A stretch of DNA of 64,000 bases from Mitsuaria sp. PDC51 (GTDB lineage: Bacteria; Pseudomonadota; Gammaproteobacteria; Burkholderiales; Burkholderiaceae_C), in NCBI RefSeq assembly GCF_900113225.1, contig NZ_FOZE01000002.1, positions 992,001-1,056,000 of the forward strand. The letters run 5' to 3'. The number at the start of each line of letters is the position of its first letter. Position 1 is the stretch's first letter. The position numbers were made by a program, and so were the translations under genes. Below are positions 1 to 64,000 of the stretch, in pieces. Under the pieces are notes generated by a model. It was not told the origin of the DNA and made no database searches. It saw only the letters and a program-made list of their open reading frames with translations.

Positions 1-1467
<1,467 letters not shown>

Positions 1468-1760
1468 AAAGACTCCGTGTCGAGCGCGCCCCTGGCCTGG
1501 AGGCGCGCTGCGTCGGCGACTGGCTGTTCGGGCGTTGCACCCGAAGCTTGGTGGTTGGCCACTACCAACCGCTGGCGGACAACCCCGGCCACCGGACGGC
1601 ACGGAGGGCGTTGCACCCCACGCGTGACGCACGGCCAAACCGCGGCCCGACCAAACCGTTCTCTGCAGTCGGATCAGAGAACACTCGAAAGAACCGTGCA
1701 TGATACCGCACGATGCTTTCGGTTGCTCTTTGTCAACCGGAACCGCACAGGGACAAACCC

Positions 1761-1797
1761 TGAAACGAGGAAAGGGGAGGTCCCATGGGACCACCCC
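1761..1797 (-). terminator. Hairpin in the rplL-rpoB gap, probable attenuator
   Basis: The 379-base gap between rplL and rpoB (1468-1846) holds no gene. Its clearest element is a hairpin at 1774-1797, GGGGTGGTCCC paired with GGGACCTCCCC on the minus strand (one mismatch), followed by TTTCC. In enterobacteria a partial terminator in this gap lowers rpoBC expression relative to rplJL; the position here fits, but the T-run is weak, so partial termination is an inference. Confidence 0.5.
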
Positions 1798-1846
1798 TCT
1801 CGCGGATTGGAATCCGGTGAACGAGTCACCGGATCCCCACAAGGTC

Positions 1847-2227
1847 TTACTTGAGTTCGACCTTGGCGCCGGCTTCTTCCAGCTTCTTCTTGGCAGCTTC
1901 GGCGTCGGCCTTGGCAATGCCTTCCTTGACGGGCTTCGGAGCGCCGTCGACCAGGTCCTTGGCTTCCTTCAGGCCCAGGCCGGTGATTTCGCGAACGGCC
2001 TTGATGACCGAGACCTTGTTGGCGCCGGCGTCCGTCAGGACGACGTTGAACTCGGTCTTTTCTTCGGCGGCGGCAGCGCCACCAGCGGCAGCGCCGCCAG
2101 CAGCCGGAGCGGCCATCGAAGCGGCGGACACGCCGAACTTCTCTTCAATCGCCTTGACCAGGTCGTTCAGTTCCAGAACGGTCATGCTGTCCAGGGCAGC
2201 CAGGAAAGCGTCTTTGTCGAATGCCAT
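1847..2227 (-). CDS. rplL: 50S ribosomal protein L7/L12
   Basis: L7/L12 forms the flexible stalk dimers of the large subunit that recruit translation factors. The 126-residue length is normal. The N-terminal dimerisation domain (about 1-35) is followed by an Ala/Gly-rich hinge (about 38-58), then the globular C-terminal domain with the conserved [19 protein letters not shown] helix. It lies 49 bases downstream of rplJ, with which it forms the L10-L7/L12 stalk complex. The ATG start has an upstream purine-rich stretch (TAGGAACC). Confidence 0.98.
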
Positions 2228-2276
2228 GATAGGTTCCTAAATACAGAGTGTTTTGATTGCGCGAATGCAGCGTCGA

Positions 2277-2804
2277 TCAGGCTGCGGCAGGAGCTTCTTC
2301 GGTAGCGGCTTCGGCGCCGCCACCCTTCTGCTGAGCCAGGGCAGCCAGCACGGCCGCGGTGCGTTGCACCGGCGACTTGAGCAGGCCGGCGATCTGCGAC
2401 AGCAGGACTTCCTTGGTCGGGACAGCCGCCAGCGCCTTCACGCCGTTGACGTCCAGAGCCTTGCCGCCGTAGGCACCACCCTTGATGACGAGCTTGTCGT
2501 TGGTCTTGGCAAAGTCAGCGATGACTTTGGCAGCCGCGACAGCGTCTTCCGAAAAGCCGTAGATCAGCGGGCCGACCATGGCGTCCGTTGCAGCCTCGAA
2601 CGAGGTGCCGGCGACAGCACGGCGAGCCAGGGTGTTCTTCAGGACATGAAGGTACACGCCTTGGGCACGCGCGGTGACGCGCAGCTTGTTCAGGGCTTCA
2701 ACGGTGAGGCCACGGTACTCGGCCAGCGCCAGCGTCTGGGACTTGGCGGCTTGCGCTGCCACGTCGGACACGACGGCTGCTTTCTCGTTGCGATTGAGAC
2801 TCAA
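2277..2804 (-). CDS. rplJ: 50S ribosomal protein L10
   Basis: L10 is the base of the L7/L12 stalk and, bound to L7/L12, represses its own mRNA in many bacteria. The 175 residues begin [19 protein letters not shown], typical for betaproteobacteria. The start codon is TTG (2804-2802), chosen because GAGGAG sits six bases upstream and the N-terminus matches the family; no in-frame ATG fits. A 287-base gap separates it from rplA. Such a long untranslated leader is where the L10 autoregulatory structure is expected. Confidence 0.97.
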
Positions 2805-3091
2805 GGTCTACTCCTCACATTACGCCCTCGATGCGACGGAGGTCCATCGCGTCTCGGGCACCGGAATCAGCGACCTTCTGTCAGGAACCCATCGCGACGA
2901 ACGCGATTCGAATCCTTTCAGCGGGACCGCCATCTGCGCTGGCTGGAGGCCGGAGCCTCCGATTAAGCGAGCTCCCCGAACTGCGGAAACTCTCGCCAGC
3001 GGTCTTGGATGACCTGGCCGGGTTTCCCCGGCCAGCCCACCAATTCATCGGCGCACGCCAGACTCGCGTGACGCCTCAACTGAATAAAGCC
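2805..3091 (-). promoter_or_regulatory. rplA-rplJ gap: candidate L10 leader with a strong hairpin
   Basis: This 287-base gap has no credible gene. Immediately after rplA there is a perfect hairpin (3014-3035) of CTGGCCGGG and CCCGGCCAG closing a GAAA tetraloop, without a T-run. The remaining leader up to the rplJ start is rich in possible pairings and contains repeated GCGATGG/CGCGATGG words. By position and length it is probably the L10(L12)4-binding leader, possibly with a separate rplJ promoter. The fold was judged by eye only. Confidence 0.4.
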
Positions 3092-3799
3092 TCAGGCGGC
3101 CGCTGCGGCGTTGATCGTGCCGACGTCCACGCGGGCGCCAACGCCCATCGTCGACGAGACAGCGATCTTGCGCAGGTAGATGCCCTTGCTCGAGGCCGGC
3201 TTGGCCTTGTTCAGGGCTTCGACCAGCGCGCGCAGGTTGCCTTCCAGCTTGTCGGTGTCGAACGAGCGACGGCCGATCGTGCCGTGGATGATGCCGGCCT
3301 TGTCGACGCGGAACTGGACCTGGCCAGCCTTGGCGTTCTTGACGGCGGTGGCGACGTCCGGGGTCACGGTGCCGACCTTCGGGTTCGGCATCAGGCCGCG
3401 CGGGCCCAGGATCTGACCCAGGGTACCGACGATGCGCATCGTGTCCGGCGAGGCGATCACGACGTCGAAGGGCATGTCGCCCGCCTTGACGCGCTCAGCC
3501 AGGTCTTCCATGCCGACGACGTCGGCGCCGGCGGCCTTGGCTTCTTCAGCCTTGGCGCCTTGGGCGAACACGGCGACGCGCTTGGTCTTGCCGATGCCGT
3601 TGGGCATCACGACGGCGCCACGGACCACCTGGTCCGACTTCTTCGCGTCGACGCCGAGTTGGATCGACACATCGATGGCTTCATCGAACTTGGCGGTGGC
3701 GCATTCCTTGACGAGGTTGATCGCCTCGGTCAGCGCGTACAGCTTGGTCGATTCGACCTTGCCCTGCAGGGCTTGTTGACGCTTGGTCAGCTTGGCCAT
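3092..3799 (-). CDS. rplA: 50S ribosomal protein L1
   Basis: L1 binds 23S rRNA near the E site and, in many bacteria, represses the L11 operon mRNA. The 235 residues start [15 protein letters not shown]. The frame stays open 22 codons further upstream, but that extension overlaps rplK and matches nothing, so the ATG at 3799 is used. Family signatures include the [10 protein letters not shown] and [15 protein letters not shown] stretches. The start lies one base after the rplK stop, so the two genes are translationally coupled. Confidence 0.97.
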
Positions 3800-3800
3800 G

Positions 3801-4232
3801 TCAGACACCCTCCACGATGATGCCCATCGAACGGGCGGAGCCGGCGATGGTACGGACAGCGGCATCCATGTCGGCGGCCGTCAGGTCCTTCTGCTTGGTC
3901 TTGGCGATCTCTTCCAGCTGGGCGCGGGTCAGCTTGCCGACCTTGTCCAGATGGGGGCGCTGCGAGCCCTTGTCGATCTTGGCAGCCTTCTTCAGCAGCA
4001 CGGTCGCCGGGGGCGACTTGATGATGAAGGTGAAGCTCTTGTCCGCGAAGGCGGTGATCACGACGGGCAGCTTGAGGCCCGGCTCATAGCTCTGCGTCTG
4101 GGCGTTGAACGCCTTGCAGAATTCCATGATGTTCAGACCACGCTGACCCAGCGCGGGACCGACCGGAGGCGACGGATTCGCCTTGCCAGCCGGGATTTGC
4201 AGCTTGATGTAGCCGACAATCTTCTTGGCCAT
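3801..4232 (-). CDS. rplK: 50S ribosomal protein L11
   Basis: L11 sits at the GTPase-associated centre and is the first gene of the L11 operon. The protein is 143 residues from [20 protein letters not shown], the normal length. The proline-rich N-terminal loop ([13 protein letters not shown]) that binds thiostrepton-type antibiotics and the C-terminal rRNA-binding domain ending [10 protein letters not shown] are both present. A ten-codon upstream extension was rejected. The gene lies 218 bases downstream of nusG and is followed directly by rplA. Confidence 0.97.
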
Positions 4233-4450
4233 GTTTTCTCCTGATGGCGACACGACGGCCACGCCGTTTCGCCTGAGTGCTAGCGCGAGGGGCTGGTCCG
4301 GAAGACGTACCCTCGCTCCTCTTGTCCGCTTCTCGTTGCGGACTGGTCACGGAAGGTTGCGCCGGCTTTCGCCGTCGAGCACCTTCGGGCTCTTGTTCAT
4401 TGGGCGGAATGACGAATGGCGGCCCGAGCCGCCATGCCATTCACCGCCGA

Positions 4451-5035
4451 TCAGACCTTCTCGACCTGGGCGAAGTCCAGCTCGACGGGGGTCGCACGAC
4501 CGAAGATCGTGACCGAGACGCGCAGCTTCGACTTGTCGTAGTTGACTTCCTCGATGCTGCCGTTGAAGTCGGTGAACGGACCTTCCTTGACGCGGACGAT
4601 CTCGCCGACGATCCATTCCACCTTCGGCTTGGGCTTGTCGACGCCCTCTTGCATCTGGTTGACGATCTTCATGACCTCGGCTTCCGAGATCGGCGCCGGG
4701 CGGTTCTTCGCACCACCGACAAAGCCGGTGACCTTGGACGTGTGCTTGACCAGATGCCAGCTGTCGTCGTCCATCACCATCTCGACCAGCACGTACCCGG
4801 GGAAGAAGCGACGCTCGGTCACGGCCTTCTTGCCGTTCTTCAGCTCGACGACTTCCTCGGTCGGCACCAGGATGCGACCGAACTTGTCCTGCATGCCGGC
4901 GCGGTCGATGCGCTCACGCAGGTTGCGCTCCACCGCCTTTTCCATGCCGGAATAGGCGTGCACGACATACCAGCGCTTGGCCGGGCCAGCGGGCGCGGTC
5001 GACTCGGTCGCAACGACGTTTTGATCTTCGCTCAT
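4451..5035 (-). CDS. nusG: Transcription termination/antitermination factor NusG
   Basis: NusG binds RNA polymerase, raises processivity and links it to Rho or to the ribosome. The N-terminal NGN domain includes the [19 protein letters not shown] stretch, and the C-terminal KOW domain reads [19 protein letters not shown]. The frame opens at an ATG at 5047 (MGTKMSEDQ), but the ATG at 5035 (MSEDQNVV) is preferred because GGGGA lies about seven bases before it; this gives 194 residues. The upstream neighbour is secE, as in most bacteria. Confidence 0.95.
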
Positions 5036-5057
5036 CTTGGTCCCCATCCGTTCCCGC

Positions 5058-5441
5058 TCAGCGCTTCCAACCCAGGATCAGGTCGTACAGCACCCACTCC
5101 AGCGTCTTGTCGGTGAACCACAGGAAGAGCGCCATCACCACGACGAAGGCGAACACATACAACGTCATCTGGCCAGCTTCCTTGCGGGTCGGCCAGACCA
5201 CCTTGCCCACTTCCTTGATCGAGTCCTGGCCATAGGCAATCAGCGACTTGCCGGACTCCGACGTGAAGAACGCCCCCACGGCCGCAGCCAGCAACGCGAG
5301 CAGGGCACCCCACTGCACCCACGGACCTTGCTTGCTCAGCGCGTAGAAGGCGACGATCGCGGCCACCAGCAGCAGCACGGCGCCAGCCAGCTTGACCTTG
5401 TCGGCGCCCGTCGTGACGGTTTCGACTTGAGGATTGGACAT
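5058..5441 (-). CDS. secE: Preprotein translocase subunit SecE
   Basis: SecE clamps SecY in the inner-membrane translocation channel. The 127-residue length equals that of E. coli SecE and suggests three membrane segments. Two are near the N-terminus (about 20-65). The conserved amphipathic helix and third segment read [14 protein letters not shown]...[18 protein letters not shown]. The ATG at 5441 is preferred over a GTG three codons upstream because GGAAGTGAG is correctly spaced for it. It forms the usual secE-nusG pair, 22 bases apart. Confidence 0.95.
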
Positions 5442-5509
5442 TGAACTCACTTCCGTCGCGGCTCAGCGCCGCGACATTTGTTCGCCTGGAACATTCCAGC
5501 CGAACCCAC

Positions 5510-5546
5510 CAGCAGCAAAGCCCGCCGAGATGACTCCCGCGGGCTT
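5510..5546 (-). terminator. Hairpin between tRNA-Trp and secE
   Basis: AAGCCCGC (5518-5525) and GCGGGCTT (5539-5546) form a perfect 8-base stem with a 13-base loop. On the minus strand it is followed by TTGCTGCTGG, so the T-run is short. It probably ends or attenuates the tuf/tRNA-Trp transcript before secE. Confidence 0.45.
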
Positions 5547-5587
5547 GGCGCGACCACTAGGACCAACGTTCGCTTATCGCTGATCGT

Positions 5588-5663
5588 TGGCAGGGGCAGA
5601 GGGTCTCGAACCCCCAACCTTCGGTTTTGGAGACCGACGCTCTGCCAATTGAGCTATGCCCCT
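5588..5663 (-). tRNA. tRNA-Trp (CCA)
   Basis: The cloverleaf is complete: acceptor AGGGGCA/TGCCCCT, D arm AGCTCAATTGGCAGAGC, anticodon loop CTCCAAA with anticodon CCA, T arm GGGGGTTCGAGACCCTC, and an encoded 3' CCA. It lies 17 bases downstream of tuf, the standard proteobacterial tuf-trnW-secE order, and is probably processed from the tuf transcript. Confidence 0.97.
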
Positions 5664-5680
5664 GTGGCCTTTGACTTGAA

Positions 5681-6871
<1,191 letters not shown>

Positions 6872-6914
6872 CTTGCGCTCCTGGCGATCAGATCAAGAAA
6901 CGAGAGAAGAGGGT

Positions 6915-6989
<75 letters not shown>

Positions 6990-7060
6990 ATCGACACAGG
7001 ATTGATGACCTTATCAGCAAACCTGTGCCGATATCTCGACACGACACCTTCAACTTCCGA

Positions 7061-7134
7061 TGGAGCGGGAAACGGGAATCGAACCCGTGTCATTAGCTTG
7101 GAAGGCTAAGGTTCTACCATTGAACTACTCCCGC
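7061..7134 (-). tRNA. tRNA-Gly (TCC)
   Basis: Acceptor GCGGGAG pairs with TTCCCGC (one G-T pair), and CCA is encoded. The anticodon stem-loop TTAGC-CTTCCAA-GCTAA gives anticodon TCC. The T arm is ACGGGTTCGATTCCCGT. Confidence 0.96.
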
Positions 7135-7216
7135 CCGGGAGTTTTCCAATTCCAGCTGCTTGAACCGCGAAGCGGGTGACGATCACCCGATTCGTTGCTC
7201 TTGCATCCGTTCGCCT

Positions 7217-7302
7217 TGGTGGAGGAGGCTGGATTCGAACCAGCGTACGCGTTAGCGGGCAGATTTACAGTCTGCTGCCTTTAACCACTCGGCCACCCCT
7301 CC
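7217..7302 (-). tRNA. tRNA-Tyr (GTA)
   Basis: This is a class II tRNA of 86 bases with a long variable arm. Acceptor GGAGGGG pairs with CTCCTCC. The anticodon stem-loop CAGAC-TGTAAAT-CTG gives GTA. CCA is encoded. It is the first tRNA of the Tyr-Gly-Thr-tuf-Trp transcription unit, so the promoter should lie just to its right. Confidence 0.96.
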
Positions 7303-7770
7303 GAGGCGAGCCCACGACTATAGCACCGTTCTTTTTTGGCGCAAATACTTTTTGGCTCGCGCACCTCTGGCGTGCGATTGGCGCTCTCCACGCGGAGTGT
7401 GATCGGGGGGCACCACCAAAGCGCGGGAGCGCACAGTGCAACGCCTGCCGGGGCGGACCACAAGTAATACCAATTCAACGCCAACTGGTCTCATCCCCGA
7501 GGCCCCACCCTCCCCGCAGACCTTCTTGAGCGCCACACCCTCGACACCGCTGTCCATGCGGGTCGCGGCGATGCCACAGCAGGGAAAACACCGGCGTCAA
7601 ACTGGTAGCAAAGTGGCGTTACCGCTCGTTATAGTGGCATGGCATTGGTTGCATTGAGGTGTATTCGGGGGCGCCAGCTGCATGCCACTCCGCCGATGGG
7701 TGTCGTGATTTCAGGTGCCGAGTCTTCATCAAAGGCCAACAACTCCAGGCCATTCGAGGAGCAGTTCATC
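7303..7770. other. 468-base gap between the tRNA cluster and the TonB receptor gene
   Basis: No gene is supported here. The left end should hold the minus-strand promoter of the tRNA-tuf unit. The right part is the control region of the receptor gene: a proposed GlcNAc operator (7469-7489), a weaker inverted copy (7602-7617, CTGGT-N5-AGTGGC), and a TATAGT -10-like word at 7630-7635 without a good -35 partner. Short open frames in this gap have no start signal or family match. Confidence 0.6.
7469..7489 (+). promoter_or_regulatory. Proposed GlcNAc-regulator operator upstream of the TonB receptor
   Basis: ACCAATTCAACGCCAACTGGT can be read two ways. It contains ACCAAT-N5-GCCAA (7469-7484), matching the pattern ACCARTNNNNNRCCAA seen before nagK and the GH18 chitinase. 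It is also an imperfect dyad, ACCAATT-N7-AACTGGT. It lies 282 bases before the receptor ATG. The shared pattern is seen; binding by the locus GntR regulator is inferred. Confidence 0.5.
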
Positions 7771-10410
7771 ATGAAGGTCAACAAGACCCCTATCGCAGCG
7801 GCGGTGACGCTGACGTTGCTGAGCGCGGCCTTCGCCGTGCAGGCGCAGGAACAGAAAAAGGACGACGGCACCCAGCTGGAACAGGTCGTGGTGACCGGCA
7901 TCCGCGCGTCGCTGCAGTCGGCCGCCAACATCAAGAAGAACGCCAGCGCCGTTGTCGATGCCGTGAGCGCCGAGGACGTGGGCAAGCTCCCCGACTCGGA
8001 CGTCGGCCAGGCCCTGGGCCGCATCCCCGGCATCTCGGTCGGCCGGGCGTTCGGCCAGGGCGCCTCGGTGTCGATCCGCGGCACCGACCCGCAGATGACG
8101 TACACCACGCTGAACGGCCAGACCGTCGCGTCCACCGGCTGGTATGACCAGATGGACATCGACCGCTCGTTCAACTATTCGCTGCTCCCCGCCGAAATGA
8201 TCGGCGGCATGGAGGTCTACAAGTCCTCGCAGGCCAACCTGACCGAAGGCGGCATCGGCGGCACGGTGATCGTCAAGACCCGCAAGCCGCTGGACCTGAA
8301 GGCCAACACGGTCTTCGGCAGCGTGCGCTACGGCGACGGCACCATCAGCGACTCGGAGAAGGAAGCTTCCGGGCTGTACAGCTGGCGCAACGCAAGCCGC
8401 ACCTTTGGCGCGCTGATCGCCGCCGGCCTGTCCAAGGGCGACTACATCCGCCGCGGCGTCGAAGCCGACAGCCGCTGGAACAGCGACGTGGCCCCGACCG
8501 CCTTCGTGCAGGAGCGCAAGCGCACCTCGCTCAACGTCGCCCTGCAGGCGCGCCCGGTCGAGGGCTTCGAAGTCGGCCTGAACCTGCTGAAGCTGAAGCT
8601 GGATGCCGACAGCTCCAACTCCAGCGACTACCTGATGCATGACCAGAATTGCGACCAGCGCAATACCGCGGTCAAGTCGGACTTCAACCCGAACGGCATG
8701 TGCCTGCACAGCACGACCACGGCCGCCAACCCGCTGCCGCACAAGTTCTTCCAGGTCTGGGCGCGCGGCGCCAGCATGGATTCGGAAAGCGCCGTGGCCG
8801 ACGCCCACTACACCCTGGGCAGCGCCAAGTTCGACCTCGTCGTCGGCACGACCAAGGCGGACGGCGGCACCTCGGCCACCACCAACTACCAGACCGCCGC
8901 CTTCGACGGCGCCGCCGGCCCGTTCACGCGCCCGAACTGGCAGGGCACGATCGACGCCACCGGCAAGCAGATCAAGGTCAACCCGAGCAACGACCAGTCC
9001 TGGGGCGTCGGCTCCCTGCCGGCGCAGATGTCGCCGGAAACCTGGGCCACCTCCGCCGGTCCCAACAAGGACAAGGAAAAGTTCGGCCAGCTCGACGCCA
9101 CCTTCGACCTGGACTGGGGCGTGATCAACGCCTTCAAGACCGGCGTGCGTTTTGCCGACCACACCTTCGAGAAGCGCAGCTACCGCCCGATCTGGAACAC
9201 GACGATCACGCCGGTGGCCACCTCCGGCCTGTTCGACGGCTCGGTGAACGTCGGCGGATGGACGGTGCCGCGCGCCAACATCGGCGCGATGCTGGACAAC
9301 ACCAACCGGAACATCTCCGGCTGGGTCGAGGACCGCTCCGGTTATGGCGAGCTGAACGAGAAGAACCGCTCGGTCTACGGCATGTTCGAGTTCGAGACCA
9401 AGGGCATGCGCGGCAACTTCGGCGTGCGCTACGTCTCCACCAAGGCCACCAGCACCGGTTACCTGTTCGACGGCGTGACGCCGGCCGACCAGTACGCCGG
9501 CAACCAGAACTGGGCCAAGACCACCACGTCCACCAAGTCGACCTACAACGACGTGCTGCCCAGCATCAACCTGGCCTTCGACCTGAGAAGCGACCTGGTG
9601 CTGCGGGCGACCGCCTCGCAGGCCATCACGCGCCCGAACTTCGCCAACATGTTCGGCGTGACGGTGTCCGGCTACAACGACGACCGCAACGGCAACGAGA
9701 CCTGGACCATCGGCAACATCGGCCTCAAGCCGATGAAGTCGAGCCAGGCTGACCTCGGCCTGGAGTACTACTACGGCCGCGGCAACATGATGTCGGCGAC
9801 CTACTTCATCAAGGACATCTCCAACTTCGTCGTCGCCATCGCCACGCCGAACCAGAAGGTCGGCCTGGTCGATCCCAAGACCGGCGTCGACAACTGGACG
9901 GTGCAGAGCTTCCAGAACGCCGGCGGCGGCAAGATCCGCGGTATCGAACTGCAGGCCAACCACGCCTTCGGCAACGGCTTCGGCGCGCAGGGCAACTACA
10001 CCTTCACCGAAGGCACGGCGCCGGCCAGCAGCTACCTGGATGGGCTGAGCCTGTTCACGCAGTCGTCCAAGCACAACGTGAACCTGGTCGGCTACTACGA
10101 GAACGAGCAGTACTTTGCTCGCCTGGCCTACAACTGGCGCTCGAAGTACATGATCCGCGAAGGCGCGTTCTGGTATGGCAACCGCATGCACGATGCCTAC
10201 GGCACGCTGGACGCCAGCGTGGGCTGGAACATCACGAAGAACCTGCGGCTGTCGTTCGAGGCGATCAACCTGACCAAGGAAGACGACGTCCAGTACGGCG
10301 CCGCGGCGGCCTCCAACACCGCCATCAAGGATCCGCTGCGCGCCGGCTTCCCGGCCTGGAGCTTCAAGGGCGAGACCACCTACAAGCTGGGCCTGAGCGC
10401 CAAGTTCTGA
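7771..10410 (+). CDS. TonB-dependent receptor, probable chitooligosaccharide/GlcNAc transporter
   Basis: This is an outer-membrane beta-barrel that imports a ligand using TonB energy. The 879 residues start MKVNKTPIAAAVTLTLL, a signal peptide likely cut after AVQA (about 24). The start was chosen for GAGGAG nine bases upstream; 44 earlier in-frame codons lack such a signal. A TonB-box-like segment LEQVVVTGIRASLQSA is followed by the plug domain (SVSIRGTD, about 105-115), a large barrel, and a terminal Phe (KLGLSAKF). It faces the GlcNAc operon and shares an operator-like motif with it. From this context the ligand is probably chitin oligomers; the sequence alone does not prove it. Confidence 0.93.
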   Translation: MKVNKTPIAAAVTLTLLSAAFAVQAQEQKKDDGTQLEQVVVTGIRASLQSAANIKKNASAVVDAVSAEDVGKLPDSDVGQALGRIPGISVGRAFGQGASVSIRGTDPQMTYTTLNGQTVASTGWYDQMDIDRSFNYSLLPAEMIGGMEVYKSSQANLTEGGIGGTVIVKTRKPLDLKANTVFGSVRYGDGTISDSEKEASGLYSWRNASRTFGALIAAGLSKGDYIRRGVEADSRWNSDVAPTAFVQERKRTSLNVALQARPVEGFEVGLNLLKLKLDADSSNSSDYLMHDQNCDQRNTAVKSDFNPNGMCLHSTTTAANPLPHKFFQVWARGASMDSESAVADAHYTLGSAKFDLVVGTTKADGGTSATTNYQTAAFDGAAGPFTRPNWQGTIDATGKQIKVNPSNDQSWGVGSLPAQMSPETWATSAGPNKDKEKFGQLDATFDLDWGVINAFKTGVRFADHTFEKRSYRPIWNTTITPVATSGLFDGSVNVGGWTVPRANIGAMLDNTNRNISGWVEDRSGYGELNEKNRSVYGMFEFETKGMRGNFGVRYVSTKATSTGYLFDGVTPADQYAGNQNWAKTTTSTKSTYNDVLPSINLAFDLRSDLVLRATASQAITRPNFANMFGVTVSGYNDDRNGNETWTIGNIGLKPMKSSQADLGLEYYYGRGNMMSATYFIKDISNFVVAIATPNQKVGLVDPKTGVDNWTVQSFQNAGGGKIRGIELQANHAFGNGFGAQGNYTFTEGTAPASSYLDGLSLFTQSSKHNVNLVGYYENEQYFARLAYNWRSKYMIREGAFWYGNRMHDAYGTLDASVGWNITKNLRLSFEAINLTKEDDVQYGAAAASNTAIKDPLRAGFPAWSFKGETTYKLGLSAKF

Positions 10411-10433
10411 CCGGCACCGCTGCGTCACTTCGA

Positions 10434-10459
10434 AAGCCCGGCAGCCGCCGGGCTTTTTT
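10434..10459 (+). terminator. Rho-independent terminator of the TonB receptor gene
   Basis: AAGCCCGGC-AGCC-GCCGGGCTTTTTT is a perfect GC-rich stem with a four-base loop and six T, starting 24 bases after the receptor stop codon. Confidence 0.9.
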
Positions 10460-10478
10460 CGTTGCGCTGCGCGGCCGG

Positions 10479-10512
<34 letters not shown>

Positions 10513-10546
10513 GACTCTCCGCCTGCGGGCGGGCGGCGCTCGCGCG

Positions 10547-11257
10547 CTAGAAGTCGTAGAAGGTGGTGATGGTCAGCCGGCCCTGGCGCGGATCGCTGCT
10601 GAGGCCCAGCGCGGGATTGACGATGGCCGAGTGCAACAGGCTGCCCCGGTAGGCCACCAGGCGGTTGAATCGCGCCGGCAGCATGCCCAGCAGCTCGAAG
10701 CAATCGTCCGAGTCGCTGAAATACCGCGGCGGCGCCGGGGAGCGCTCCATCTCCGCATAGATCAAGTCGCCGTAGCGTTCGCGCTGATCGGCGGTGATCT
10801 GCTGCAGGCCGCTGGCCTTGTGGCGGTAGAAGGCGGTACCGCCATGGCGCTCGTCGCAGAGGTAGAGCATCACGGCCATGAAGTGCGGCGTGCTGGCATC
10901 GAAATGCGGCACCCGCTGCAGGGGCCCCAGATCCTCGGGTGCGACCGTCGTCAGCGAGAACGCGCACGGCGACTTGCGCAGCGGCAGTTCCTCGGGGACG
11001 CCGAAGTTCAGCCGGATCAACGGGTCCAGCAGCTCCGTCAGGCTTTCGCTATAGGCCGCCGGCACCGGCGCTCGCAGCCCGGGATAGCCCTTGCGCTCGT
11101 CAGCGCCCGGGCAGCGGTCGAAGCGGGCCTGGCAGGCTGCCTCGACCAGCGCCTGCGGATGCGCGAGGAAATCGTCGATGACGACGACCGGATGCTCGCC
11201 GACCCGCACCGATCGGATGTCGGGCGGCATGCGGATGGCGAAGGTCTCCGGGCTCAT
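10547..11257 (-). CDS. DUF6445-type 2-oxoglutarate/Fe(II) oxygenase-like protein
   Basis: The 236-residue protein resembles the DUF6445 family, prolyl-hydroxylase-like proteins often found near TonB receptors. A probable iron triad is visible: His118 and Asp120 in PHFDA, and distal His209 in GSLLHSAIV. Arg227 in GRLTITTFYDF is placed to bind 2-oxoglutarate. There is no signal peptide, so it is cytoplasmic. The ATG at 11257 is used because the 41-codon extension upstream overlaps nagX. It is the last gene of the GlcNAc operon, 28 bases after nagX. Its substrate is unknown; a role tied to the receptor or to a modified sugar/protein is only suggested by location. Confidence 0.75.
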   Translation of the reverse strand: MSPETFAIRMPPDIRSVRVGEHPVVVIDDFLAHPQALVEAACQARFDRCPGADERKGYPGLRAPVPAAYSESLTELLDPLIRLNFGVPEELPLRKSPCAFSLTTVAPEDLGPLQRVPHFDASTPHFMAVMLYLCDERHGGTAFYRHKASGLQQITADQRERYGDLIYAEMERSPAPPRYFSDSDDCFELLGMLPARFNRLVAYRGSLLHSAIVNPALGLSSDPRQGRLTITTFYDF

Positions 11258-11285
11258 GGAACGGTATTGTGCGGGCGCGGTCCGC

Positions 11286-12359
11286 TCAGATCTTCCAGTA
11301 CCAGCGGCGCCTGTCGAGCTCACGCACGATGAGCCACCACACGCCCACGAAGGCCAGCGCGAAGCCCAGCGACTGCGCATGCGGCCCGAGCCAGGCGCCC
11401 AGCCAGCCGAAGCCGTGCGCGTAGAGCGGGCTCATCCAGCCGAAGCCTTCGAGGAACACGGTGCAGATCCAGGCCCCTGCGTAGGCCGCGATCGCGTTGA
11501 CGCCGAAGCTGCGGAACAGCGCGGGCGCGCCCAGCCGGTCGATCAGCACATGCGCCGCGAGCAGCACCAGCGCGGCCAGCCCCCCGGTCCACAACACGAA
11601 GGACGGCGTCCAGAGATTCTTGTTGATCGGCATCAGCCCGATGGCGTCGAGCGCGAAGCCCGTGGCCGCCGCGATGAGGCCGACGGCCGCGAGCTGCCTG
11701 AGGGCGCCGGCGCGCAGCGCCTCGCCGCAGCGCCAGCCCAGCAACGTCGTCGCCAGGGCGCCGAGCGTCGCGACGAGGCCTTCCGGGTCATGGCCGAGGC
11801 CGGTCACTGGGTCCCACTCGTAGCCATGCGGACCGAGCAGCCACGCATCGACACGGCTGGCGATGTTGCCGGCCTTGTCGAGGGGACCGCCCCACAGCAG
11901 CAAGGCGCCATAGCCGGCCAGCAAGGCGGCGAGCCAGACGCGTTGACCGGCGGCGCGCCACTGGATCGCGATCAGGCCGGCGAGCGCGAAGCACAGGCCG
12001 ATGCGCTGCAGCACGCCGGGAATGCGCAGCGCCGGCTTGTCCATCAGCCACCACGCCAGCGCGTGCAGCACCAGTCCCAGCGCCACGATGCGCAAGCCGC
12101 GCTGGACCACGGTGGCGCGCAAGGACGCACCGTCGCCGGCCTCGATGCGCGCGCCCATGGCCAGCGACAAGGAGACGCCCACGATGAACAGGAAGAACGG
12201 GAACACCAGGTCGGTCGGCGTCCAGCCGTTCCACGCCGCGTGCTCCAGCGGCGCGTAGACGTGGCCCCAGTCGCCGGGGTTGTTGACCAGCAGCATCGCG
12301 GCGACGGCCAGGCCGCGCATCGCGTCGACGGACGCAATGCGTTTCGAGGAAGCGTTCAT
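11286..12359 (-). CDS. nagX: NagX-like transmembrane acyltransferase (DUF5009/HGSNAT-related)
   Basis: This is a polytopic inner-membrane protein of 357 residues with about ten hydrophobic segments. It begins with the family signature RIASVDAMRGLAVAAMLLVNNPGDWGHVYAPL. The family is related to heparan-alpha-glucosaminide N-acetyltransferase and occurs in proteobacterial GlcNAc loci as NagX, where a transport or acetylation role is suspected but not settled. It follows the GH16 gene by 28 bases in the operon. An intact WNGWTPTDLVFPFFLFIVG loop supports a functional protein. Confidence 0.85.
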   Translation of the reverse strand: MNASSKRIASVDAMRGLAVAAMLLVNNPGDWGHVYAPLEHAAWNGWTPTDLVFPFFLFIVGVSLSLAMGARIEAGDGASLRATVVQRGLRIVALGLVLHALAWWLMDKPALRIPGVLQRIGLCFALAGLIAIQWRAAGQRVWLAALLAGYGALLLWGGPLDKAGNIASRVDAWLLGPHGYEWDPVTGLGHDPEGLVATLGALATTLLGWRCGEALRAGALRQLAAVGLIAAATGFALDAIGLMPINKNLWTPSFVLWTGGLAALVLLAAHVLIDRLGAPALFRSFGVNAIAAYAGAWICTVFLEGFGWMSPLYAHGFGWLGAWLGPHAQSLGFALAFVGVWWLIVRELDRRRWYWKI

Positions 12360-12387
12360 GGGACGAGGATCGGAAGGAAACAGACGC

Positions 12388-13290
12388 TCAGAAGTCGCAG
12401 CGACTCTCGAGCGCGGGCGTGGCCGGCGGGACCTGGTCGAGCCGCGCGACGCCGCCGGCGCGCCAGCGCTTCACCTGCGCCTCCACCTGGGCCGGGCTCA
12501 GGACGGTGTCCTTCGCGTGGAAGACCCAGTCGACGTCCTGCTCGTACACCCGCGGCGGGCCGCCGGCGACGCCCGCGGGCAGCGGGCCGCCCGGCGAGAA
12601 CCACAGGTTGAAGTTGATCGACATCGGCACCACCGGATAGTTGCGGCCGCCGTGTTCGTCGATCTTGCGGCCGTCGATGAACCAATGGGTGCGGCCCTCC
12701 GCGACCTGCATCACCAGCGTGTGCCAGTCGCGGCCGCGCTCGCCCAGCGGGCCGAACTCCTCGTGCTGCTGGTTGAAGGCCAGCCATGGATCGAGGCGCA
12801 CCGTCTGCCAGGTGATGCCGTAGATGCGGGTCTTGTCGCTGCCCCAGCCGCCATTGGGCAGGTACTCCCAGTCCAGTTCGCTGAACTCGGGATCGAAGTC
12901 GTGCTTGAGCGGGCTGACCGCGTAGAAGGTCTGGATCACCGGGTCGCCATCGGCACCGCTGACCGGCAGGTCGCTGAAGCGGATCCGCGCGGCATAAGTG
13001 CCCGCGAGGTATTTGCGTTGGTGACACACCTGCACCTGCGCGGTGCCCGGCCCGGTGCCGTCGGTCACGCCATGCAGGCGCAGCTTGCCGTCGACGACGC
13101 TCAAGCCCTCGGGCGCCCAACGAGCGCCGGGAATGCCCGGGTGGCCCGGCGCACTGCGGACCGTCCAGCCCTGCTTGAACAGCGCGGCGGTGTCGGCGTA
13201 GCTGAAGTCGTCGAAGAAGAATTGCGGCTCGGCGGCGTGCGCGCCACCGGCCATCGACATCGCCACGAGGCCCGCGGCGATCGCCTTCAT
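12388..13290 (-). CDS. Secreted glycoside hydrolase family 16-like protein
   Basis: The 300-residue protein has a signal peptide (cut near AHAA, about residue 20) and a concanavalin-like beta-sandwich. The catalytic motif ELDWE (Glu138, Asp140, Glu142) matches the GH16 ExDxE nucleophile/acid-base pattern. GH16 enzymes act on beta-glucans, agar, carrageenan or, in some groups, chitin-glucan. Within a chitin locus the substrate may be a GlcNAc-containing polymer, but this is inference. Its ATG overlaps the MFS gene stop as ATGA, so the two are translationally coupled. Confidence 0.8.
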   Translation of the reverse strand: MKAIAAGLVAMSMAGGAHAAEPQFFFDDFSYADTAALFKQGWTVRSAPGHPGIPGARWAPEGLSVVDGKLRLHGVTDGTGPGTAQVQVCHQRKYLAGTYAARIRFSDLPVSGADGDPVIQTFYAVSPLKHDFDPEFSELDWEYLPNGGWGSDKTRIYGITWQTVRLDPWLAFNQQHEEFGPLGERGRDWHTLVMQVAEGRTHWFIDGRKIDEHGGRNYPVVPMSINFNLWFSPGGPLPAGVAGGPPRVYEQDVDWVFHAKDTVLSPAQVEAQVKRWRAGGVARLDQVPPATPALESRCDF

Positions 13291-14606
13291 GTCGCGTTCT
13301 CCACCGGCGCCGTCGCCACCGCCGGCTCCTGCGGTGCCCGCCCGGGCATGCGCACGAACAGCAGCAGGATCAGCGCCGGCGCGCCGCAGGCGATGGTCCA
13401 CAGGAAGAAATGCTCGTAGCCCATCGCGAGCTGGATGTCGCCGCTGATGGTCTTGGAGAAGATGAAGCCCAGCTGCATCACGCCCGAGCCCAGCGCGTAA
13501 TGCGCCGTCTGGTACTTGCCCGGCGCGACGGCCTGCATGATGAACAGGATCATCCCGACGAAGCCGAAGCCGTAGCCCAGCATCTCCACCGCGACGGCGA
13601 AGCCGACGTGCCAAAGATCCGCCGGCATCGTGACGGCCAGGTAGTAGAAGGTCGCGTTGGGCACCGCCATCGCCACGATCAGGAAGGGCATCGCGCGGCG
13701 CAGGCTCATCCAGCTGGTGAAGTAACCCCCGGCGATGCTGCCCAGCAGGAAGGCCGCCGTGCCCACCGTGCCGTAGATCCCGCCCACCTGCTCGGTGCTC
13801 AGGCCCAGGCCGCCCTTGTCGCGCGCCTCGATCAGGAACAGCGGGCCGATGGTCTGCACCTGCCCTTCGGCGAAGCGGAACATCACGATGAACAGGATCA
13901 TCAGCCAGATGCCTGGCTTGCTGAGGAAGTCCGCGATGACCTCGCGCAGCGTGCGCCAGACGCCGGCCGCCGTGAGGTCGCCGTGCTCGGTGTTGAGCGC
14001 ACCGGGCAGCGCGTACGCGTTGTAGCTGGCCAGCACGAAGAGCAGCACCGACAGCAGCGCGAAGATCACCGACCACGCGTTCATGACGCCGATGCCGCGC
14101 TCCAGATGTCCCGCCAGCACCAGCAGGCCGCCCAGCGTCAGGAACTTCGACGCGTTGAAGAACGCGCCCTGCCACCCGGCATAGGCCGCCTGCTGCTTGT
14201 CGTCGAGCGCGGCCATGTACAGGCCGTCGCAGGCGATGTCGTGCGTGGCCGACGCATACGCGAGCAGGAACAGCACCGCGATGCTGGCCGCGAACCACAT
14301 CGGCAGCTGCAGCGCCACCGCCATCAGCGCCAGGCCCGCAGCGCCGGTGAACTGCCCGGCGACGACGATCAGCTTCTTGCTGCGCGCCAGTTCCAGGAAC
14401 GGGCTCCACAGCGGCTTGAACGCCCAGGCCAGGCCCAGCAGGCCGGTCCAGCGCGCGATCTGGTCGTTGGCCACGCCCATGTTCTTGAACATCAGGCCAG
14501 CGATCAGCATGACGACGAAGAACTGCATGCCCTGCACGAAGTACAGGCTGGAGACCCAGCGGATCGGCGATCGCGCGGGCGCGGAGGAAGTCTGCGGCTG
14601 GCTCAT
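13287..14606 (-). CDS. MFS permease, AmpG-like, probable GlcNAc-oligomer or muropeptide importer
   Basis: The 439 residues make about twelve membrane segments. AmpG-like features include the start IRWVSSLYFVQGMQFFVV and the conserved ATHDIACDGLYMAAL segment of helix 4-5. AmpG itself imports GlcNAc-anhydroMurNAc in peptidoglycan recycling; relatives in GlcNAc loci likely carry GlcNAc or chitobiose across the inner membrane. The gene is 22 bases downstream of the GH3 hexosaminidase, which would cleave imported disaccharides. Which sugar is carried cannot be read from the sequence. Confidence 0.8.
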   Translation of the reverse strand: MSQPQTSSAPARSPIRWVSSLYFVQGMQFFVVMLIAGLMFKNMGVANDQIARWTGLLGLAWAFKPLWSPFLELARSKKLIVVAGQFTGAAGLALMAVALQLPMWFAASIAVLFLLAYASATHDIACDGLYMAALDDKQQAAYAGWQGAFFNASKFLTLGGLLVLAGHLERGIGVMNAWSVIFALLSVLLFVLASYNAYALPGALNTEHGDLTAAGVWRTLREVIADFLSKPGIWLMILFIVMFRFAEGQVQTIGPLFLIEARDKGGLGLSTEQVGGIYGTVGTAAFLLGSIAGGYFTSWMSLRRAMPFLIVAMAVPNATFYYLAVTMPADLWHVGFAVAVEMLGYGFGFVGMILFIMQAVAPGKYQTAHYALGSGVMQLGFIFSKTISGDIQLAMGYEHFFLWTIACGAPALILLLFVRMPGRAPQEPAVATAPVENAT

Positions 14607-14628
14607 GTCGAGGCCCTCGGATCGATGC

Positions 14629-16110
14629 TCAGTTCAGCGTCACCGGCGACTGGCCGCCGGCCTCGCCGCGGCCTTGCAGCCAGTCGCCCAGGGCCGCCAG
14701 CGCGCCGTCGGCGTAGCCCCAGCTGATCACCGTGGGCGCGGCCACGTCCAGCGCCTGGAACGGATTCCAGAGCACCAGGTGCAGGTCGGGCCGCCAGTTG
14801 CCGGCCTGCGCGCCGTAGCGCGCCCGGTGCGTCGAGGCGACGATGGTGAAGCGGCCATCCGCCGGGACCGTCGCCCAGTCCAGGGCGGCGATGTCGGCGA
14901 GCGAGACGAACTCGACGTCGCGGTAGCCCTCGAACAGCGCGCGCACCTGCGCGCCGGTCGGTCCGGCCTCGGAGACGCCGTCGGTCGGCACTTCGTCCTG
15001 CACCAGCACGCGGGTCGGGCGATCGGTCGCCGGCGGCATCGCGCCACGCAGCGCGCTCAGGCCCGCGGCCCAGGCTCGACGCATCAGCCGGTCGTCGGCC
15101 TCGCGCGGCGCGCCTTGGTAGTCGTCGAAGCGGACCGGGAAATCGTGCGCCAGCTTGTCCAGCCGCGCCTGCGCCTGCCGGCCGCGCTCGACGCTCAGGT
15201 CGCCGCGCGTGAGCGCGTCCTGCAGCGCGTGGATGGCCTGTGCCTGCTCGTCCAGCGAGCCCTGCGCCAGGATCATGTCGGCGCCGGCGTTGATCGCCAG
15301 CACCGCCGCCTTCGCGTAGCCGTAGCGCTCGGCGATGGCCTTCATCATCAGCGCGTCGGTGATGACGACGCCGTCGTAGCCGTACTCGTCGCGCAGGATG
15401 CCGCCCAGCAGCGTCCTGGAAAGCGTCGCCGGGTACAGCGGATCGATCTTCGGATAGACGATGTGCGCCGTCATGATCGACGGCGCCAGGTCGCGCAGCG
15501 CCTGGAAGGGCTTGAGCTCGAGCGCGTCGAGCTCGGCGCGCGACTTGTCCACCGTCGGCAGGTCCAGGTGGGAATCGACATGCGTGTCGCCATGGCCCGG
15601 GAAGTGCTTGATGCAGCAGGCCACGCCCGCAGCCATCGAACCCTTCATCCAGGCGCCGGCCAGGCGGGTGACGGTGTCCGCGGTCTCGCCGAAGCTGCGC
15701 TCGGCGATCACCGGATTGGCCGGGTTGTTGTTGATGTCGGTGACCGGCGCGAAGTTCCAGTTGATGCCGATGCCGCGCAGCCCGCGCGCGACCGCGGCGC
15801 CAACCTGCTCGGCCAGCCCCTCGTCGCCCGCCGCGCCCAGCGCCATCGCCGACGGCGGCTGCGGCAGGAAGGTGGCGCGCACCACGGACCCGCCCTCCTG
15901 GTCCAGGCCGATCAGCGCGTCCGGGCCCATGGCCTCGCGCAGGTCCCGGGTCAGCTGCCGGACCTCGGCCTCGGTGCCCAGGTTCTTGCGGAACAGGCAG
16001 ACCGCGCGGATCCGGTTGTCGCGCAGGAAGGCGGCGGTGGCCGCATCCAGGCGCTTGCCCTGGATGTCCACCATCACCAGCCGGCCCGGATGGAATGCTG
16101 TCTCGCTCAT
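14629..16110 (-). CDS. nagZ: GH3 beta-N-acetylglucosaminidase, NagZ-like, with C-terminal extension
   Basis: GH3 hexosaminidases remove GlcNAc from chitobiose or muropeptides. The NagZ signature KHFPGHGDTHVDSH (168-181) carries the His/Asp acid-base loop, and the nucleophile is Asp252 in VVITDALMM. There is no signal peptide, so it acts in the cytoplasm. At 493 residues it is about 150 longer than E. coli NagZ. The extra C-terminal part (about 345-493) contains the stretch FTIVASTHRARYGAQAG and resembles a second GH3 domain with no catalytic residues. It lies 46 bases after the SIS-domain gene. Confidence 0.9.
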   Translation of the reverse strand: MSETAFHPGRLVMVDIQGKRLDAATAAFLRDNRIRAVCLFRKNLGTEAEVRQLTRDLREAMGPDALIGLDQEGGSVVRATFLPQPPSAMALGAAGDEGLAEQVGAAVARGLRGIGINWNFAPVTDINNNPANPVIAERSFGETADTVTRLAGAWMKGSMAAGVACCIKHFPGHGDTHVDSHLDLPTVDKSRAELDALELKPFQALRDLAPSIMTAHIVYPKIDPLYPATLSRTLLGGILRDEYGYDGVVITDALMMKAIAERYGYAKAAVLAINAGADMILAQGSLDEQAQAIHALQDALTRGDLSVERGRQAQARLDKLAHDFPVRFDDYQGAPREADDRLMRRAWAAGLSALRGAMPPATDRPTRVLVQDEVPTDGVSEAGPTGAQVRALFEGYRDVEFVSLADIAALDWATVPADGRFTIVASTHRARYGAQAGNWRPDLHLVLWNPFQALDVAAPTVISWGYADGALAALGDWLQGRGEAGGQSPVTLN

Positions 16111-16156
16111 GTCGTTCTCTTCTGCCTGGGCCGCGGGTCGACGGCGGGGTGGGACA

Positions 16157-17167
16157 TCAATGGGTCTTGGTGACCTTGGCCAGATGGCGCGGCTGGTCGG
16201 GGTTCAGTCCCCGGGCCTGGGCCAGCGCCTCGACCATCGGATAGAAGCTCTGCACCGCGGCGATCGGATCGAGGTCCTCGTTGCCGGTGCAGGTCAGCGG
16301 CAGCTCGGCGCCCGGCGTGCCTTCCGGCGCCGCCAGCAGCACGCGCGCGCCACGGCCGCGCATTTCCTCGGCCAGCGCGAGCAGGCCGGCCTGCGCCGGG
16401 CCGCGCGGCGCGAACACCAGCAGCGGGTAGCCCTCGTCCACCAGCGCCATCGGGCCGTGCTTGACCTCGGCGCCGGAGAAGGCCTCGGCCTGGATGCCGC
16501 AGGTCTCCTTGAACTTCAGCGCCGCCTCCAGCGCGATCGGCAGCGAGGTGCCGCGGCCGATGACGAAGAGCTTGTCCGCGCCCTTGAGCGCGTCCACCGC
16601 CACGTCCCAGCGCTGCCGGGCGGCCTGCTCCATCGCCTGCGGCAGCGCCTGCAGCGCGGCGGCGAGGTCCTCGTCGCCCTGCCACGCGGCGACGACGCGC
16701 GCCCCGGCCACCAGCTGCGCGATGTAGCTCTTGGTCGCGGCCACGCTCTGCTCGACGCCCGCGTGCAGGCGGAACACGTGCTCGGCGGCGGCTTCCAGCG
16801 GCGAGCCGTCGGCATTGACGAAGGCCACCGTGCGCGCCCCATTGGCGCGGAAGTACTGCGTCGGCGACACCAGGTCGGGGCTCTGGCCCGATTGCGAGAA
16901 CGCCAGCGAGACCAGGCCCTTGCTCTCGATCTTGCTCTGGTAGAGCGTGATCAGCGACATCGGCAGCGAGGTCACCAGCCGGCCCAGCCGCGCCATGACC
17001 AGATAGGCCAGGTAATGCGACGCGTGGTCCGAGCTGCCGCGCGCGATCGTCAGCAGCGCGCTGGGCGGCTGCTCCCGTAGCGCGTCGCCCAGGGCCGCGT
17101 AGGCGTTCTGATCGGCGGCCAGTTGACGGGCCACCACCTGCGGCGCGCTCAGCGCCTCATCCAGCAT
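16157..17167 (-). CDS. SIS-domain glucosamine-6-phosphate deaminase, NagB-II type
   Basis: The 336 residues contain two SIS sugar-phosphate isomerase domains without the glutaminase domain of GlmS. The first has ARGSSDHASHYLAYL (from about 42) and SQSGQSPDLV; the second has FVIGRGTSLPIALEAALKFKET. Such proteins next to nagA replace the classical NagB and convert GlcN-6-P to fructose-6-P and ammonia. The start overlaps the nagA stop by 11 bases. No classical nagB was seen here, which supports the assignment. Confidence 0.9.
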   Translation of the reverse strand: MLDEALSAPQVVARQLAADQNAYAALGDALREQPPSALLTIARGSSDHASHYLAYLVMARLGRLVTSLPMSLITLYQSKIESKGLVSLAFSQSGQSPDLVSPTQYFRANGARTVAFVNADGSPLEAAAEHVFRLHAGVEQSVAATKSYIAQLVAGARVVAAWQGDEDLAAALQALPQAMEQAARQRWDVAVDALKGADKLFVIGRGTSLPIALEAALKFKETCGIQAEAFSGAEVKHGPMALVDEGYPLLVFAPRGPAQAGLLALAEEMRGRGARVLLAAPEGTPGAELPLTCTGNEDLDPIAAVQSFYPMVEALAQARGLNPDQPRHLAKVTKTH

Positions 17168-18296
17168 GCGCGAGGTCAATCGCTTCTCCTTCGACGACCA
17201 CGCTGTGCAACTGCAAGCCACGGTCCATCACGACAAAGTCCGCCCAGGCGCCCGGGGCCAGGCGGCCCCGATCGTCCAGACCCAGGTAATCGGCCGCGTT
17301 CGTCGAGACGCGCCGCGACGCGTCCTCGATCGACAGGCCGAGCTTCAACACCAGATTGCGTAGCGCCTGGTCCATCGTCAGCGTCGAGCCGGCCAGCGTG
17401 CCGTCGGGCAGACGCACGCCGCCCAGGCACTTGGTGACGCGATGGCGGCCGAGCCGGTACTCGCCATCGGGCATGCCGGCCGCCGCCGTCGAATCGGTGA
17501 CGCAGAACAGGTGCGGGATGCTGCGCAGCGCGACGCGGATCGCGCCCGGATGCACATGCAGCAGGTCGGGAATGATCTCGGCGTAGCGCGCGTGGGCCAG
17601 CGCCGCGCCGACCATGCCGGGCTCGCGGTGATGCAGGCCGGTCATCGCGTTGAACAGGTGGGTGAAGCCGCCGGCGCCACGAGCCAGCGCGGCCACGCCG
17701 TCCTCGTAGGTGCCCAGCGTGTGGCCGATCTGGATGCGGAAGCCCGCTTCGCTCAGTCGCTCCACCAGCTCGAGGTTGCCGGGCAGCTCCGGGGCCAGCG
17801 TGATCAGGCGGATCGGCGCCAGCGCATGCAGGGCGCGGATCTCGTCGATCGACGCGGCCTTGGCGAAGTCCGGCTGCGCGCCGAGCTTGCCGGGGTTGAT
17901 GTAGGGCCCTTCGAGGTGCACGCCCAGCACGCGCGCGCCGCCGGCGGGCCGCTCGACGCAGGTGGGCGCGAGCGCGCGCATCGCCTGGCGGATCTCGTCC
18001 AGCGGCGCGGTCATCGTCGTCGCCAGCAGCGAGGTCGTGCCGTGCCGCGCATGCAGCTGCGCGAGCCGCGCGGCCGCGTCGCCGCCTTCCATCGTGTCGC
18101 GGCCGGCGCCGCCGTGGACGTGGGTGTCGATGAAGCCCGGCAGGATCAGCGGCAGGTCCTGCGCGCCGTGGCGGGCCTCGTGCTCGGGGACGGCGCTGCC
18201 GTCGATGCCGACCACGCGTCCCTTGTCATGTTCCAGCACACCGCGGATGAAGCCGCCAGGTGTCAGTACGAATCCGTCGATGTGCTGGGTCGTCAT
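17157..18296 (-). CDS. nagA: N-acetylglucosamine-6-phosphate deacetylase
   Basis: NagA removes acetate from GlcNAc-6-P. The 379-residue amidohydrolase carries the metal-binding GFIDTHVHGG motif (His59, His61), HLEGPYINP, the QIGHT and HLFNAM segments with further metal His residues, and the catalytic Asp in CVTDSTAAAGM. The start overlaps the stop of the GntR gene as ATGA, and its end overlaps the deaminase gene, so regulator, deacetylase and deaminase are tightly coupled. Confidence 0.96.
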   Translation of the reverse strand: MTTQHIDGFVLTPGGFIRGVLEHDKGRVVGIDGSAVPEHEARHGAQDLPLILPGFIDTHVHGGAGRDTMEGGDAAARLAQLHARHGTTSLLATTMTAPLDEIRQAMRALAPTCVERPAGGARVLGVHLEGPYINPGKLGAQPDFAKAASIDEIRALHALAPIRLITLAPELPGNLELVERLSEAGFRIQIGHTLGTYEDGVAALARGAGGFTHLFNAMTGLHHREPGMVGAALAHARYAEIIPDLLHVHPGAIRVALRSIPHLFCVTDSTAAAGMPDGEYRLGRHRVTKCLGGVRLPDGTLAGSTLTMDQALRNLVLKLGLSIEDASRRVSTNAADYLGLDDRGRLAPGAWADFVVMDRGLQLHSVVVEGEAIDLAHAG

Positions 18297-19036
18297 CCGT
18301 CTCGCCTCATCTCCGCGACGAAGTCGTAGTAGTCGCTGCGGCAGTAGGAATGGGTGAGCTCGACGGCCTGTCCCTGGTCGAGGTAGCCCACGCGGGTGAT
18401 GAACAGCACGGCCTGGCCGACCGGCACTTCCAGCAGACCCGCCAGGCGCGAGTCCGCGTTGATCGCGCGGATGTGCTGCAGCGCGCGCACCGGCGCGCCG
18501 CCATGCCGGGCGAGGTGCTCGTACAGCGAGGACTCGACCTTCTGCGGCTCGGGCAGCACCGCCTCGGGCAGCACCGACAGCTCATAGGCCATGACGACGG
18601 CATCGGCCAGGCGCAGGCGCTCCAGGCGCGCGACGCGCTGGCCGGTGGTCAGGCCCAGCGACAGCTGCTCGTCCGGCGCCGCCATGGCGAAGCCGCGGGT
18701 CAGCCAGCGGCTGCTGGGCTTGAAGCCGCGCTGGTGGAGCTCCTCGGAGAAGCTGGTCAGGCGCGACAGCGGCTGCTCGAGCTTGGGCGCGATGTAGTTG
18801 CCGGAGCCGCGCTTGCGCACGATCAGGCCCTGCTCGACCAGGCGGTCGATGGCCTTGCGCGCCGTGACGCGCGACAGGTCCAGGGATTCGGAGAGCACGC
18901 GCTCGGACGGCAGCGCCTCGTCGGCCTGGTACTGCCCTTCGCGGATCGCCTGGGCCAGCTTGTGGGCCAGCTGCATGTACAGCGGCGAGGCGGCGGCGGG
19001 ATCGGGCTTGAACTGGAAGGGCAGCTTGGTGCTCAT
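18293..19036 (-). CDS. GntR/HutC-family regulator of GlcNAc genes
   Basis: The 247-residue regulator has an N-terminal winged HTH (about 17-80; LPSERVLSESLDLSRVTARKAI) and a UTRA ligand-binding domain (about 95-240). HutC-type members in nag loci (NagR, NagQ, DasR) bind GlcN-6-P or GlcNAc-6-P and repress sugar genes. The start MSTKLPFQF is set by position after nagK (16-base gap); a long upstream open frame is a shadow of nagK. As the second gene of the operon it is probably autoregulated through the operator pair at 20005-20053. Confidence 0.92.
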   Translation of the reverse strand: MSTKLPFQFKPDPAAASPLYMQLAHKLAQAIREGQYQADEALPSERVLSESLDLSRVTARKAIDRLVEQGLIVRKRGSGNYIAPKLEQPLSRLTSFSEELHQRGFKPSSRWLTRGFAMAAPDEQLSLGLTTGQRVARLERLRLADAVVMAYELSVLPEAVLPEPQKVESSLYEHLARHGGAPVRALQHIRAINADSRLAGLLEVPVGQAVLFITRVGYLDQGQAVELTHSYCRSDYYDFVAEMRRDG

Positions 19037-19052
19037 CGGGCTTCTCTGCTTC

Positions 19053-19997
19053 TCAACGGGGGTCGGAGAGAGCGCCGCGGACCAGCCGCAGCGCACCGTC
19101 GGCCGAGTCGCCCTGGGGCGACACGCAACGGGCCCGAATGTTGCCTGAGAAAAGCGCGGCAAGCCGCTGCGCCACGCTGCCCGCGAGCGACAGCGGCAGC
19201 TGCTGCGTGGGGTCCAGCGCGAGCGCGAGCTGCTCGAGTTCCGCCACCGCCTGCGCGACCAGCGCGGCCGCGGCCGGGTCGGCGCCCGCATGCTCGAAGA
19301 CCAGCGGCGCCAGCTGCGCGTAGGCATGCTGGCCGGCCTGGGCGACCCAGGCGTTGATCGCGTCGCGATCCTGCTCGTGCTGGCAGCCGGCGGCGCCCCA
19401 CACCGCCTGGGCGAGCGGGCCGGGCTCGGCGCGGCCGTCCATGGCCTTCTGCGCCTGACGCATGGCCTGGATGCCGAGCCAGGCGCCGCTGCCTTCGTCC
19501 CCGCCGATCCAGCCCCAGCCGCTGACGCAGACCAGCGAGCCGTCGGCGCGCAGCGCCTCGCCCACCGTGCCGGTGCCGGCGGCGATGACGCCACCGGGCC
19601 GGCCGGCATGGGCGCCGATGACGGAGGTGGTGCCGTCATTCGCGAGCTCGATGTGGGCGTAGCCGGGCTGCTGCGCGATGAAGGCCTGCGCCTGCGCGGT
19701 GACGCCGGCGCCGGACAGGCCGAGTCCGATGGCGGCCTCGGCCAGCGGCAGGCGCTCGATGCCGGCCTTGGCCGCGGCCTCCTGGACCGCCGTCTGGATA
19801 TGACGCCAGGCCTGGGCGATGCCCTGCCCCAGCGCGGACGGCCCCGCCCATCCCTGGCCGAGCAGTTGTCCGTGGACATCGCTCAGCCGGACCCGAGTGC
19901 CGGTGCCGCCGCCATCCACCCCCACGAGGTAGCGGACGGCGGTGAAGCGCGGCTGCAAGGGCGCGGACCAGGCGTCCGCCAAGGGGTGGCTGTTCAT
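19053..19997 (-). CDS. nagK: BadF/BadG-type N-acetylglucosamine kinase
   Basis: This ASKHA-fold kinase probably phosphorylates GlcNAc to GlcNAc-6-P, feeding NagA. The phosphate loop is YLVGVDGGGTGTRVRLSD (Asp28), followed by the family motifs ANDGTTSVIGA, VIAAGTGTVGEAL and GWGWIGGDEGSGAWLG. The 314-residue length is typical. It is the first gene of the nine-gene operon. The presence of a kinase implies that free GlcNAc enters through a permease and not a PTS, consistent with the MFS gene downstream. Confidence 0.9.
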   Translation of the reverse strand: MNSHPLADAWSAPLQPRFTAVRYLVGVDGGGTGTRVRLSDVHGQLLGQGWAGPSALGQGIAQAWRHIQTAVQEAAAKAGIERLPLAEAAIGLGLSGAGVTAQAQAFIAQQPGYAHIELANDGTTSVIGAHAGRPGGVIAAGTGTVGEALRADGSLVCVSGWGWIGGDEGSGAWLGIQAMRQAQKAMDGRAEPGPLAQAVWGAAGCQHEQDRDAINAWVAQAGQHAYAQLAPLVFEHAGADPAAAALVAQAVAELEQLALALDPTQQLPLSLAGSVAQRLAALFSGNIRARCVSPQGDSADGALRLVRGALSDPR

Positions 19998-20004
19998 GAT
20001 TAAT

Positions 20005-20053
20005 ACCAGTTTAGTACCAAAAAACGCGAAGCGTCAATTGGTAGCGCACTGGA
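20005..20053 (-). promoter_or_regulatory. Proposed operator pair before the GlcNAc operon
   Basis: Two copies of the pattern ACCARTNNNNNRCCAA face each other: ACCAGTTTAGTACCAA (20005-20020), and on the opposite strand the inverted TTGGTAGCGCACTGGA (20038-20053), with one mismatch. The first begins eight bases before the nagK ATG. Together they form a larger two-fold arrangement, as expected for a dimeric GntR repressor. The motif is seen; the regulator is inferred. Confidence 0.6.
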
Positions 20054-20184
20054 CTTAACCTTGATGCACAAATCGCTCCGCTAGGGGCTCGCGGATGATA
20101 ACCACCAACGTACCAGTGATGGCCGATTGAAATGAGGAAGCGCGCAGAGGTGGCCTGCGGAGGGCCAGCGCCCTTTGCAGTCCT

Positions 20185-20886
20185 TCAGTCCAGCGACCAC
20201 TCCAGGTCGACGCCCTTGCCCTTGAGCCAGTCCCGCGCCGCGGAGAAGTGGCCGCAGCCGATGAACGGCACCGGCCCGCGCGTGGCCGAGAGCGGCGACG
20301 GGTGATTGGCCTGCAGCACAAGGTGACCGTTACCGGCGGCCTCGATCAACGGCGCCTTGGCCTGCGCATGCGCGCCCCACAGCAGGTAGACCTTCGGCGC
20401 CGCATCCCGCGCCGTCGCGGCGATGAGCGCATCGGTGAGCGATTCCCAGCCCTTCTTCGCATGCGAGGCGGCGGCGCCGTCCTCAACCGTCAGGCTGGTG
20501 TTGAGCAGCAGCACGCCGCACCGGGCCCATTCGCCCAGGTGACCACACATCGCCGGCTGCTGGCCCAGGTCGCGCTGCAGCTCCTTGAAGATGTTGCGCA
20601 GCGACGGTGGCAGCTTCTGCCCCGCCGGCACCGAGAACGCCAGCCCTTCCGCCTGCCCCGGCCCGTGATACGGATCCTGGCCGACGATCACCACCGTCGC
20701 CCGCGTCAGCGGCGTGAGCCGCAGCGCGCGCAGCGGGTCCGGCGGATAGATGGCGGCGCCCGCGGCCAGGCGCGCCTTCAGCAGCGCTTCGATGCGCTGG
20801 CCGTCGGCGCTCGCGCGCCAGGCGTCGATCAGCGGCTGCCAGCCGTCGCCGACTTGCCAGTCGATGGCCTGCAGCGTCGCGGGCAT
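20185..20886 (-). CDS. ung: Uracil-DNA glycosylase
   Basis: Ung removes uracil from DNA. The 233-residue family 1 enzyme has the water-activating GQDPYHGPGQAEGLAFS motif, the LLLNTSLTVE segment and the leucine-loop HPSPLSATRG with the catalytic His. An ATG at 20886 with GAGG seven bases upstream is preferred to a TTG four codons earlier that overlaps the trpC stop. It is the last gene of the trp operon here, eight bases after trpC, so it may be co-transcribed with tryptophan genes. Confidence 0.95.
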   Translation of the reverse strand: MPATLQAIDWQVGDGWQPLIDAWRASADGQRIEALLKARLAAGAAIYPPDPLRALRLTPLTRATVVIVGQDPYHGPGQAEGLAFSVPAGQKLPPSLRNIFKELQRDLGQQPAMCGHLGEWARCGVLLLNTSLTVEDGAAASHAKKGWESLTDALIAATARDAAPKVYLLWGAHAQAKAPLIEAAGNGHLVLQANHPSPLSATRGPVPFIGCGHFSAARDWLKGKGVDLEWSLD

Positions 20887-20894
20887 CGCCGGCC

Positions 20895-21686
20895 TCAACC
20901 GAACAGCGCCGACAGCGCCGCGCCCGGGTCGGGCGCGCGCATGAAGGCCTCGCCGACCAGGAAGGCATGCACCTGCGCGTCGCGCATGCGCTGCACGTCG
21001 TCGGGACCCAGGATCCCGGACTCGGTCACCAGCAGGCGATCGGCCGGCACCTGCGCCAGCAGTCCCAGCGTCGTGTCCAGCGTCACCTCGAAGGTCTTCA
21101 GGTTGCGGTTGTTGATGCCCACCAGCGGCGTCTTCAGGCGCAGCGCGCGCTCGAGTTCGGCGCCATCGTGAACCTCCACCAGCACGTCCAGGCCCAGGCC
21201 CAGCGCGCAGTCCTCCAGCTCCGCCATCTGGCCGTCCGCGAGGCTGGCGACGATCAGCAGGATGCAGTCCGCGCCCATCGCGCGCGCCTCGTAGACCTGG
21301 TACGGATCAACCATGAAGTCCTTGCGCAGCACCGGCAGCGCGCAGGCGGCGCGCGCCTGCTGCAGGTACTCGACCGAGCCCTGGAAGTGCGGCGCGTCGG
21401 TGAGCACGCTCAGGCAGGCCGCGCCGTGCCGCTCGTAGCTGCGGGCGATGTCGGCGGGACGGAAGTCGGCGCGCAGCACGCCCTTGCTGGGGCTGGCCTT
21501 CTTCACTTCGGCGATCACACCGCTGCGGCCGGCGGCGATCTTGTCGCGCAGCGCCTGCGCGAAGCCGCGCGTGGGCTCCGCGCGCGATTCCGCCTCGGCA
21601 CGCAGGGCGGCCAGCGGCACGCGGGCCTGCGCGGCGGCGACCTCGTCGCGCTTGACGGCATTGATGCGATCCAGGATGTCGGACAT
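20895..21686 (-). CDS. trpC: Indole-3-glycerol phosphate synthase
   Basis: TrpC closes the indole ring from CdRP. The 263-residue TIM barrel has the conserved [13 protein letters not shown] segment with the catalytic Lys, [26 protein letters not shown], and the phosphate-binding ESGI near the end. It is a stand-alone enzyme, without TrpF fusion. It follows trpD by 78 bases on the same strand. Confidence 0.97.
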
Positions 21687-21764
21687 GGCTTTCTCACTTC
21701 AGGTCCGGCGCCAGGGCCGGAGGCGGTCGACGCCCAGGCCCGCACGGGCCCGGCCTCGCCACGA

Positions 21765-22805
21765 TCAGGACTGCGCCGCGGCTTGCCGCTGCGTCTCGGC
21801 GACGAATTCGTCGAGCTTGGCGCGCGCCGCGCCGGACTCGATCGCCGCGCGCGCCTTCACGATGCCGTCGGCGATGGACTCGACGACATTGGCCGCATAC
21901 AGCGTCGCGCCGGCATTGAGCAGCACGATGTCGCGCGCCGCGCCGGGCTCGTTGCCGAGCACGCCCAGCAGGATGCGGCGGCTCTCCTCGGGGCCGCTCA
22001 CCCGCAGGTTGCGGCTGGCGACCATGGGCATGCCGAAGTCCTCGGGATGGATCTCGTACTCGCGGATCTCGCCGTTGCGGAGCTCGCCGACCAGCGTCGC
22101 CGCGCCCAGCGAGATCTCGTCCATGTTGTCCTTGCCGTAGACCACGACCGCGTGCTGCGCGCCCAGGCGCTGCATCACGCGGACCTGGATGCCGACCAGG
22201 TCCGGATGGAACACGCCCATCAGGATGTTGGGCGCGTCCGCCGGATTGGTCAGCGGACCCAGGATGTTGAAGATGGTGCGCACGCCCAGTTCCTTGCGGA
22301 CAGGCGCAATGTTCTTCATCGCCGGGTGATGGTTGGGCGCGAACATGAAGCCGATGCCGGTGTTGCGCACGCAATCGGCGACCGCCTGCGGCGGCAGCGA
22401 CAGCGTCACGCCGAGCGCCTCCAGCACATCCGCGCTGCCGGTCTTGGACGAGACGCTGCGGTTGCCGTGCTTGGCCACCTGCGCGCCCGCCGCGGCCGCC
22501 ACGAACATCGAGCAGGTCGAGATGTTGAAGGTATGCGCGCCGTCGCCGCCGGTGCCGACGACGTCCACCAGGTGCGGCCCCGGCGTGATCGGCACCTTGA
22601 CGGAGAACTCGCGCATCACCTGCGCTGCGGCGGTGATCTCGCCGATGGTCTCCTTCTTCACGCGCAGGCCGATCAGGATGGCCGCGGCGGTCACCGGCGA
22701 GATCTCGCCGCTCATGATGCGGCGCATCAGCGCCAGCATCTCGTCGTGGAAGATCTCGCGGTGCTCGATGACCCGCGTCAGCGCTTCGTTGTCGGTGATG
22801 GGCAT
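21765..22805 (-). CDS. trpD: Anthranilate phosphoribosyltransferase
   Basis: TrpD transfers phosphoribose from PRPP to anthranilate. The 346 residues contain the PRPP loop [17 protein letters not shown] and the [21 protein letters not shown] stretch, with [10 protein letters not shown] lining the anthranilate channel. The ATG at 22805 (MPITDNEAL) is used; 25 earlier in-frame codons overlap ltaE. It is 13 bases after the threonine aldolase gene. Confidence 0.97.
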
Positions 22806-22818
22806 GGTGGCCTCCCGC

Positions 22819-23885
<1,067 letters not shown>

Positions 23886-23889
<4 letters not shown>

Positions 23890-24470
23890 CGCGCCAACTC
23901 CAGGAAGTTCTTGAGCATCGCGTGGCCGTGCTCGGACAGGATGGATTCGGGATGGAACTGCACGCCCTCCAGCGGCGTGGCGGTGCCGGCGAGCGCGCGG
24001 TGACGCACGCCCATGATCTCGCCGTCCTCGCTGCGCGCGCTGATCTCCAGCTCGGCCGGAATCGTCGCTTCCTCGATCGCCAGCGAGTGGTAGCGGATCA
24101 CGTCGAAGCGCTCGGGCAGGCCGCTGAAGACGCCCTGCGTGTCGGTGGTGATGGTCGAGGACTTGCCATGCATCTGCACCTTGGCGCGGATGATGTTCCC
24201 ACCAAGCGCGGCACCGATGCTCTGGTGGCCCAGGCACACGCCCAGGATGGGCAGCTGGCCGATGAAGCGCTGGATCGCCGGCACGCAGATGCCGGCTTCC
24301 TTGGGCGTGCAGGGGCCGGGCGAGAGCACGAGGTGGGTGGGCTTGAGCGCCGCGATCTCGTCGAGGCTGATCTGGTCGTTGCGGACCGTCTTCACGTCGG
24401 CGCCGAGCTCGGCGAAGTACTGCACCAGGTTGAAGGTGAAGCTGTCGTAGTTGTCGATCATCAGCAGCAT
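23886..24470 (-). CDS. trpG: Anthranilate synthase component II (glutamine amidotransferase)
   Basis: TrpG supplies ammonia from glutamine to TrpE. The 194 residues start [19 protein letters not shown]. The class I triad is intact: nucleophile Cys in [10 protein letters not shown], and His-Glu in [14 protein letters not shown]. It follows trpE by 20 bases. In many bacteria this subunit is shared with p-aminobenzoate synthesis; no pabA-specific hint is visible here. Confidence 0.97.
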
Positions 24471-24490
24471 GTCGTTCTCCTTCGTCCGGG

Positions 24491-25975
24491 TCAGAAACCT
24501 TCCTCGACCAGCTCCGCCGCGCGCAGTAGCGCGCGGGCCTTGGCCTCGGTCTCCTTCCATTCGAGCTCGGGCACCGAATCGGCCACGATGCCCGCCGCCG
24601 CCTGCACGTAGAGCACCTGGTCCATGACCACGCCGGTGCGGATCGCGATGGCCAGGTCCATGTCGCCGCCGAAGCTCAGGTAGCCGCAGGCGCCGCCATA
24701 GATGCCGCGCTTGACGGGCTCGAGCGTGTCGATGATCTCCATCGCGCGGATCTTGGGCGCGCCCGACAGCGTGCCGGCCGGGAAGCTGGCGCGGAACACG
24801 TCCATGTTGCCGATGCCGTCCTTCAGCAGGCCCTCGACATTGCTGACGATGTGCATCACATGCGAATAGCGCTCGACCGCGAACGCGTCGGTGACCTTGA
24901 CGCTGCCGGTCCGCGCGATGCGACCGATGTCGTTGCGGGCCAGGTCGATCAGCATCAGGTGCTCGGCGCGCTCCTTGGGATCGGCCTTGAGCTCCACTTC
25001 GAGCGCCTGATCCTGCTCCGGCGTGCCGCCGCGCGGACGCGTGCCGGCCAGCGGGCGGATCGTGACCTTGCGGCCTTCCGGCGTCGATTCCTGGCGCACC
25101 AGGATCTCGGGCGAAGCGCCGACGATCTGGAAGTCCCCCATGTCGTAGAAGTACATGTAGGGGCTGGGATTGAGCGAACGCAGCGCGCGGTAGAGGCTCA
25201 GCGGCGATTCGGTGTAGCGCTTCTTGAGCCGCTGGCCGAAGACGATCTGCATGCAGTCGCCGGCCGCGATGAAGGCCTTGGCCTTGTCGACCGAGGCGAG
25301 GAAGTCGGCCTTGTTGAACTCGCGCTCGACCGGATGGGCTTGCCCGCGCACCACGCGCGGCGCGGCCACCGAGTAGCCCAGCTTGTCCTTGAGCTCGGTC
25401 AGCCGCTTCTTGGCCTTGAAGTAGGCCTCGGGCTGCGACGGGTCGGCGTAGACGATCAGGTAGAGCTTGCCCGAGAGGTTGTCGATGACGGCGAGCTCCT
25501 CGCACTGCAGCAGCATCACGTCGGGGGTGGGCAGGCCGCCCTCGGGCGTGGAGTCCGCCAGGCGCGGCTCGATGTAGCGCACCGCGTCGTAGCCGAAGTA
25601 GCCGGCCAGGCCGCCGCAGAAGCGCGGCATGCCGGGCCGCAGCGCGACCTTGAAGCGCTGCTGGTAGGCCTCGATGAAGGCGAGCGGGTCTCCCTCGTGG
25701 GTCTCGAGCACCGCGCCGTCACGGATCACGCGGGTGACCGTGCCTTCGCTCTTGAGCACGGTGCGGGCCGGCAGCCCGATGAAGGAGTAGCGCCCGAAGC
25801 GCTCGCCGCCGACCACGGATTCCAGCAGGAAGCTGTGCCGGCCCGGCCCGTTGCCGGCGCAGAGCTTGAGGTAGAGCGAGAGCGGGGTCTCAAGGTCCGC
25901 GAAGGCCTCGCTGATCAGCGGGATGCGGTTGTAGCCGTCAGCGGCCAGGCTTTGGAATTCCAGTTCGGTGATCAC
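24491..25975 (-). CDS. trpE: Anthranilate synthase component I
   Basis: TrpE makes anthranilate from chorismate and is the feedback-inhibited entry to tryptophan synthesis. The 494 residues start with GTG at 25975, giving [19 protein letters not shown], the standard betaproteobacterial N-terminus, with AAGAGG ten bases upstream. The Trp-binding LLES motif, the catalytic [16 protein letters not shown] segment, and the [16 protein letters not shown] and [12 protein letters not shown] stretches are present. The gene follows a Trp-rich leader peptide and hairpins (26049-26236), so attenuation control is likely. Confidence 0.97.
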
Positions 25976-26048
25976 GTCGTCAAACCTCTTGTCGGCTGCG
26001 GCGAGGCCGGCGATGCAGGGCATCACGGCGCGCGCGCAAGCGGAAACT

Positions 26049-26137
26049 CAGGTCGCCTGTTGGACCTGCCCCGTCGGGTAGGGTGCAGCAAGAGTGTGAC
26101 GGTGACCCGCGTCCGAGGGATAGAGGGGACGGCGGGT
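26049..26137 (-). promoter_or_regulatory. Candidate trp attenuator hairpins
   Basis: Between the leader peptide stop and trpE are two clear hairpins. The first (26105-26137) pairs ACCCG(C)CGTCC with GGACGCGGGT, ten base pairs with one bulge. The second (26049-26068) pairs CAGGTC with GACCTG around an 8-base loop and is followed by AGTTT. The second is a plausible but weak terminator. Competing pairings that would make a true antiterminator were not computed. Confidence 0.5.
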
Positions 26138-26155
26138 GGCAAGCAGCAGGCGGCT

Positions 26156-26236
26156 TCAGGTGAAGTCGTGCCAGGATCGCCAGGGCCAGGCTCCCCGGTC
26201 GTTCGACCCCTTGATGTGCTTGCGCGTGATAAACAT
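26156..26236 (-). CDS. trpL: trp operon leader peptide with three Trp codons
   Basis: This is a 26-codon open frame beginning MFITRKHIKG and ending GAWPWRSWHDFT followed by TGA. Three TGG codons fall within six codons (residues 17, 19, 22). It lies 180 bases before trpE on the same strand and is followed by hairpins. This is the classical design of a ribosome-mediated attenuator: stalling at Trp codons when charged tRNA-Trp is scarce. There is no Shine-Dalgarno; a TACACT -10 word at 26252-26247 would start transcription within a few bases of the ATG. It may thus be a leaderless start, as known for trpL of some alphaproteobacteria. Confidence 0.75.
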   Translation of the reverse strand: MFITRKHIKGSNDRGAWPWRSWHDFT

Positions 26237-26246
26237 GGTGCGGCGC

Positions 26247-26252
26247 AGTGTA
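26247..26252 (-). promoter_or_regulatory. Possible -10 element of the trp operon
   Basis: TACACT on the minus strand lies ten bases before the leader ATG. The matching -35 position (CCGGAC near 26270-26275) is poor. If used, transcription would begin at about 26236-26240. Confidence 0.4.
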
Positions 26253-26353
26253 GCAGGCGGATTCCCGGGGTCCGGCCGCGGGGCGGTTCGCGCATACTCC
26301 CCGTCCAGAGCCGGCCGCGGAGCCGGCCGATCCTCCGGAGGGAAGGAGACACC

Positions 26354-27049
26354 ATGTCCAAGCGCAATGTCCTGATGGCCGCGCTCGCGGCCGCGATGCT
26401 GGCGCCCGTCGGGGCGTCCGCCCAGTCGACGCCACCGGGCGCGTCATCGGCCGCGCCGGCCGCCCCGCCCGCGGCGGCCCCGGCGCCGGTCGAGCTCGCC
26501 GGCGTCAAGTACGACGGCACCGCCGAGGTCGCCGGCCAGAAGCTGCAGCTCAACGGCGCGGGGATCCGCTACAAGGCGATCTTCAAGGTCTACACCGCCG
26601 GCCTGTACCTGAACGCGAAGGCCACCACGCCGGAGGCCGTGCTGGCCAACAACGGTCCCAAGCGCATCCACATCCAGATGCTGCGCGACATCGATGGCGA
26701 GGAGCTGGGCAAGCTCTTCACCAAGGGCATGGAGCAGAACGCCACGCGCGAGGAATTCGGCCGCTCCATCAGCGGCGTGCTGCGCATGTCGGAGATCTTC
26801 GTGCAGAAGAAGAAGCTCAAGACCGGAGAGAGCTTCGGTGTGGACTACATCCCCGGCACCGGCACCGTGGTCTTCGTCAACGGCCAGCTGATTCCCGGCG
26901 AGCCGATCAAGGGCGAGGACTTCTTCCACATGCTGCTGAAGATCTGGCTGGGCAAGTCGCCGGCCGATTCCGACCTGAAGGTGGCGCTGCTGGGCGGCGC
27001 CAAGCCTGCCGCGACGAGCAGCCGCAACGCCGCGGGCAGCAACCGCTGA
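26354..27049 (+). CDS. Periplasmic chalcone-isomerase-fold protein (Chalcone_3 type)
   Basis: The 231-residue protein has a signal peptide (MSKRNVLMAALAAAMLAPVGASA), a Pro/Ala-rich linker (about 25-47), then a chalcone isomerase-like fold starting VELAGVKYDGTAEVAGQKLQLNGAGIRYK. Family members bind fatty acids or have unknown periplasmic roles; true chalcone isomerase activity is not expected. GGAAGGAG is eight bases before the ATG. It diverges from the trp operon and converges on gph, 22 bases apart. No lipobox Cys is present, so it is probably soluble periplasmic. Confidence 0.8.
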   Translation: MSKRNVLMAALAAAMLAPVGASAQSTPPGASSAAPAAPPAAAPAPVELAGVKYDGTAEVAGQKLQLNGAGIRYKAIFKVYTAGLYLNAKATTPEAVLANNGPKRIHIQMLRDIDGEELGKLFTKGMEQNATREEFGRSISGVLRMSEIFVQKKKLKTGESFGVDYIPGTGTVVFVNGQLIPGEPIKGEDFFHMLLKIWLGKSPADSDLKVALLGGAKPAATSSRNAAGSNR

Positions 27050-27071
27050 GCTCGCGGCGCTCCGCGAGCGC

Positions 27072-27731
27072 TCAGCCGAGCAGCTCGTCCAGCCGGTCCA
27101 GGTAGCGATCCGCGGGCACGCCGCGGATCGGCTCGCCGTGGTTGTAGCCGTAGCTGACCAGCGCGATCGGGCAGCCGGCCGCGTGGGCGGCGCGGGCGTC
27201 GTTGCTGGAGTCGCCGATCATCCAGGTCGTGGCCGGCGCGCTGCCCAGCGCCTCGCAGGTCTTGAGCAGCGGCAGCGGATCGGGCTTCTTGCGCTCGAAG
27301 TCGTCGCCGCCGAAGACGCGGTCGAAGTAGTGGGCCAGGCCCTTGCGCCGGAGCAGCTCGCGGGCGAAGGCGGCCGGCTTGTTGGTCAGGCAGGCCATCG
27401 GCAGGCCGAGCGCCTTGAGCGCGTCCAGTCCCTCGACGACGCCGGGAAACACATCGGCGTGCTCGCCGTTGAGCACCTCGTAATGGCGCTGGTACAGCGT
27501 CCAGGCCTCCTCGTAGCGCTGCGGCGGCGCGCCCGCCTCGGCGAGCACGCTGCGGATCAGGTGCTCGCTGCCCTGCCCGATGGTGTGCTCGACGAAAGCG
27601 CGCGAGACCTCGGGCAGCGCCATGTCGGCCATCACGCGGTTGAGCACGGCGACGAAGTCGCCCAGCGTGTCGACGAGCGTGCCGTCGAGGTCGAGCATGA
27701 AGGCGGTGGGAGTGGGAACGAGCGCGGGCAT
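27072..27731 (-). CDS. gph: Phosphoglycolate phosphatase
   Basis: Gph is a HAD-family phosphatase that removes 2-phosphoglycolate. The 219 residues show motif I FMLDLDGTLVDTLGDF (nucleophile Asp), motif II CLTNKPAAF, motif III Lys in FERKKPDPLP, and motif IV MIGDSSNDARAAHAAG. The helical cap is of the usual size. In betaproteobacteria gph commonly lies between rpe and trpE. Here trpE is on the expected side, but rpe is about 21 kb away, beyond the accessory region. Confidence 0.93.
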   Translation of the reverse strand: MPALVPTPTAFMLDLDGTLVDTLGDFVAVLNRVMADMALPEVSRAFVEHTIGQGSEHLIRSVLAEAGAPPQRYEEAWTLYQRHYEVLNGEHADVFPGVVEGLDALKALGLPMACLTNKPAAFARELLRRKGLAHYFDRVFGGDDFERKKPDPLPLLKTCEALGSAPATTWMIGDSSNDARAAHAAGCPIALVSYGYNHGEPIRGVPADRYLDRLDELLG

Positions 27732-27813
27732 CGGTGCGGCAACGAGGACATCGGGGCCCGCATCGTAGCGGTGCCCCGCCGACCGCCTCGCTCGCCCGGG
27801 CGCGTTCAGGCGT

Positions 27814-29331
27814 TCAGGAGAACGCGCCCACCGCCGTCACCAGCGCCTGCGACTGCTGCTCGAGCGACTCGGCCGCGGCCGAGGCCTGCTCGACCAGCGC
27901 CGCGTTCTGCTGCGTCGCCTGGTCCATCTGCGCGATGGCCTGATTGATCTGCTCGATGCCGGCGGTCTGCTCCTGGCTGGCGCTGGAGATCTCGCCGACG
28001 ATGTCGGTGACCCGCTTCACGCTGCCCACGATCTGCGACATGGTCGCGCCGGCCTGGCTCACCAGCGCGCTGCCTGCCTCGACCTTCTGCACCGAGTCGC
28101 CGATCAGCGACTTGATCTCCTTGGCCGCCGTCGCGCTGCGCTGCGCCAGCGTGCGCACCTCCGAGGCCACCACCGCGAAGCCACGTCCCTGCTCCCCGGC
28201 GCGGGCCGCCTCCACCGCCGCGTTCAGCGCCAGGATGTTGGTCTGGAAGGCGATGCCGTCGATGACGCCGATGATGTCGACGATCTTGTTGGACGAGCCG
28301 CTGATGGACGCCATCGTGGCCACCACCTCGTCGACCACCTGGCCGCCCTGCACCGCGAAATCGGACGCCGACATCGCCAGTTGGTTGGCCTGCCGGGCGT
28401 TGTCGGCGCTCTGCTTGACGGTGGCGGTCAGTTCCTCCATCGACGCCGCCGTCTCTTCCAGCGCGCTGGCCTGCGCCTCGGTGCGCGAGGACAGGTCGCG
28501 GTTGCCCGAGGCGATCTCCCCCGCGGCACTGGCGATGGTGTCGGTCGCGCCGCGGATCTGGCCGACGGTGGTCGACAGGCTGCGCTGCATGCGGTCCATC
28601 GCCACCAGCAGGCTGTCGGCATGCGCGCCGCGCAGGTCCACCGCCACGTTCAGGTCGCCGGCACCGATGCGGTGGACGATCTCCGAGGCATAGGCCGGCT
28701 CGCCGCCCAGCTGGCGGTAGATGCTGGTCGCCAGGCGCCAGCCCAGCAGGCCGACCACCGCCATCAGCGCCAGGCCGATCGACAGCAGCACCGTGGCGCT
28801 GCGCCAGAAGGCCTTGTCGATGTCGTCGATGTAGTCGCCGAAGCCGACGATCCAGTCCCAGGGCTCGAAGCGGGTCACCGCGTAGAGCTTCTCGACCTCG
28901 TCCTTGGTGTTGGGCCGCGTCCCCGGTGCGATCACGGTGCCAACCTTGCGGCCTTCCAGCGCGGCGCGATAGCGCACGCCGGCCTCCTTGCCGCCCTTGG
29001 CGTCGACGATGCCGACGCGCTTCGGATTGGGATGCACCAGGTTGACGTCATCGCTGTAGCCGCGGACGAAGAAGTAGAGCTCGTCCTTGCGGAAGCTGCC
29101 GATGATCAGCTTGCCCTGACGCTGTGCCTCCTCGCGGGTCAGCTTGCCGGCGAGCTCCTGCTCGTGCAGCTTCTCGAGCGCGGCCTGGGCCAGCACCACC
29201 AACGTGGACAGCTGCGCGGTGCGCTCCTTCATCATCGTCTGGCGCAGCGTCGTCAAGGACACCGTTGCCAGGACCACCATGCCGATCAACGCGGCCAGAC
29301 ACAGGAAAAGAATGCGGGTGCGGAGTTTCAT
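27814..29331 (-). CDS. Methyl-accepting chemotaxis protein with sCache sensor domain
   Basis: The 505-residue receptor starts [12 protein letters not shown] with membrane segment 1 (about 7-30). It has a periplasmic single-Cache domain (about 31-180; [18 protein letters not shown] near its end), membrane segment 2 (about 183-205), HAMP, and a signalling domain. The hairpin tip reads [30 protein letters not shown]. No CheR-docking pentapeptide is seen at the C-terminus. The extra 33 upstream codons were rejected. Its ligand is unknown; such sCache receptors often sense small organic acids. Confidence 0.93.
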
Positions 29332-29588
29332 GAGTGGGAAGAGAACGGCGCCGCCACGCCCGATGCACGGGGCGGCGCGAATGGACCAGACAGCACTATC
29401 GGCTCGTTCCGTTCGATGCTGAATCCCCATCGCCGCTAACGCACGGCGTTATGCGTCACTACCTCACGGCCGCGCCCCCACGGTCGGCCTGCCGTGCGCC
29501 GTCACGCCGGCCCGTATCCCCAACTTGACCGCTTGCGACGCCAGCGCCCGGCGCCTAGGCTGGTCCATTGCCACTGCGGGAGACGGCC

Positions 29589-30716
29589 ATGCCCCTCGAC
29601 CCTGACGCGCGTGCCGACGGCATCGCGCTCGCGCTGTCCGGCGGCGGCTTCCGAGCCGTGCTGTTCCATGTCGGCGTGCTGTGGCGGCTCAACGAGCTGG
29701 GCGTGCTGGGCCGGCTGGCGCGCCTGTCCAGCGTGTCCGGCGGCTCGATCGCCTCGGGGCTGCTGGCCGTGCGCTGGCCGCGGCTGGCCTTCGATGGCGA
29801 CGGGCACTCCCCGCGTTTCGAGGCCGAAGTCGTGACACCGCTGCGCGAGTTCTGCGCCCGCAACATCGACGTGGCCTCGGTGCTGTCGGGCGCCTTCAAT
29901 CCCTTCCGGTCGGCCGGCGAGGCCGTCGCCGAGGAATATCGCCAGCGTCTGGGCCTGGACGCCTCGCTGCAGTCGCTGCCCGATACGCCGCGCTTCGTGT
30001 TCAACGCGACCAACTACGCCACCGGCGTCAGCTTCCGCTTCTCCAAGCCCTACGCCGGCGACTACCGCATCGGCCTCATCCCGAAACCGCGCTTCGACGT
30101 GGCCACAGCGGTCGCCTGCTCGAGCGCCTTCCCGCCGGTCCTGGCGCCGATCGCGCTGGACGTGCGGCCGGAGGACTTCACCCGCGTCGATGGCGCCGAC
30201 CTCTACGACCAGGTCGACTACCGCCGCCGCCTGATGCTGGCCGACGGCGGCGTCTACGACAACCTCGGGCTGGAGACCGTCTGGGGCCGCCATGCGACGG
30301 TGCTGGTCAGCGACGCCGGCAAGCCCTTCGACATCGACGCCGGCATCGGCACGATGGCCCCGCGGCAGGTGCTGCGGGCGATGGACATCGGGCTGAACCA
30401 GGCGCTGGCCCTGCGCAAGCGCATGCTGATCGCGGCCTACGCGCGCGGCGAGGCCCAGGGCGCGTTCTGGGCCATCGACACCGACATCGCCGACTACCCC
30501 GCGACCGAGGTGCCGGCGCTGTCCGTCGATCCGGCGCGGATCGCCGACCTCGCGGCGATCCGCACGCGCCTGGACCGCTTCAAGGAACAGGAGCAGTGCG
30601 AGCTGATCAACTGGGGTTACGCGGTCAGCGACGCCGCGCTGCGTTCCCGCGCGCCGGCGGTGGTCTTCCGCTCCCAGGCACCCGCCTGGCCCTATCCGCG
30701 GCACGCGTTGTCCTGA
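29589..30716 (+). CDS. Patatin-like phospholipase
   Basis: The 375 residues make a patatin Ser-Asp hydrolase. The oxyanion loop SGGGFRA is near residue 17. The nucleophile elbow is SVSGGS. The dyad Asp is in LADGGVYDNLGLE. The catalytic residues are intact. There is no signal peptide or membrane segment, so it is a cytosolic lipid hydrolase. The ATG at 29589, with GGGAG upstream, is preferred to an earlier TTG. It is followed after 19 bases by an MBL-fold hydrolase, making a two-gene unit. Patatins of this kind can be housekeeping or toxic effectors such as CapV; the sequence alone does not decide. Confidence 0.88.
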   Translation: MPLDPDARADGIALALSGGGFRAVLFHVGVLWRLNELGVLGRLARLSSVSGGSIASGLLAVRWPRLAFDGDGHSPRFEAEVVTPLREFCARNIDVASVLSGAFNPFRSAGEAVAEEYRQRLGLDASLQSLPDTPRFVFNATNYATGVSFRFSKPYAGDYRIGLIPKPRFDVATAVACSSAFPPVLAPIALDVRPEDFTRVDGADLYDQVDYRRRLMLADGGVYDNLGLETVWGRHATVLVSDAGKPFDIDAGIGTMAPRQVLRAMDIGLNQALALRKRMLIAAYARGEAQGAFWAIDTDIADYPATEVPALSVDPARIADLAAIRTRLDRFKEQEQCELINWGYAVSDAALRSRAPAVVFRSQAPAWPYPRHALS

Positions 30717-30735
30717 GCGCGTCGCCACGACCGCC

Positions 30736-31896
30736 ATGGCCGAGGTCTTCCGCATCGAGCTGCTGCCGGCGCGGCACGGCGACTGCCTGCTGCTGAGCTA
30801 TGGCGACGCGGCGCGGCCCCATCGCGTGCTGATCGACGGCGGACCGATCGGCGCCTATGGCGCGCTGTCGGCCCGCCTGGCGGCGCTGCCCGAGGATCAG
30901 CGCGAGCTGGAACTGCTGGTCATCACGCATGTCGACGGCGATCACATCGAGGGCTGTCTCAAGCTGCTGAATCATCCGGAGCTGGCCACCTTCCGGGACA
31001 TCTGGTTCAACGGCTGGCCGCACATCGCGCAGGAACTGAAGGAGCCGCCGCCCGCCCCCCGCCAAGCGCCATCCGACGAGGCCGGCATCCACCAGCGCAG
31101 CGCGATGCAGGGCACCGAGATCAGCGTGCGCATCGATGGGCGCCAATGGAACGCGGCCTTCGAAGGCGCGCCGGTGTTCGTGCCCGCGACCGGCCCGCTG
31201 CCGGTGCGCGAGCTGCCCGGCGGCCTGCGGCTCACCTTGCTGTCGCCGACGCTGGACAAACTCGTCAAGCTGCGCACCGCCTGGAGCCGCGCGCTGGAGC
31301 GCGCCGAGGTCGACCCGGCGAACGAGGCGGCGCTGCGCGCGCGGCTCGATGGTCGCGCGGCCTATCGCGCCTCGGGCGCGCGGCTGCGGCCGACGCCGGA
31401 CCAGATGATGTCGTCGGCGGCGCTGGCGCTCGGGCCGATGGATGACGCGGTGGCCAACGGCTCGAGCATCGCCGTCATCGCCGAATACGCCGGTCGACGC
31501 CTCGCACTGCTCGGCGACGCGCATGCGCCGACGCTCGCGGCGACGCTGGGCCGGTTGGCGGCCGCAACGGGCGCCGCGACGCTGCGGCTCGACGCGGTCA
31601 AGCTGGCCCACCACGGCTCGGCCGCCAACCTCAGCCCGGAGTTGCTCGGCCGGATCGAGTGCGGCACCTGGCTGGTCTCCACCGACGGCAGCCTCTTCCA
31701 GCATCCGGACGACGAAGCGATCCACGCGGTCGTGCGGCAGGTGCCCGGCGCGCGCCTGTTCTTCAACTATCGGTCCGACCGCACCGCGCCGTGGGGCGAG
31801 CCGGCAATGCGCGCCGCGCACGGCCATCAAGCTTTCTACCCGCGCGATCCCGCCGCCGGCATTGCGCTGGACCTGATGACCGGCGAGCCGAGTTGA
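30736..31896 (+). CDS. MBL-fold metallo-hydrolase (ComEC/Rec2-like domain)
   Basis: The 386-residue protein starts with the MBL-fold strand RIELLPARHGDCLLLSYG and the metal-binding VITHVDGDHIEG motif. Further ligands are in LALLGDAHAPT and VKLAHHGSAANLS, as in ComEC C-terminal domains and stand-alone relatives. No membrane segment or signal peptide is present. An inserted helical region (about 150-230) separates the two halves. Its start lies 19 bases after patatin and its stop 33 bases from the convergent CHAT gene. The substrate is unknown; nucleotides or nucleic acids are typical of this subgroup. Confidence 0.82.
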   Translation: MAEVFRIELLPARHGDCLLLSYGDAARPHRVLIDGGPIGAYGALSARLAALPEDQRELELLVITHVDGDHIEGCLKLLNHPELATFRDIWFNGWPHIAQELKEPPPAPRQAPSDEAGIHQRSAMQGTEISVRIDGRQWNAAFEGAPVFVPATGPLPVRELPGGLRLTLLSPTLDKLVKLRTAWSRALERAEVDPANEAALRARLDGRAAYRASGARLRPTPDQMMSSAALALGPMDDAVANGSSIAVIAEYAGRRLALLGDAHAPTLAATLGRLAAATGAATLRLDAVKLAHHGSAANLSPELLGRIECGTWLVSTDGSLFQHPDDEAIHAVVRQVPGARLFFNYRSDRTAPWGEPAMRAAHGHQAFYPRDPAAGIALDLMTGEPS

Positions 31897-31929
31897 GCGA
31901 GAACGCGTCGACGAGACCGCCTTCCCCGA

Positions 31930-33453
31930 TCACGACCGGAATTCCGGCGTGACCAGCATCGCGGAGGCCCAGGCGTTGTCCCGGTCGCGGTAGCGCTTGT
32001 AGATGCGGCGCCGCGCCAGGCCGAAGGCCGCGTTCAGCGAGTGGCTGTGCAGCAGCATCCGGTAGAAGAGCCTCGCCTGCAGCGCCGCCGTGCGGTCGTT
32101 GACGCGGCAGCGATAACCCAGCACCGCATGGATGCCGGCGGCCGCGGCCAGCGCCGCGAAGCCCGAGTTGCCGCTCTCGCAGCTGCTCAGGTAGACGAAG
32201 CGCGCCTCGCGCATGTAGCTGACGATGTCGCCGAAGTCGATGCCCTCCGGCTCCTCCGCCGGCCCGATGAACAGGAAGCCGGTGCCGCCGCGCTGCTGCG
32301 CGCCATGGCGCTGGAAGCAGGTGTGGCCGGCGAAATGGATCAGGTCCCAGCTGCCCTCGCGCAGCGCCGCGTCGAGCGCCGCGCGCGTCACCGGCCCGTC
32401 CATGCCGAGCACGCGGATGTTGTCCTCGTAGAACAGCGGCTGGCCCGTGCGCGTATCGCGGGTCGTCAGCAGCTTGCGCACCCGCGCGCATTCGAGCCGC
32501 ACCGAGGTCAGAGGATCGAGCCGCACTTGCCCGCCCAGCAGCTTCGCGCTGAACACGCTGCCATGCGTGTCGGCGCAGATCAGCAGCGCGCGCCGCGCCG
32601 CGGGCGGTCCGGAGAACAGGTCCTGGCTCGCGTCGCCATCGCTTTCCAGCAGGCGCCGCGCCACCGAGGCGGCCTGCGCCAGCCAGGGCTCCGGCCGCAG
32701 CGACGGATCGAAGACCGCCTCCAGCATCAGCGGATAACAGGCCTCCGACACCGCGAAGGTGAGCCGGTCCGGCAGCTCGCGCCCGGCATCGCCCAGCTGC
32801 ATCGCCGCGGCGGCGCGGCCCAGTTCGCGCTGGACCTTGAAATGCGGGTTCTCGTCGCACAGCGCGATGCGGATGCTTTCGCCGATGTCGGAGAACTCGT
32901 CGTACCAGTCGGGCTGGAACATGTGCTGCGCTTCCCAGCGCATCCAGGCCGAGCGGGGCACGGTCAGCATGCCGTCGCCATGGAACTTGAAGCCGATGCC
33001 GTCGATGTCGAAGCTCCAGCCGGTCTCGCTGGCCTTGACGCGGATCGCCAGGCAGGGATCGACGCGCTGGCCGGGCTGCAGCAGCTCGAGCGCGAAGCCG
33101 CCGGCGGTGCCCGGATCGGCATAGGCGGTCAGGCCCGGCACGCGCGCGCTCTCGCGCTGCAGCTCCGAGGTCAGCGCCGGCGCCAGCAGCATCATCGGCG
33201 TCTGCGTCAGCAGCCGGGCCTTGCGGCAGAAGTCGAGACCGCCGCCGTCCTCCACCACCGCGCCGGCATCGGCCGCGAGGCGGCTGCCGACGATGACGAA
33301 GTCGAAGCGCTGCTGCTGCAGCTGCTCCAGGGCGGTCTCGCAGGTGGTCTCCTGCTGCACCGCGTGCGCGCCGAAGCGCCGCAGCTGCTTCTTGATCTGC
33401 TCGACCTCGATGCCTTGCTGCTGCGGACAGAACACCAGGAGGAAGTCAGCCAT
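31930..33453 (-). CDS. Pseudo-receiver domain fused to CHAT (caspase-like) protease
   Basis: The 507-residue protein begins with a receiver-like fold (about 1-125). The phospho-acceptor Asp is replaced by Gly (FDFVIVGSRLA where receivers have DLVxxDxxLP), and the acidic pair, Thr and Lys are also missing. A middle part (about 130-285) is unassigned. The C-terminal half is a CHAT peptidase domain with catalytic His in DLIHFAGHTC and Cys in VYLSSCESG. The ATG at 33453 overlaps the upstream sensor gene by 8 bases. No signal peptide is present. It may be a protease switched by the partner sensor; substrates are unknown. Confidence 0.8.
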   Translation of the reverse strand: MADFLLVFCPQQQGIEVEQIKKQLRRFGAHAVQQETTCETALEQLQQQRFDFVIVGSRLAADAGAVVEDGGGLDFCRKARLLTQTPMMLLAPALTSELQRESARVPGLTAYADPGTAGGFALELLQPGQRVDPCLAIRVKASETGWSFDIDGIGFKFHGDGMLTVPRSAWMRWEAQHMFQPDWYDEFSDIGESIRIALCDENPHFKVQRELGRAAAAMQLGDAGRELPDRLTFAVSEACYPLMLEAVFDPSLRPEPWLAQAASVARRLLESDGDASQDLFSGPPAARRALLICADTHGSVFSAKLLGGQVRLDPLTSVRLECARVRKLLTTRDTRTGQPLFYEDNIRVLGMDGPVTRAALDAALREGSWDLIHFAGHTCFQRHGAQQRGGTGFLFIGPAEEPEGIDFGDIVSYMREARFVYLSSCESGNSGFAALAAAAGIHAVLGYRCRVNDRTAALQARLFYRMLLHSHSLNAAFGLARRRIYKRYRDRDNAWASAMLVTPEFRS

Positions 33454-35932
33454 GAGCGATCCCCCTTGGGAAACCGAGCACGAATTCGGTCTCGCCATCG
33501 GCCAGCGCGTGGATGCGCAGGCTGCCGCCCTGGTTGCGCATCAGCTTGTCGAGCAGCGGATGAGCCAGCCGCAGATCCGCCTGCGCCGCCTCGGGCGCCG
33601 CGAAACGCGTGCCGTGCCGACGGGCCGGTGGCAGCTTGCCGCGCAGGCGCAGGAAGACTTCCCGGTCGTCCGGCACCAGCGTGAGCTGCACCGTCGCCGT
33701 CTCCGGCGCCGCGCGCAGCAGCACCGACAGCAGGCTCTCCACGACGATGTGCATCTGCGTGTGGTCGGCCTCGACCTCGACCCGCCGCGCCGCCGAGACC
33801 AGCCGCACCTTCTCCCGCTCCGACGCGGCCAGGCTGGCGAGCAGCGCCTCCAGCTCGCTGTCGAGCTGGACCGTGCTGACCGCGCGCGCGGCGACGCGGG
33901 CCTCGCGGTTGTACATGGCCAGGCGCGTGAAGGCATGCTTCACCCGGCCCAGTTGCCGCAGGACCGTCTGCAGGTCGCGGGCCCGGTCCGGGTCGCGCGC
34001 GGCGCCAGGACGATGCGCCGACTCGAGCTCGCTTTCCAGCCAGGACATCGCCATGCCCAGCGGCGCCTGCGTCTCGACGGCCAGCTCGTAGGCGGTCTCC
34101 TCCAGGAACTCGAGCTGCACCGACCGGCGGATCGGCCGCAGGTCGCGCGCGATGAACACATGGCCGCCGAGCTTGCCGGGAAAGTCGCGCCGGGTGACGA
34201 AGACCGAGCTGGGCGCCTCCCCCATCCCGCCCGACGCCTCGGAGCCCTGGGCGGCCTCCGCCGCCGCGTCCTCGCAGGCCGGGCGGCGCACGTGCAACTC
34301 CCCGAGCCGATCACCGGCCTCGGTGCCCTGCAGTAGCGCCACCAGCGGCTGCGGATCCTGGAACAGGTCGATCAGGCTGCGCCCCTCGAGCGCCTTGCGA
34401 CGCGCGCCGAACAGCGCTTCCGCGGCCGGATTGACGCGGCGGATCCGCAGTTTCGCGTCGGTGGCGATGACCGGATCGGCGACGTTGTTCACGCACTCGG
34501 TCATCAAGGTCAGGTCGCTGATGCGCTCCATCGCGCCGGCGATCTCGTGGGCGATGTCGGTCAGCTGCCGGACATGCTCGCGCGAGAACGCGTTGACCCG
34601 GGGATCGTCGACGTTGACGATGAAGCGCACCCGCTCGCCCTCGGAGAACAGGATGGGCACCGCCAGTTCGGAGCGGATCGGCTCGCCATCGGGCGTGCGC
34701 AGGTAGTCGGGGTCCTGCGAGACATCCGCGATCTTCTGCGCCGTCATCGTCCGCGCCACGCGGCCGAGGATGCCCACGCCCAGGTGCTGCGCGTAGTCGC
34801 CCCAGACGGTGCCGGTATCGACCGCGCACCCGTCCTCGCCGCGGCGCGCCGAGGCCACGCGCACGATGGACTCGCGCGCGCTGTCGATGCGGAACAGCGC
34901 GACATGCTGCCAGTCGAAGATCTCGATCAGCGCGTCGGCCAGGCAGCGGCAGGCGCCCTGGATGTCGACGCAGCGGTTGAGCGCGCGGAACATCCGCAGC
35001 TGGCGCCGGTCGCGCTCCTGGGCCGCGTGGTCCAGCGCGCAGAGCACCGTCTCGACCAGGGGCAGCTGGTTGAACAGCGTCTGATGGGACTCGCCGTAGG
35101 CATCGCGCTCGCGGCTGAGCAGGGTCAGGATGGCGACGGTGCGCTCGTCGCTGCCCTGCCCGCGGGTGATGCGTCGCCACATGCTGGACTTCAGCTCCAT
35201 CGCGCGCATCTGGCGGCAGATCGGCTCGTCGGCCATGTCGGACCAGGGCGGCGCGCTCATCACCGCGTCGAAGTCGTGGATGCCGCCGTCGTTCGCTTCC
35301 ATGAAGGCGCGCTGCGCGTCGTTGAGCTCGTACCAGGCGGTCGGCACGTCCTGGCGGAAGGGCGGGTGGTTGAAGACGATCTCCGATTCCCAATGCTCGC
35401 CGTCCGCGACGACGCGGGACACCAGCATCAGGTCGTAGGGCAGCTCGCTGCGCAGGGCTTCGGCCATCCGCGGCAGCAGGTCCGGGCGTCCGGCGTGGCT
35501 CAGCGTCAATTCGCGCAGCCGGTCGGTCAGCACCTGGTGCTGCAGGCTGCGGAAGAAACCCAGCGAGCCCACCACCGCGCCCCGCGCGTCCATCAGCGGC
35601 AGGCCGGTGACCTCGACGGCGACCTGGCGGCCAGGGTCGTCCAGGCGCGTCAGCGTGACGCGATAGGCGCCGAGCTCGCCGTTGCGTCGACCGCGTGTCT
35701 CTTCGTCGAGGATGCGGCCGGCCTCGCCGGCGAAGAGCTGGTCCAGGCGCAGCTCGTCGACATGGGCGGCGCCGCTCATGTCCAAGGCGGCGGCATTGGC
35801 GTAGAGCACGCGGTTCGCGAGGTCGCGCTGGATCACGGCGATGCGTGAGCCGTCGAAGACCGCCCGCTTCATCTGCCCCAGCAGCGCGGCCGCCGCGGCG
35901 GACGTGGGCCGCTCGTGCGCGGAGTCGTCCAT
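33446..35932 (-). CDS. PAS/GAF multi-sensor protein with degenerate histidine-kinase module
   Basis: The 828-residue soluble protein has a PAS domain (about 25-140; RVLYANAAALDMSG), two GAF-like regions (about 150-300 and 320-480), a second PAS (about 485-600; DPVIATDAKLRIRRVNPAAEALFGA) and a C-terminal kinase-like module. The H-box position (LEFLEETAYELAVETQAPLG) has no His, and the ATP-lid N and G boxes are not recognisable, so kinase activity is doubtful. The start at 35932 has AGGGAGG five bases upstream. It overlaps the REC-CHAT gene by 8 bases, implying coupled translation and probably physical partnership. Confidence 0.75.
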   Translation of the reverse strand: MDDSAHERPTSAAAAALLGQMKRAVFDGSRIAVIQRDLANRVLYANAAALDMSGAAHVDELRLDQLFAGEAGRILDEETRGRRNGELGAYRVTLTRLDDPGRQVAVEVTGLPLMDARGAVVGSLGFFRSLQHQVLTDRLRELTLSHAGRPDLLPRMAEALRSELPYDLMLVSRVVADGEHWESEIVFNHPPFRQDVPTAWYELNDAQRAFMEANDGGIHDFDAVMSAPPWSDMADEPICRQMRAMELKSSMWRRITRGQGSDERTVAILTLLSRERDAYGESHQTLFNQLPLVETVLCALDHAAQERDRRQLRMFRALNRCVDIQGACRCLADALIEIFDWQHVALFRIDSARESIVRVASARRGEDGCAVDTGTVWGDYAQHLGVGILGRVARTMTAQKIADVSQDPDYLRTPDGEPIRSELAVPILFSEGERVRFIVNVDDPRVNAFSREHVRQLTDIAHEIAGAMERISDLTLMTECVNNVADPVIATDAKLRIRRVNPAAEALFGARRKALEGRSLIDLFQDPQPLVALLQGTEAGDRLGELHVRRPACEDAAAEAAQGSEASGGMGEAPSSVFVTRRDFPGKLGGHVFIARDLRPIRRSVQLEFLEETAYELAVETQAPLGMAMSWLESELESAHRPGAARDPDRARDLQTVLRQLGRVKHAFTRLAMYNREARVAARAVSTVQLDSELEALLASLAASEREKVRLVSAARRVEVEADHTQMHIVVESLLSVLLRAAPETATVQLTLVPDDREVFLRLRGKLPPARRHGTRFAAPEAAQADLRLAHPLLDKLMRNQGGSLRIHALADGETEFVLGFPRGIAHG

Positions 35933-36393
35933 GAGGGCCTCCCTGGCCATCGCTGGCCGCCAGTCCCGTCTGTCAACGGCCCGAAGGCTACGCCGATTGC
36001 GCGCGCGGCGCGCCTGACAACATAGGGATCCGACGCCCTCCGAGGCCGATTTCATCGGCCTTCGCGGCGATTCCGTGGCGGAGATGCCACGTCGCGCGGC
36101 CTCATGCCCGGCAGGACCGGCGAGAGGTCCACTCATTCGAATGCGTCGCAGGCGTGGCGCGCAGCGCCCCAAAAGACGAAGGCGGACATCCTTTCGGATG
36201 CCCGCCTTACCCATTGACGTCCGGCTTGCGCCTCTGCAATCCACCACCAGAAACCTGGACCGCATGACCGAAAGAATAGGGGCGCCGGCTGGCCCTCGGA
36301 AGCCGGGTTCGGCGCAAGGCGGCGGCAGCGATCCGCTGATCAGCCTGTCAGGCGTCGCCCTACAGACCCGGCGGCCCGCCGACTGCCCGCGGC
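35933..36393. other. 461-base gap between sensor gene and sigma54 activator
   Basis: No gene is supported here. The left part should hold the promoter of the sensor/REC-CHAT unit. The gap also contains the terminator of the activator gene (36171-36208). A plus-strand open frame across the gap has no start signal and no recognisable product. Confidence 0.6.
36171..36208 (-). terminator. Terminator downstream of the sigma54 activator gene
   Basis: A 13-base stem (36179-36208; AAGGCGGGCATCC / GGATGTCCGCCTT with one G-T pair, loop GAAA) is followed on the minus strand by CGTCTTTTGGGG. It lies 186 bases past the activator stop codon. The opposite direction lacks a T-run. Confidence 0.7.
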
Positions 36394-38505
<2,112 letters not shown>

Positions 38506-38584
38506 CCTGTCGTCTCCTTGCGTCGGCGCCCTCGGCCTCGACGGTCCGCCCGGTCCTCGCCATCGACGCGATCGCGGGTTTGAG

Positions 38585-38616
38585 CCGGAATCCGCACCCG
38601 GGTTGCGCCATTCCGG
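38585..38616. promoter_or_regulatory. Perfect 7-bp inverted repeat, candidate activator site
   Basis: CCGGAAT (38585-38591) and ATTCCGG (38610-38616) are separated by 18 bases, centred about 135 bases upstream of the -24/-12 promoter. That is a normal distance for enhancer-like sites of sigma54 activators. Binding by the divergent AcoR-type protein is inferred. Confidence 0.45.
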
Positions 38617-38735
38617 AACACCTGCGCCATCGCGGCGATGCCGGGACCAGTCTGTGGACCGATCCTGACCAAAGCCTGTCGAAAAGAGAAGCGGCTTTCC
38701 GCCGCCGAGCAGGGTCTTCGGCGCGAAGCGGGCGC

Positions 38736-38751
38736 TGGCACGGCCCATGCA
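38736..38751 (+). promoter_or_regulatory. Sigma54 (-24/-12) promoter of the aldehyde dehydrogenase gene
   Basis: TGGCACGGCCCATGCA matches the consensus TGGCACG-N4-TTGCA with one mismatch (A for the first T of TTGC). The GG and GC doublets are exactly 12 bases apart. Transcription should begin near 38762, about 36 bases before the ATG. Confidence 0.85.
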
Positions 38752-38797
38752 AAGCGGGGGCGGGCGTTCGACGCCTCATCAACCACGGAGACAAGCC

Positions 38798-40318
<1,521 letters not shown>

Positions 40319-40327
40319 GGCCGCTGG

Positions 40328-40412
40328 CCCTCACCCCTCCCTCTCCCGCAAGCGGGAGAGGGCCTATTACTTACTCCCTCGCCCCCGCAGGGGGAGAGGG
40401 CGGGGTTGAGGG
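40328..40412. repeat. REP-like double palindrome
   Basis: Two GC-rich palindromes, CCCTCTCCCGC-AA-GCGGGAGAGGGC (40339-40362) and a CTCGCCCCCGC/GGGGGAGAGGGCG-type one (40378-40402), are flanked by CCCTCACCCC and GGGGTTGAGGG. This head-to-head form is typical of REP doublets scattered between genes in Burkholderiales and Xanthomonadales. It may also end the aldehyde dehydrogenase transcript. Confidence 0.75.
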
Positions 40413-40488
40413 GGCGGCTCGATGGGCAGCAGCGCTGAGCATGGAAGGTCAGGACGAGTGGAAGCGCCTTGACCGCACGATCGGATTG

Positions 40489-40518
40489 GACATTTGTCTC
40501 TTACAAAGACATTTGTCT
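40489..40518 (+). promoter_or_regulatory. Tandem GACATTTGTCT operator-like sites before the pseudouridine kinase gene
   Basis: Two identical 11-mers GACATTTGTCT start at 40489 and 40508 (19 bases apart). Each contains the perfect palindrome GACA-TT-TGTC. The second abuts TAGAAT (40518-40523), a good -10, with TTGTCT (40494-40499) as -35 at 18 bases. Transcription would start at about 40530, the A of the ATG. The HTH of the encoded kinase is the obvious candidate to bind here. Confidence 0.6.
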
Positions 40519-40529
40519 AGAATGCGCCG

Positions 40530-41615
40530 ATGTCTTCATCCAAAGACCAGTTGCTCGCCCTGGTCGAATCCAACCCCTTCATCAGCCAGCAGGAACTGGC
40601 CGACCAGCTCGGCCTGTCGCGCTCGGCCGTGGCCGGCCATCTGGCGCAGCTGACGAAGGAGGGCCGCATCCTCGGTCGCGCCTATGTGCTGCCGCAGCGC
40701 CAGCCCATCGTCTGCATAGGCGGCACCAACCTCGACCGCAAGCTGCGTGGCCTCGGGCCGCTGCGGATGGGCAGCTCCAATCCCGCGACCCAGCATGAAA
40801 CCGCCGGCGGCGTCGCCCGCAACATCGCCGAGAACCTCGCGCGCCTGGGCCTGCCGGTGCATCTGCTGACCGCCGTCGGCCGCGATGCCGCGGGGCAGTC
40901 CTTGCTGGCGCAGCTGCAGGCGCTCGGCGTCGATTGCGCCGGCTCGCTGCAGGCCGTGGACGCCGCCACGGGCAGCTACACCGCCGTGCTCGATCCGCAA
41001 GGCGAGCTGGTGCTGGCGCTCGCGCACATGGAACTCACCGACCGGCTCGACCCCGCCTTCCTGCGCCAGACCGCGCCGCAGCGGGCGCCGGCGCGCTGGC
41101 TCGTCGCCGATCTGAACCTGCCGCGCGAGACGCTCGACGGGCTGCGCGCCGAGGCCCGCCTGCGCGAGCAGCGATTGCTGCTCGTCGCCGTGTCGGAGCC
41201 GAAGATGGCGCGCCTGGGCCCCGACCTGCGCGGTGTGGAGCTGCTGGTGCTGAATCGCGGCGAACTGCAGGCGCTGGTCGGCCGCGCGCTGCCCGACGAC
41301 GGCGCGCTCCGCGGCGCCTGGCATGCGCTGCGCGAGGCCGGCCTGCAGCGGCTGGTGATCAGCGATGGCGCGCGGGGCGTGCGCCATTCCGATGGGGATG
41401 AGCTCGCCCTGCTCGCCCCGCCACCGCTGGATCCCGCGGCCATCCGCGAAGTCACCGGCGCCGGCGACGCGATGACCGCCGGCATCGCCGCGGCGCTGCA
41501 CCGCGATCCCGACGACCTGCGCGGCGCGTGCGCGCTGGGCCTGCGACTGGCCGCGCTGACGCTGCAGAGCGACGCGACGGTCAGCGAGGCGCTGAGCCCG
41601 GCGCTGCTTGTCTGA
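40530..41615 (+). CDS. psuK: HTH-PfkB carbohydrate kinase, probable pseudouridine kinase
   Basis: The 361 residues join an N-terminal winged HTH (about 4-50; ISQQELADQLGLSRSAVAGHL) to a PfkB ribokinase-type domain. Kinase features are PIVCIGGTNLDRKLRGL, the GGVARNIAENLARLG nucleoside site, and the anion-hole motif VTGAGDAMTAGIAAAL with catalytic Asp. This HTH-kinase fusion next to psuG points to phosphorylation of pseudouridine to its 5'-phosphate. There is no Shine-Dalgarno, and the predicted transcript start coincides with the ATG, so it is probably leaderless. psuG follows after 30 bases. Confidence 0.85.
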   Translation: MSSSKDQLLALVESNPFISQQELADQLGLSRSAVAGHLAQLTKEGRILGRAYVLPQRQPIVCIGGTNLDRKLRGLGPLRMGSSNPATQHETAGGVARNIAENLARLGLPVHLLTAVGRDAAGQSLLAQLQALGVDCAGSLQAVDAATGSYTAVLDPQGELVLALAHMELTDRLDPAFLRQTAPQRAPARWLVADLNLPRETLDGLRAEARLREQRLLLVAVSEPKMARLGPDLRGVELLVLNRGELQALVGRALPDDGALRGAWHALREAGLQRLVISDGARGVRHSDGDELALLAPPPLDPAAIREVTGAGDAMTAGIAAALHRDPDDLRGACALGLRLAALTLQSDATVSEALSPALLV

Positions 41616-41645
41616 CCCCGACCCCATGAATTCGAGAGAGACCGC

Positions 41646-42578
41646 ATGAACACGCAAGACCGCTTCGACGCCACCCTGATCGATTTCTCCCCCGAGGTGG
41701 CCGCCGCGCGCGCCGAGGGCCGCCCGCTGGTGGCGCTGGAGTCCACCATCATTTCCCACGGCATGCCGTATCCGCAGAACGTGCAGACGGCCCGCGAGGT
41801 CGAGGCCATCGTCCGGGCGCACGGCGCCGTGCCGGCGACGATCGCGGTGCTGGACGGCAAGATCCGCGTCGGCCTGAACGATGCGCAGCTCGAGCTGCTG
41901 GGCCAGTCGCCCGACGCGATGAAGCTCAGCCGCCGCGACCTGCCCTACGCGCTGGCCACCGGCCGCATCGGCGCGACGACGGTCGCCGCGACGATGATCT
42001 GCGCCCGGCTGGCCGGCATCGAGGTCTTCGTCACCGGCGGCATCGGCGGCGTGCATCGTGGCGCGGAGACCAGCTTCGACATCTCGGCCGACCTGCAGGA
42101 ACTGGCGCGCACGCCGGTGGCCGTGGTGTGCGCCGGCGCCAAGAGCATCCTGGACCTGGCGCTGACGCTGGAATACCTGGAGACGCACGGCGTGCCGGTG
42201 CTGTCGGTGGGTCAGGAGAACTTCGCCGCGTTCTACACGCGCGACAGCGGACTGAAGGCGGACTTCCGCATCGACGCGCCGGCGGAGCAGGCGAAGTTCC
42301 TGCGCGCGAAATGGGCGCTGGGCCTGGGCGGCGGCGCGGTCATCAGCAACCCGGTGCCGGAAGCGCACGCGATGCCCAAGGCGCTGATCGACGGCTTCAT
42401 CGCGCAGGCGCTGGCCGAGGCCGGCGCCCAGGGCATCAGCGGCAAGGCGGTCACGCCCTACCTGCTCGCCCGCATCAAGGACCTCAGCGGCGGCGCGAGC
42501 CTGGTGACCAACATCGCGCTGGTCAAACACAACGCCCAGGTGGGCGCCGCCTTGGCGAAGGCGCTCAAGGGCCTCTGA
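41646..42578 (+). CDS. psuG: Pseudouridine-5'-phosphate glycosidase
   Basis: PsuG splits pseudouridine 5'-phosphate to uracil and ribose 5-phosphate. The 310 residues include LVALESTIISHGMPYPQNV, IAVLDGKIRVGL, the catalytic Lys in KLSRRDL, VFVTGGIGGVHRGAE and VVCAGAKSILDL, all hallmark stretches. GAGAGACC lies before the ATG. It forms a two-gene catabolic unit with the upstream kinase; no pseudouridine transporter gene is adjacent. Confidence 0.95.
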   Translation: MNTQDRFDATLIDFSPEVAAARAEGRPLVALESTIISHGMPYPQNVQTAREVEAIVRAHGAVPATIAVLDGKIRVGLNDAQLELLGQSPDAMKLSRRDLPYALATGRIGATTVAATMICARLAGIEVFVTGGIGGVHRGAETSFDISADLQELARTPVAVVCAGAKSILDLALTLEYLETHGVPVLSVGQENFAAFYTRDSGLKADFRIDAPAEQAKFLRAKWALGLGGGAVISNPVPEAHAMPKALIDGFIAQALAEAGAQGISGKAVTPYLLARIKDLSGGASLVTNIALVKHNAQVGAALAKALKGL

Positions 42579-42735
42579 CGCCCGCGGGCGCCGGCCCCCG
42601 CCCCGCCCGAACACGCTCCAATCGCACGGTTTTCCTCCGTCCTACGCAGGATTAACCTGAACGAAACATTCATCGCAGGACCGCGGCCTAAGCTTCCGCG
42701 CCCCTCGAAGAAGACCGTCGTTGGAGAACGTGTTC

Positions 42736-44043
42736 ATGCGCCGCCAGTCCCTCGCCCTGTCCCTGATCGTCCTGTTGCTGGTCGCCGGCGGCGGCTGGTG
42801 GTGGAAGGCCCGATCGGCCGACGGCCGGTCCGGGGCCGTCACCGCCGACGGCGCCCCCGCGCCGGCGCGCGGGGCCTCGGGCGCGGGCGGCACGCAGCTG
42901 GTCGGTGTCGTCACGGCGCAGCGCCGCGACGTGCCGGTCACCGTCGAGGCCAGCGGCACCGTCACGCCGATCAACCAGGTCGACATCCGCGCCCAGACCA
43001 CCTCCACCGTCCGCGACGTCCTGGTGCGCGACGGGCAGACCGTCGCCAAGGGCCAGCCGCTGTTCCGCTTCGATGAGCGCGCGGACCGGGCCAACCTCGA
43101 CAAGGCCCGCGCCCAGCTCGCCCGCGACAAGGCCAGCCTCGCCGACCTGCAGCGCCAGTACGAACGCGCCAAGGACCTGCTCGCCCAGAAGTTCGTCGCG
43201 CAAAGCGCGGTCGACACGGCGCTGGCCAACCTCGAGGCCGGCCGCAGCCTGGTCGATGGCGACGCGGCCGCCGTCCAGTCCGCCACCGTGGCGCTCAGCT
43301 ACAACGAGATCCGCGCGCCCTTCGGCGGCCGCGCCGGCGCCGTCAACGCCTGGCCCGGCAGCCTGGTGCAGGCCAGCGCGACCGGCTCGCCGCTGGTCAA
43401 CATCGTGCAGATCGACCCGATCGCCATCAGCTTCAACCTGCCCGAGACCGAACTCGCGCCGGTGCTCGACGCGATGCGCCCGGCCGAGGGCGCCAAGGCC
43501 GCCGCGCTGGAGGTGCAGGCCATGCTGCCGACCATCGAGGGCGGCCCCGCCCGCAAGGACAGCCGGGGCGGCAAGCCGGTGGACGCGGTCGCGCGCGGCC
43601 GGCTCAGCTTCGTCGACAACCTGGTCGACGCCACCACCGGCACCATCAAGCTCAAGGCCGAGTTCGAGAACGGCGCACAGAAGCTCTGGCCGGGCCAGTA
43701 CCTGCGGGTGCGCATGACGCTGCGCAGCCTGCCCGGCGTCGTGGTGATCCCGCAGGCCGCGATCATCCTGCGCGGCAGCGACCGCCAGGTCTACGTCGTC
43801 GGCCCGGACAAGACCGCCCAGCTCAAGCCCGTCAAGCTGCGCTACACCTTCGGCGAGATGGCGGTGGTGGACGGCGTGGACGCCGGCGCGATGGTCGTGC
43901 TCGACGGCAAGCAGAACCTGCGCCCCGGCACGCCGCTGCGCACCCAGCCCGCCGCGGTCGATCCGGCCGCGGCCGTGCGCCTGGCCGCGGCCTCCGCCGC
44001 CGCGGGCGGTGGCGCGTCCGCCACCGACGTCGCCGCGCCCTGA
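42736..44043 (+). CDS. RND efflux periplasmic adaptor subunit
   Basis: The 435-residue membrane fusion protein starts MRRQSLALSLIVLLLVAGG, an N-terminal anchor or signal. Barrel-sandwich halves (VDIRAQTTSTVRDVLVRDGQ and YNEIRAPFGGRAGAVNA) flank a short alpha-hairpin (about 110-170), and a beta-barrel domain follows. The C-terminus is Ala-rich. An ATG at 42736 with GGAGAA upstream is chosen over a TTG five codons earlier. It is followed after 47 bases by the pump gene. No outer-membrane channel or regulator gene is adjacent. Confidence 0.93.
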   Translation: MRRQSLALSLIVLLLVAGGGWWWKARSADGRSGAVTADGAPAPARGASGAGGTQLVGVVTAQRRDVPVTVEASGTVTPINQVDIRAQTTSTVRDVLVRDGQTVAKGQPLFRFDERADRANLDKARAQLARDKASLADLQRQYERAKDLLAQKFVAQSAVDTALANLEAGRSLVDGDAAAVQSATVALSYNEIRAPFGGRAGAVNAWPGSLVQASATGSPLVNIVQIDPIAISFNLPETELAPVLDAMRPAEGAKAAALEVQAMLPTIEGGPARKDSRGGKPVDAVARGRLSFVDNLVDATTGTIKLKAEFENGAQKLWPGQYLRVRMTLRSLPGVVVIPQAAIILRGSDRQVYVVGPDKTAQLKPVKLRYTFGEMAVVDGVDAGAMVVLDGKQNLRPGTPLRTQPAAVDPAAAVRLAAASAAAGGGASATDVAAP

Positions 44044-44090
44044 GCCCCCGGCTCCGATTCGACGCCCCCGCCCCCGCCGCGAACGACGCC

Positions 44091-47000
44091 ATGAATCTCA
44101 CCGAACTCTTCATCCGGCGGCCGGTCATGACCGTGCTGCTGAACATCGCGCTGGTCGTCGCCGGCATCGCCGCCTGGAGCCGCATCCCGGTCGCCGCGCT
44201 GCCCAGCTTCAACACGCCGGTGATCAACGTCCAGGCGGTGCTACCCGGCGCCAGCCCCGAGACCATGGCCTCCTCGGTCGCGCTGCCGCTGGAGAAGCAG
44301 TTCTCGACGATCGCCGGCATCACGACGATCTCCTCCACCAACACGCTGGGCAACAGCTCGCTGACGCTGGAGTTCGACCCCTCGCGCGACATCGACGCCG
44401 CCGCCGTCGACGTGCAGGCGGCGCTGTTCCGCTCGCTGCGCGCGCTGCCCACCGAGATGACGACGCCGCCGTCGTACCGCAAGGTCAACCCGGCCGACGC
44501 GCCGGTGCTGCTGGTGGCGCTGACCTCGCCGTCGATCAACCTGTCGGAGCTCAACGACTACGCCGAGAACCTGATCACCCCCAGCCTGTCCACCATCGAC
44601 GGCGTGGCGCAGGTCTCGATCTACGGCCAGAAGCGCTTCGCGGTGCGCATCAAGGCGCGCAACGAGCTGCTGCAGCAGCGCAACATCACGCTGGACGAGC
44701 TGCAGGCCGCGGTCAAGGGCGCCAACGCCAACACGCCGGTCGGCACGCTGGACGGCACGCGCCAGACGCTGACCATCCAGGCCAACAAGCAGCTGCGCGA
44801 CGCCGCGGCCTTCGGCAGCATCGTCGTGGCCACGCGCAACGGCGCGCCGGTGTTCCTGCGCGAGGTGGCCGACGTCCAGGACAGCTACGAGACCGTCAAG
44901 TCCTTCTCCAACTTCAATGGCGAGCGCTCCATCGTGCTGGCCGTGCAGCGCCAGCCCGACGCCAACACGGTGAAGGTCGTGGACGCGGTCAAGGCGATGC
45001 TGCCGCGCTTCGCCGCGCAGCTGCCGGCCTCGGTGCAGATGAGCACGCTCAACGACCGCTCGGTCTCGATCCGCGAGTCGCTGCACGACGTCTACTTCAC
45101 GCTCGCGCTCACCGTGGCGCTGGTCGTGATGGTGATCTTCCTGTTCCTGCGCCGCATGGTCGCGACGCTGATCCCGACGCTGTCGCTGCCGATCTCGCTG
45201 ATCGGCGCGGTGACGCTGCTGTTCGCGCTGGGCTACAGCCTGGACAACATCTCGCTGCTGGGCATCACGCTGGCCGTGGGCCTGGTGGTCGACGACGCGA
45301 TCGTGATGCTCGAGAACATCGTGCGCCACGTCGAGGACGGCATGGCCCCGTTCGACGCCGCCATCCGCGGCGCGCGCGAGATGGCGTTCACCATCCTGTC
45401 GATCTCGATCTCGCTGGTGGCGGTGCTGATCCCGATCTTCTTCATGCCGGGCGTGATCGGGCTGCTGTTCCACGAGTTCGCGGTGGTGGTGTCGCTGGCC
45501 ATCATGGTCTCGGCCGGCGTATCGCTGACGCTGGCGCCGATGCTGTGCAGCCGCTTCCTGAGCAGCCACCACGAGGTCCGTGAGAACGCGCTGGGCCGTA
45601 CGTTCGAAGCCGGCTTCACCTGGGTGCTGGACCGCTACACGGCCTCGCTGGACTGGGCACTGCGGCATCGCTGGGTGATCGGCGCGGTGGCGATCGCGAG
45701 CTTCGTGGCCAGCGCCTGGCTGTGGATCGCGATCCCCAAGGGCTTCTTCCCGGAAGAGGACATCGGCCAGATCCAGGCCAGCACCGAGGCGTCGGAAGAC
45801 ATCTCCTTCGCCGCGATGACGGTGCTGCAGGAGCGCGTCGCCACCGTCGTCCAGGAGGATCCGTCGGTGTCGTCGGTATCCGCCGCGGTGGGCGGCGGCG
45901 GGGGCGGCGGCAACGTCAACACCGGCCGGCTCTTCATCAACCTGAAGCCGCGCTCGGAGCGCCCCGCGATGCCGCAGGTGCTGGAGCAGCTGCGCAAGAA
46001 GCTGCGCGCCGTGCCTGGCATCGCCGTGTACCTGCGGCCGGTGCAGAACCTGCAGCTCGGCGGCCGGCAATCCAAGAGCCGTTACCAGTACACGCTGCAG
46101 TCGGTCAGCACCGGCGAGCTCAACAGCTGGGCGGTGAAGCTGCAGGACAAGCTGCGCAACGACCCGGTGTTCCGCGACGTCACCAGCGACTCGCAGCTGC
46201 GCGGCCTGCAGGCCAACCTGGTGATCGACCGCGAGCGCGCCACACTGCTGGGCGTGCAGATGCAGGACCTGCGCAATGCGCTGTACTCGGCCTTCGGCGA
46301 GCGCCAGGTCTCGAGCATCTACGCGGAGAGCAACACCTACCAGGTGATCATGGAGGCGACCGACAGCGACCGGCTGAGCGAGGACGCCTTCGACAAGATC
46401 TACCTGCGCGGCAGGAACAGCACGATGGTGCCGCTGACCGCCTTCGCCAGCGTCAAGCGCGAGCTCGGCCCCACCGCGGTCAACCACCAGGGCCAGCTGC
46501 AGGCGATCACGCTGAGCTTCAACCTCGCGCCGGACGTGCCGCTGGGCAACGCGACCGCCAAAATCGACCAGTTCACGCGGGAGATCGGCCTGCCGCCATC
46601 CATCATCACCAGCTACGGCGGCGACGCGGCGGTGTTCAAGGACTCGCAGGGCGGCCAGGTGCTGCTGATCGTGCTGGCGGTGGCGGTGATCTACGTGCTG
46701 CTGGGCGTGCTTTACGAGAGCTATATCCATCCGCTGACCATCCTGGCGGGGCTGCCGTCGGCGGCGGTGGGCGCGCTGCTGACGCTGCAGCTGGCAGGCA
46801 TGGAGCTGACCATCATCGCGACCATCGGCATCCTGATGCTGGTGGGCATCGTGAAGAAGAACGCGATCATGATGATCGACTTCGCGCTGGACGCGCAGCG
46901 CAATGGCGGCATGACGCCGGCCGAGGCGATCCGCGAGGCCTGCATCCTGCGCTTCCGTCCGATCATGATGACGACGATGGCGGCGCTGATGGGCGCGCTG

Positions 47001-47252
47001 CCGATCGCGCTGGGGCTGGGCGCCGGCGCGGAGCTGCGCCAGCCGCTGGGGCTGGCGGTGGTCGGCGGGCTGATCCTGTCGCAGGCGGTGACGCTCTACA
47101 TCACGCCGGTGATCTATCTGGCGCTCGATCGCTTCAGTGGGAAGGGGCCGGATACGCGGGAGGTGGCCCACACGCGGCTGACTGAACACCCTGGCCATGC
47201 TGACCATCCCGCGCATCCGGCGCAGCAGCCGGCGACAGGGGAGGCGGACTGA
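44091..47252 (+). CDS. RND multidrug efflux inner-membrane pump (AcrB/MdtBC type)
   Basis: The 1053 residues form a twelve-helix resistance-nodulation-division transporter, starting MNLTELFIRRPVMTVLLNIAL. The proton-relay Asp pair is in GLVVDDAIVMLENI (helix 4) and the relay Lys in GIVKKNAIMMIDFALDA (helix 10). Two large periplasmic loops are present. It most resembles the MdtB/MdtC or MexF-like drug pumps and lacks metal-site signatures of the CusA group. A glycine run (GGGGGGGN, about residue 603) sits in the second loop. Substrates are unknown. A TolC-type partner must be encoded elsewhere. Confidence 0.95.
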   Translation: MNLTELFIRRPVMTVLLNIALVVAGIAAWSRIPVAALPSFNTPVINVQAVLPGASPETMASSVALPLEKQFSTIAGITTISSTNTLGNSSLTLEFDPSRDIDAAAVDVQAALFRSLRALPTEMTTPPSYRKVNPADAPVLLVALTSPSINLSELNDYAENLITPSLSTIDGVAQVSIYGQKRFAVRIKARNELLQQRNITLDELQAAVKGANANTPVGTLDGTRQTLTIQANKQLRDAAAFGSIVVATRNGAPVFLREVADVQDSYETVKSFSNFNGERSIVLAVQRQPDANTVKVVDAVKAMLPRFAAQLPASVQMSTLNDRSVSIRESLHDVYFTLALTVALVVMVIFLFLRRMVATLIPTLSLPISLIGAVTLLFALGYSLDNISLLGITLAVGLVVDDAIVMLENIVRHVEDGMAPFDAAIRGAREMAFTILSISISLVAVLIPIFFMPGVIGLLFHEFAVVVSLAIMVSAGVSLTLAPMLCSRFLSSHHEVRENALGRTFEAGFTWVLDRYTASLDWALRHRWVIGAVAIASFVASAWLWIAIPKGFFPEEDIGQIQASTEASEDISFAAMTVLQERVATVVQEDPSVSSVSAAVGGGGGGGNVNTGRLFINLKPRSERPAMPQVLEQLRKKLRAVPGIAVYLRPVQNLQLGGRQSKSRYQYTLQSVSTGELNSWAVKLQDKLRNDPVFRDVTSDSQLRGLQANLVIDRERATLLGVQMQDLRNALYSAFGERQVSSIYAESNTYQVIMEATDSDRLSEDAFDKIYLRGRNSTMVPLTAFASVKRELGPTAVNHQGQLQAITLSFNLAPDVPLGNATAKIDQFTREIGLPPSIITSYGGDAAVFKDSQGGQVLLIVLAVAVIYVLLGVLYESYIHPLTILAGLPSAAVGALLTLQLAGMELTIIATIGILMLVGIVKKNAIMMIDFALDAQRNGGMTPAEAIREACILRFRPIMMTTMAALMGALPIALGLGAGAELRQPLGLAVVGGLILSQAVTLYITPVIYLALDRFSGKGPDTREVAHTRLTEHPGHADHPAHPAQQPATGEAD

Positions 47253-47294
47253 CGAAGGCCGCCCAACTGCCATCGCCAAGCGCGGCCTCCACGG

Positions 47295-47333
47295 GGCATG
47301 GGGGCTCCCTCCTGGACCCCCAAGCCCCATGCC
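47295..47333. repeat. Hairpin between RND pump and tag
   Basis: GGCATGGGG (47295-47303) and CCCCATGCC (47325-47333) form a perfect 9-base stem with a 21-base loop in the gap between the convergent RND and tag genes. There is no T-run, so a terminator role is uncertain. Confidence 0.4.
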
Positions 47334-47342
47334 GGCCCAGAG

Positions 47343-47951
47343 TCACCGGGGCGGTCGGAATTCGTGGCGGGCAGCGGTGGCGGCGCTCCTTCCGATGCAG
47401 CCCGGCGCGTGGTCGTTGATCAGGCCCATCGCCTGCATGAATGCGTAGACCGTCGTGGGGCCCACGAATTTCCAGCCGCGCTTCTTCAGTTCCTTGGAGA
47501 GCTTGATCGAGGTGTCCGAGGTCGGCCGCACGTCGCCGCCCTCCTCCGGGTCCTCGAAGCGCCAGAAAAACGCAGCCAGCGAGCCGGCTTCCTTCTGCAA
47601 CTCCAGCGCCCGCGAGGCGTTGTGGATCACCGCCTCGATCTTGCCGCGATGGCGCACGATGCCCTCATCCGCCAGCAGGCGCTCGACATCGGCTTCCTTG
47701 AACTTCGCGACCTTGGCGATCTCGAACTGCTTGAAAGCCTTGCGGAAGTTCTCGCGCTTGGCCAGGATCGTTCGCCATGACAGGCCCGACTGGAAGCCCT
47801 CCAGGCAGAGCTTCTCGAAGAGCCGGCGGTCCTCGTGGACCGGGTAGCCCCACTCGGTGTCGTGATAGTCGCGGTAGGCGTCGAAGCCCGGCGCCTCGCA
47901 CCACTTGCAGCGCCACTGGCCATCCGGCCCCTGCGCCAATCGCTCGCTCAT
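47343..47951 (-). CDS. tag: DNA-3-methyladenine glycosylase I
   Basis: Tag excises 3-methyladenine from DNA. The 202 residues have the zinc-binding N-terminus CKWCEAPGFDAYRDYHDTEWG with two Cys, and the segment FEKLCLEGFQSGLSWRTILAKRENF with the catalytic Glu region. The C-terminal zinc ligands are in NDHAPGC. The ATG at 47951 with GGGAG eight bases upstream is preferred to a GTG three codons earlier. It converges on the RND pump gene and stands alone. Confidence 0.94.
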   Translation of the reverse strand: MSERLAQGPDGQWRCKWCEAPGFDAYRDYHDTEWGYPVHEDRRLFEKLCLEGFQSGLSWRTILAKRENFRKAFKQFEIAKVAKFKEADVERLLADEGIVRHRGKIEAVIHNASRALELQKEAGSLAAFFWRFEDPEEGGDVRPTSDTSIKLSKELKKRGWKFVGPTTVYAFMQAMGLINDHAPGCIGRSAATAARHEFRPPR

Positions 47952-48049
47952 CGTCGCCACTCCCGGCAGTTCATGGACGCGCGATTCTGGCGCGACGAGC
48001 GTCGGCGCGTGACAGGAGGACAGGGGCGACGACGATCAGGCGGCGGCGA

Positions 48050-48529
48050 TCAGGCGGTGACGGACTTGTGGAAGACCGCCGCGTCGCGTGGCCAGGTGTG
48101 GACGCGGGCCTCGATCAGGTCGAGCACATGCACGAAGCCGCTGCCCGCGCCGTAGTAGGGGTCGGGCACCTCGTCCAGGCCCAACCCGGTCATGCCGGCC
48201 AGGAACAGCCCCAGCCGCGCCGGCGACACCGCCGGCTTCATCGCCCGCAGGCCGCGCAGCACCTGGCGGTCCATGGCGAGGATGAGGTCGTGCGTGTCGA
48301 AGTCCTCGGGCCTGACCTTGCGCGAGCGCCAGCGCCGGTCCATGCCGTAGCCGCGCTGCTCCAGCACCGCCAGCGCGCGCTTGTCCACGGGATGCGCCTT
48401 CGAGGAGGCGAACACGCCGGCCGAGCGCACCTCGGTCAGCCCCAGTTCGCCGGCGCGCAGGCGCAGCACGGCCTCGGCCATCGGCGAGCGGCACAGGTTG
48501 GCCGCGCAGACAAGCAGCAGTCGGGTCAC
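48050..48529 (-). CDS. Low-molecular-weight protein-tyrosine phosphatase
   Basis: The 159-residue phosphatase carries the P-loop VCAANLCRSP near its start (nucleophile Cys8, Arg14 of C-X5-R) and the general-acid loop DPYYG. The P-loop has AAN where most members have xGN. There is no exopolysaccharide gene nearby; it lies 22 bases after rpe and so may be co-transcribed with it. The start codon is GTG with no strong Shine-Dalgarno. The substrate is unknown. Confidence 0.88.
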   Translation of the reverse strand: MTRLLLVCAANLCRSPMAEAVLRLRAGELGLTEVRSAGVFASSKAHPVDKRALAVLEQRGYGMDRRWRSRKVRPEDFDTHDLILAMDRQVLRGLRAMKPAVSPARLGLFLAGMTGLGLDEVPDPYYGAGSGFVHVLDLIEARVHTWPRDAAVFHKSVTA

Positions 48530-48551
48530 CGGATCCGCGCTTCCTGGCCGA

Positions 48552-49238
48552 TCAGCGCGCCAGCTCGGCGCGCATCGCGTCGATGACGCTCTTGTAGTCC
48601 GGCTTGCCGAAGATGGCCGAGCCGGCGACGAAGGTGTCCGCGCCCGAATCGGCGATCTCGCGGATGTTGTCGACCTTCACGCCGCCGTCGATCTCCAGGC
48701 GGATGTCGCGGCCGCTGGCCAGGATCATCGCCTTGGCCTGCTGCAGCTTCTTGAGCGCGCCCGGGATGAAGCTCTGGCCGCCGAAGCCGGGGTTGACGCT
48801 CATGATCAGGACCAGGTCGACCTTGTCGATGACCCACTCCAGCACGTCCAGCGGCGTGGCCGGATTGAACACGAGGCCGGCCTGCGCGCCCTCGGCCTTG
48901 ATCAGCTGCAGGGTGCGGTCGACGTGCTGGCTGGCCTCGGGATGGAAGCTCACCAGGTTGGCGCCGGCGCGGCAGAAGGCCTGCGCCAGCGCATCCACCG
49001 GCTGCACCATCAAGTGGACGTCGATGGGCGCCGGCGTGCCGTCGGGCTTGACCGCGTGTTTCTTCAGCGCCTCGCAGACCATCGGGCCGAAGGTCAGGTT
49101 GGGCACGTAATGGTTGTCCATCACGTCGAAGTGGATCCAGTCCGCGCCGGCGGCCAGCACGTTGCGGACCTCCTCGCCCAGGTTGGCGAAGTCGGCGGAC
49201 AGGATGCTGGGGGCGATGCGATAGGTGGGCGGGTTCAT
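48552..49238 (-). CDS. rpe: Ribulose-phosphate 3-epimerase
   Basis: Rpe interconverts ribulose-5-P and xylulose-5-P. The 228-residue TIM barrel has [16 protein letters not shown], the catalytic Asp in [21 protein letters not shown], and the second Asp in the EIDGGVK segment. Phosphate is held by [13 protein letters not shown]. In relatives it neighbours gph and trpE; here it is separated from gph by the accessory region but still lies next to apaG. Confidence 0.96.
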
Positions 49239-49314
49239 GGCGGGGCGGGCGCGGAGCCGCGGACGGGGAAAGTCGACGATTGTAGGAAGGCGGCCGCCGC
49301 CACGACGCCCGGGC

Positions 49315-50223
49315 TCAGCGGTAGCGTTCCGCCAGGCGTGCGATCTCGCCGGAAGCGCTGAGCTGGCGCAGCCGCTCGGTCAGGCGCTCGACGACCGGCT
49401 CCGGCAGCCGCCGCGAGACGACGGCGTACTGGGTCTCCTCCTCGAAGACCTGCGGGCCGATGCGGACCTGGCCCTCCAGTCCCGCGCCACGCGCGGCCTC
49501 GCGCAGGTTGACGTCCTGGCCGTAGACTGCGGCGGTCCGGCCCTTGACCAGCATCTGCAGCGCCTCGCGGTCGCTGCGCGCGGTGTCCTGGAAGGCGACG
49601 TCGGCCACCTGCAGCGTCGATGCCAGCTTGGTGCCCTGCGCCAGCAGCAGCGGATGGCGGCGGGCGAAGGCGCGCAGCTCGTCCCAGCTGCGCGGCACGC
49701 GCTCGTCGTCGGAGCGCATCGCCAGCACATGGGCGATCCGATACAGCGGCACCGGCAGGTAGCGCATCAGCGGATGGCGGTGCTCGGACTTGAGCAGGCA
49801 GAAGAACACGTCGAGCTCGCCGGCGCTGAGCATCAGCTCGAGCCGGCGCAGCGGGACGGCCTGGTCCAGGCCCTCGATGCGCAGGCCGGGATCGATGCGC
49901 ATCACGGCGGCGACGATCTCGCCGCACAGCCCCGGGCGGCGCGGATCGCCGGAGCCGTACTTGGCCGGCGCGCCCGCCTGCGCCGCGCTGCGCAAGCGCA
50001 GCGGCCCGGAGGCGCTGGCGGCGGTCGGGAGGGACACCTCACCAGTGGGGGTGTCGCGGGCGGCATCACGGGCGGAATCACGCGCGGCATCACGCGCGGC
50101 GCTGGCGGGCGAGCCTCCCAGGCCGAGCCCGGCGGCCGCACCGGCGAGGGCACAGCCGCGCGCCAGCGCATGGCGCCGGTCGGGGCGGGAAGGGGCCGAG
50201 GGAGGTCCTGCTCTGGTTGCCAT
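49315..50223 (-). CDS. Periplasmic substrate-binding protein-like (SBP_bac_3 type)
   Basis: The 302 residues begin with a signal region ([27 protein letters not shown]), then a low-complexity run of ARDA/ARDS units (about 43-58) from 12-base DNA repeats near 50061-50100, then a family 3 solute-binding fold ([36 protein letters not shown]). No ABC permease or ATPase genes are nearby, so it may be an orphan sensor or binding protein. The ATG at 50223 fits the signal peptide. A longer reading overlaps the divergent apaG. The ligand is unknown. Confidence 0.72.
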
Positions 50224-50333
50224 GACGGAGATGGCCGGGTCGCGCCGGTCGCGTGGGGGGAGCCGTTCGAGCGGGTACTGCCACTGCTGTGTGCGGTAGC
50301 CAGCAAAGCGGAGGCGGCCTCTAGAATCCGCCG

Positions 50334-50708
50334 ATGGCACATCCGCATTTCCACTGCAGCGTGGCCGTCGAGCCGCTCGCCGACCAGACCTTCCCCGAGC
50401 GCAACGAGTTCGCGTTCAGCTACACGATCACCATCGAGAACCGCGGCGACGTCACCGCGCAGCTGATCGGCCGCCACTGGACCATCGTCGACGCCAACGG
50501 CAAGGTGCAGGAAGTCCACGGGCTGGCGGTCGTGGGCCATCAGCCGCTGCTGCAACCGGGCGAGCGCTTCCAGTACAGCTCCTGGGCCCAGATCGGGACC
50601 CGCCATGGCACGATGGGCGGCCGCTTCCTGTGCGTCACCGAGCATGCCGAGGTCTTCCACGCGGAGGTGCCCGAGTTCCTGCTGGCCGACTCCGGATCGC
50701 TGCATTGA
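50334..50708 (+). CDS. apaG: ApaG protein
   Basis: The 124-residue protein has the immunoglobulin-like ApaG fold: NEFAFSYTITIENRG, AQLIGRHWTIVDANGKVQEVHGLAVVGHQP, and the conserved FQYSSWAQIGTRHGTMGGRF. ApaG is linked to cobalt/magnesium resistance phenotypes and Ap4A levels, with no settled biochemical role. It diverges from the solute-binding gene, and its TGA overlaps the ATG of the recombinase gene by one base (TGATG). Confidence 0.95.
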   Translation: MAHPHFHCSVAVEPLADQTFPERNEFAFSYTITIENRGDVTAQLIGRHWTIVDANGKVQEVHGLAVVGHQPLLQPGERFQYSSWAQIGTRHGTMGGRFLCVTEHAEVFHAEVPEFLLADSGSLH

Positions 50709-52732
50709 TGCTGCGTCGTCAGGGCTGGGACCTCACCGCGCTGCTCAACGCGGCGCATCCGCAGGCACCGCTGGCCGAGCGCAACCTCTGGCTGGTGCGG
50801 TTGATCGAATGGCTGCGCCATGCGCCGTTGAAGGACGACCGGGCGACCACCGCGTCCGCCGAGGGCTCCGCCCCGGCCGCGCCGGCGGCGCCGTCCGCGC
50901 CGCTGCCGGTGCGTCGCCTGCGCTATTTGCTCCGCATGCTGGAGCGCCATCCCGACCATGCCAAAGCCTTCGCCGAGGTGATCGCCAGCGTCTGGGCCGA
51001 CGTGGACGCGATCGGCCTGTTCGCCGAGGTCGGCTTCGCGCCGCGCATGGCGCTGTGGAATGAATTCCTCGGTCGCCTGCGCCGCCGGCTGCTGCCGCTG
51101 AGCGCCGACACGCGCGAACTGGCCGAGCTGTTCGAGCTGCTCTTCCCGCATGAGCAGGACGAGCAGTGGATCAACGCCGTCGACGACGAGCTGCTGGAGC
51201 GCCTGGGCCTGCTCTTCGCCGGCGCGCCCGAGGGCGACTGGCGCGAGGAGATGCGCGCCGCCATCACGGTGCTGGTGAGCGCGGTGCGCTCGGCCGGCCT
51301 GTCCGGCGCGCTGCGCGTGCGCATGGACCCGCAGCGGCTGGCCAGCCGGCCGTTCCGCAACCTGGCCACCGCCTGGGAGCAGGTCGAGCAGGCGCTGGTC
51401 GATCCGGGGCACGCCGGGCTGCCGGCCCGGCTGCAGTACCTGCGCGGGCTGCTGGACGAATGCCGGGCCGCGGTGCGCTCGGTGCCGGACCACCTGGAAG
51501 AGCACGGCGTGTCGGTGGACCTGATGTTCGGCGTCGAGCAGATGCAGGCGCGGCTGCGCCGCGTCGAGGAACTGCTCGCGGTGCTGCTGGCCGAGCATCC
51601 GCAGCGCGAGCTGCTGCGGCTGGTGGCCGACCTGGTGGCGGTCGTGCATGAGCGCCGCAGCATCCGCACCCTGTTCGCGCGGCATTACTCGCTGCTGGCG
51701 CGCAAGGTCGCGGAGCGCAGCGCGGAGACCGGCGAGCACTACATCACCCGCAACCGCGAGGAGTACGGCGACATGCTGCGCCGCGCCGGCGGCGGCGGGC
51801 TGGTGATCGCGGGCACGACCTTCATGAAGTTCGCGATCGCCGCGATCGGGCTGTCGGCCTTCTGGGGCGGCTTCTGGGCGGGGGTGAACTACGCGGTGAG
51901 CTTCGTGCTCATCCTGCTGCTGCACTGGACGGTCGCGACCAAGCAGCCCGCGATGACGGCGCCGGCCCTGGCCGACAAGCTGCGCCACATCGACAGCGAC
52001 GCCGGCCTGTCGGCCTTCGTGGACGAGGTCGCGCATCTCTTCCGCTCCCAGACCGCCGGCATCATCGGCAACCTGGCGCTCGCGGCGCCGATGGTGCTGG
52101 TGGTGCAGCTGGCGGCGTGGCTGAGCCTGGGCAAGCCGCTGGTCGGCGCGCACGAGGCGGAGCACGTGCTGCATTCGCTCACCGTGCTGGGGCCGTCGCT
52201 GTTCTTCGCGGCCTTCACCGGGGTGCTGCTGTTCGCGTCCAGCCTGATCGCGGGCTGGGTCGAGAACTGGTTCGTCTTCCATCGCCTGGACAGCGCGATC
52301 GCCTGGAACCCGCGCATCGTCGCGACGCTGGGCGCGACCCGCGCCAAGCGCTGGTCGGGCTGGTGGCGCGAGAACATCTCGGGCCTGACCGCCAACATCA
52401 GCCTGGGCCTGATGCTGGGACTGGTGCCGGCGCTGCTGGGTTTCTTCGGCCTGCCGATCGAGGTCAGGCACGTGACGCTGTCAACCGGCCAGCTGGCCGC
52501 GGCGGCCGGGGCGCTCGGGTGGGAGGTGCTGCGGCACTGGCCGTTCTGGCTCTGCGTGATCAGCATCCTGGGCACCGGCGTGCTGAACGTGGGCGTCAGC
52601 TTCTTCCTGGCGTTCAAGGTGGCGCTGCGCTCACGCGGGATCCGGCTGGCCGACCAGAAGCGGGTGCGCGCGGCGATCTGGGCGCGCATGCGCCGTCAGC
52701 CGCTGAGCTTCCTGGTGCCGCCCAAAGGCTGA
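50708..52732 (+). CDS. Gcr-like 'site-specific recombinase' membrane protein (PF10136 type)
   Basis: The 674-residue protein belongs to the family named site-specific recombinase after gonococcal Gcr. The N-terminal half is helical and Arg/Leu-rich. The C-terminal half (about 365-640) has several membrane segments, such as GLVIAGTTFMKFAIAAIGLSAF and LVLVVQLAAWLSL. No tyrosine or serine recombinase active site is seen, so the recombinase name is doubtful and a membrane role is more likely. Its start overlaps the apaG stop, and it lies between apaG and mltA as in many betaproteobacteria. Confidence 0.85.
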   Translation: MLRRQGWDLTALLNAAHPQAPLAERNLWLVRLIEWLRHAPLKDDRATTASAEGSAPAAPAAPSAPLPVRRLRYLLRMLERHPDHAKAFAEVIASVWADVDAIGLFAEVGFAPRMALWNEFLGRLRRRLLPLSADTRELAELFELLFPHEQDEQWINAVDDELLERLGLLFAGAPEGDWREEMRAAITVLVSAVRSAGLSGALRVRMDPQRLASRPFRNLATAWEQVEQALVDPGHAGLPARLQYLRGLLDECRAAVRSVPDHLEEHGVSVDLMFGVEQMQARLRRVEELLAVLLAEHPQRELLRLVADLVAVVHERRSIRTLFARHYSLLARKVAERSAETGEHYITRNREEYGDMLRRAGGGGLVIAGTTFMKFAIAAIGLSAFWGGFWAGVNYAVSFVLILLLHWTVATKQPAMTAPALADKLRHIDSDAGLSAFVDEVAHLFRSQTAGIIGNLALAAPMVLVVQLAAWLSLGKPLVGAHEAEHVLHSLTVLGPSLFFAAFTGVLLFASSLIAGWVENWFVFHRLDSAIAWNPRIVATLGATRAKRWSGWWRENISGLTANISLGLMLGLVPALLGFFGLPIEVRHVTLSTGQLAAAAGALGWEVLRHWPFWLCVISILGTGVLNVGVSFFLAFKVALRSRGIRLADQKRVRAAIWARMRRQPLSFLVPPKG

Positions 52733-52741
52733 GCGCGGCGC

Positions 52742-52861
52742 TCAGGCGGCGTCGCGGTCGTCGGGCCGCTCGCCGCCCTTGCGTCCGGAGAACATCGTCC
52801 ACCAGACGATGAAGACGAGCAGCGCGAGCGCGCCGAGCGCCTCCAGCAAAATCACGCCCAT
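52742..52861 (-). CDS. Small membrane protein, 39 residues
   Basis: A 39-residue frame encodes MGVILLEALGALALLVFIVW followed by WTMFSGRKGGERPDDRDAA: one membrane helix with a positively charged tail. Its ATG (52861-52859) overlaps the mltA ATG (52860-52862) on the other strand by two bases. It converges on the recombinase gene, nine bases away. The helix-plus-tail design looks real, but I know no function. No good Shine-Dalgarno is visible. Confidence 0.5.
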   Translation of the reverse strand: MGVILLEALGALALLVFIVWWTMFSGRKGGERPDDRDAA

Positions 52862-54149
52862 GATTCGTGGTCCGATCCGTTGCAGAACTCGCCGCTGGAG
52901 CGCGGCGCTGGCGATTCTAGGCGTGCTCTCCGGCTGCGCCGGCCCGCAGCACGCGGTGCGCGAGCCGGGGGCTTCCCCGAAGGCGACGACCGTCGCCCCC
53001 GCCCCCACCGCCGCCACCCGGCCCGCACCGGCGCCGGTGGCGCGCGCGCCCGTCGACCCCGAGAAGCTGCTCAACGGCGAGGACGACAGCACCGGGCGCC
53101 GCGTCCTGCAGCGCGAGCGCGCCCGCTGGGTGGCGGCCGAATGGCATGAACTGCCCGGCTGGGGCCAGGACCGCGCGCTGGAATGGTGGCCGGCCTTGCT
53201 GCGCGGCTGCGAGAAGCCGATGCCGGGCTGGACCGGGGTCTGCGCGCAGGCACGCGCCTTCCGCCCGGGCGCTGACCGCGAGGCGACGGCGTGGCTGATG
53301 CGGATGCTGCAGCCTTACCGCGTCGAGTCGCCCGACGGCCAGCGCGAGGGCCTGGTGACCGGCTACTACGAGCCCGAACTGGGCGCGCGCCGCCAGGCGC
53401 AGGGCGAGTTCCGCGTGCCGCTGCTGGCGCCGCCGCAGGACCTGGCGCAGCGCAAGCCTTACGACACGCGCCAGCAGATCGAGAACAACCCGGCGCTGGC
53501 GCGCTTGAGCCTGGCCTGGGTGCAAGACCCGCTGGACGCGCTGGTGATGCAGATCCAGGGCAGCGGACGGCTGCGGGTGACCGAGCGCGACGGCAGCAGC
53601 CGCTGGGTGCGCCTGTCCTTCGCCGGGCACAACGAGCAGCCCTACCGCTCGATGGGCCAGTGGCTGATCGCGCAAGGCGAGCTGCGGCCCACCGAGGCCT
53701 CGTGGCCGGGCATCAAGGACTGGGGTCGGCGCAATCCGCAGCGGCTCAAGGAAGCGATGTGGGCGAATCCGCGCTACGTCTTCTTCCGCGAGGAGCCCCT
53801 GCCGGACCTGGCCGTGGGCCCGCGCGGCGGCCAGGGCGTGCCGCTGACGCCGGGGCGCTCGATCGCGGTGGACAAGGCCAGCATCCCGTACGGGACGCCG
53901 GTGTGGCTGGACACGACCGAGCCGCTGTCGACCACGCCGCTGCGACGGCTGGTGATGGCGCAGGACACCGGCGCCGCCATCGTCGGCGCCGTGCGGGCCG
54001 ACTACTTCTGGGGCTGGGGCGAGCTGGCCGAAGCCCAGGCGGGCCGGATGAAGCAGCCGCTGCGGCTGTGGGTGCTGTGGCCCCGCGAGGCCGGCGCGAT
54101 GGCCGGCGCCGGGGCGGCCGGGACTGCGGGCACCGTGATCGACCGCTGA
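52860..54149 (+). CDS. mltA: Membrane-bound lytic murein transglycosylase A
   Basis: MltA cleaves peptidoglycan to anhydro-muropeptides at the outer membrane. The 429 residues start with a lipoprotein signal ending LAILGVLSGC (lipobox Cys about 26) and a Pro/Ala linker. The MltA domain follows (EGLVTGYYEPELGARR, DALVMQIQGSGRL, RLSFAGHNEQPYRSMG). The C-terminal 3D domain has the catalytic Asp in AQDTGAAIVGAVRADYFWG. The ATG at 52860 places the signal peptide correctly, though it lacks a clear Shine-Dalgarno; an ATG 51 bases earlier is the alternative. Confidence 0.94.
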   Translation: MIRGPIRCRTRRWSAALAILGVLSGCAGPQHAVREPGASPKATTVAPAPTAATRPAPAPVARAPVDPEKLLNGEDDSTGRRVLQRERARWVAAEWHELPGWGQDRALEWWPALLRGCEKPMPGWTGVCAQARAFRPGADREATAWLMRMLQPYRVESPDGQREGLVTGYYEPELGARRQAQGEFRVPLLAPPQDLAQRKPYDTRQQIENNPALARLSLAWVQDPLDALVMQIQGSGRLRVTERDGSSRWVRLSFAGHNEQPYRSMGQWLIAQGELRPTEASWPGIKDWGRRNPQRLKEAMWANPRYVFFREEPLPDLAVGPRGGQGVPLTPGRSIAVDKASIPYGTPVWLDTTEPLSTTPLRRLVMAQDTGAAIVGAVRADYFWGWGELAEAQAGRMKQPLRLWVLWPREAGAMAGAGAAGTAGTVIDR

Positions 54150-54206
54150 GCCGCGCGGCTCGTCGGCGGTGCGGGGCGCTCGGTCAGCCGGGCGCCGCGG
54201 GCGGGA

Positions 54207-54488
54207 TCACTCGGTGACCTGGACGCCCTTCCAGAACGCGACGCGGTCCTTGATCTCGGCCGCCGCCTCGGACGGTTCCGGGTAATACCAAACGGCATCG
54301 GGGTTCATGTCGCCGTGAACCAGCAGGCTAAAGTAGTGCGCCTGCCCTTTCCAGGGACAGGTCGTGCGGTGGTTGCTGAAGGTGGTGAACTCGCGCTTCA
54401 GCGCGGACGCGGGGAAGTAATGGTTCCCCTCGACCACCACGGTGTCGTCGCTCTCGGCGATGACTTCGCCGTTCCAGATTGCCTTCAT
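54207..54488 (-). CDS. DUF427 family protein
   Basis: This is a compact 93-residue beta-tent protein: MKAIWNGEVIAESDDTVVVEGNHYFP, then the conserved TTCPWKGQAHYFSLLV and NPDAVWYYPEPSEAAAEIKDRVAFW. The family is widespread, cytoplasmic and of unknown function. It converges on mltA (57 bases apart) and diverges from a small hypothetical gene. Confidence 0.92.
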   Translation of the reverse strand: MKAIWNGEVIAESDDTVVVEGNHYFPASALKREFTTFSNHRTTCPWKGQAHYFSLLVHGDMNPDAVWYYPEPSEAAAEIKDRVAFWKGVQVTE

Positions 54489-54499
54489 TCCAACTCCTC

Positions 54500-54769
54500 G
54501 TGTTCAAACGCTATTTCGCCCATCGGGGCAAGGACATCTTCGTGACCGCCGGCTCCGTGCGCGACCTCGCGCCGGGCAGCTTCGGGATCTGCGCGATCGG
54601 CGGCGGCGCGGAGGGATGGTCCGTCGTCCACGTCGGCCCCGACGGCGACGCCGCCGACCTGGGCGGCGAGTACTACTTTGCCACCGCCGAGGAGGCCCTC
54701 GCTTTCCTGCGCGAACTCATCGACCTGATGATCGATGGCGGCGAGCCGGAAGGCCTGCGAGGGGAGTGA
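54500..54769 (+). CDS. Hypothetical small protein
   Basis: An acidic protein of about 89 residues without a recognised family. It reads FKRYFAHRGKDIFVTAGSVRD near the start and GGEYYFATAEEALAFLRELIDLM near the end, the latter an amphipathic helix. It has no signal or membrane segment. The start is uncertain: GTG at 54500 is used to avoid the overlap with DUF427; TTG at 54479 is also possible. Strong codon bias and composition suggest that it is real. Confidence 0.5.
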   Translation: MFKRYFAHRGKDIFVTAGSVRDLAPGSFGICAIGGGAEGWSVVHVGPDGDAADLGGEYYFATAEEALAFLRELIDLMIDGGEPEGLRGE

Positions 54770-54781
54770 GCGGCGGGCGGT

Positions 54782-54823
54782 GAGGCGATTCTTCGGGTTA
54801 ATCGCCTCAAAAATGAGGCGATT
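54782..54823. repeat. Three-arm palindromic element (GAGGCGATT)
   Basis: GAGGCGATT (54782-54790), its exact complement AATCGCCTC (54800-54808) and GAGGCGATT again (54815-54823) lie in the gap between the hypothetical gene and the GDYXXLXY gene. The middle arm can pair with either side, giving two exclusive hairpins (loops CTTCGGGTT and AAAAAT). It may act as a terminator or protein-binding site. Confidence 0.7.
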
Positions 54824-54861
54824 AGCGCGACTCGAGTCGATGCAGCACCGATCGGCGGGCG

Positions 54862-56511
54862 TCACAACGGCTTCAAGTCCTCGCCGACCACCCCCACCAG
54901 CAAGCCCTTGCCTTCGGGCGTCACGCGGAACTCGCCATACCGGGCGGGCTCCCAGCGCCGGGCCTCGCCCTCGCGGAAGAACCAGGCGTCGGACACGAAG
55001 GTCCAGCCGCCGCCCTTGGGCGTCAGCTCGAGCAACTGACTGCCGGCGGGTGGCGCCTCGCCCGGCGCGAGCAGGCGCGGCGAGTGCGCGATCCCGCGCG
55101 CATCGAGCATCACCGCGATCCGCGGCCGCTCGCCCCAGAGCAGCGGCACCTCGCGGTCGAGGCGGCTGCGCCAGTCGACACCCGGCAGCTCGTAGCTGAG
55201 CCGCATGAAATCGCCCTGCATCAGCGAACGCGGATCCACCGGCGCCAGCTTCACGAACACCGGCCGGCCCTCGGTGATCAGCCGCTCGCGACTCGCGATC
55301 GAGAGATTCACCACCACGAGCACCAGCACGCCCGCACCGACCAGGACCGCCGGCGCGCCGCGCATCGCCAGCACGGCGCGCGACGCCCCGGTCGTCGAAC
55401 CTCCCGCGGTCGGATGCCAGGCCAGCCAGCGCGCCCAGGCGGCCAGCGCCACGCCGGCCACCACCAGCGCCAGCGCCTTGTGCGCCAACGGCAGGCGCCA
55501 TTCGTAATACAGCGCGCCCAGCGCCCACACCGCCGCCACGCCAGCGAGCATGGCCAGGCGCCAGCGACGGGTCGAGACCATCAGCGCCAGCAGCAGCAGG
55601 ATGCCGCCCAGCGCCGGCATCAGCGCGGCCAGCGCCGCCAGCACGACCAGCGGCGGCAGCAGGCGGATCGCGCCGGCCGGACGCCAGCGGCGCAGCAGCC
55701 AGAACGCGCCCGCGAGCGTCAGCAGCACCGCCAGCGCCCGGCTCGCTCCGATCAGCACCCGGTGCGACGGCGTCAGCACCTCCGCCATCCCCTGCATGAG
55801 CACGCCGCCCCCCATCGGCCCGGCCGCGACGAAGGACCAGCCGGCCGCGACCGCATGGATCGCCAGCACGCTGACCCACCAGCCGCCCAGCGCCGGCTCG
55901 AGCGCCGCCGCCGCGCCCGCCGTGCGCGCCTCCCGGCCCAAACGCCGCTGCAGCAGCATCAGCAGCAGCCCCTCGGCCAGCAGCAGCGCGGCCGCGGCGA
56001 GCGACAGCCCGCCCCCGCGCTCATACCAGTCACGCGGCGCGACGCCCTCCAGCGCCAGATGCCCCAGGAAGCCCGCCAGCATCGCCATGCCGATGCCCAG
56101 CAGCGACCGCAGCCATCCCTGCTTCAGCAGCGCGATCAGCCCGGCGCCGATGAGCAGCCCGACCCAGGCGGCATCGGCCCGGGACAGGTCGCGCACGAGC
56201 CCGTAGCCCAGGCAGGCCAGGCCGGTGGGCAGGAGTGGCACCGCGGCCTGCTCCAGGAACAGCGGCGTCGAGGGCTTGCGCAGCAGCACCACCGCCAGCG
56301 CGACCAGCGCGATGCCCTCGACATACGGCATCGGCCCCTGGTCCCAGTCGCCGCCGAACAGCGTCGCGAACAGCAGCAGGAACGGCGGCACCGCCAGCCA
56401 GGCGCCCAGCGCGGTCAGCAGCACGACCGGCCAGGGCCGCGGCGTCTGCGCCTCGGCGGCGGGCGCCAGGCCTTCGGCCCGTGCGCGTTCGATCCAGTCC
56501 TGGTCGCTCAT
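54862..56511 (-). CDS. Membrane protein with GDYXXLXY domain (DUF4401-like N-terminus)
   Basis: The 549 residues have a large polytopic N-terminal part with about ten hydrophobic segments, then a periplasmic C-terminal domain. That domain contains the family motif as QGDFMRLSYEL (about 431-441), with Phe for Tyr. Stand-alone GDYXXLXY proteins are about 180 residues, so this is a fusion of the two usual neighbours. Its ATG overlaps the DUF2157 gene stop as ATGA. The function is unknown. Confidence 0.82.
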   Translation of the reverse strand: MSDQDWIERARAEGLAPAAEAQTPRPWPVVLLTALGAWLAVPPFLLLFATLFGGDWDQGPMPYVEGIALVALAVVLLRKPSTPLFLEQAAVPLLPTGLACLGYGLVRDLSRADAAWVGLLIGAGLIALLKQGWLRSLLGIGMAMLAGFLGHLALEGVAPRDWYERGGGLSLAAAALLLAEGLLLMLLQRRLGREARTAGAAAALEPALGGWWVSVLAIHAVAAGWSFVAAGPMGGGVLMQGMAEVLTPSHRVLIGASRALAVLLTLAGAFWLLRRWRPAGAIRLLPPLVVLAALAALMPALGGILLLLALMVSTRRWRLAMLAGVAAVWALGALYYEWRLPLAHKALALVVAGVALAAWARWLAWHPTAGGSTTGASRAVLAMRGAPAVLVGAGVLVLVVVNLSIASRERLITEGRPVFVKLAPVDPRSLMQGDFMRLSYELPGVDWRSRLDREVPLLWGERPRIAVMLDARGIAHSPRLLAPGEAPPAGSQLLELTPKGGGWTFVSDAWFFREGEARRWEPARYGEFRVTPEGKGLLVGVVGEDLKPL

Positions 56512-57458
56512 GCCCGGACCTCCACGGCGCGCACGCGCCGCATGATCAGGCTCACGCTGACCGCCAGCAGGCCGCAGGCGACCAGGCCGATCAGGAACAG
56601 GCCGCCCAGGTCGCCCTTGGCGTCGTAGACCAAGCGGGTCAGCCCTGCCACCAGCAGCGTGTCCACCGCGAGCGCCAGCGCGCTGAGCGCATAGACCTCG
56701 GCGCGGCGCCAGGCCAGCACCAGCCCGATGCCCATCACACCCAGGCCGAGGAAATACTGCGGCGCGACATGCCGCGCGAAGAGCCCGCCCAGCGCGGTCG
56801 CCGAGACCGCGATCACCGAGGCCAGCACCGCCAGCCGCCAGGCCCAGGGCTGGGACGCCGCCGACGGCCGCAGCGCCAGCCCCGCGCACAGCGCGCCGTA
56901 GGCGACGAAGCCCAGCGCATGCACCGGCACCGTCGAGCCGTCGAAACGCCAGCCGTGCCCGCCGAAGGTTTCCATCCAGAGCCCGATCCCCGTGGCGACG
57001 ACCAGCGCCCAGGGCGTCCACACCAGGTCCGAGCGCGCCGCCCACGCGATCGGCAGTCCGAACGCGGCCCACAGCGCGAACAGCTGGTAGGTGTCCGCGC
57101 CGGTCTGGTAGGTCTGGCCGAAGTAGGCCAGCAGGCCGCCCAGCGTCAGGAAGGCCACCAGCGCCAGCGGCGCCCGCCAGGCCGCCAGCAGCGCCGCCGC
57201 GACCAGGCTGACCGCCGTCACCGCCTCGAGCAGCCCGAAACGCATCGCGCGGCCGAAGTCGTCCCAGTTCGCCGCCACCCACAGGATCAGCCCGAAGCCG
57301 ATCAACCCCGCCGCCAGCGCGCCCGCGCCCAGGCGCAGCGGCGTCCACAGGTCGCGTGGCGGATCATCGAGGCCGCTGAGCGCCCGCAAGCGGCGTGCGC
57401 TGCTCGCATCCAGGCCCTGGCGGGCCGTCCATTGGTACAACTGCTCGTGCAGACTCAC
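56508..57458 (-). CDS. DUF2157 membrane protein
   Basis: The 316 residues start with a short soluble segment (MSLHEQLYQWTARQGLDASSARRLRALSG), followed by about nine membrane helices beginning LGAGALAAGLIGFGLILWVAANW, the DUF2157 signature. It is translationally coupled to the GDYXXLXY gene by an ATGA overlap. The two usually occur together and probably form one membrane complex of unknown role. Confidence 0.85.
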   Translation of the reverse strand: MSLHEQLYQWTARQGLDASSARRLRALSGLDDPPRDLWTPLRLGAGALAAGLIGFGLILWVAANWDDFGRAMRFGLLEAVTAVSLVAAALLAAWRAPLALVAFLTLGGLLAYFGQTYQTGADTYQLFALWAAFGLPIAWAARSDLVWTPWALVVATGIGLWMETFGGHGWRFDGSTVPVHALGFVAYGALCAGLALRPSAASQPWAWRLAVLASVIAVSATALGGLFARHVAPQYFLGLGVMGIGLVLAWRRAEVYALSALALAVDTLLVAGLTRLVYDAKGDLGGLFLIGLVACGLLAVSVSLIMRRVRAVEVRA

Positions 57459-57562
57459 AGGGTCCTCCCTCAGGATGCGACCGCCCGCAGGGATCGCTCG
57501 TGGTGTTCTTCGAGGGAGTCGATTCTTCCTTCCATCCTCCGTTCTTGCACTGGGAGTTCCAC

Positions 57563-58234
57563 ATGGGACAGATGATCGAATTCGACCGCCCCGACGGCGG
57601 ACGCACCGCCGGCTACCTGGCCAGCGCCGGCGACGGCGCGCCGGGCATGATCCTCATCCAGGAGTGGTGGGGGCTCAAGCCCCACATCAAGGACATCGCC
57701 GAGCGCCTGGCCTCCGCCGGCATCACGACGCTCGCGCCCGACCTCTACCGCGGCCGCCTGGCCGCGGATGCCGACGAGGCCAGCCACATGATGAACGGCC
57801 TGGACTTCGCCGACGCCACGACGCAGGACCTGCAGGGCGCGCTGGACCACCTGCGCGAACACCTGGGCTGCGGCGAGGTCGGCGTGATGGGCTTCTGCAT
57901 GGGCGGCGCGCTGACGATCGCGGCCGGCGTGCACGTCAAGGACCTGCAGGCGGCGGTCTGCTTCTACGGCATCCCGCCCACCGAGTTCGCCGATCCGGCG
58001 CAGATCGAGGCACCCTTCCTCGGCCACTTCGCGACGCGCGACGACTGGTGCACGCCGGAGAAGGTCGATGCGCTCGAGGCGCGCATGCAGGCCGCCGGCC
58101 GGCAGCCTGTCATCCACCGCTACGTCGCCGACCACGCGTTCTTCAACAAGACGCGCCCCGAGGTCTACGACGAGGCGGCGGCCGAACTGGCCTGGTCGCG
58201 CACGCTGGACTTCCTGAAGCGACACCTCGCCTGA
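57563..58234 (+). CDS. Dienelactone hydrolase family protein
   Basis: The 223-residue alpha/beta hydrolase has the oxyanion-region Glu in ILIQEWWGLKPHI and the Cys nucleophile elbow GFCMGGALT. The Asp is in ATRDDWCTPE and the His in VADHAFFN, the complete Cys-Asp-His triad of the family. No aromatic catabolism genes are nearby, so true dienelactone activity is uncertain. The ATG at 57563 has TGGGAG upstream; longer frames overlap the divergent DUF2157 gene. Confidence 0.9.
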   Translation: MGQMIEFDRPDGGRTAGYLASAGDGAPGMILIQEWWGLKPHIKDIAERLASAGITTLAPDLYRGRLAADADEASHMMNGLDFADATTQDLQGALDHLREHLGCGEVGVMGFCMGGALTIAAGVHVKDLQAAVCFYGIPPTEFADPAQIEAPFLGHFATRDDWCTPEKVDALEARMQAAGRQPVIHRYVADHAFFNKTRPEVYDEAAAELAWSRTLDFLKRHLA

Positions 58235-58299
58235 CCCGACGCCGTCCGCCGGGCCTCCGCCCTGGCGCCCGCCGGTCCCCTCACCTCACGCCATCGCCC

Positions 58300-59805
58300 A
58301 TGCGCCGTCCTCTTCTTCTGGTTCGTCTGGTTCGCCCGGTCTCCCTCGCCGCCGCCGGTGCCCTGATCGCCGCGTCCGCCGCCGCGCAGACCACGCCGGC
58401 GTCCGGACCGGCGACGGCCACGGCGCGCGCCGTCTCGGAGACCGCCCCGCCGCCGCCCGATCCGCGCGTGGCGCCGATGCTCGCGGACATCTCCGCCGAG
58501 CGCATCGAGCAGACGATCCGCAAGCTCGCCGCCTTCGGCACGCGCCACACGGCGTCGGACACGACCAGCGACACGCGCGGCATCGGCGCCGCGCGACGCT
58601 GGATTGAGCGCCAGCTCAAGGACTGCGGCGAGAAGACCGGCGGGCGGCTGCAAGTCACGATGGACGCCTTCATCGAGCCGGCCGGCAATCGGCTGTCGGC
58701 GCCCACCGAGCTGGTGAACGTCGTGGCCACGCTGCCCGGCGCGTCGGCCGGCACGCCGCGCGAGCGGGTGCTGGTCGTCAGCGGCCATTACGACTCGCGC
58801 AACAGCGACGTCATGGATGCGCAGGGCGAGGCGCCGGGCGCCAACGACGACGCCTCCGGCACCGCGGCCGTCATGGAGATGGCCTGCGCCGCGGCGAAGC
58901 AGCGTTTCGACGCGACGCTCGTGTTCATGGCGGTGCCCGGCGAGGAGCAGGGCCTGCTCGGCGCGCGGCATTGGGCGCGGCGGGCCCGGGCGCAGGGCCT
59001 GAACGTCGAGGGCATGATCACCAACGACATCATCGGCAGCTCCCGCGGCGACAAGGGCGAGCACGATCCCAAGCGGCTGCGCCTGTTCGCGGATGGTTTC
59101 GATCCCTTGCTGCGCCTGCTGGTGAACGCGAACGCCAACAGCCCCGCCAACGAGGACGAGGTCAAGACCAACGCGGCGATTCGCGAGCAGCTGCAGCCGC
59201 TGGCGATGGCCGGCGGCGGCGAGGACCTGCCGACGCAGCAGTTCGGCCGCCACCTCAAGGCCGAGGGCGAGCGCTACCTGCCCGGCTTCCGCATCGACCT
59301 GATCCAGCGCCGGGACCGCTACCTGCGCGGCGGCGACCACCTGCCCTTCCTGGAGCGCGGCTACGCGGCGGTGCGTTTCTCCGAGCCCTTCGAGGATTTC
59401 CGCCACCAGCACCAGAACCTGCGTACCGAGCAGGGGGTGGTCTACGGCGACCTGCCGGAATTCGTCGACTTCGCCTACGTGGCCGATGTGGCGCGGATCA
59501 ACCTCGCCGGCCTGGCGACCCTGGCCTGGGCGCCCGCGCCGGTCAAGAGCGCGCGCATCGACGCGCGCGAGCTGACCAACGACACGACGCTGCTGTGGAC
59601 CGCCAGCACCGATCCGGAGCTGGCGGGTTACCGCGTCGTCTGGCGCCGCAGCGAGTCGCAGGCCTGGGAGGGCGCCAAGGACGTCGGCAAGGTCACGACG
59701 GTCACGCTGCCGCTGTCCAAGGACAACCTGATCTTCGGCGTGCAGGCGGTATCCCGATCCGGCCACGCGAGCCTGGCGAGTTATCCGCTGCCGCTGGCGC
59801 GCTGA
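58300..59805 (+). CDS. Secreted M28-family metallopeptidase
   Basis: The 501 residues have a signal peptide (MRRPLLLVRLVRPVSLAAAG...AAAQ). The M28 aminopeptidase domain has zinc ligands in VVSGHYDSRNS, GANDDASGTA, the catalytic Glu pair in AVPGEEQGLLG, and GGDHLPFLERGYA. A C-terminal fibronectin-like domain (about 410-501; TLLWTASTDPELAGYRVVWRR) follows. It probably removes amino acids from peptides outside the inner membrane. It starts 65 bases after the dienelactone hydrolase gene and may be co-transcribed. Confidence 0.92.
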   Translation: MRRPLLLVRLVRPVSLAAAGALIAASAAAQTTPASGPATATARAVSETAPPPPDPRVAPMLADISAERIEQTIRKLAAFGTRHTASDTTSDTRGIGAARRWIERQLKDCGEKTGGRLQVTMDAFIEPAGNRLSAPTELVNVVATLPGASAGTPRERVLVVSGHYDSRNSDVMDAQGEAPGANDDASGTAAVMEMACAAAKQRFDATLVFMAVPGEEQGLLGARHWARRARAQGLNVEGMITNDIIGSSRGDKGEHDPKRLRLFADGFDPLLRLLVNANANSPANEDEVKTNAAIREQLQPLAMAGGGEDLPTQQFGRHLKAEGERYLPGFRIDLIQRRDRYLRGGDHLPFLERGYAAVRFSEPFEDFRHQHQNLRTEQGVVYGDLPEFVDFAYVADVARINLAGLATLAWAPAPVKSARIDARELTNDTTLLWTASTDPELAGYRVVWRRSESQAWEGAKDVGKVTTVTLPLSKDNLIFGVQAVSRSGHASLASYPLPLAR

Positions 59806-59819
59806 GGCGTCGTTTCACG

Positions 59820-60380
59820 TCAGCCCTCCGGTCCGGCGGGCCGGGTGGGACAAGCCGCCTCCGCCCATCGACGGATCGTGGCGCGGAGCCGTCGTTCTGC
59901 CTGGGCATCCAGGTCCATGCGCTCCGTCAATCGCAACGCGTCTTCCGGCAGGACGTAACCCTGTGCCAGCAGCGCCATGCAGAACTCCCGGTCCTTGTCG
60001 CGCCCCGCGACCGCCTTGGCAAGGAACAGGTCCACGACACCCAGACAGTAGCCGACCCGATCGTTGGTATTGCCGTTCTGCACGCGGCGCACACGCGTCA
60101 TCCAATCATCAGGAAGCACTGCCGTTTCCGGCCCGACGCCCTGGGCGTAGTAGCCGTAGGTATCGTGGAAGCGGGAGCCTTCACCGATCGCGCCATCGAT
60201 CCGATCAGCCAATTGCGGCGCGCGCAATGGATAGATGTCCGCCTCCATGGAGACGGTGAAGACGGCATCGGGGTGGGCCTCGGTGCCGAGGATGGCCTGA
60301 CTGCCCAGGATCACGAATTCGTATTGGTCCGTGATGTCGCCGCTGGCGCGGATGATGTGCTCGAGTTCCTGACGCTTCAA
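59820..60380 (-). CDS. DUF6036-type nucleotidyltransferase, toxin-like
   Basis: The 186-residue protein has a minimal nucleotidyltransferase core: VILGSQAILG (Gly26-Ser27) followed by SMEADIYPL (Glu46, Asp48), as in DUF6036/AbiEii-like proteins. The start is TTG at 60380, overlapping the HTH gene stop as TTGA, so it is made by translational coupling. Antitoxin-first order with overlap is typical of toxin-antitoxin pairs. Toxicity is inferred, not visible. Confidence 0.72.
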   Translation of the reverse strand: MKRQELEHIIRASGDITDQYEFVILGSQAILGTEAHPDAVFTVSMEADIYPLRAPQLADRIDGAIGEGSRFHDTYGYYAQGVGPETAVLPDDWMTRVRRVQNGNTNDRVGYCLGVVDLFLAKAVAGRDKDREFCMALLAQGYVLPEDALRLTERMDLDAQAERRLRATIRRWAEAACPTRPAGPEG

Positions 60381-61072
60381 GATGTCTGTCCTGGCCCGTC
60401 CGGCGGAGTGCCGGAATCCGGGCCAAGCATGACGCCTGTCTTCAGTTGATTCACCTGCCTCAAGATGTGTTGTCGCACCTCATCCGGGAGGACCGTGACC
60501 AGCGGCGATGCCTGCCGCAACTGCTGCGCCCGGCGCGACACGCCAAGCACTTTGCGCCAGCTCCCGGCGCGCAGGATGTCCTGCCATTCCCGCCACAGCG
60601 GCGCCGATCTGGCATCCCCCGCCGCCAGCCAGCGCTCGACGGTGGCCTCGGCGCGATGCACGAGCGACGGATCGGCCTTGACTCGCCGCACCGCCTCTTC
60701 ATGCAAGGCGAGGCTCTGCAGATCCTGAAGTCGATGTTGCGTCTCCCGGGCCGATACCAGCACGCGCACCACCGGCGCGTCGCGCCGCGATCTCGCAGCA
60801 GCCGAATCCGCCGGCGGCGGCTGCAACGAGTCGCCAGCCAGCAAGGCAAGTTCAGCGCTCACGCCCAAGACGGACATCACGCGCAGGTAGCTCCCGATGG
60901 AAGGCGCAGGATCGCCCGACTCCACCGCCCTCAGCGTGTTTCGAGTGATGCCGACTTTCGCAGCCATGTCCACTGTGCCCAGTCCCTGCGACTTGCGCAG
61001 ACGGCGCAGTCGCTCACCAAGCTGCAACAGCAGCTGGCGATCCAGCACGGAAATGACGGAGGCGCTGCTCAT
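60377..61072 (-). CDS. XRE-family HTH protein, antitoxin-like
   Basis: The 231-residue protein has an N-terminal Cro/CI-type HTH (about 12-72; LGTVDMAAKVGITRNTLRAVESG) and a longer C-terminal helical part (about 95-225) without a known fold. It is the first gene of the pair. The promoter region is AT-rich relative to its surroundings and carries a perfect inverted repeat (61104-61123), which fits autoregulation. Confidence 0.82.
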   Translation of the reverse strand: MSSASVISVLDRQLLLQLGERLRRLRKSQGLGTVDMAAKVGITRNTLRAVESGDPAPSIGSYLRVMSVLGVSAELALLAGDSLQPPPADSAAARSRRDAPVVRVLVSARETQHRLQDLQSLALHEEAVRRVKADPSLVHRAEATVERWLAAGDARSAPLWREWQDILRAGSWRKVLGVSRRAQQLRQASPLVTVLPDEVRQHILRQVNQLKTGVMLGPDSGTPPDGPGQTS

Positions 61073-61103
61073 GTGGTCAGCATATTAATCAAAAAGCTTC
61101 GTT

Positions 61104-61123
61104 TTGGTCATTTTGTTGACCAA
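61104..61123. promoter_or_regulatory. Operator-like inverted repeat before the HTH/nucleotidyltransferase pair
   Basis: TTGGTCA-TTTTGT-TGACCAA is a perfect 7-base dyad 32 bases upstream of the HTH gene ATG, in an AT-rich stretch that also contains TTAAT-like promoter words. Autorepression by the HTH protein is the simple reading. Confidence 0.6.
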
Positions 61124-61173
61124 CGGCGCCTTTTCGGTTTTTGACTACCGGGCCCCGTGCCCGCCTCCGGCGA

Positions 61174-61854
61174 CTACTTCAGCACGCCCTTCCCCAGCCA
61201 CTGCGCCCAGATCTTCATCGTGACGCGCTGGTCGGAGAGCCCCGGATACTCGGCCATGGTCTTGCGCAGCGCCGTCTCGTCGGTGCCGCGCATGAAGACG
61301 ACCTCGCCGACCGGGCCGTCCTCCAGCGAGTACCAGGCGCCGATGACGCCCTCGTCCAGTGCGCGCTGGAGGAACACCGGCACCGCGTCCCGGTCCTTCT
61401 CCTCCGCGCGGCTGAACAGCACGATGCGGTTCTCCTCGATGCCATTGGGATCGATGCCGGTGTGGTTCAGCGCCTGGTGGACCTTCGCCGGCTGCGCGTT
61501 GACCGTCATGTAGCCCTCGCGGACGTACTCGTCGGGCTGGAAGTAGCTCATCAGCACCTGGCGGTTGGGCGCCTGCACCACGACGATGCCGCGCTTGACC
61601 CGCGCCGGGTCGCGCATCGGGCCGGCCGCGAACAGCTTGCCGTCGGCGAAGAGCCGCTTGAAGTTCTCGAGGTGCCCGGCCTGCATCGCCGCGACCGCGG
61701 CCTTGTCCTCCGGCACCGGCCGGCCGGTCTCCAGGAAGATGAACCACTGCTGCTCGGCCGCCAGCGTCTGCGCGCGGCCGCGCGACGGCAGCGCCATCAG
61801 CGGCAACAGCGCCGGCATCGCGGTCGCCGCGGCGACCAGGGAACGTCGTTGCAT
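61174..61854 (-). CDS. Secreted YciI-domain protein
   Basis: The 226 residues begin with a signal peptide (MQRRSLVAAATAMPALLPLMALPSRGRA), followed by two YciI-like (ferredoxin-fold) repeats. The first has FLETGRPVPED...HLENFKRLFADGKLFAAGPM and the second contains NRIVLFSRAEEKDRD. YciI proteins are dimeric enzymes or binding proteins of varied function; a periplasmic duplicated form is less common. It stands alone between the toxin-antitoxin pair and mgsA. The function is unknown. Confidence 0.78.
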   Translation of the reverse strand: MQRRSLVAAATAMPALLPLMALPSRGRAQTLAAEQQWFIFLETGRPVPEDKAAVAAMQAGHLENFKRLFADGKLFAAGPMRDPARVKRGIVVVQAPNRQVLMSYFQPDEYVREGYMTVNAQPAKVHQALNHTGIDPNGIEENRIVLFSRAEEKDRDAVPVFLQRALDEGVIGAWYSLEDGPVGEVVFMRGTDETALRKTMAEYPGLSDQRVTMKIWAQWLGKGVLK

Positions 61855-61911
61855 CGGAGTCTCCTTGTCGTCGGCCGGCGAGCGACGGGTCGCCGGCTTC
61901 GGCGGACGACT

Positions 61912-62358
61912 CTACTCCCGCCCGCCGCCCGCGGCGCCCAGCACCTGCAACGACCGCAGCATCAGCCGGCCGCTGGCCACGTTGGTGGCGCAGGCAACGT
62001 CGTGCACGTCGCAGGCCCGGACCAGCGCGTTGATGTCGGGTTCATGCGGCTGCGGCGTCATCGGATCGCGCAGGAACACCACCGCGTCGATCTGCCCCAC
62101 CGCCAGCCGCGCGCCGATCTGCAGGTCGCCGCCATGCGGACCGGACAGCATGCGCTCGACCACCAGGCCCACCTCGGCCGTCAGGCGCGCACCGGTCGTG
62201 CCGGTCGCGACCAGCTCGCAGCCGCCGAGGAAGTCGGCGAACTCGGTGGCGAGCATCACCATCTCGTCCTTCTTGCCGTCGTGGGCGATCAGGGCGATGC
62301 GCAGGCGCGCGGGAGCGGCGCTCGCCGCCGGCAGGTCGAGGGAGGTCGGTGCGGTCAT
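61912..62358 (-). CDS. mgsA: Methylglyoxal synthase
   Basis: MgsA converts dihydroxyacetone phosphate to methylglyoxal. The 148 residues include [23 protein letters not shown], the catalytic Asp in [11 protein letters not shown], and [18 protein letters not shown]. The ATG at 62358 is preferred to an upstream in-frame start. It follows the chitinase gene by 34 bases; this may be a two-gene transcript in which the sugar flux bypass is expressed with chitin breakdown, but that is inference. Confidence 0.92.
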
Positions 62359-62392
62359 GGCGCGATCGTAGGCCCGGCGCATGGGCCGCGAG

Positions 62393-63781
62393 TTACCGAC
62401 GCGGTTCTTTCTGCGCCGCCGTCGCGGCCCGGGCCGCCGGCTCCTGCGCCGCGACGCCGGTCAGCGGCAGATTGCCGACCCCGCGGTTCATCGCATTGAG
62501 CAGGTCGCCGTTGTCCTGGCTCAGCTCCCAGGCGAAGACGCCCGCCAGGCCGAGCTCCCGCGCGAAGCGGCCCTTGGCCAGCACCGCCCGCGGATCGTCG
62601 TAGCCCATCCAGAGCTTCAGCTTCGGGTGGTACAGCGACCACGACTGCGTCACCGGGTCCCAGGCGGACTGGTAGCCCGCGCGGCCCTGGCCCTTCGCGT
62701 CGAGGATGCGCCCGGCGATCTCGCGATAGCCCTGCGCGCCTTCGGCGCCCGGATAGGCGCCGGTCTTGGCCGCGCCGGCCCGGGTCTGGCCGACACCGGT
62801 GAAGCCGCGGCCGTACATCGCCACGCCGGCCACCAGCTTGGAGCGCGGCACGCCCGCGGTCTCCAGGTTGCGCACCGCGCGCTCCAGGCTGTCGTCCGCC
62901 TGCGCCGACGAGGACCGCAGCGCGGTGTGATGGCCGGCCACCGGCGACCACATGCCGTAGAAGTCGTAGCTCATCATGAAGACGAGGTCGAGCGGCTTGG
63001 CGGCGTCCTTGAAATTGATCTTGCCGACGATCGAGTCCATCGGATTGACCGCCGTGGTCAACAGGTAGGGACGGCCGGTCTCGGCGGTCAGCACGTCCAG
63101 CGCCCGGCGCAGGTCGGCCATCAGCTCGGCGTAGGACTGGCCGTCGCGCGGGCTGCCGAGCTGCACGCCGTTGGCCGCGCCGTTGTTGCCGGGATGCTCC
63201 CAGTCGATGTCGATGCCGTCGAAGGACGGATGCTCGCGCAGGAAGCGCTGCGCCGAGGCCGCGAAGACGGCGCGCCGGGCAGGATCGCCCGCGAGATGGA
63301 AGATCGGATCCGAGCCGCCCCAGCCGCCGATCGAGGCGACGATCTTCAGGTGCGGCGCCCGCTGCTTGTAGCGCTGGAAGGCGGCATCGAAGCGCGCGTC
63401 GACCGGTCCGGTGCCGATCTCGAAGTCCTGCCTGCCCACGCACTTGGCGGCGTCCTTCTCCAACTGGCCGGGGCCGCACAGGCGCAGGAAGGCGTAGAGC
63501 ACATGGGTCAGGTTCTGCGGCGGCACGCGCTCGATCAGCTCGACCGGCTCCCAGTTCGGGACATAGATTCCGACCACCTTGTTGCCGGTGCGCTCGAACG
63601 CCACCGGCTTGCCGCCGAAGAGCGGGTAGCCCGCGGCCTCGGCTGCGGCCTCGGGCGCGGTGCCGGCCGCCGCGCCGGGCGCGGGCGTGGCGGCGATGGC
63701 GGCCGAAGCGGCGATGGCGCCGAGCGAAGCAATCGCCGCGGTCAATGGGGTGGGCAGGTGGGACAGGACTCGAGCGGGCAT
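62393..63781 (-). CDS. Secreted GH18 chitinase
   Basis: The 462 residues start with a signal peptide ([21 protein letters not shown]...AIAA), an Ala-rich linker, then a GH18 TIM barrel. The catalytic motif is [12 protein letters not shown] (Asp188, Asp191, Asp193, Glu195 acid). SxGG appears as [10 protein letters not shown], and the substrate-assisting [10 protein letters not shown] and [12 protein letters not shown] close the site. No carbohydrate-binding module is visible. The upstream region carries the ACCAGT-N5-ACCAA motif shared with the GlcNAc operon, placing it in the same regulon despite 42 kb distance. Confidence 0.94.
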
Positions 63782-63831
63782 GCGGGTCTCCAGTGGACGC
63801 CGGAGCTTAGCCGATCACCGCGAAAATCAAC

Positions 63832-63847
63832 ACCAGTCGAATACCAA
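63832..63847. promoter_or_regulatory. Proposed GlcNAc-regulator operator upstream of the chitinase
   Basis: ACCAGTCGAATACCAA matches the copy before nagK at all specified positions (ACCAGT-N5-ACCAA). It lies about 50 bases upstream of the chitinase start codon, between it and the next minus-strand gene. Confidence 0.55.
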
Positions 63848-63895
63848 TTTCGCCAAAAAGCGCGGCTTGAAAAGACCGTTATGGAGCCACTTTCG

Positions 63896-64000
63896 TTACG
63901 GCGCGACATCCACCCGCAATTGCAGTTCCCGCAGCTTCTGGACCTCGGCGTCGCGCGTGCTGTAGACGTTGCGACTGGCGCTCGCCGTCACGCTGCCGGT
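63896..64000 (-). CDS. C-terminal end of an unidentified protein (cut by window edge)
   Basis: A minus-strand frame is open from base 64000 to a TAA at 63898-63896, giving 34 residues ending DAEVQKLRELQLRVDVAP. The last part is amphipathic and helix- or strand-like. It is too short to assign. It is co-directional with the chitinase, which starts 114 bases downstream. Confidence 0.5.
   Translation of the reverse strand, partial: TGSVTASASRNVYSTRDAEVQKLRELQLRVDVAP

Follow-up and report, generated by a model that had tools for sequence, protein, structure and literature searches.

The window, a stretch of 64,000 nucleotides from Mitsuaria sp. PDC51, contains two convergent gene pairs (Table 1). 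One encodes a patatin-like phospholipase and an MBL-fold hydrolase, while the other encodes a PAS/GAF sensor pseudokinase and a protein in which a receiver-like domain is fused to a CHAT protease. The first-pass annotation had described only the latter pair, and the 8-base overlap that it reported between the two genes is borne out by their coordinates. An in-frame TTG at 29568 is another possible start for the patatin gene.

Table 1. Position and main properties of the four genes and of their features (numbered from the first nucleotide of the window).
Feature	Position	Strand	Properties
Patatin-like phospholipase	29589..30716	+	375 aa; ends 19 bases before the MBL gene
MBL-fold hydrolase	30736..31896	+	386 aa; predicted Avs1a/LmuA/CanC-like gated pro-nuclease; convergent with the CHAT gene
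First MBL gating segment	31027..31110	+	residues 98-125; variable linker, then invariant QRSA at its end; cleavage predicted at Arg121 (codon 31096-31098)
Pseudo-receiver-CHAT protease	31930..33453	-	507 aa; 8-nt overlap with the sensor gene
CHAT domain, PF12770	31951..32781	-	residues 225-501; His377 codon 32323-32325, Cys425 codon 32179-32181
Pseudo-receiver domain	33079..33453	-	residues 1-125; G56 (codon 33286-33288) occupies the phospho-Asp position
Sensor pseudokinase	33446..35932	-	828 aa; orthologue adjoins the CHAT gene in 7/16 genus (Roseateles) genomes
V619 codon	34076..34078	-	phospho-His position of the H-box: VETQAPL vs HELRTPL
Sensor domain order			PAS ~30-130, GAF-like ~150-300, GAF ~323-470, PAS ~480-598, degenerate DHp-CA ~605-826

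The N-terminal domain of the CHAT protein has the (beta-alpha)5 fold of receivers, and the missing phospho-acceptor noticed at first pass is confirmed: the window protein carries a Gly there, and 20 of the 21 homologues lack the Asp, which is present in a single one. The switch Thr and Lys are found in none of the 21 (one of them being gapped at Lys). The C-terminal part matches PF12770 with 84.7 bits (Pfam cut-off 24), and the His-Cys dyad, previously described as intact, is invariant in 17 of 17 sequences. Neither Pfam nor a seven-sequence caspase profile detected a C14 caspase in this protease. The possibility of a phage or plasmid gene was rejected, as there is no phage record and the single plasmid record covers 30% of the query, in its CHAT part. 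D453, which we take to occupy the position of the separase S1 Asp, is a lead only. For separase, PMC9729208 makes a statement on D2151 and the P1 Arg.

The sensor retains the CA-domain fold of histidine kinases; fold comparisons based on the structure predictions of the sensor and CHAT proteins apply to the matches listed, among which further families may have been crowded out. With the standard kinase boxes as reference, the alignment shows the phospho-His of the H-box in none of the 32 sensor homologues, and the Asn of the N-box is similarly found in 0 of 32. A pattern search of the last 170 residues found no DxGxG, NPGDP-type or GxG[LM] motif in any of these 32 sequences. There is thus neither an intact kinase nor an intact receiver in the window, and homologues of the sensor and of the CHAT protein occur together in 7 of the 16 genus genomes, the seven being identical for both. 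Since, in addition, the CHAT His and Cys are conserved, the earlier proposal of a phosphorylation-free switch with a proteolytic output is, at the sequence level, a sound inference. It was nevertheless incomplete, in that the pair belongs to a four-gene unit in which the neighbouring patatin and MBL proteins are the likely effectors. Moreover, not every pair has lost both residues: in one distant pair (L081) the receiver keeps its Asp while the sensor has lost its His.

The patatin gene is present in the same seven genomes as the sensor-CHAT pair, so that seven of the 16 genomes carry the complete set of four, at two chromosomal sites. When 250 genomes of the family and 369 of the class were sampled, with few candidates scored per genome and apparently only three members of the genus in the family sample, the cassette was detected only in its own genome. 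A profile search with A1 returned no new homologues among the best 7996 candidates, and at E<=0.1 none of the CHAT, sensor and patatin proteins matched anything in PADLOC. The flanks of the window, judged by eye and by Pfam for two neighbours, resemble ordinary chromosomal genes rather than a defence island. A flanking sigma-54 regulator and an aldehyde dehydrogenase were considered as members of the unit and rejected, as they were not found in the second neighbourhood.

The patatin protein matches PF01734 with 53.0 bits (Pfam cut-off 27.7), and it retains its Ser and Asp motifs, just as the cassette MBL retains its metal-site motif, as judged by the standard catalytic motif patterns. The MBL protein matches LmuA with 209 bits over residues 5-348 and Avs1a with 193 bits over residues 10-350, the latter score being below the NCBIfam equivalog cut-off of 420. 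The relatives of this protein are "gated" pro-nucleases (PMC12799240), which partner proteases switch on in the Hachiman, AVAST and Canu systems. At the site published as the first to be cut, Avs1a has an Ile and 7 of 7 cassette MBLs have an Arg; their QRSA motif lies behind a linker of varying length and in register with the Avs1a Ile. In the second gating segment, R/K207 and R211 are both candidates, and the alignments disagree. An Arg at site 1 also occurs in three MBLs with no assigned protease (L120, L122, and L123). The idea that any CHAT partner predicts this Arg had to be abandoned, because another CHAT-linked MBL (L111) keeps Leu-Gly-Gly at site 1.

Cassette MBLs cluster with a canu-type MBL (support 0.905) whose locus also carries a patatin gene. 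More generally, a patatin gene and a related MBL gene recur elsewhere beside other proteases, namely a caspase, a CHAT-TPR-S protein and a subtilase, the MBL being more distantly related in the last case. In three loci (L107, L110, and L113), genes encoding 977-986 aa lie between patatin and MBL, and their best match is a sub-threshold one to C25. Our own seed profiles revealed no caspase, CHAT or subtilase in 21 extra MBL loci, although the same profiles missed the L111 CHAT detected by Pfam; most of these 21 loci thus carry no assigned protease class.

Among the closest described parallels is Canu (CanABC caspase-nuclease defence, PMC12799240), in which a caspase-like protease likewise goes with a partner protein and with an MBL pro-nuclease of the gated type. 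However, the Canu protease is the C14 caspase CanA instead of a CHAT protein, and CanB stands where the cassette has a PAS/GAF pseudokinase and a pseudo-receiver; a CanB profile, built from three sequences only, matched none of the four cassette proteins at E<=10. The cassette further differs by its patatin (7 of 7), its convergent operons and its site-1 Arg, where Canu usually has Leu or Phe followed by Gly. AVAST type 1 and protease-Hachiman (Avs1a, HamM) share a homologous MBL and the same first gating position, with Ile in place of Arg, whereas Pfam detects no STAND NTPase, helicase or trypsin-like protease in the four cassette genes, and neither STAND NTPase nor trypsin-like protease when two neighbours are included. 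Membership of AVAST or Canu was rejected, as these two components and the C14 caspase, respectively, were not found among the genes searched. TPR-CHAT/Csx29 (Craspase) and SAVED-CHAT share the CHAT fold, the His-Cys dyad and the logic of a sensor-triggered protease, but by Pfam the cassette pair includes no CRISPR effector, TPR or SAVED, and control would lie instead with a pseudo-two-component pair. CapV is a patatin effector of CBASS; the cassette similarly has a patatin phospholipase as likely membrane effector, but no cyclase among its genes.

Taken together, sequence evidence makes it reasonably probable that the locus is a protease-controlled dual-effector suicide cassette. The pseudokinase, which likely contacts the pseudo-receiver-CHAT protein without phosphate, would keep CHAT off (or on) via the old kinase-receiver interface, until a ligand from inside the cell, bound by the PAS/GAF part, sets it free. 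CHAT is predicted to activate the gated MBL by cleaving it after Arg121 and at a second site, upon which the freed nuclease would degrade DNA while the patatin phospholipase likely attacks membranes, and the cell under attack would die or arrest. Anti-phage or stress-triggered self-sacrifice is the likely purpose.

Three other explanations deserve consideration. It is conceivable, if on the whole unlikely, that the receiver-like domain is itself a ligand- or nucleotide-binding switch and that the role of the sensor is limited to scaffolding or oligomerising the CHAT protein, with no kinase-receiver contact. Indeed, kinase-less receivers are proposed as nucleotide switches in conflict systems (PMC8195603), ligand binding is known for pseudo-receivers (PMC12632262), and the HamA-fused protease is activated by oligomerisation (PMC12799240). 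The tightness of the gene pair points the other way, as the 8-nt overlap is found in 7 of 7 class-1 loci and the pair is retained with 4-nt overlaps in three divergent lineages; in addition, a kinase fold has been kept beside a receiver fold, which suggests a retained interface. It is more doubtful that the sensor and CHAT proteins regulate stress responses or development by cutting a host protein encoded elsewhere, for instance an anti-sigma factor, with patatin and MBL as stable neighbours acting separately. A shared function does not follow from a tail-to-tail arrangement of operons, the genes on the flanks resemble ordinary chromosomal ones, and the class-2 loci (L046 and L048) have neither patatin nor MBL within the stretches read; next to them lie another CHAT protein and one of 435 aa, for which Pfam, PADLOC and NCBIfam gave no match and PDB no convincing one. 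(A tentative assignment of the latter as a phospholipase-C-like enzyme, based on motifs alone, was dropped.) Against such a regulator, the four genes stay together in all seven carriers and in two neighbourhoods, and patatin-MBL pairs recur next to other proteases. Finally, persisting phosphorylation, through a different kinase or another acceptor residue, would accommodate the Asp of L081 and the Glu that class-2 receivers carry at this position, which can mimic the phosphorylated state, but is very improbable given the near-general loss of the acceptor Asp and the absence of the switch Thr and Lys.

Under the suicide-cassette reading, a broader claim can be made, to which we give about an even chance: an entire two-component system has become a phosphate-free immune trigger, its kinase-shaped sensor and receiver-shaped switch both catalytically dead yet in control of a caspase-like protease, and this protease unlocks a pro-nuclease that is gated at an Arg and accompanied by a phospholipase. 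A suicide protease would then, for the first time, be under pseudo-two-component control, and the cassette would form one branch of a wider patatin-MBL family in which one protease has repeatedly replaced another (caspase, CHAT-TPR-S, subtilase, and REC-CHAT). Pseudo-receivers and pseudo-histidine kinases (PMC12632262) have likewise lost phosphotransfer residues and kept the fold, but the cassette differs from these pseudo-regulators in retaining both defective partners as a pair, with a protease as output. Of the 20 atypical regulators in the passages of that paper considered here, only CmrT and FrzS are non-orphan, and the words "protease" and "caspase" are absent from its main text.

The cassette bears on the question of how pseudo-receivers and pseudokinases signal. 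As two defective partners have been retained side by side and their output can be measured, namely as the predicted cut of a specified neighbour at a specified residue, this pair makes phosphorylation-free two-component signalling directly testable. If our interpretation is true, the theme of protease-activated nucleases would extend to CHAT proteases, and a phospholipase would be added to it as a recurrent second effector.

The first-pass annotation had recognized an overlapping two-gene pair, made of a sensor and a receiver-CHAT protease fusion (REC-CHAT). The 8-nt overlap of these genes holds in all seven carriers we identified (for locus L015/L053, the called start is a later one, with an ATG at the overlapping position), but the unit is one of four genes, as it also holds a patatin and an MBL gene. 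Orthologues of all four genes occur in an identical set of 7 of the 16 genus genomes, the named relatives being Roseateles and Rubrivivax records, and gene order is identical in all seven. No class-1 (window-type) CHAT, sensor or patatin was found at the cut-offs used in the nine remaining genomes, two of which carry a distant MBL alone. Five carriers (the window, L014, L049, L054, and L055, with some gene differences among them) have the cassette near a sigma-54 regulator gene, and two (L052 and L053) have it elsewhere. Identical seven-genome sets would arise by chance once in 11,440 per gene pair, but the carriers are related genomes; co-occurrence of the genes, which our neighbourhood search confirms for sensor and CHAT, is thus more strongly supported by the existence of two distinct chromosomal neighbourhoods.

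Coordinates of the cassette genes (window positions) and of related loci in other genomes or plasmids
Feature	Position	Strand	Description
Patatin phospholipase	29589-30716	+	tail-to-tail toward the CHAT gene
MBL hydrolase	30736-31896	+	tail-to-tail toward the CHAT gene
REC-CHAT	31930-33453	-	507 aa
Sensor pseudokinase	33446-35932	-	828 aa, PAS/GAF
Class-2 operon	L046:9522-16929; L048:2602-10147		435-aa protein, second CHAT, sensor pseudokinase, REC-CHAT
Three-gene row	L111:4959-9262		patatin, MBL, CHAT(TPR-S); another genus of the family
Lipase row	L057:2241-7083		Bradyrhizobium plasmid; Tle1-like phospholipase, then caspase, CanB-like, and MBL genes
Patatin row	L072:5923-13041		Bradyrhizobium plasmid; patatin, DUF2252, phospholipase D-like, hypothetical, two CHAT genes
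MBL row	L050:2940-10502		genus member without the cassette; same-class MBL, 472-aa gene without clear domain, subtilase

As alignment references we used a canonical kinase, encoded beside the cassette of a relative, for the kinase parts of 32 sensors, and its canonical response regulator for the receiver parts of 21 CHAT proteins (P0015, a 330-aa fragment, was excluded from residue counts). The phospho-His column contains Val (27), Ile (2), Gly (2), or Gln (1), the N-box Asn is aligned in none of the 32 sensors, and a pattern search detected no G1-type or G2-type glycine motif within their last 170 residues. In the receivers, the phospho-Asp column contains Gly (17), Glu (2), Thr (1), or Asp (1), the switch Thr and Lys are found in none of the 21 (L081 being gapped at Lys), and the acidic pair begins with an acidic residue in three. 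L081, a locus of a different family within the order, is the only one with the acceptor Asp, and its sensor carries Gln where the phospho-His is expected. As judged from these columns, the sensor is defective in all cases examined and the receiver in nearly all. The proposed absence of the phospho-accepting His thus applies to all 32 sensors, while that of the phospho-Asp applies to 20 of the 21 receivers, L081 being the exception. Intact catalytic residues had also been proposed for CHAT, and its H377/C425 dyad is indeed invariant (17/17) and retained in L046, L048, and L081; the L047 sequence stops short of it.

Divergent relatives of the pair exist. L046 and L048 form a second class, at about 25% identity, in which sensor and REC-CHAT are likewise paired, their genes overlapping by 4 nt, and the phospho-Asp position is occupied by Glu. 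Next to this pair are an additional CHAT protein, which shows a sub-threshold DUF7363 match, and a protein of 435 aa without family assignment. One genome (G007) carries both classes, and L047 (another family) and L081 contribute additional pairs whose genes also overlap by 4 nt. Matches were obtained in only 3 of 399 genomes of an order-wide sample, our own included.

The MBL is the likely substrate of the CHAT protease, as suggested by sequence comparisons. It scores 209 bits against LmuA and 130 bits against Avs1a in PADLOC, and 193 bits against NCBIfam Avs1a (under the cut-off of 420). According to the part of PMC12799240 available to us, HamM and Avs1a are pro-nucleases that two insertions keep blocked until a partner protease opens them (HamM being cut after I118 and I218, and Avs1a next to I134), CanC follows the same scheme by prediction and assay, and nucleases beside proteases of other, unnamed families are mentioned; 'CHAT', 'patatin', and 'phospholipase' are absent from its main text. 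One of our two Avs1a comparison sequences, both scoring above the Avs1a cut-off, has Ile at 134 and 235 (published positions: 134 and 234). At the first cleavage position (site 1), the Avs1a-type motif P-I-[GS]-A-[KR]-Q-G contrasts with Q-R-S-A-[ML]-Q-G in all seven cassette MBLs, behind a linker of variable length. Among 43 MBLs compared at this column, Arg occupies it in 7 of 7 cassette members, whereas the 36 others have Ile (3, Avs1a type), Arg (3), or Leu/Phe/Tyr/Met/Ala (30). Since this Arg is in register with the Avs1a Ile, cleavage is predicted at Arg121. An argument to the contrary is that the other CHAT-linked MBL, that of L111, retains Leu-Gly-Gly, and the predicted cut covers site 1 alone, with no residue assigned at site 2. 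The three non-cassette Arg cases are L120, L122, and L123, where no partner protease was assigned.

Patatin and MBL appear to form a recurrent pair of predicted effectors. MBLs of the cassette kind occur in 20 of 349 genomes of a second, family-level sample (our own included); the 21 loci read from the other 19 are not independent and include close relatives (L107/L108, L104/L106, L119/L121, and L120/L122). A patatin of the cassette family lies within the stretch in 8 of these 21 loci, and a Tle1-like lipase in one. In L111, the patatin is 71% and the MBL 39% identical to those of the window. Five loci (L104, L107, L108, L110, and L113) show a patatin, a long gene, then the MBL; the long gene encodes 977-986 aa in L107, L110, and L113, without clear Pfam domain (sub-threshold C25 match in L110). 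At site 1 their MBLs read Leu-Gly-Gly or Leu-Gly-Ala, and four of the five have a Leu-Leu-Gly-Ser/Gly motif in the second segment.

Among plasmids, 54 records matched the MBL and 12 loci from these were read (L073 being without annotation); an annotated caspase is adjacent to the MBL or one gene off in seven (L056, L057, L058, L059, L061, L062, and L074). L056 also has a patatin, 47% identical to that of the window, and in the MBL tree its canu-type MBL is adjacent (support 0.905) to the cluster of seven cassette members (support 1.0). L057 provides another lipase adjoining a canu-type nuclease. Plasmid records matching the patatin numbered 47, and seven loci from these were similarly read (L067 and L069 being less clear-cut). 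L068 and L070 are near CBASS genes, and L066 and L068 adjoin genes with DUF1837 and helicase annotations, which we take to be Hachiman; a 629-aa-type gene and a larger, distant MBL are present in all three. Finally, L071 combines a subtilase with a distant MBL (27%), and the patatin row of L072 ends in two CHAT genes.

Control of the CHAT protein by the sensor most likely relies on the former kinase-receiver contact, with no phosphate involved. A ligand-induced change in PAS/GAF would free or assemble the CHAT protease, which would open the MBL nuclease, while the patatin phospholipase would contribute membrane damage. There is more than one option for the exact sensor/receiver contact, because pseudo-receivers may bind ligands directly (PMC12632262) and a role as nucleotide switches has been proposed for receivers of conflict systems (PMC8195603), according to the parts of these sources available to us. 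Among titles and abstract openings of the open-licence literature, we recognized neither a receiver-CHAT with a pseudokinase partner, in agreement with the first-pass annotation, nor a patatin-MBL-CHAT cassette. The available part of PMC7159879 mentions once a receiver domain among effectors without histidine kinases, and mentions neither CHAT nor patatin. With a pseudo-two-component control layer that we did not find described, the cassette would belong to the known theme of protease-activated nucleases.
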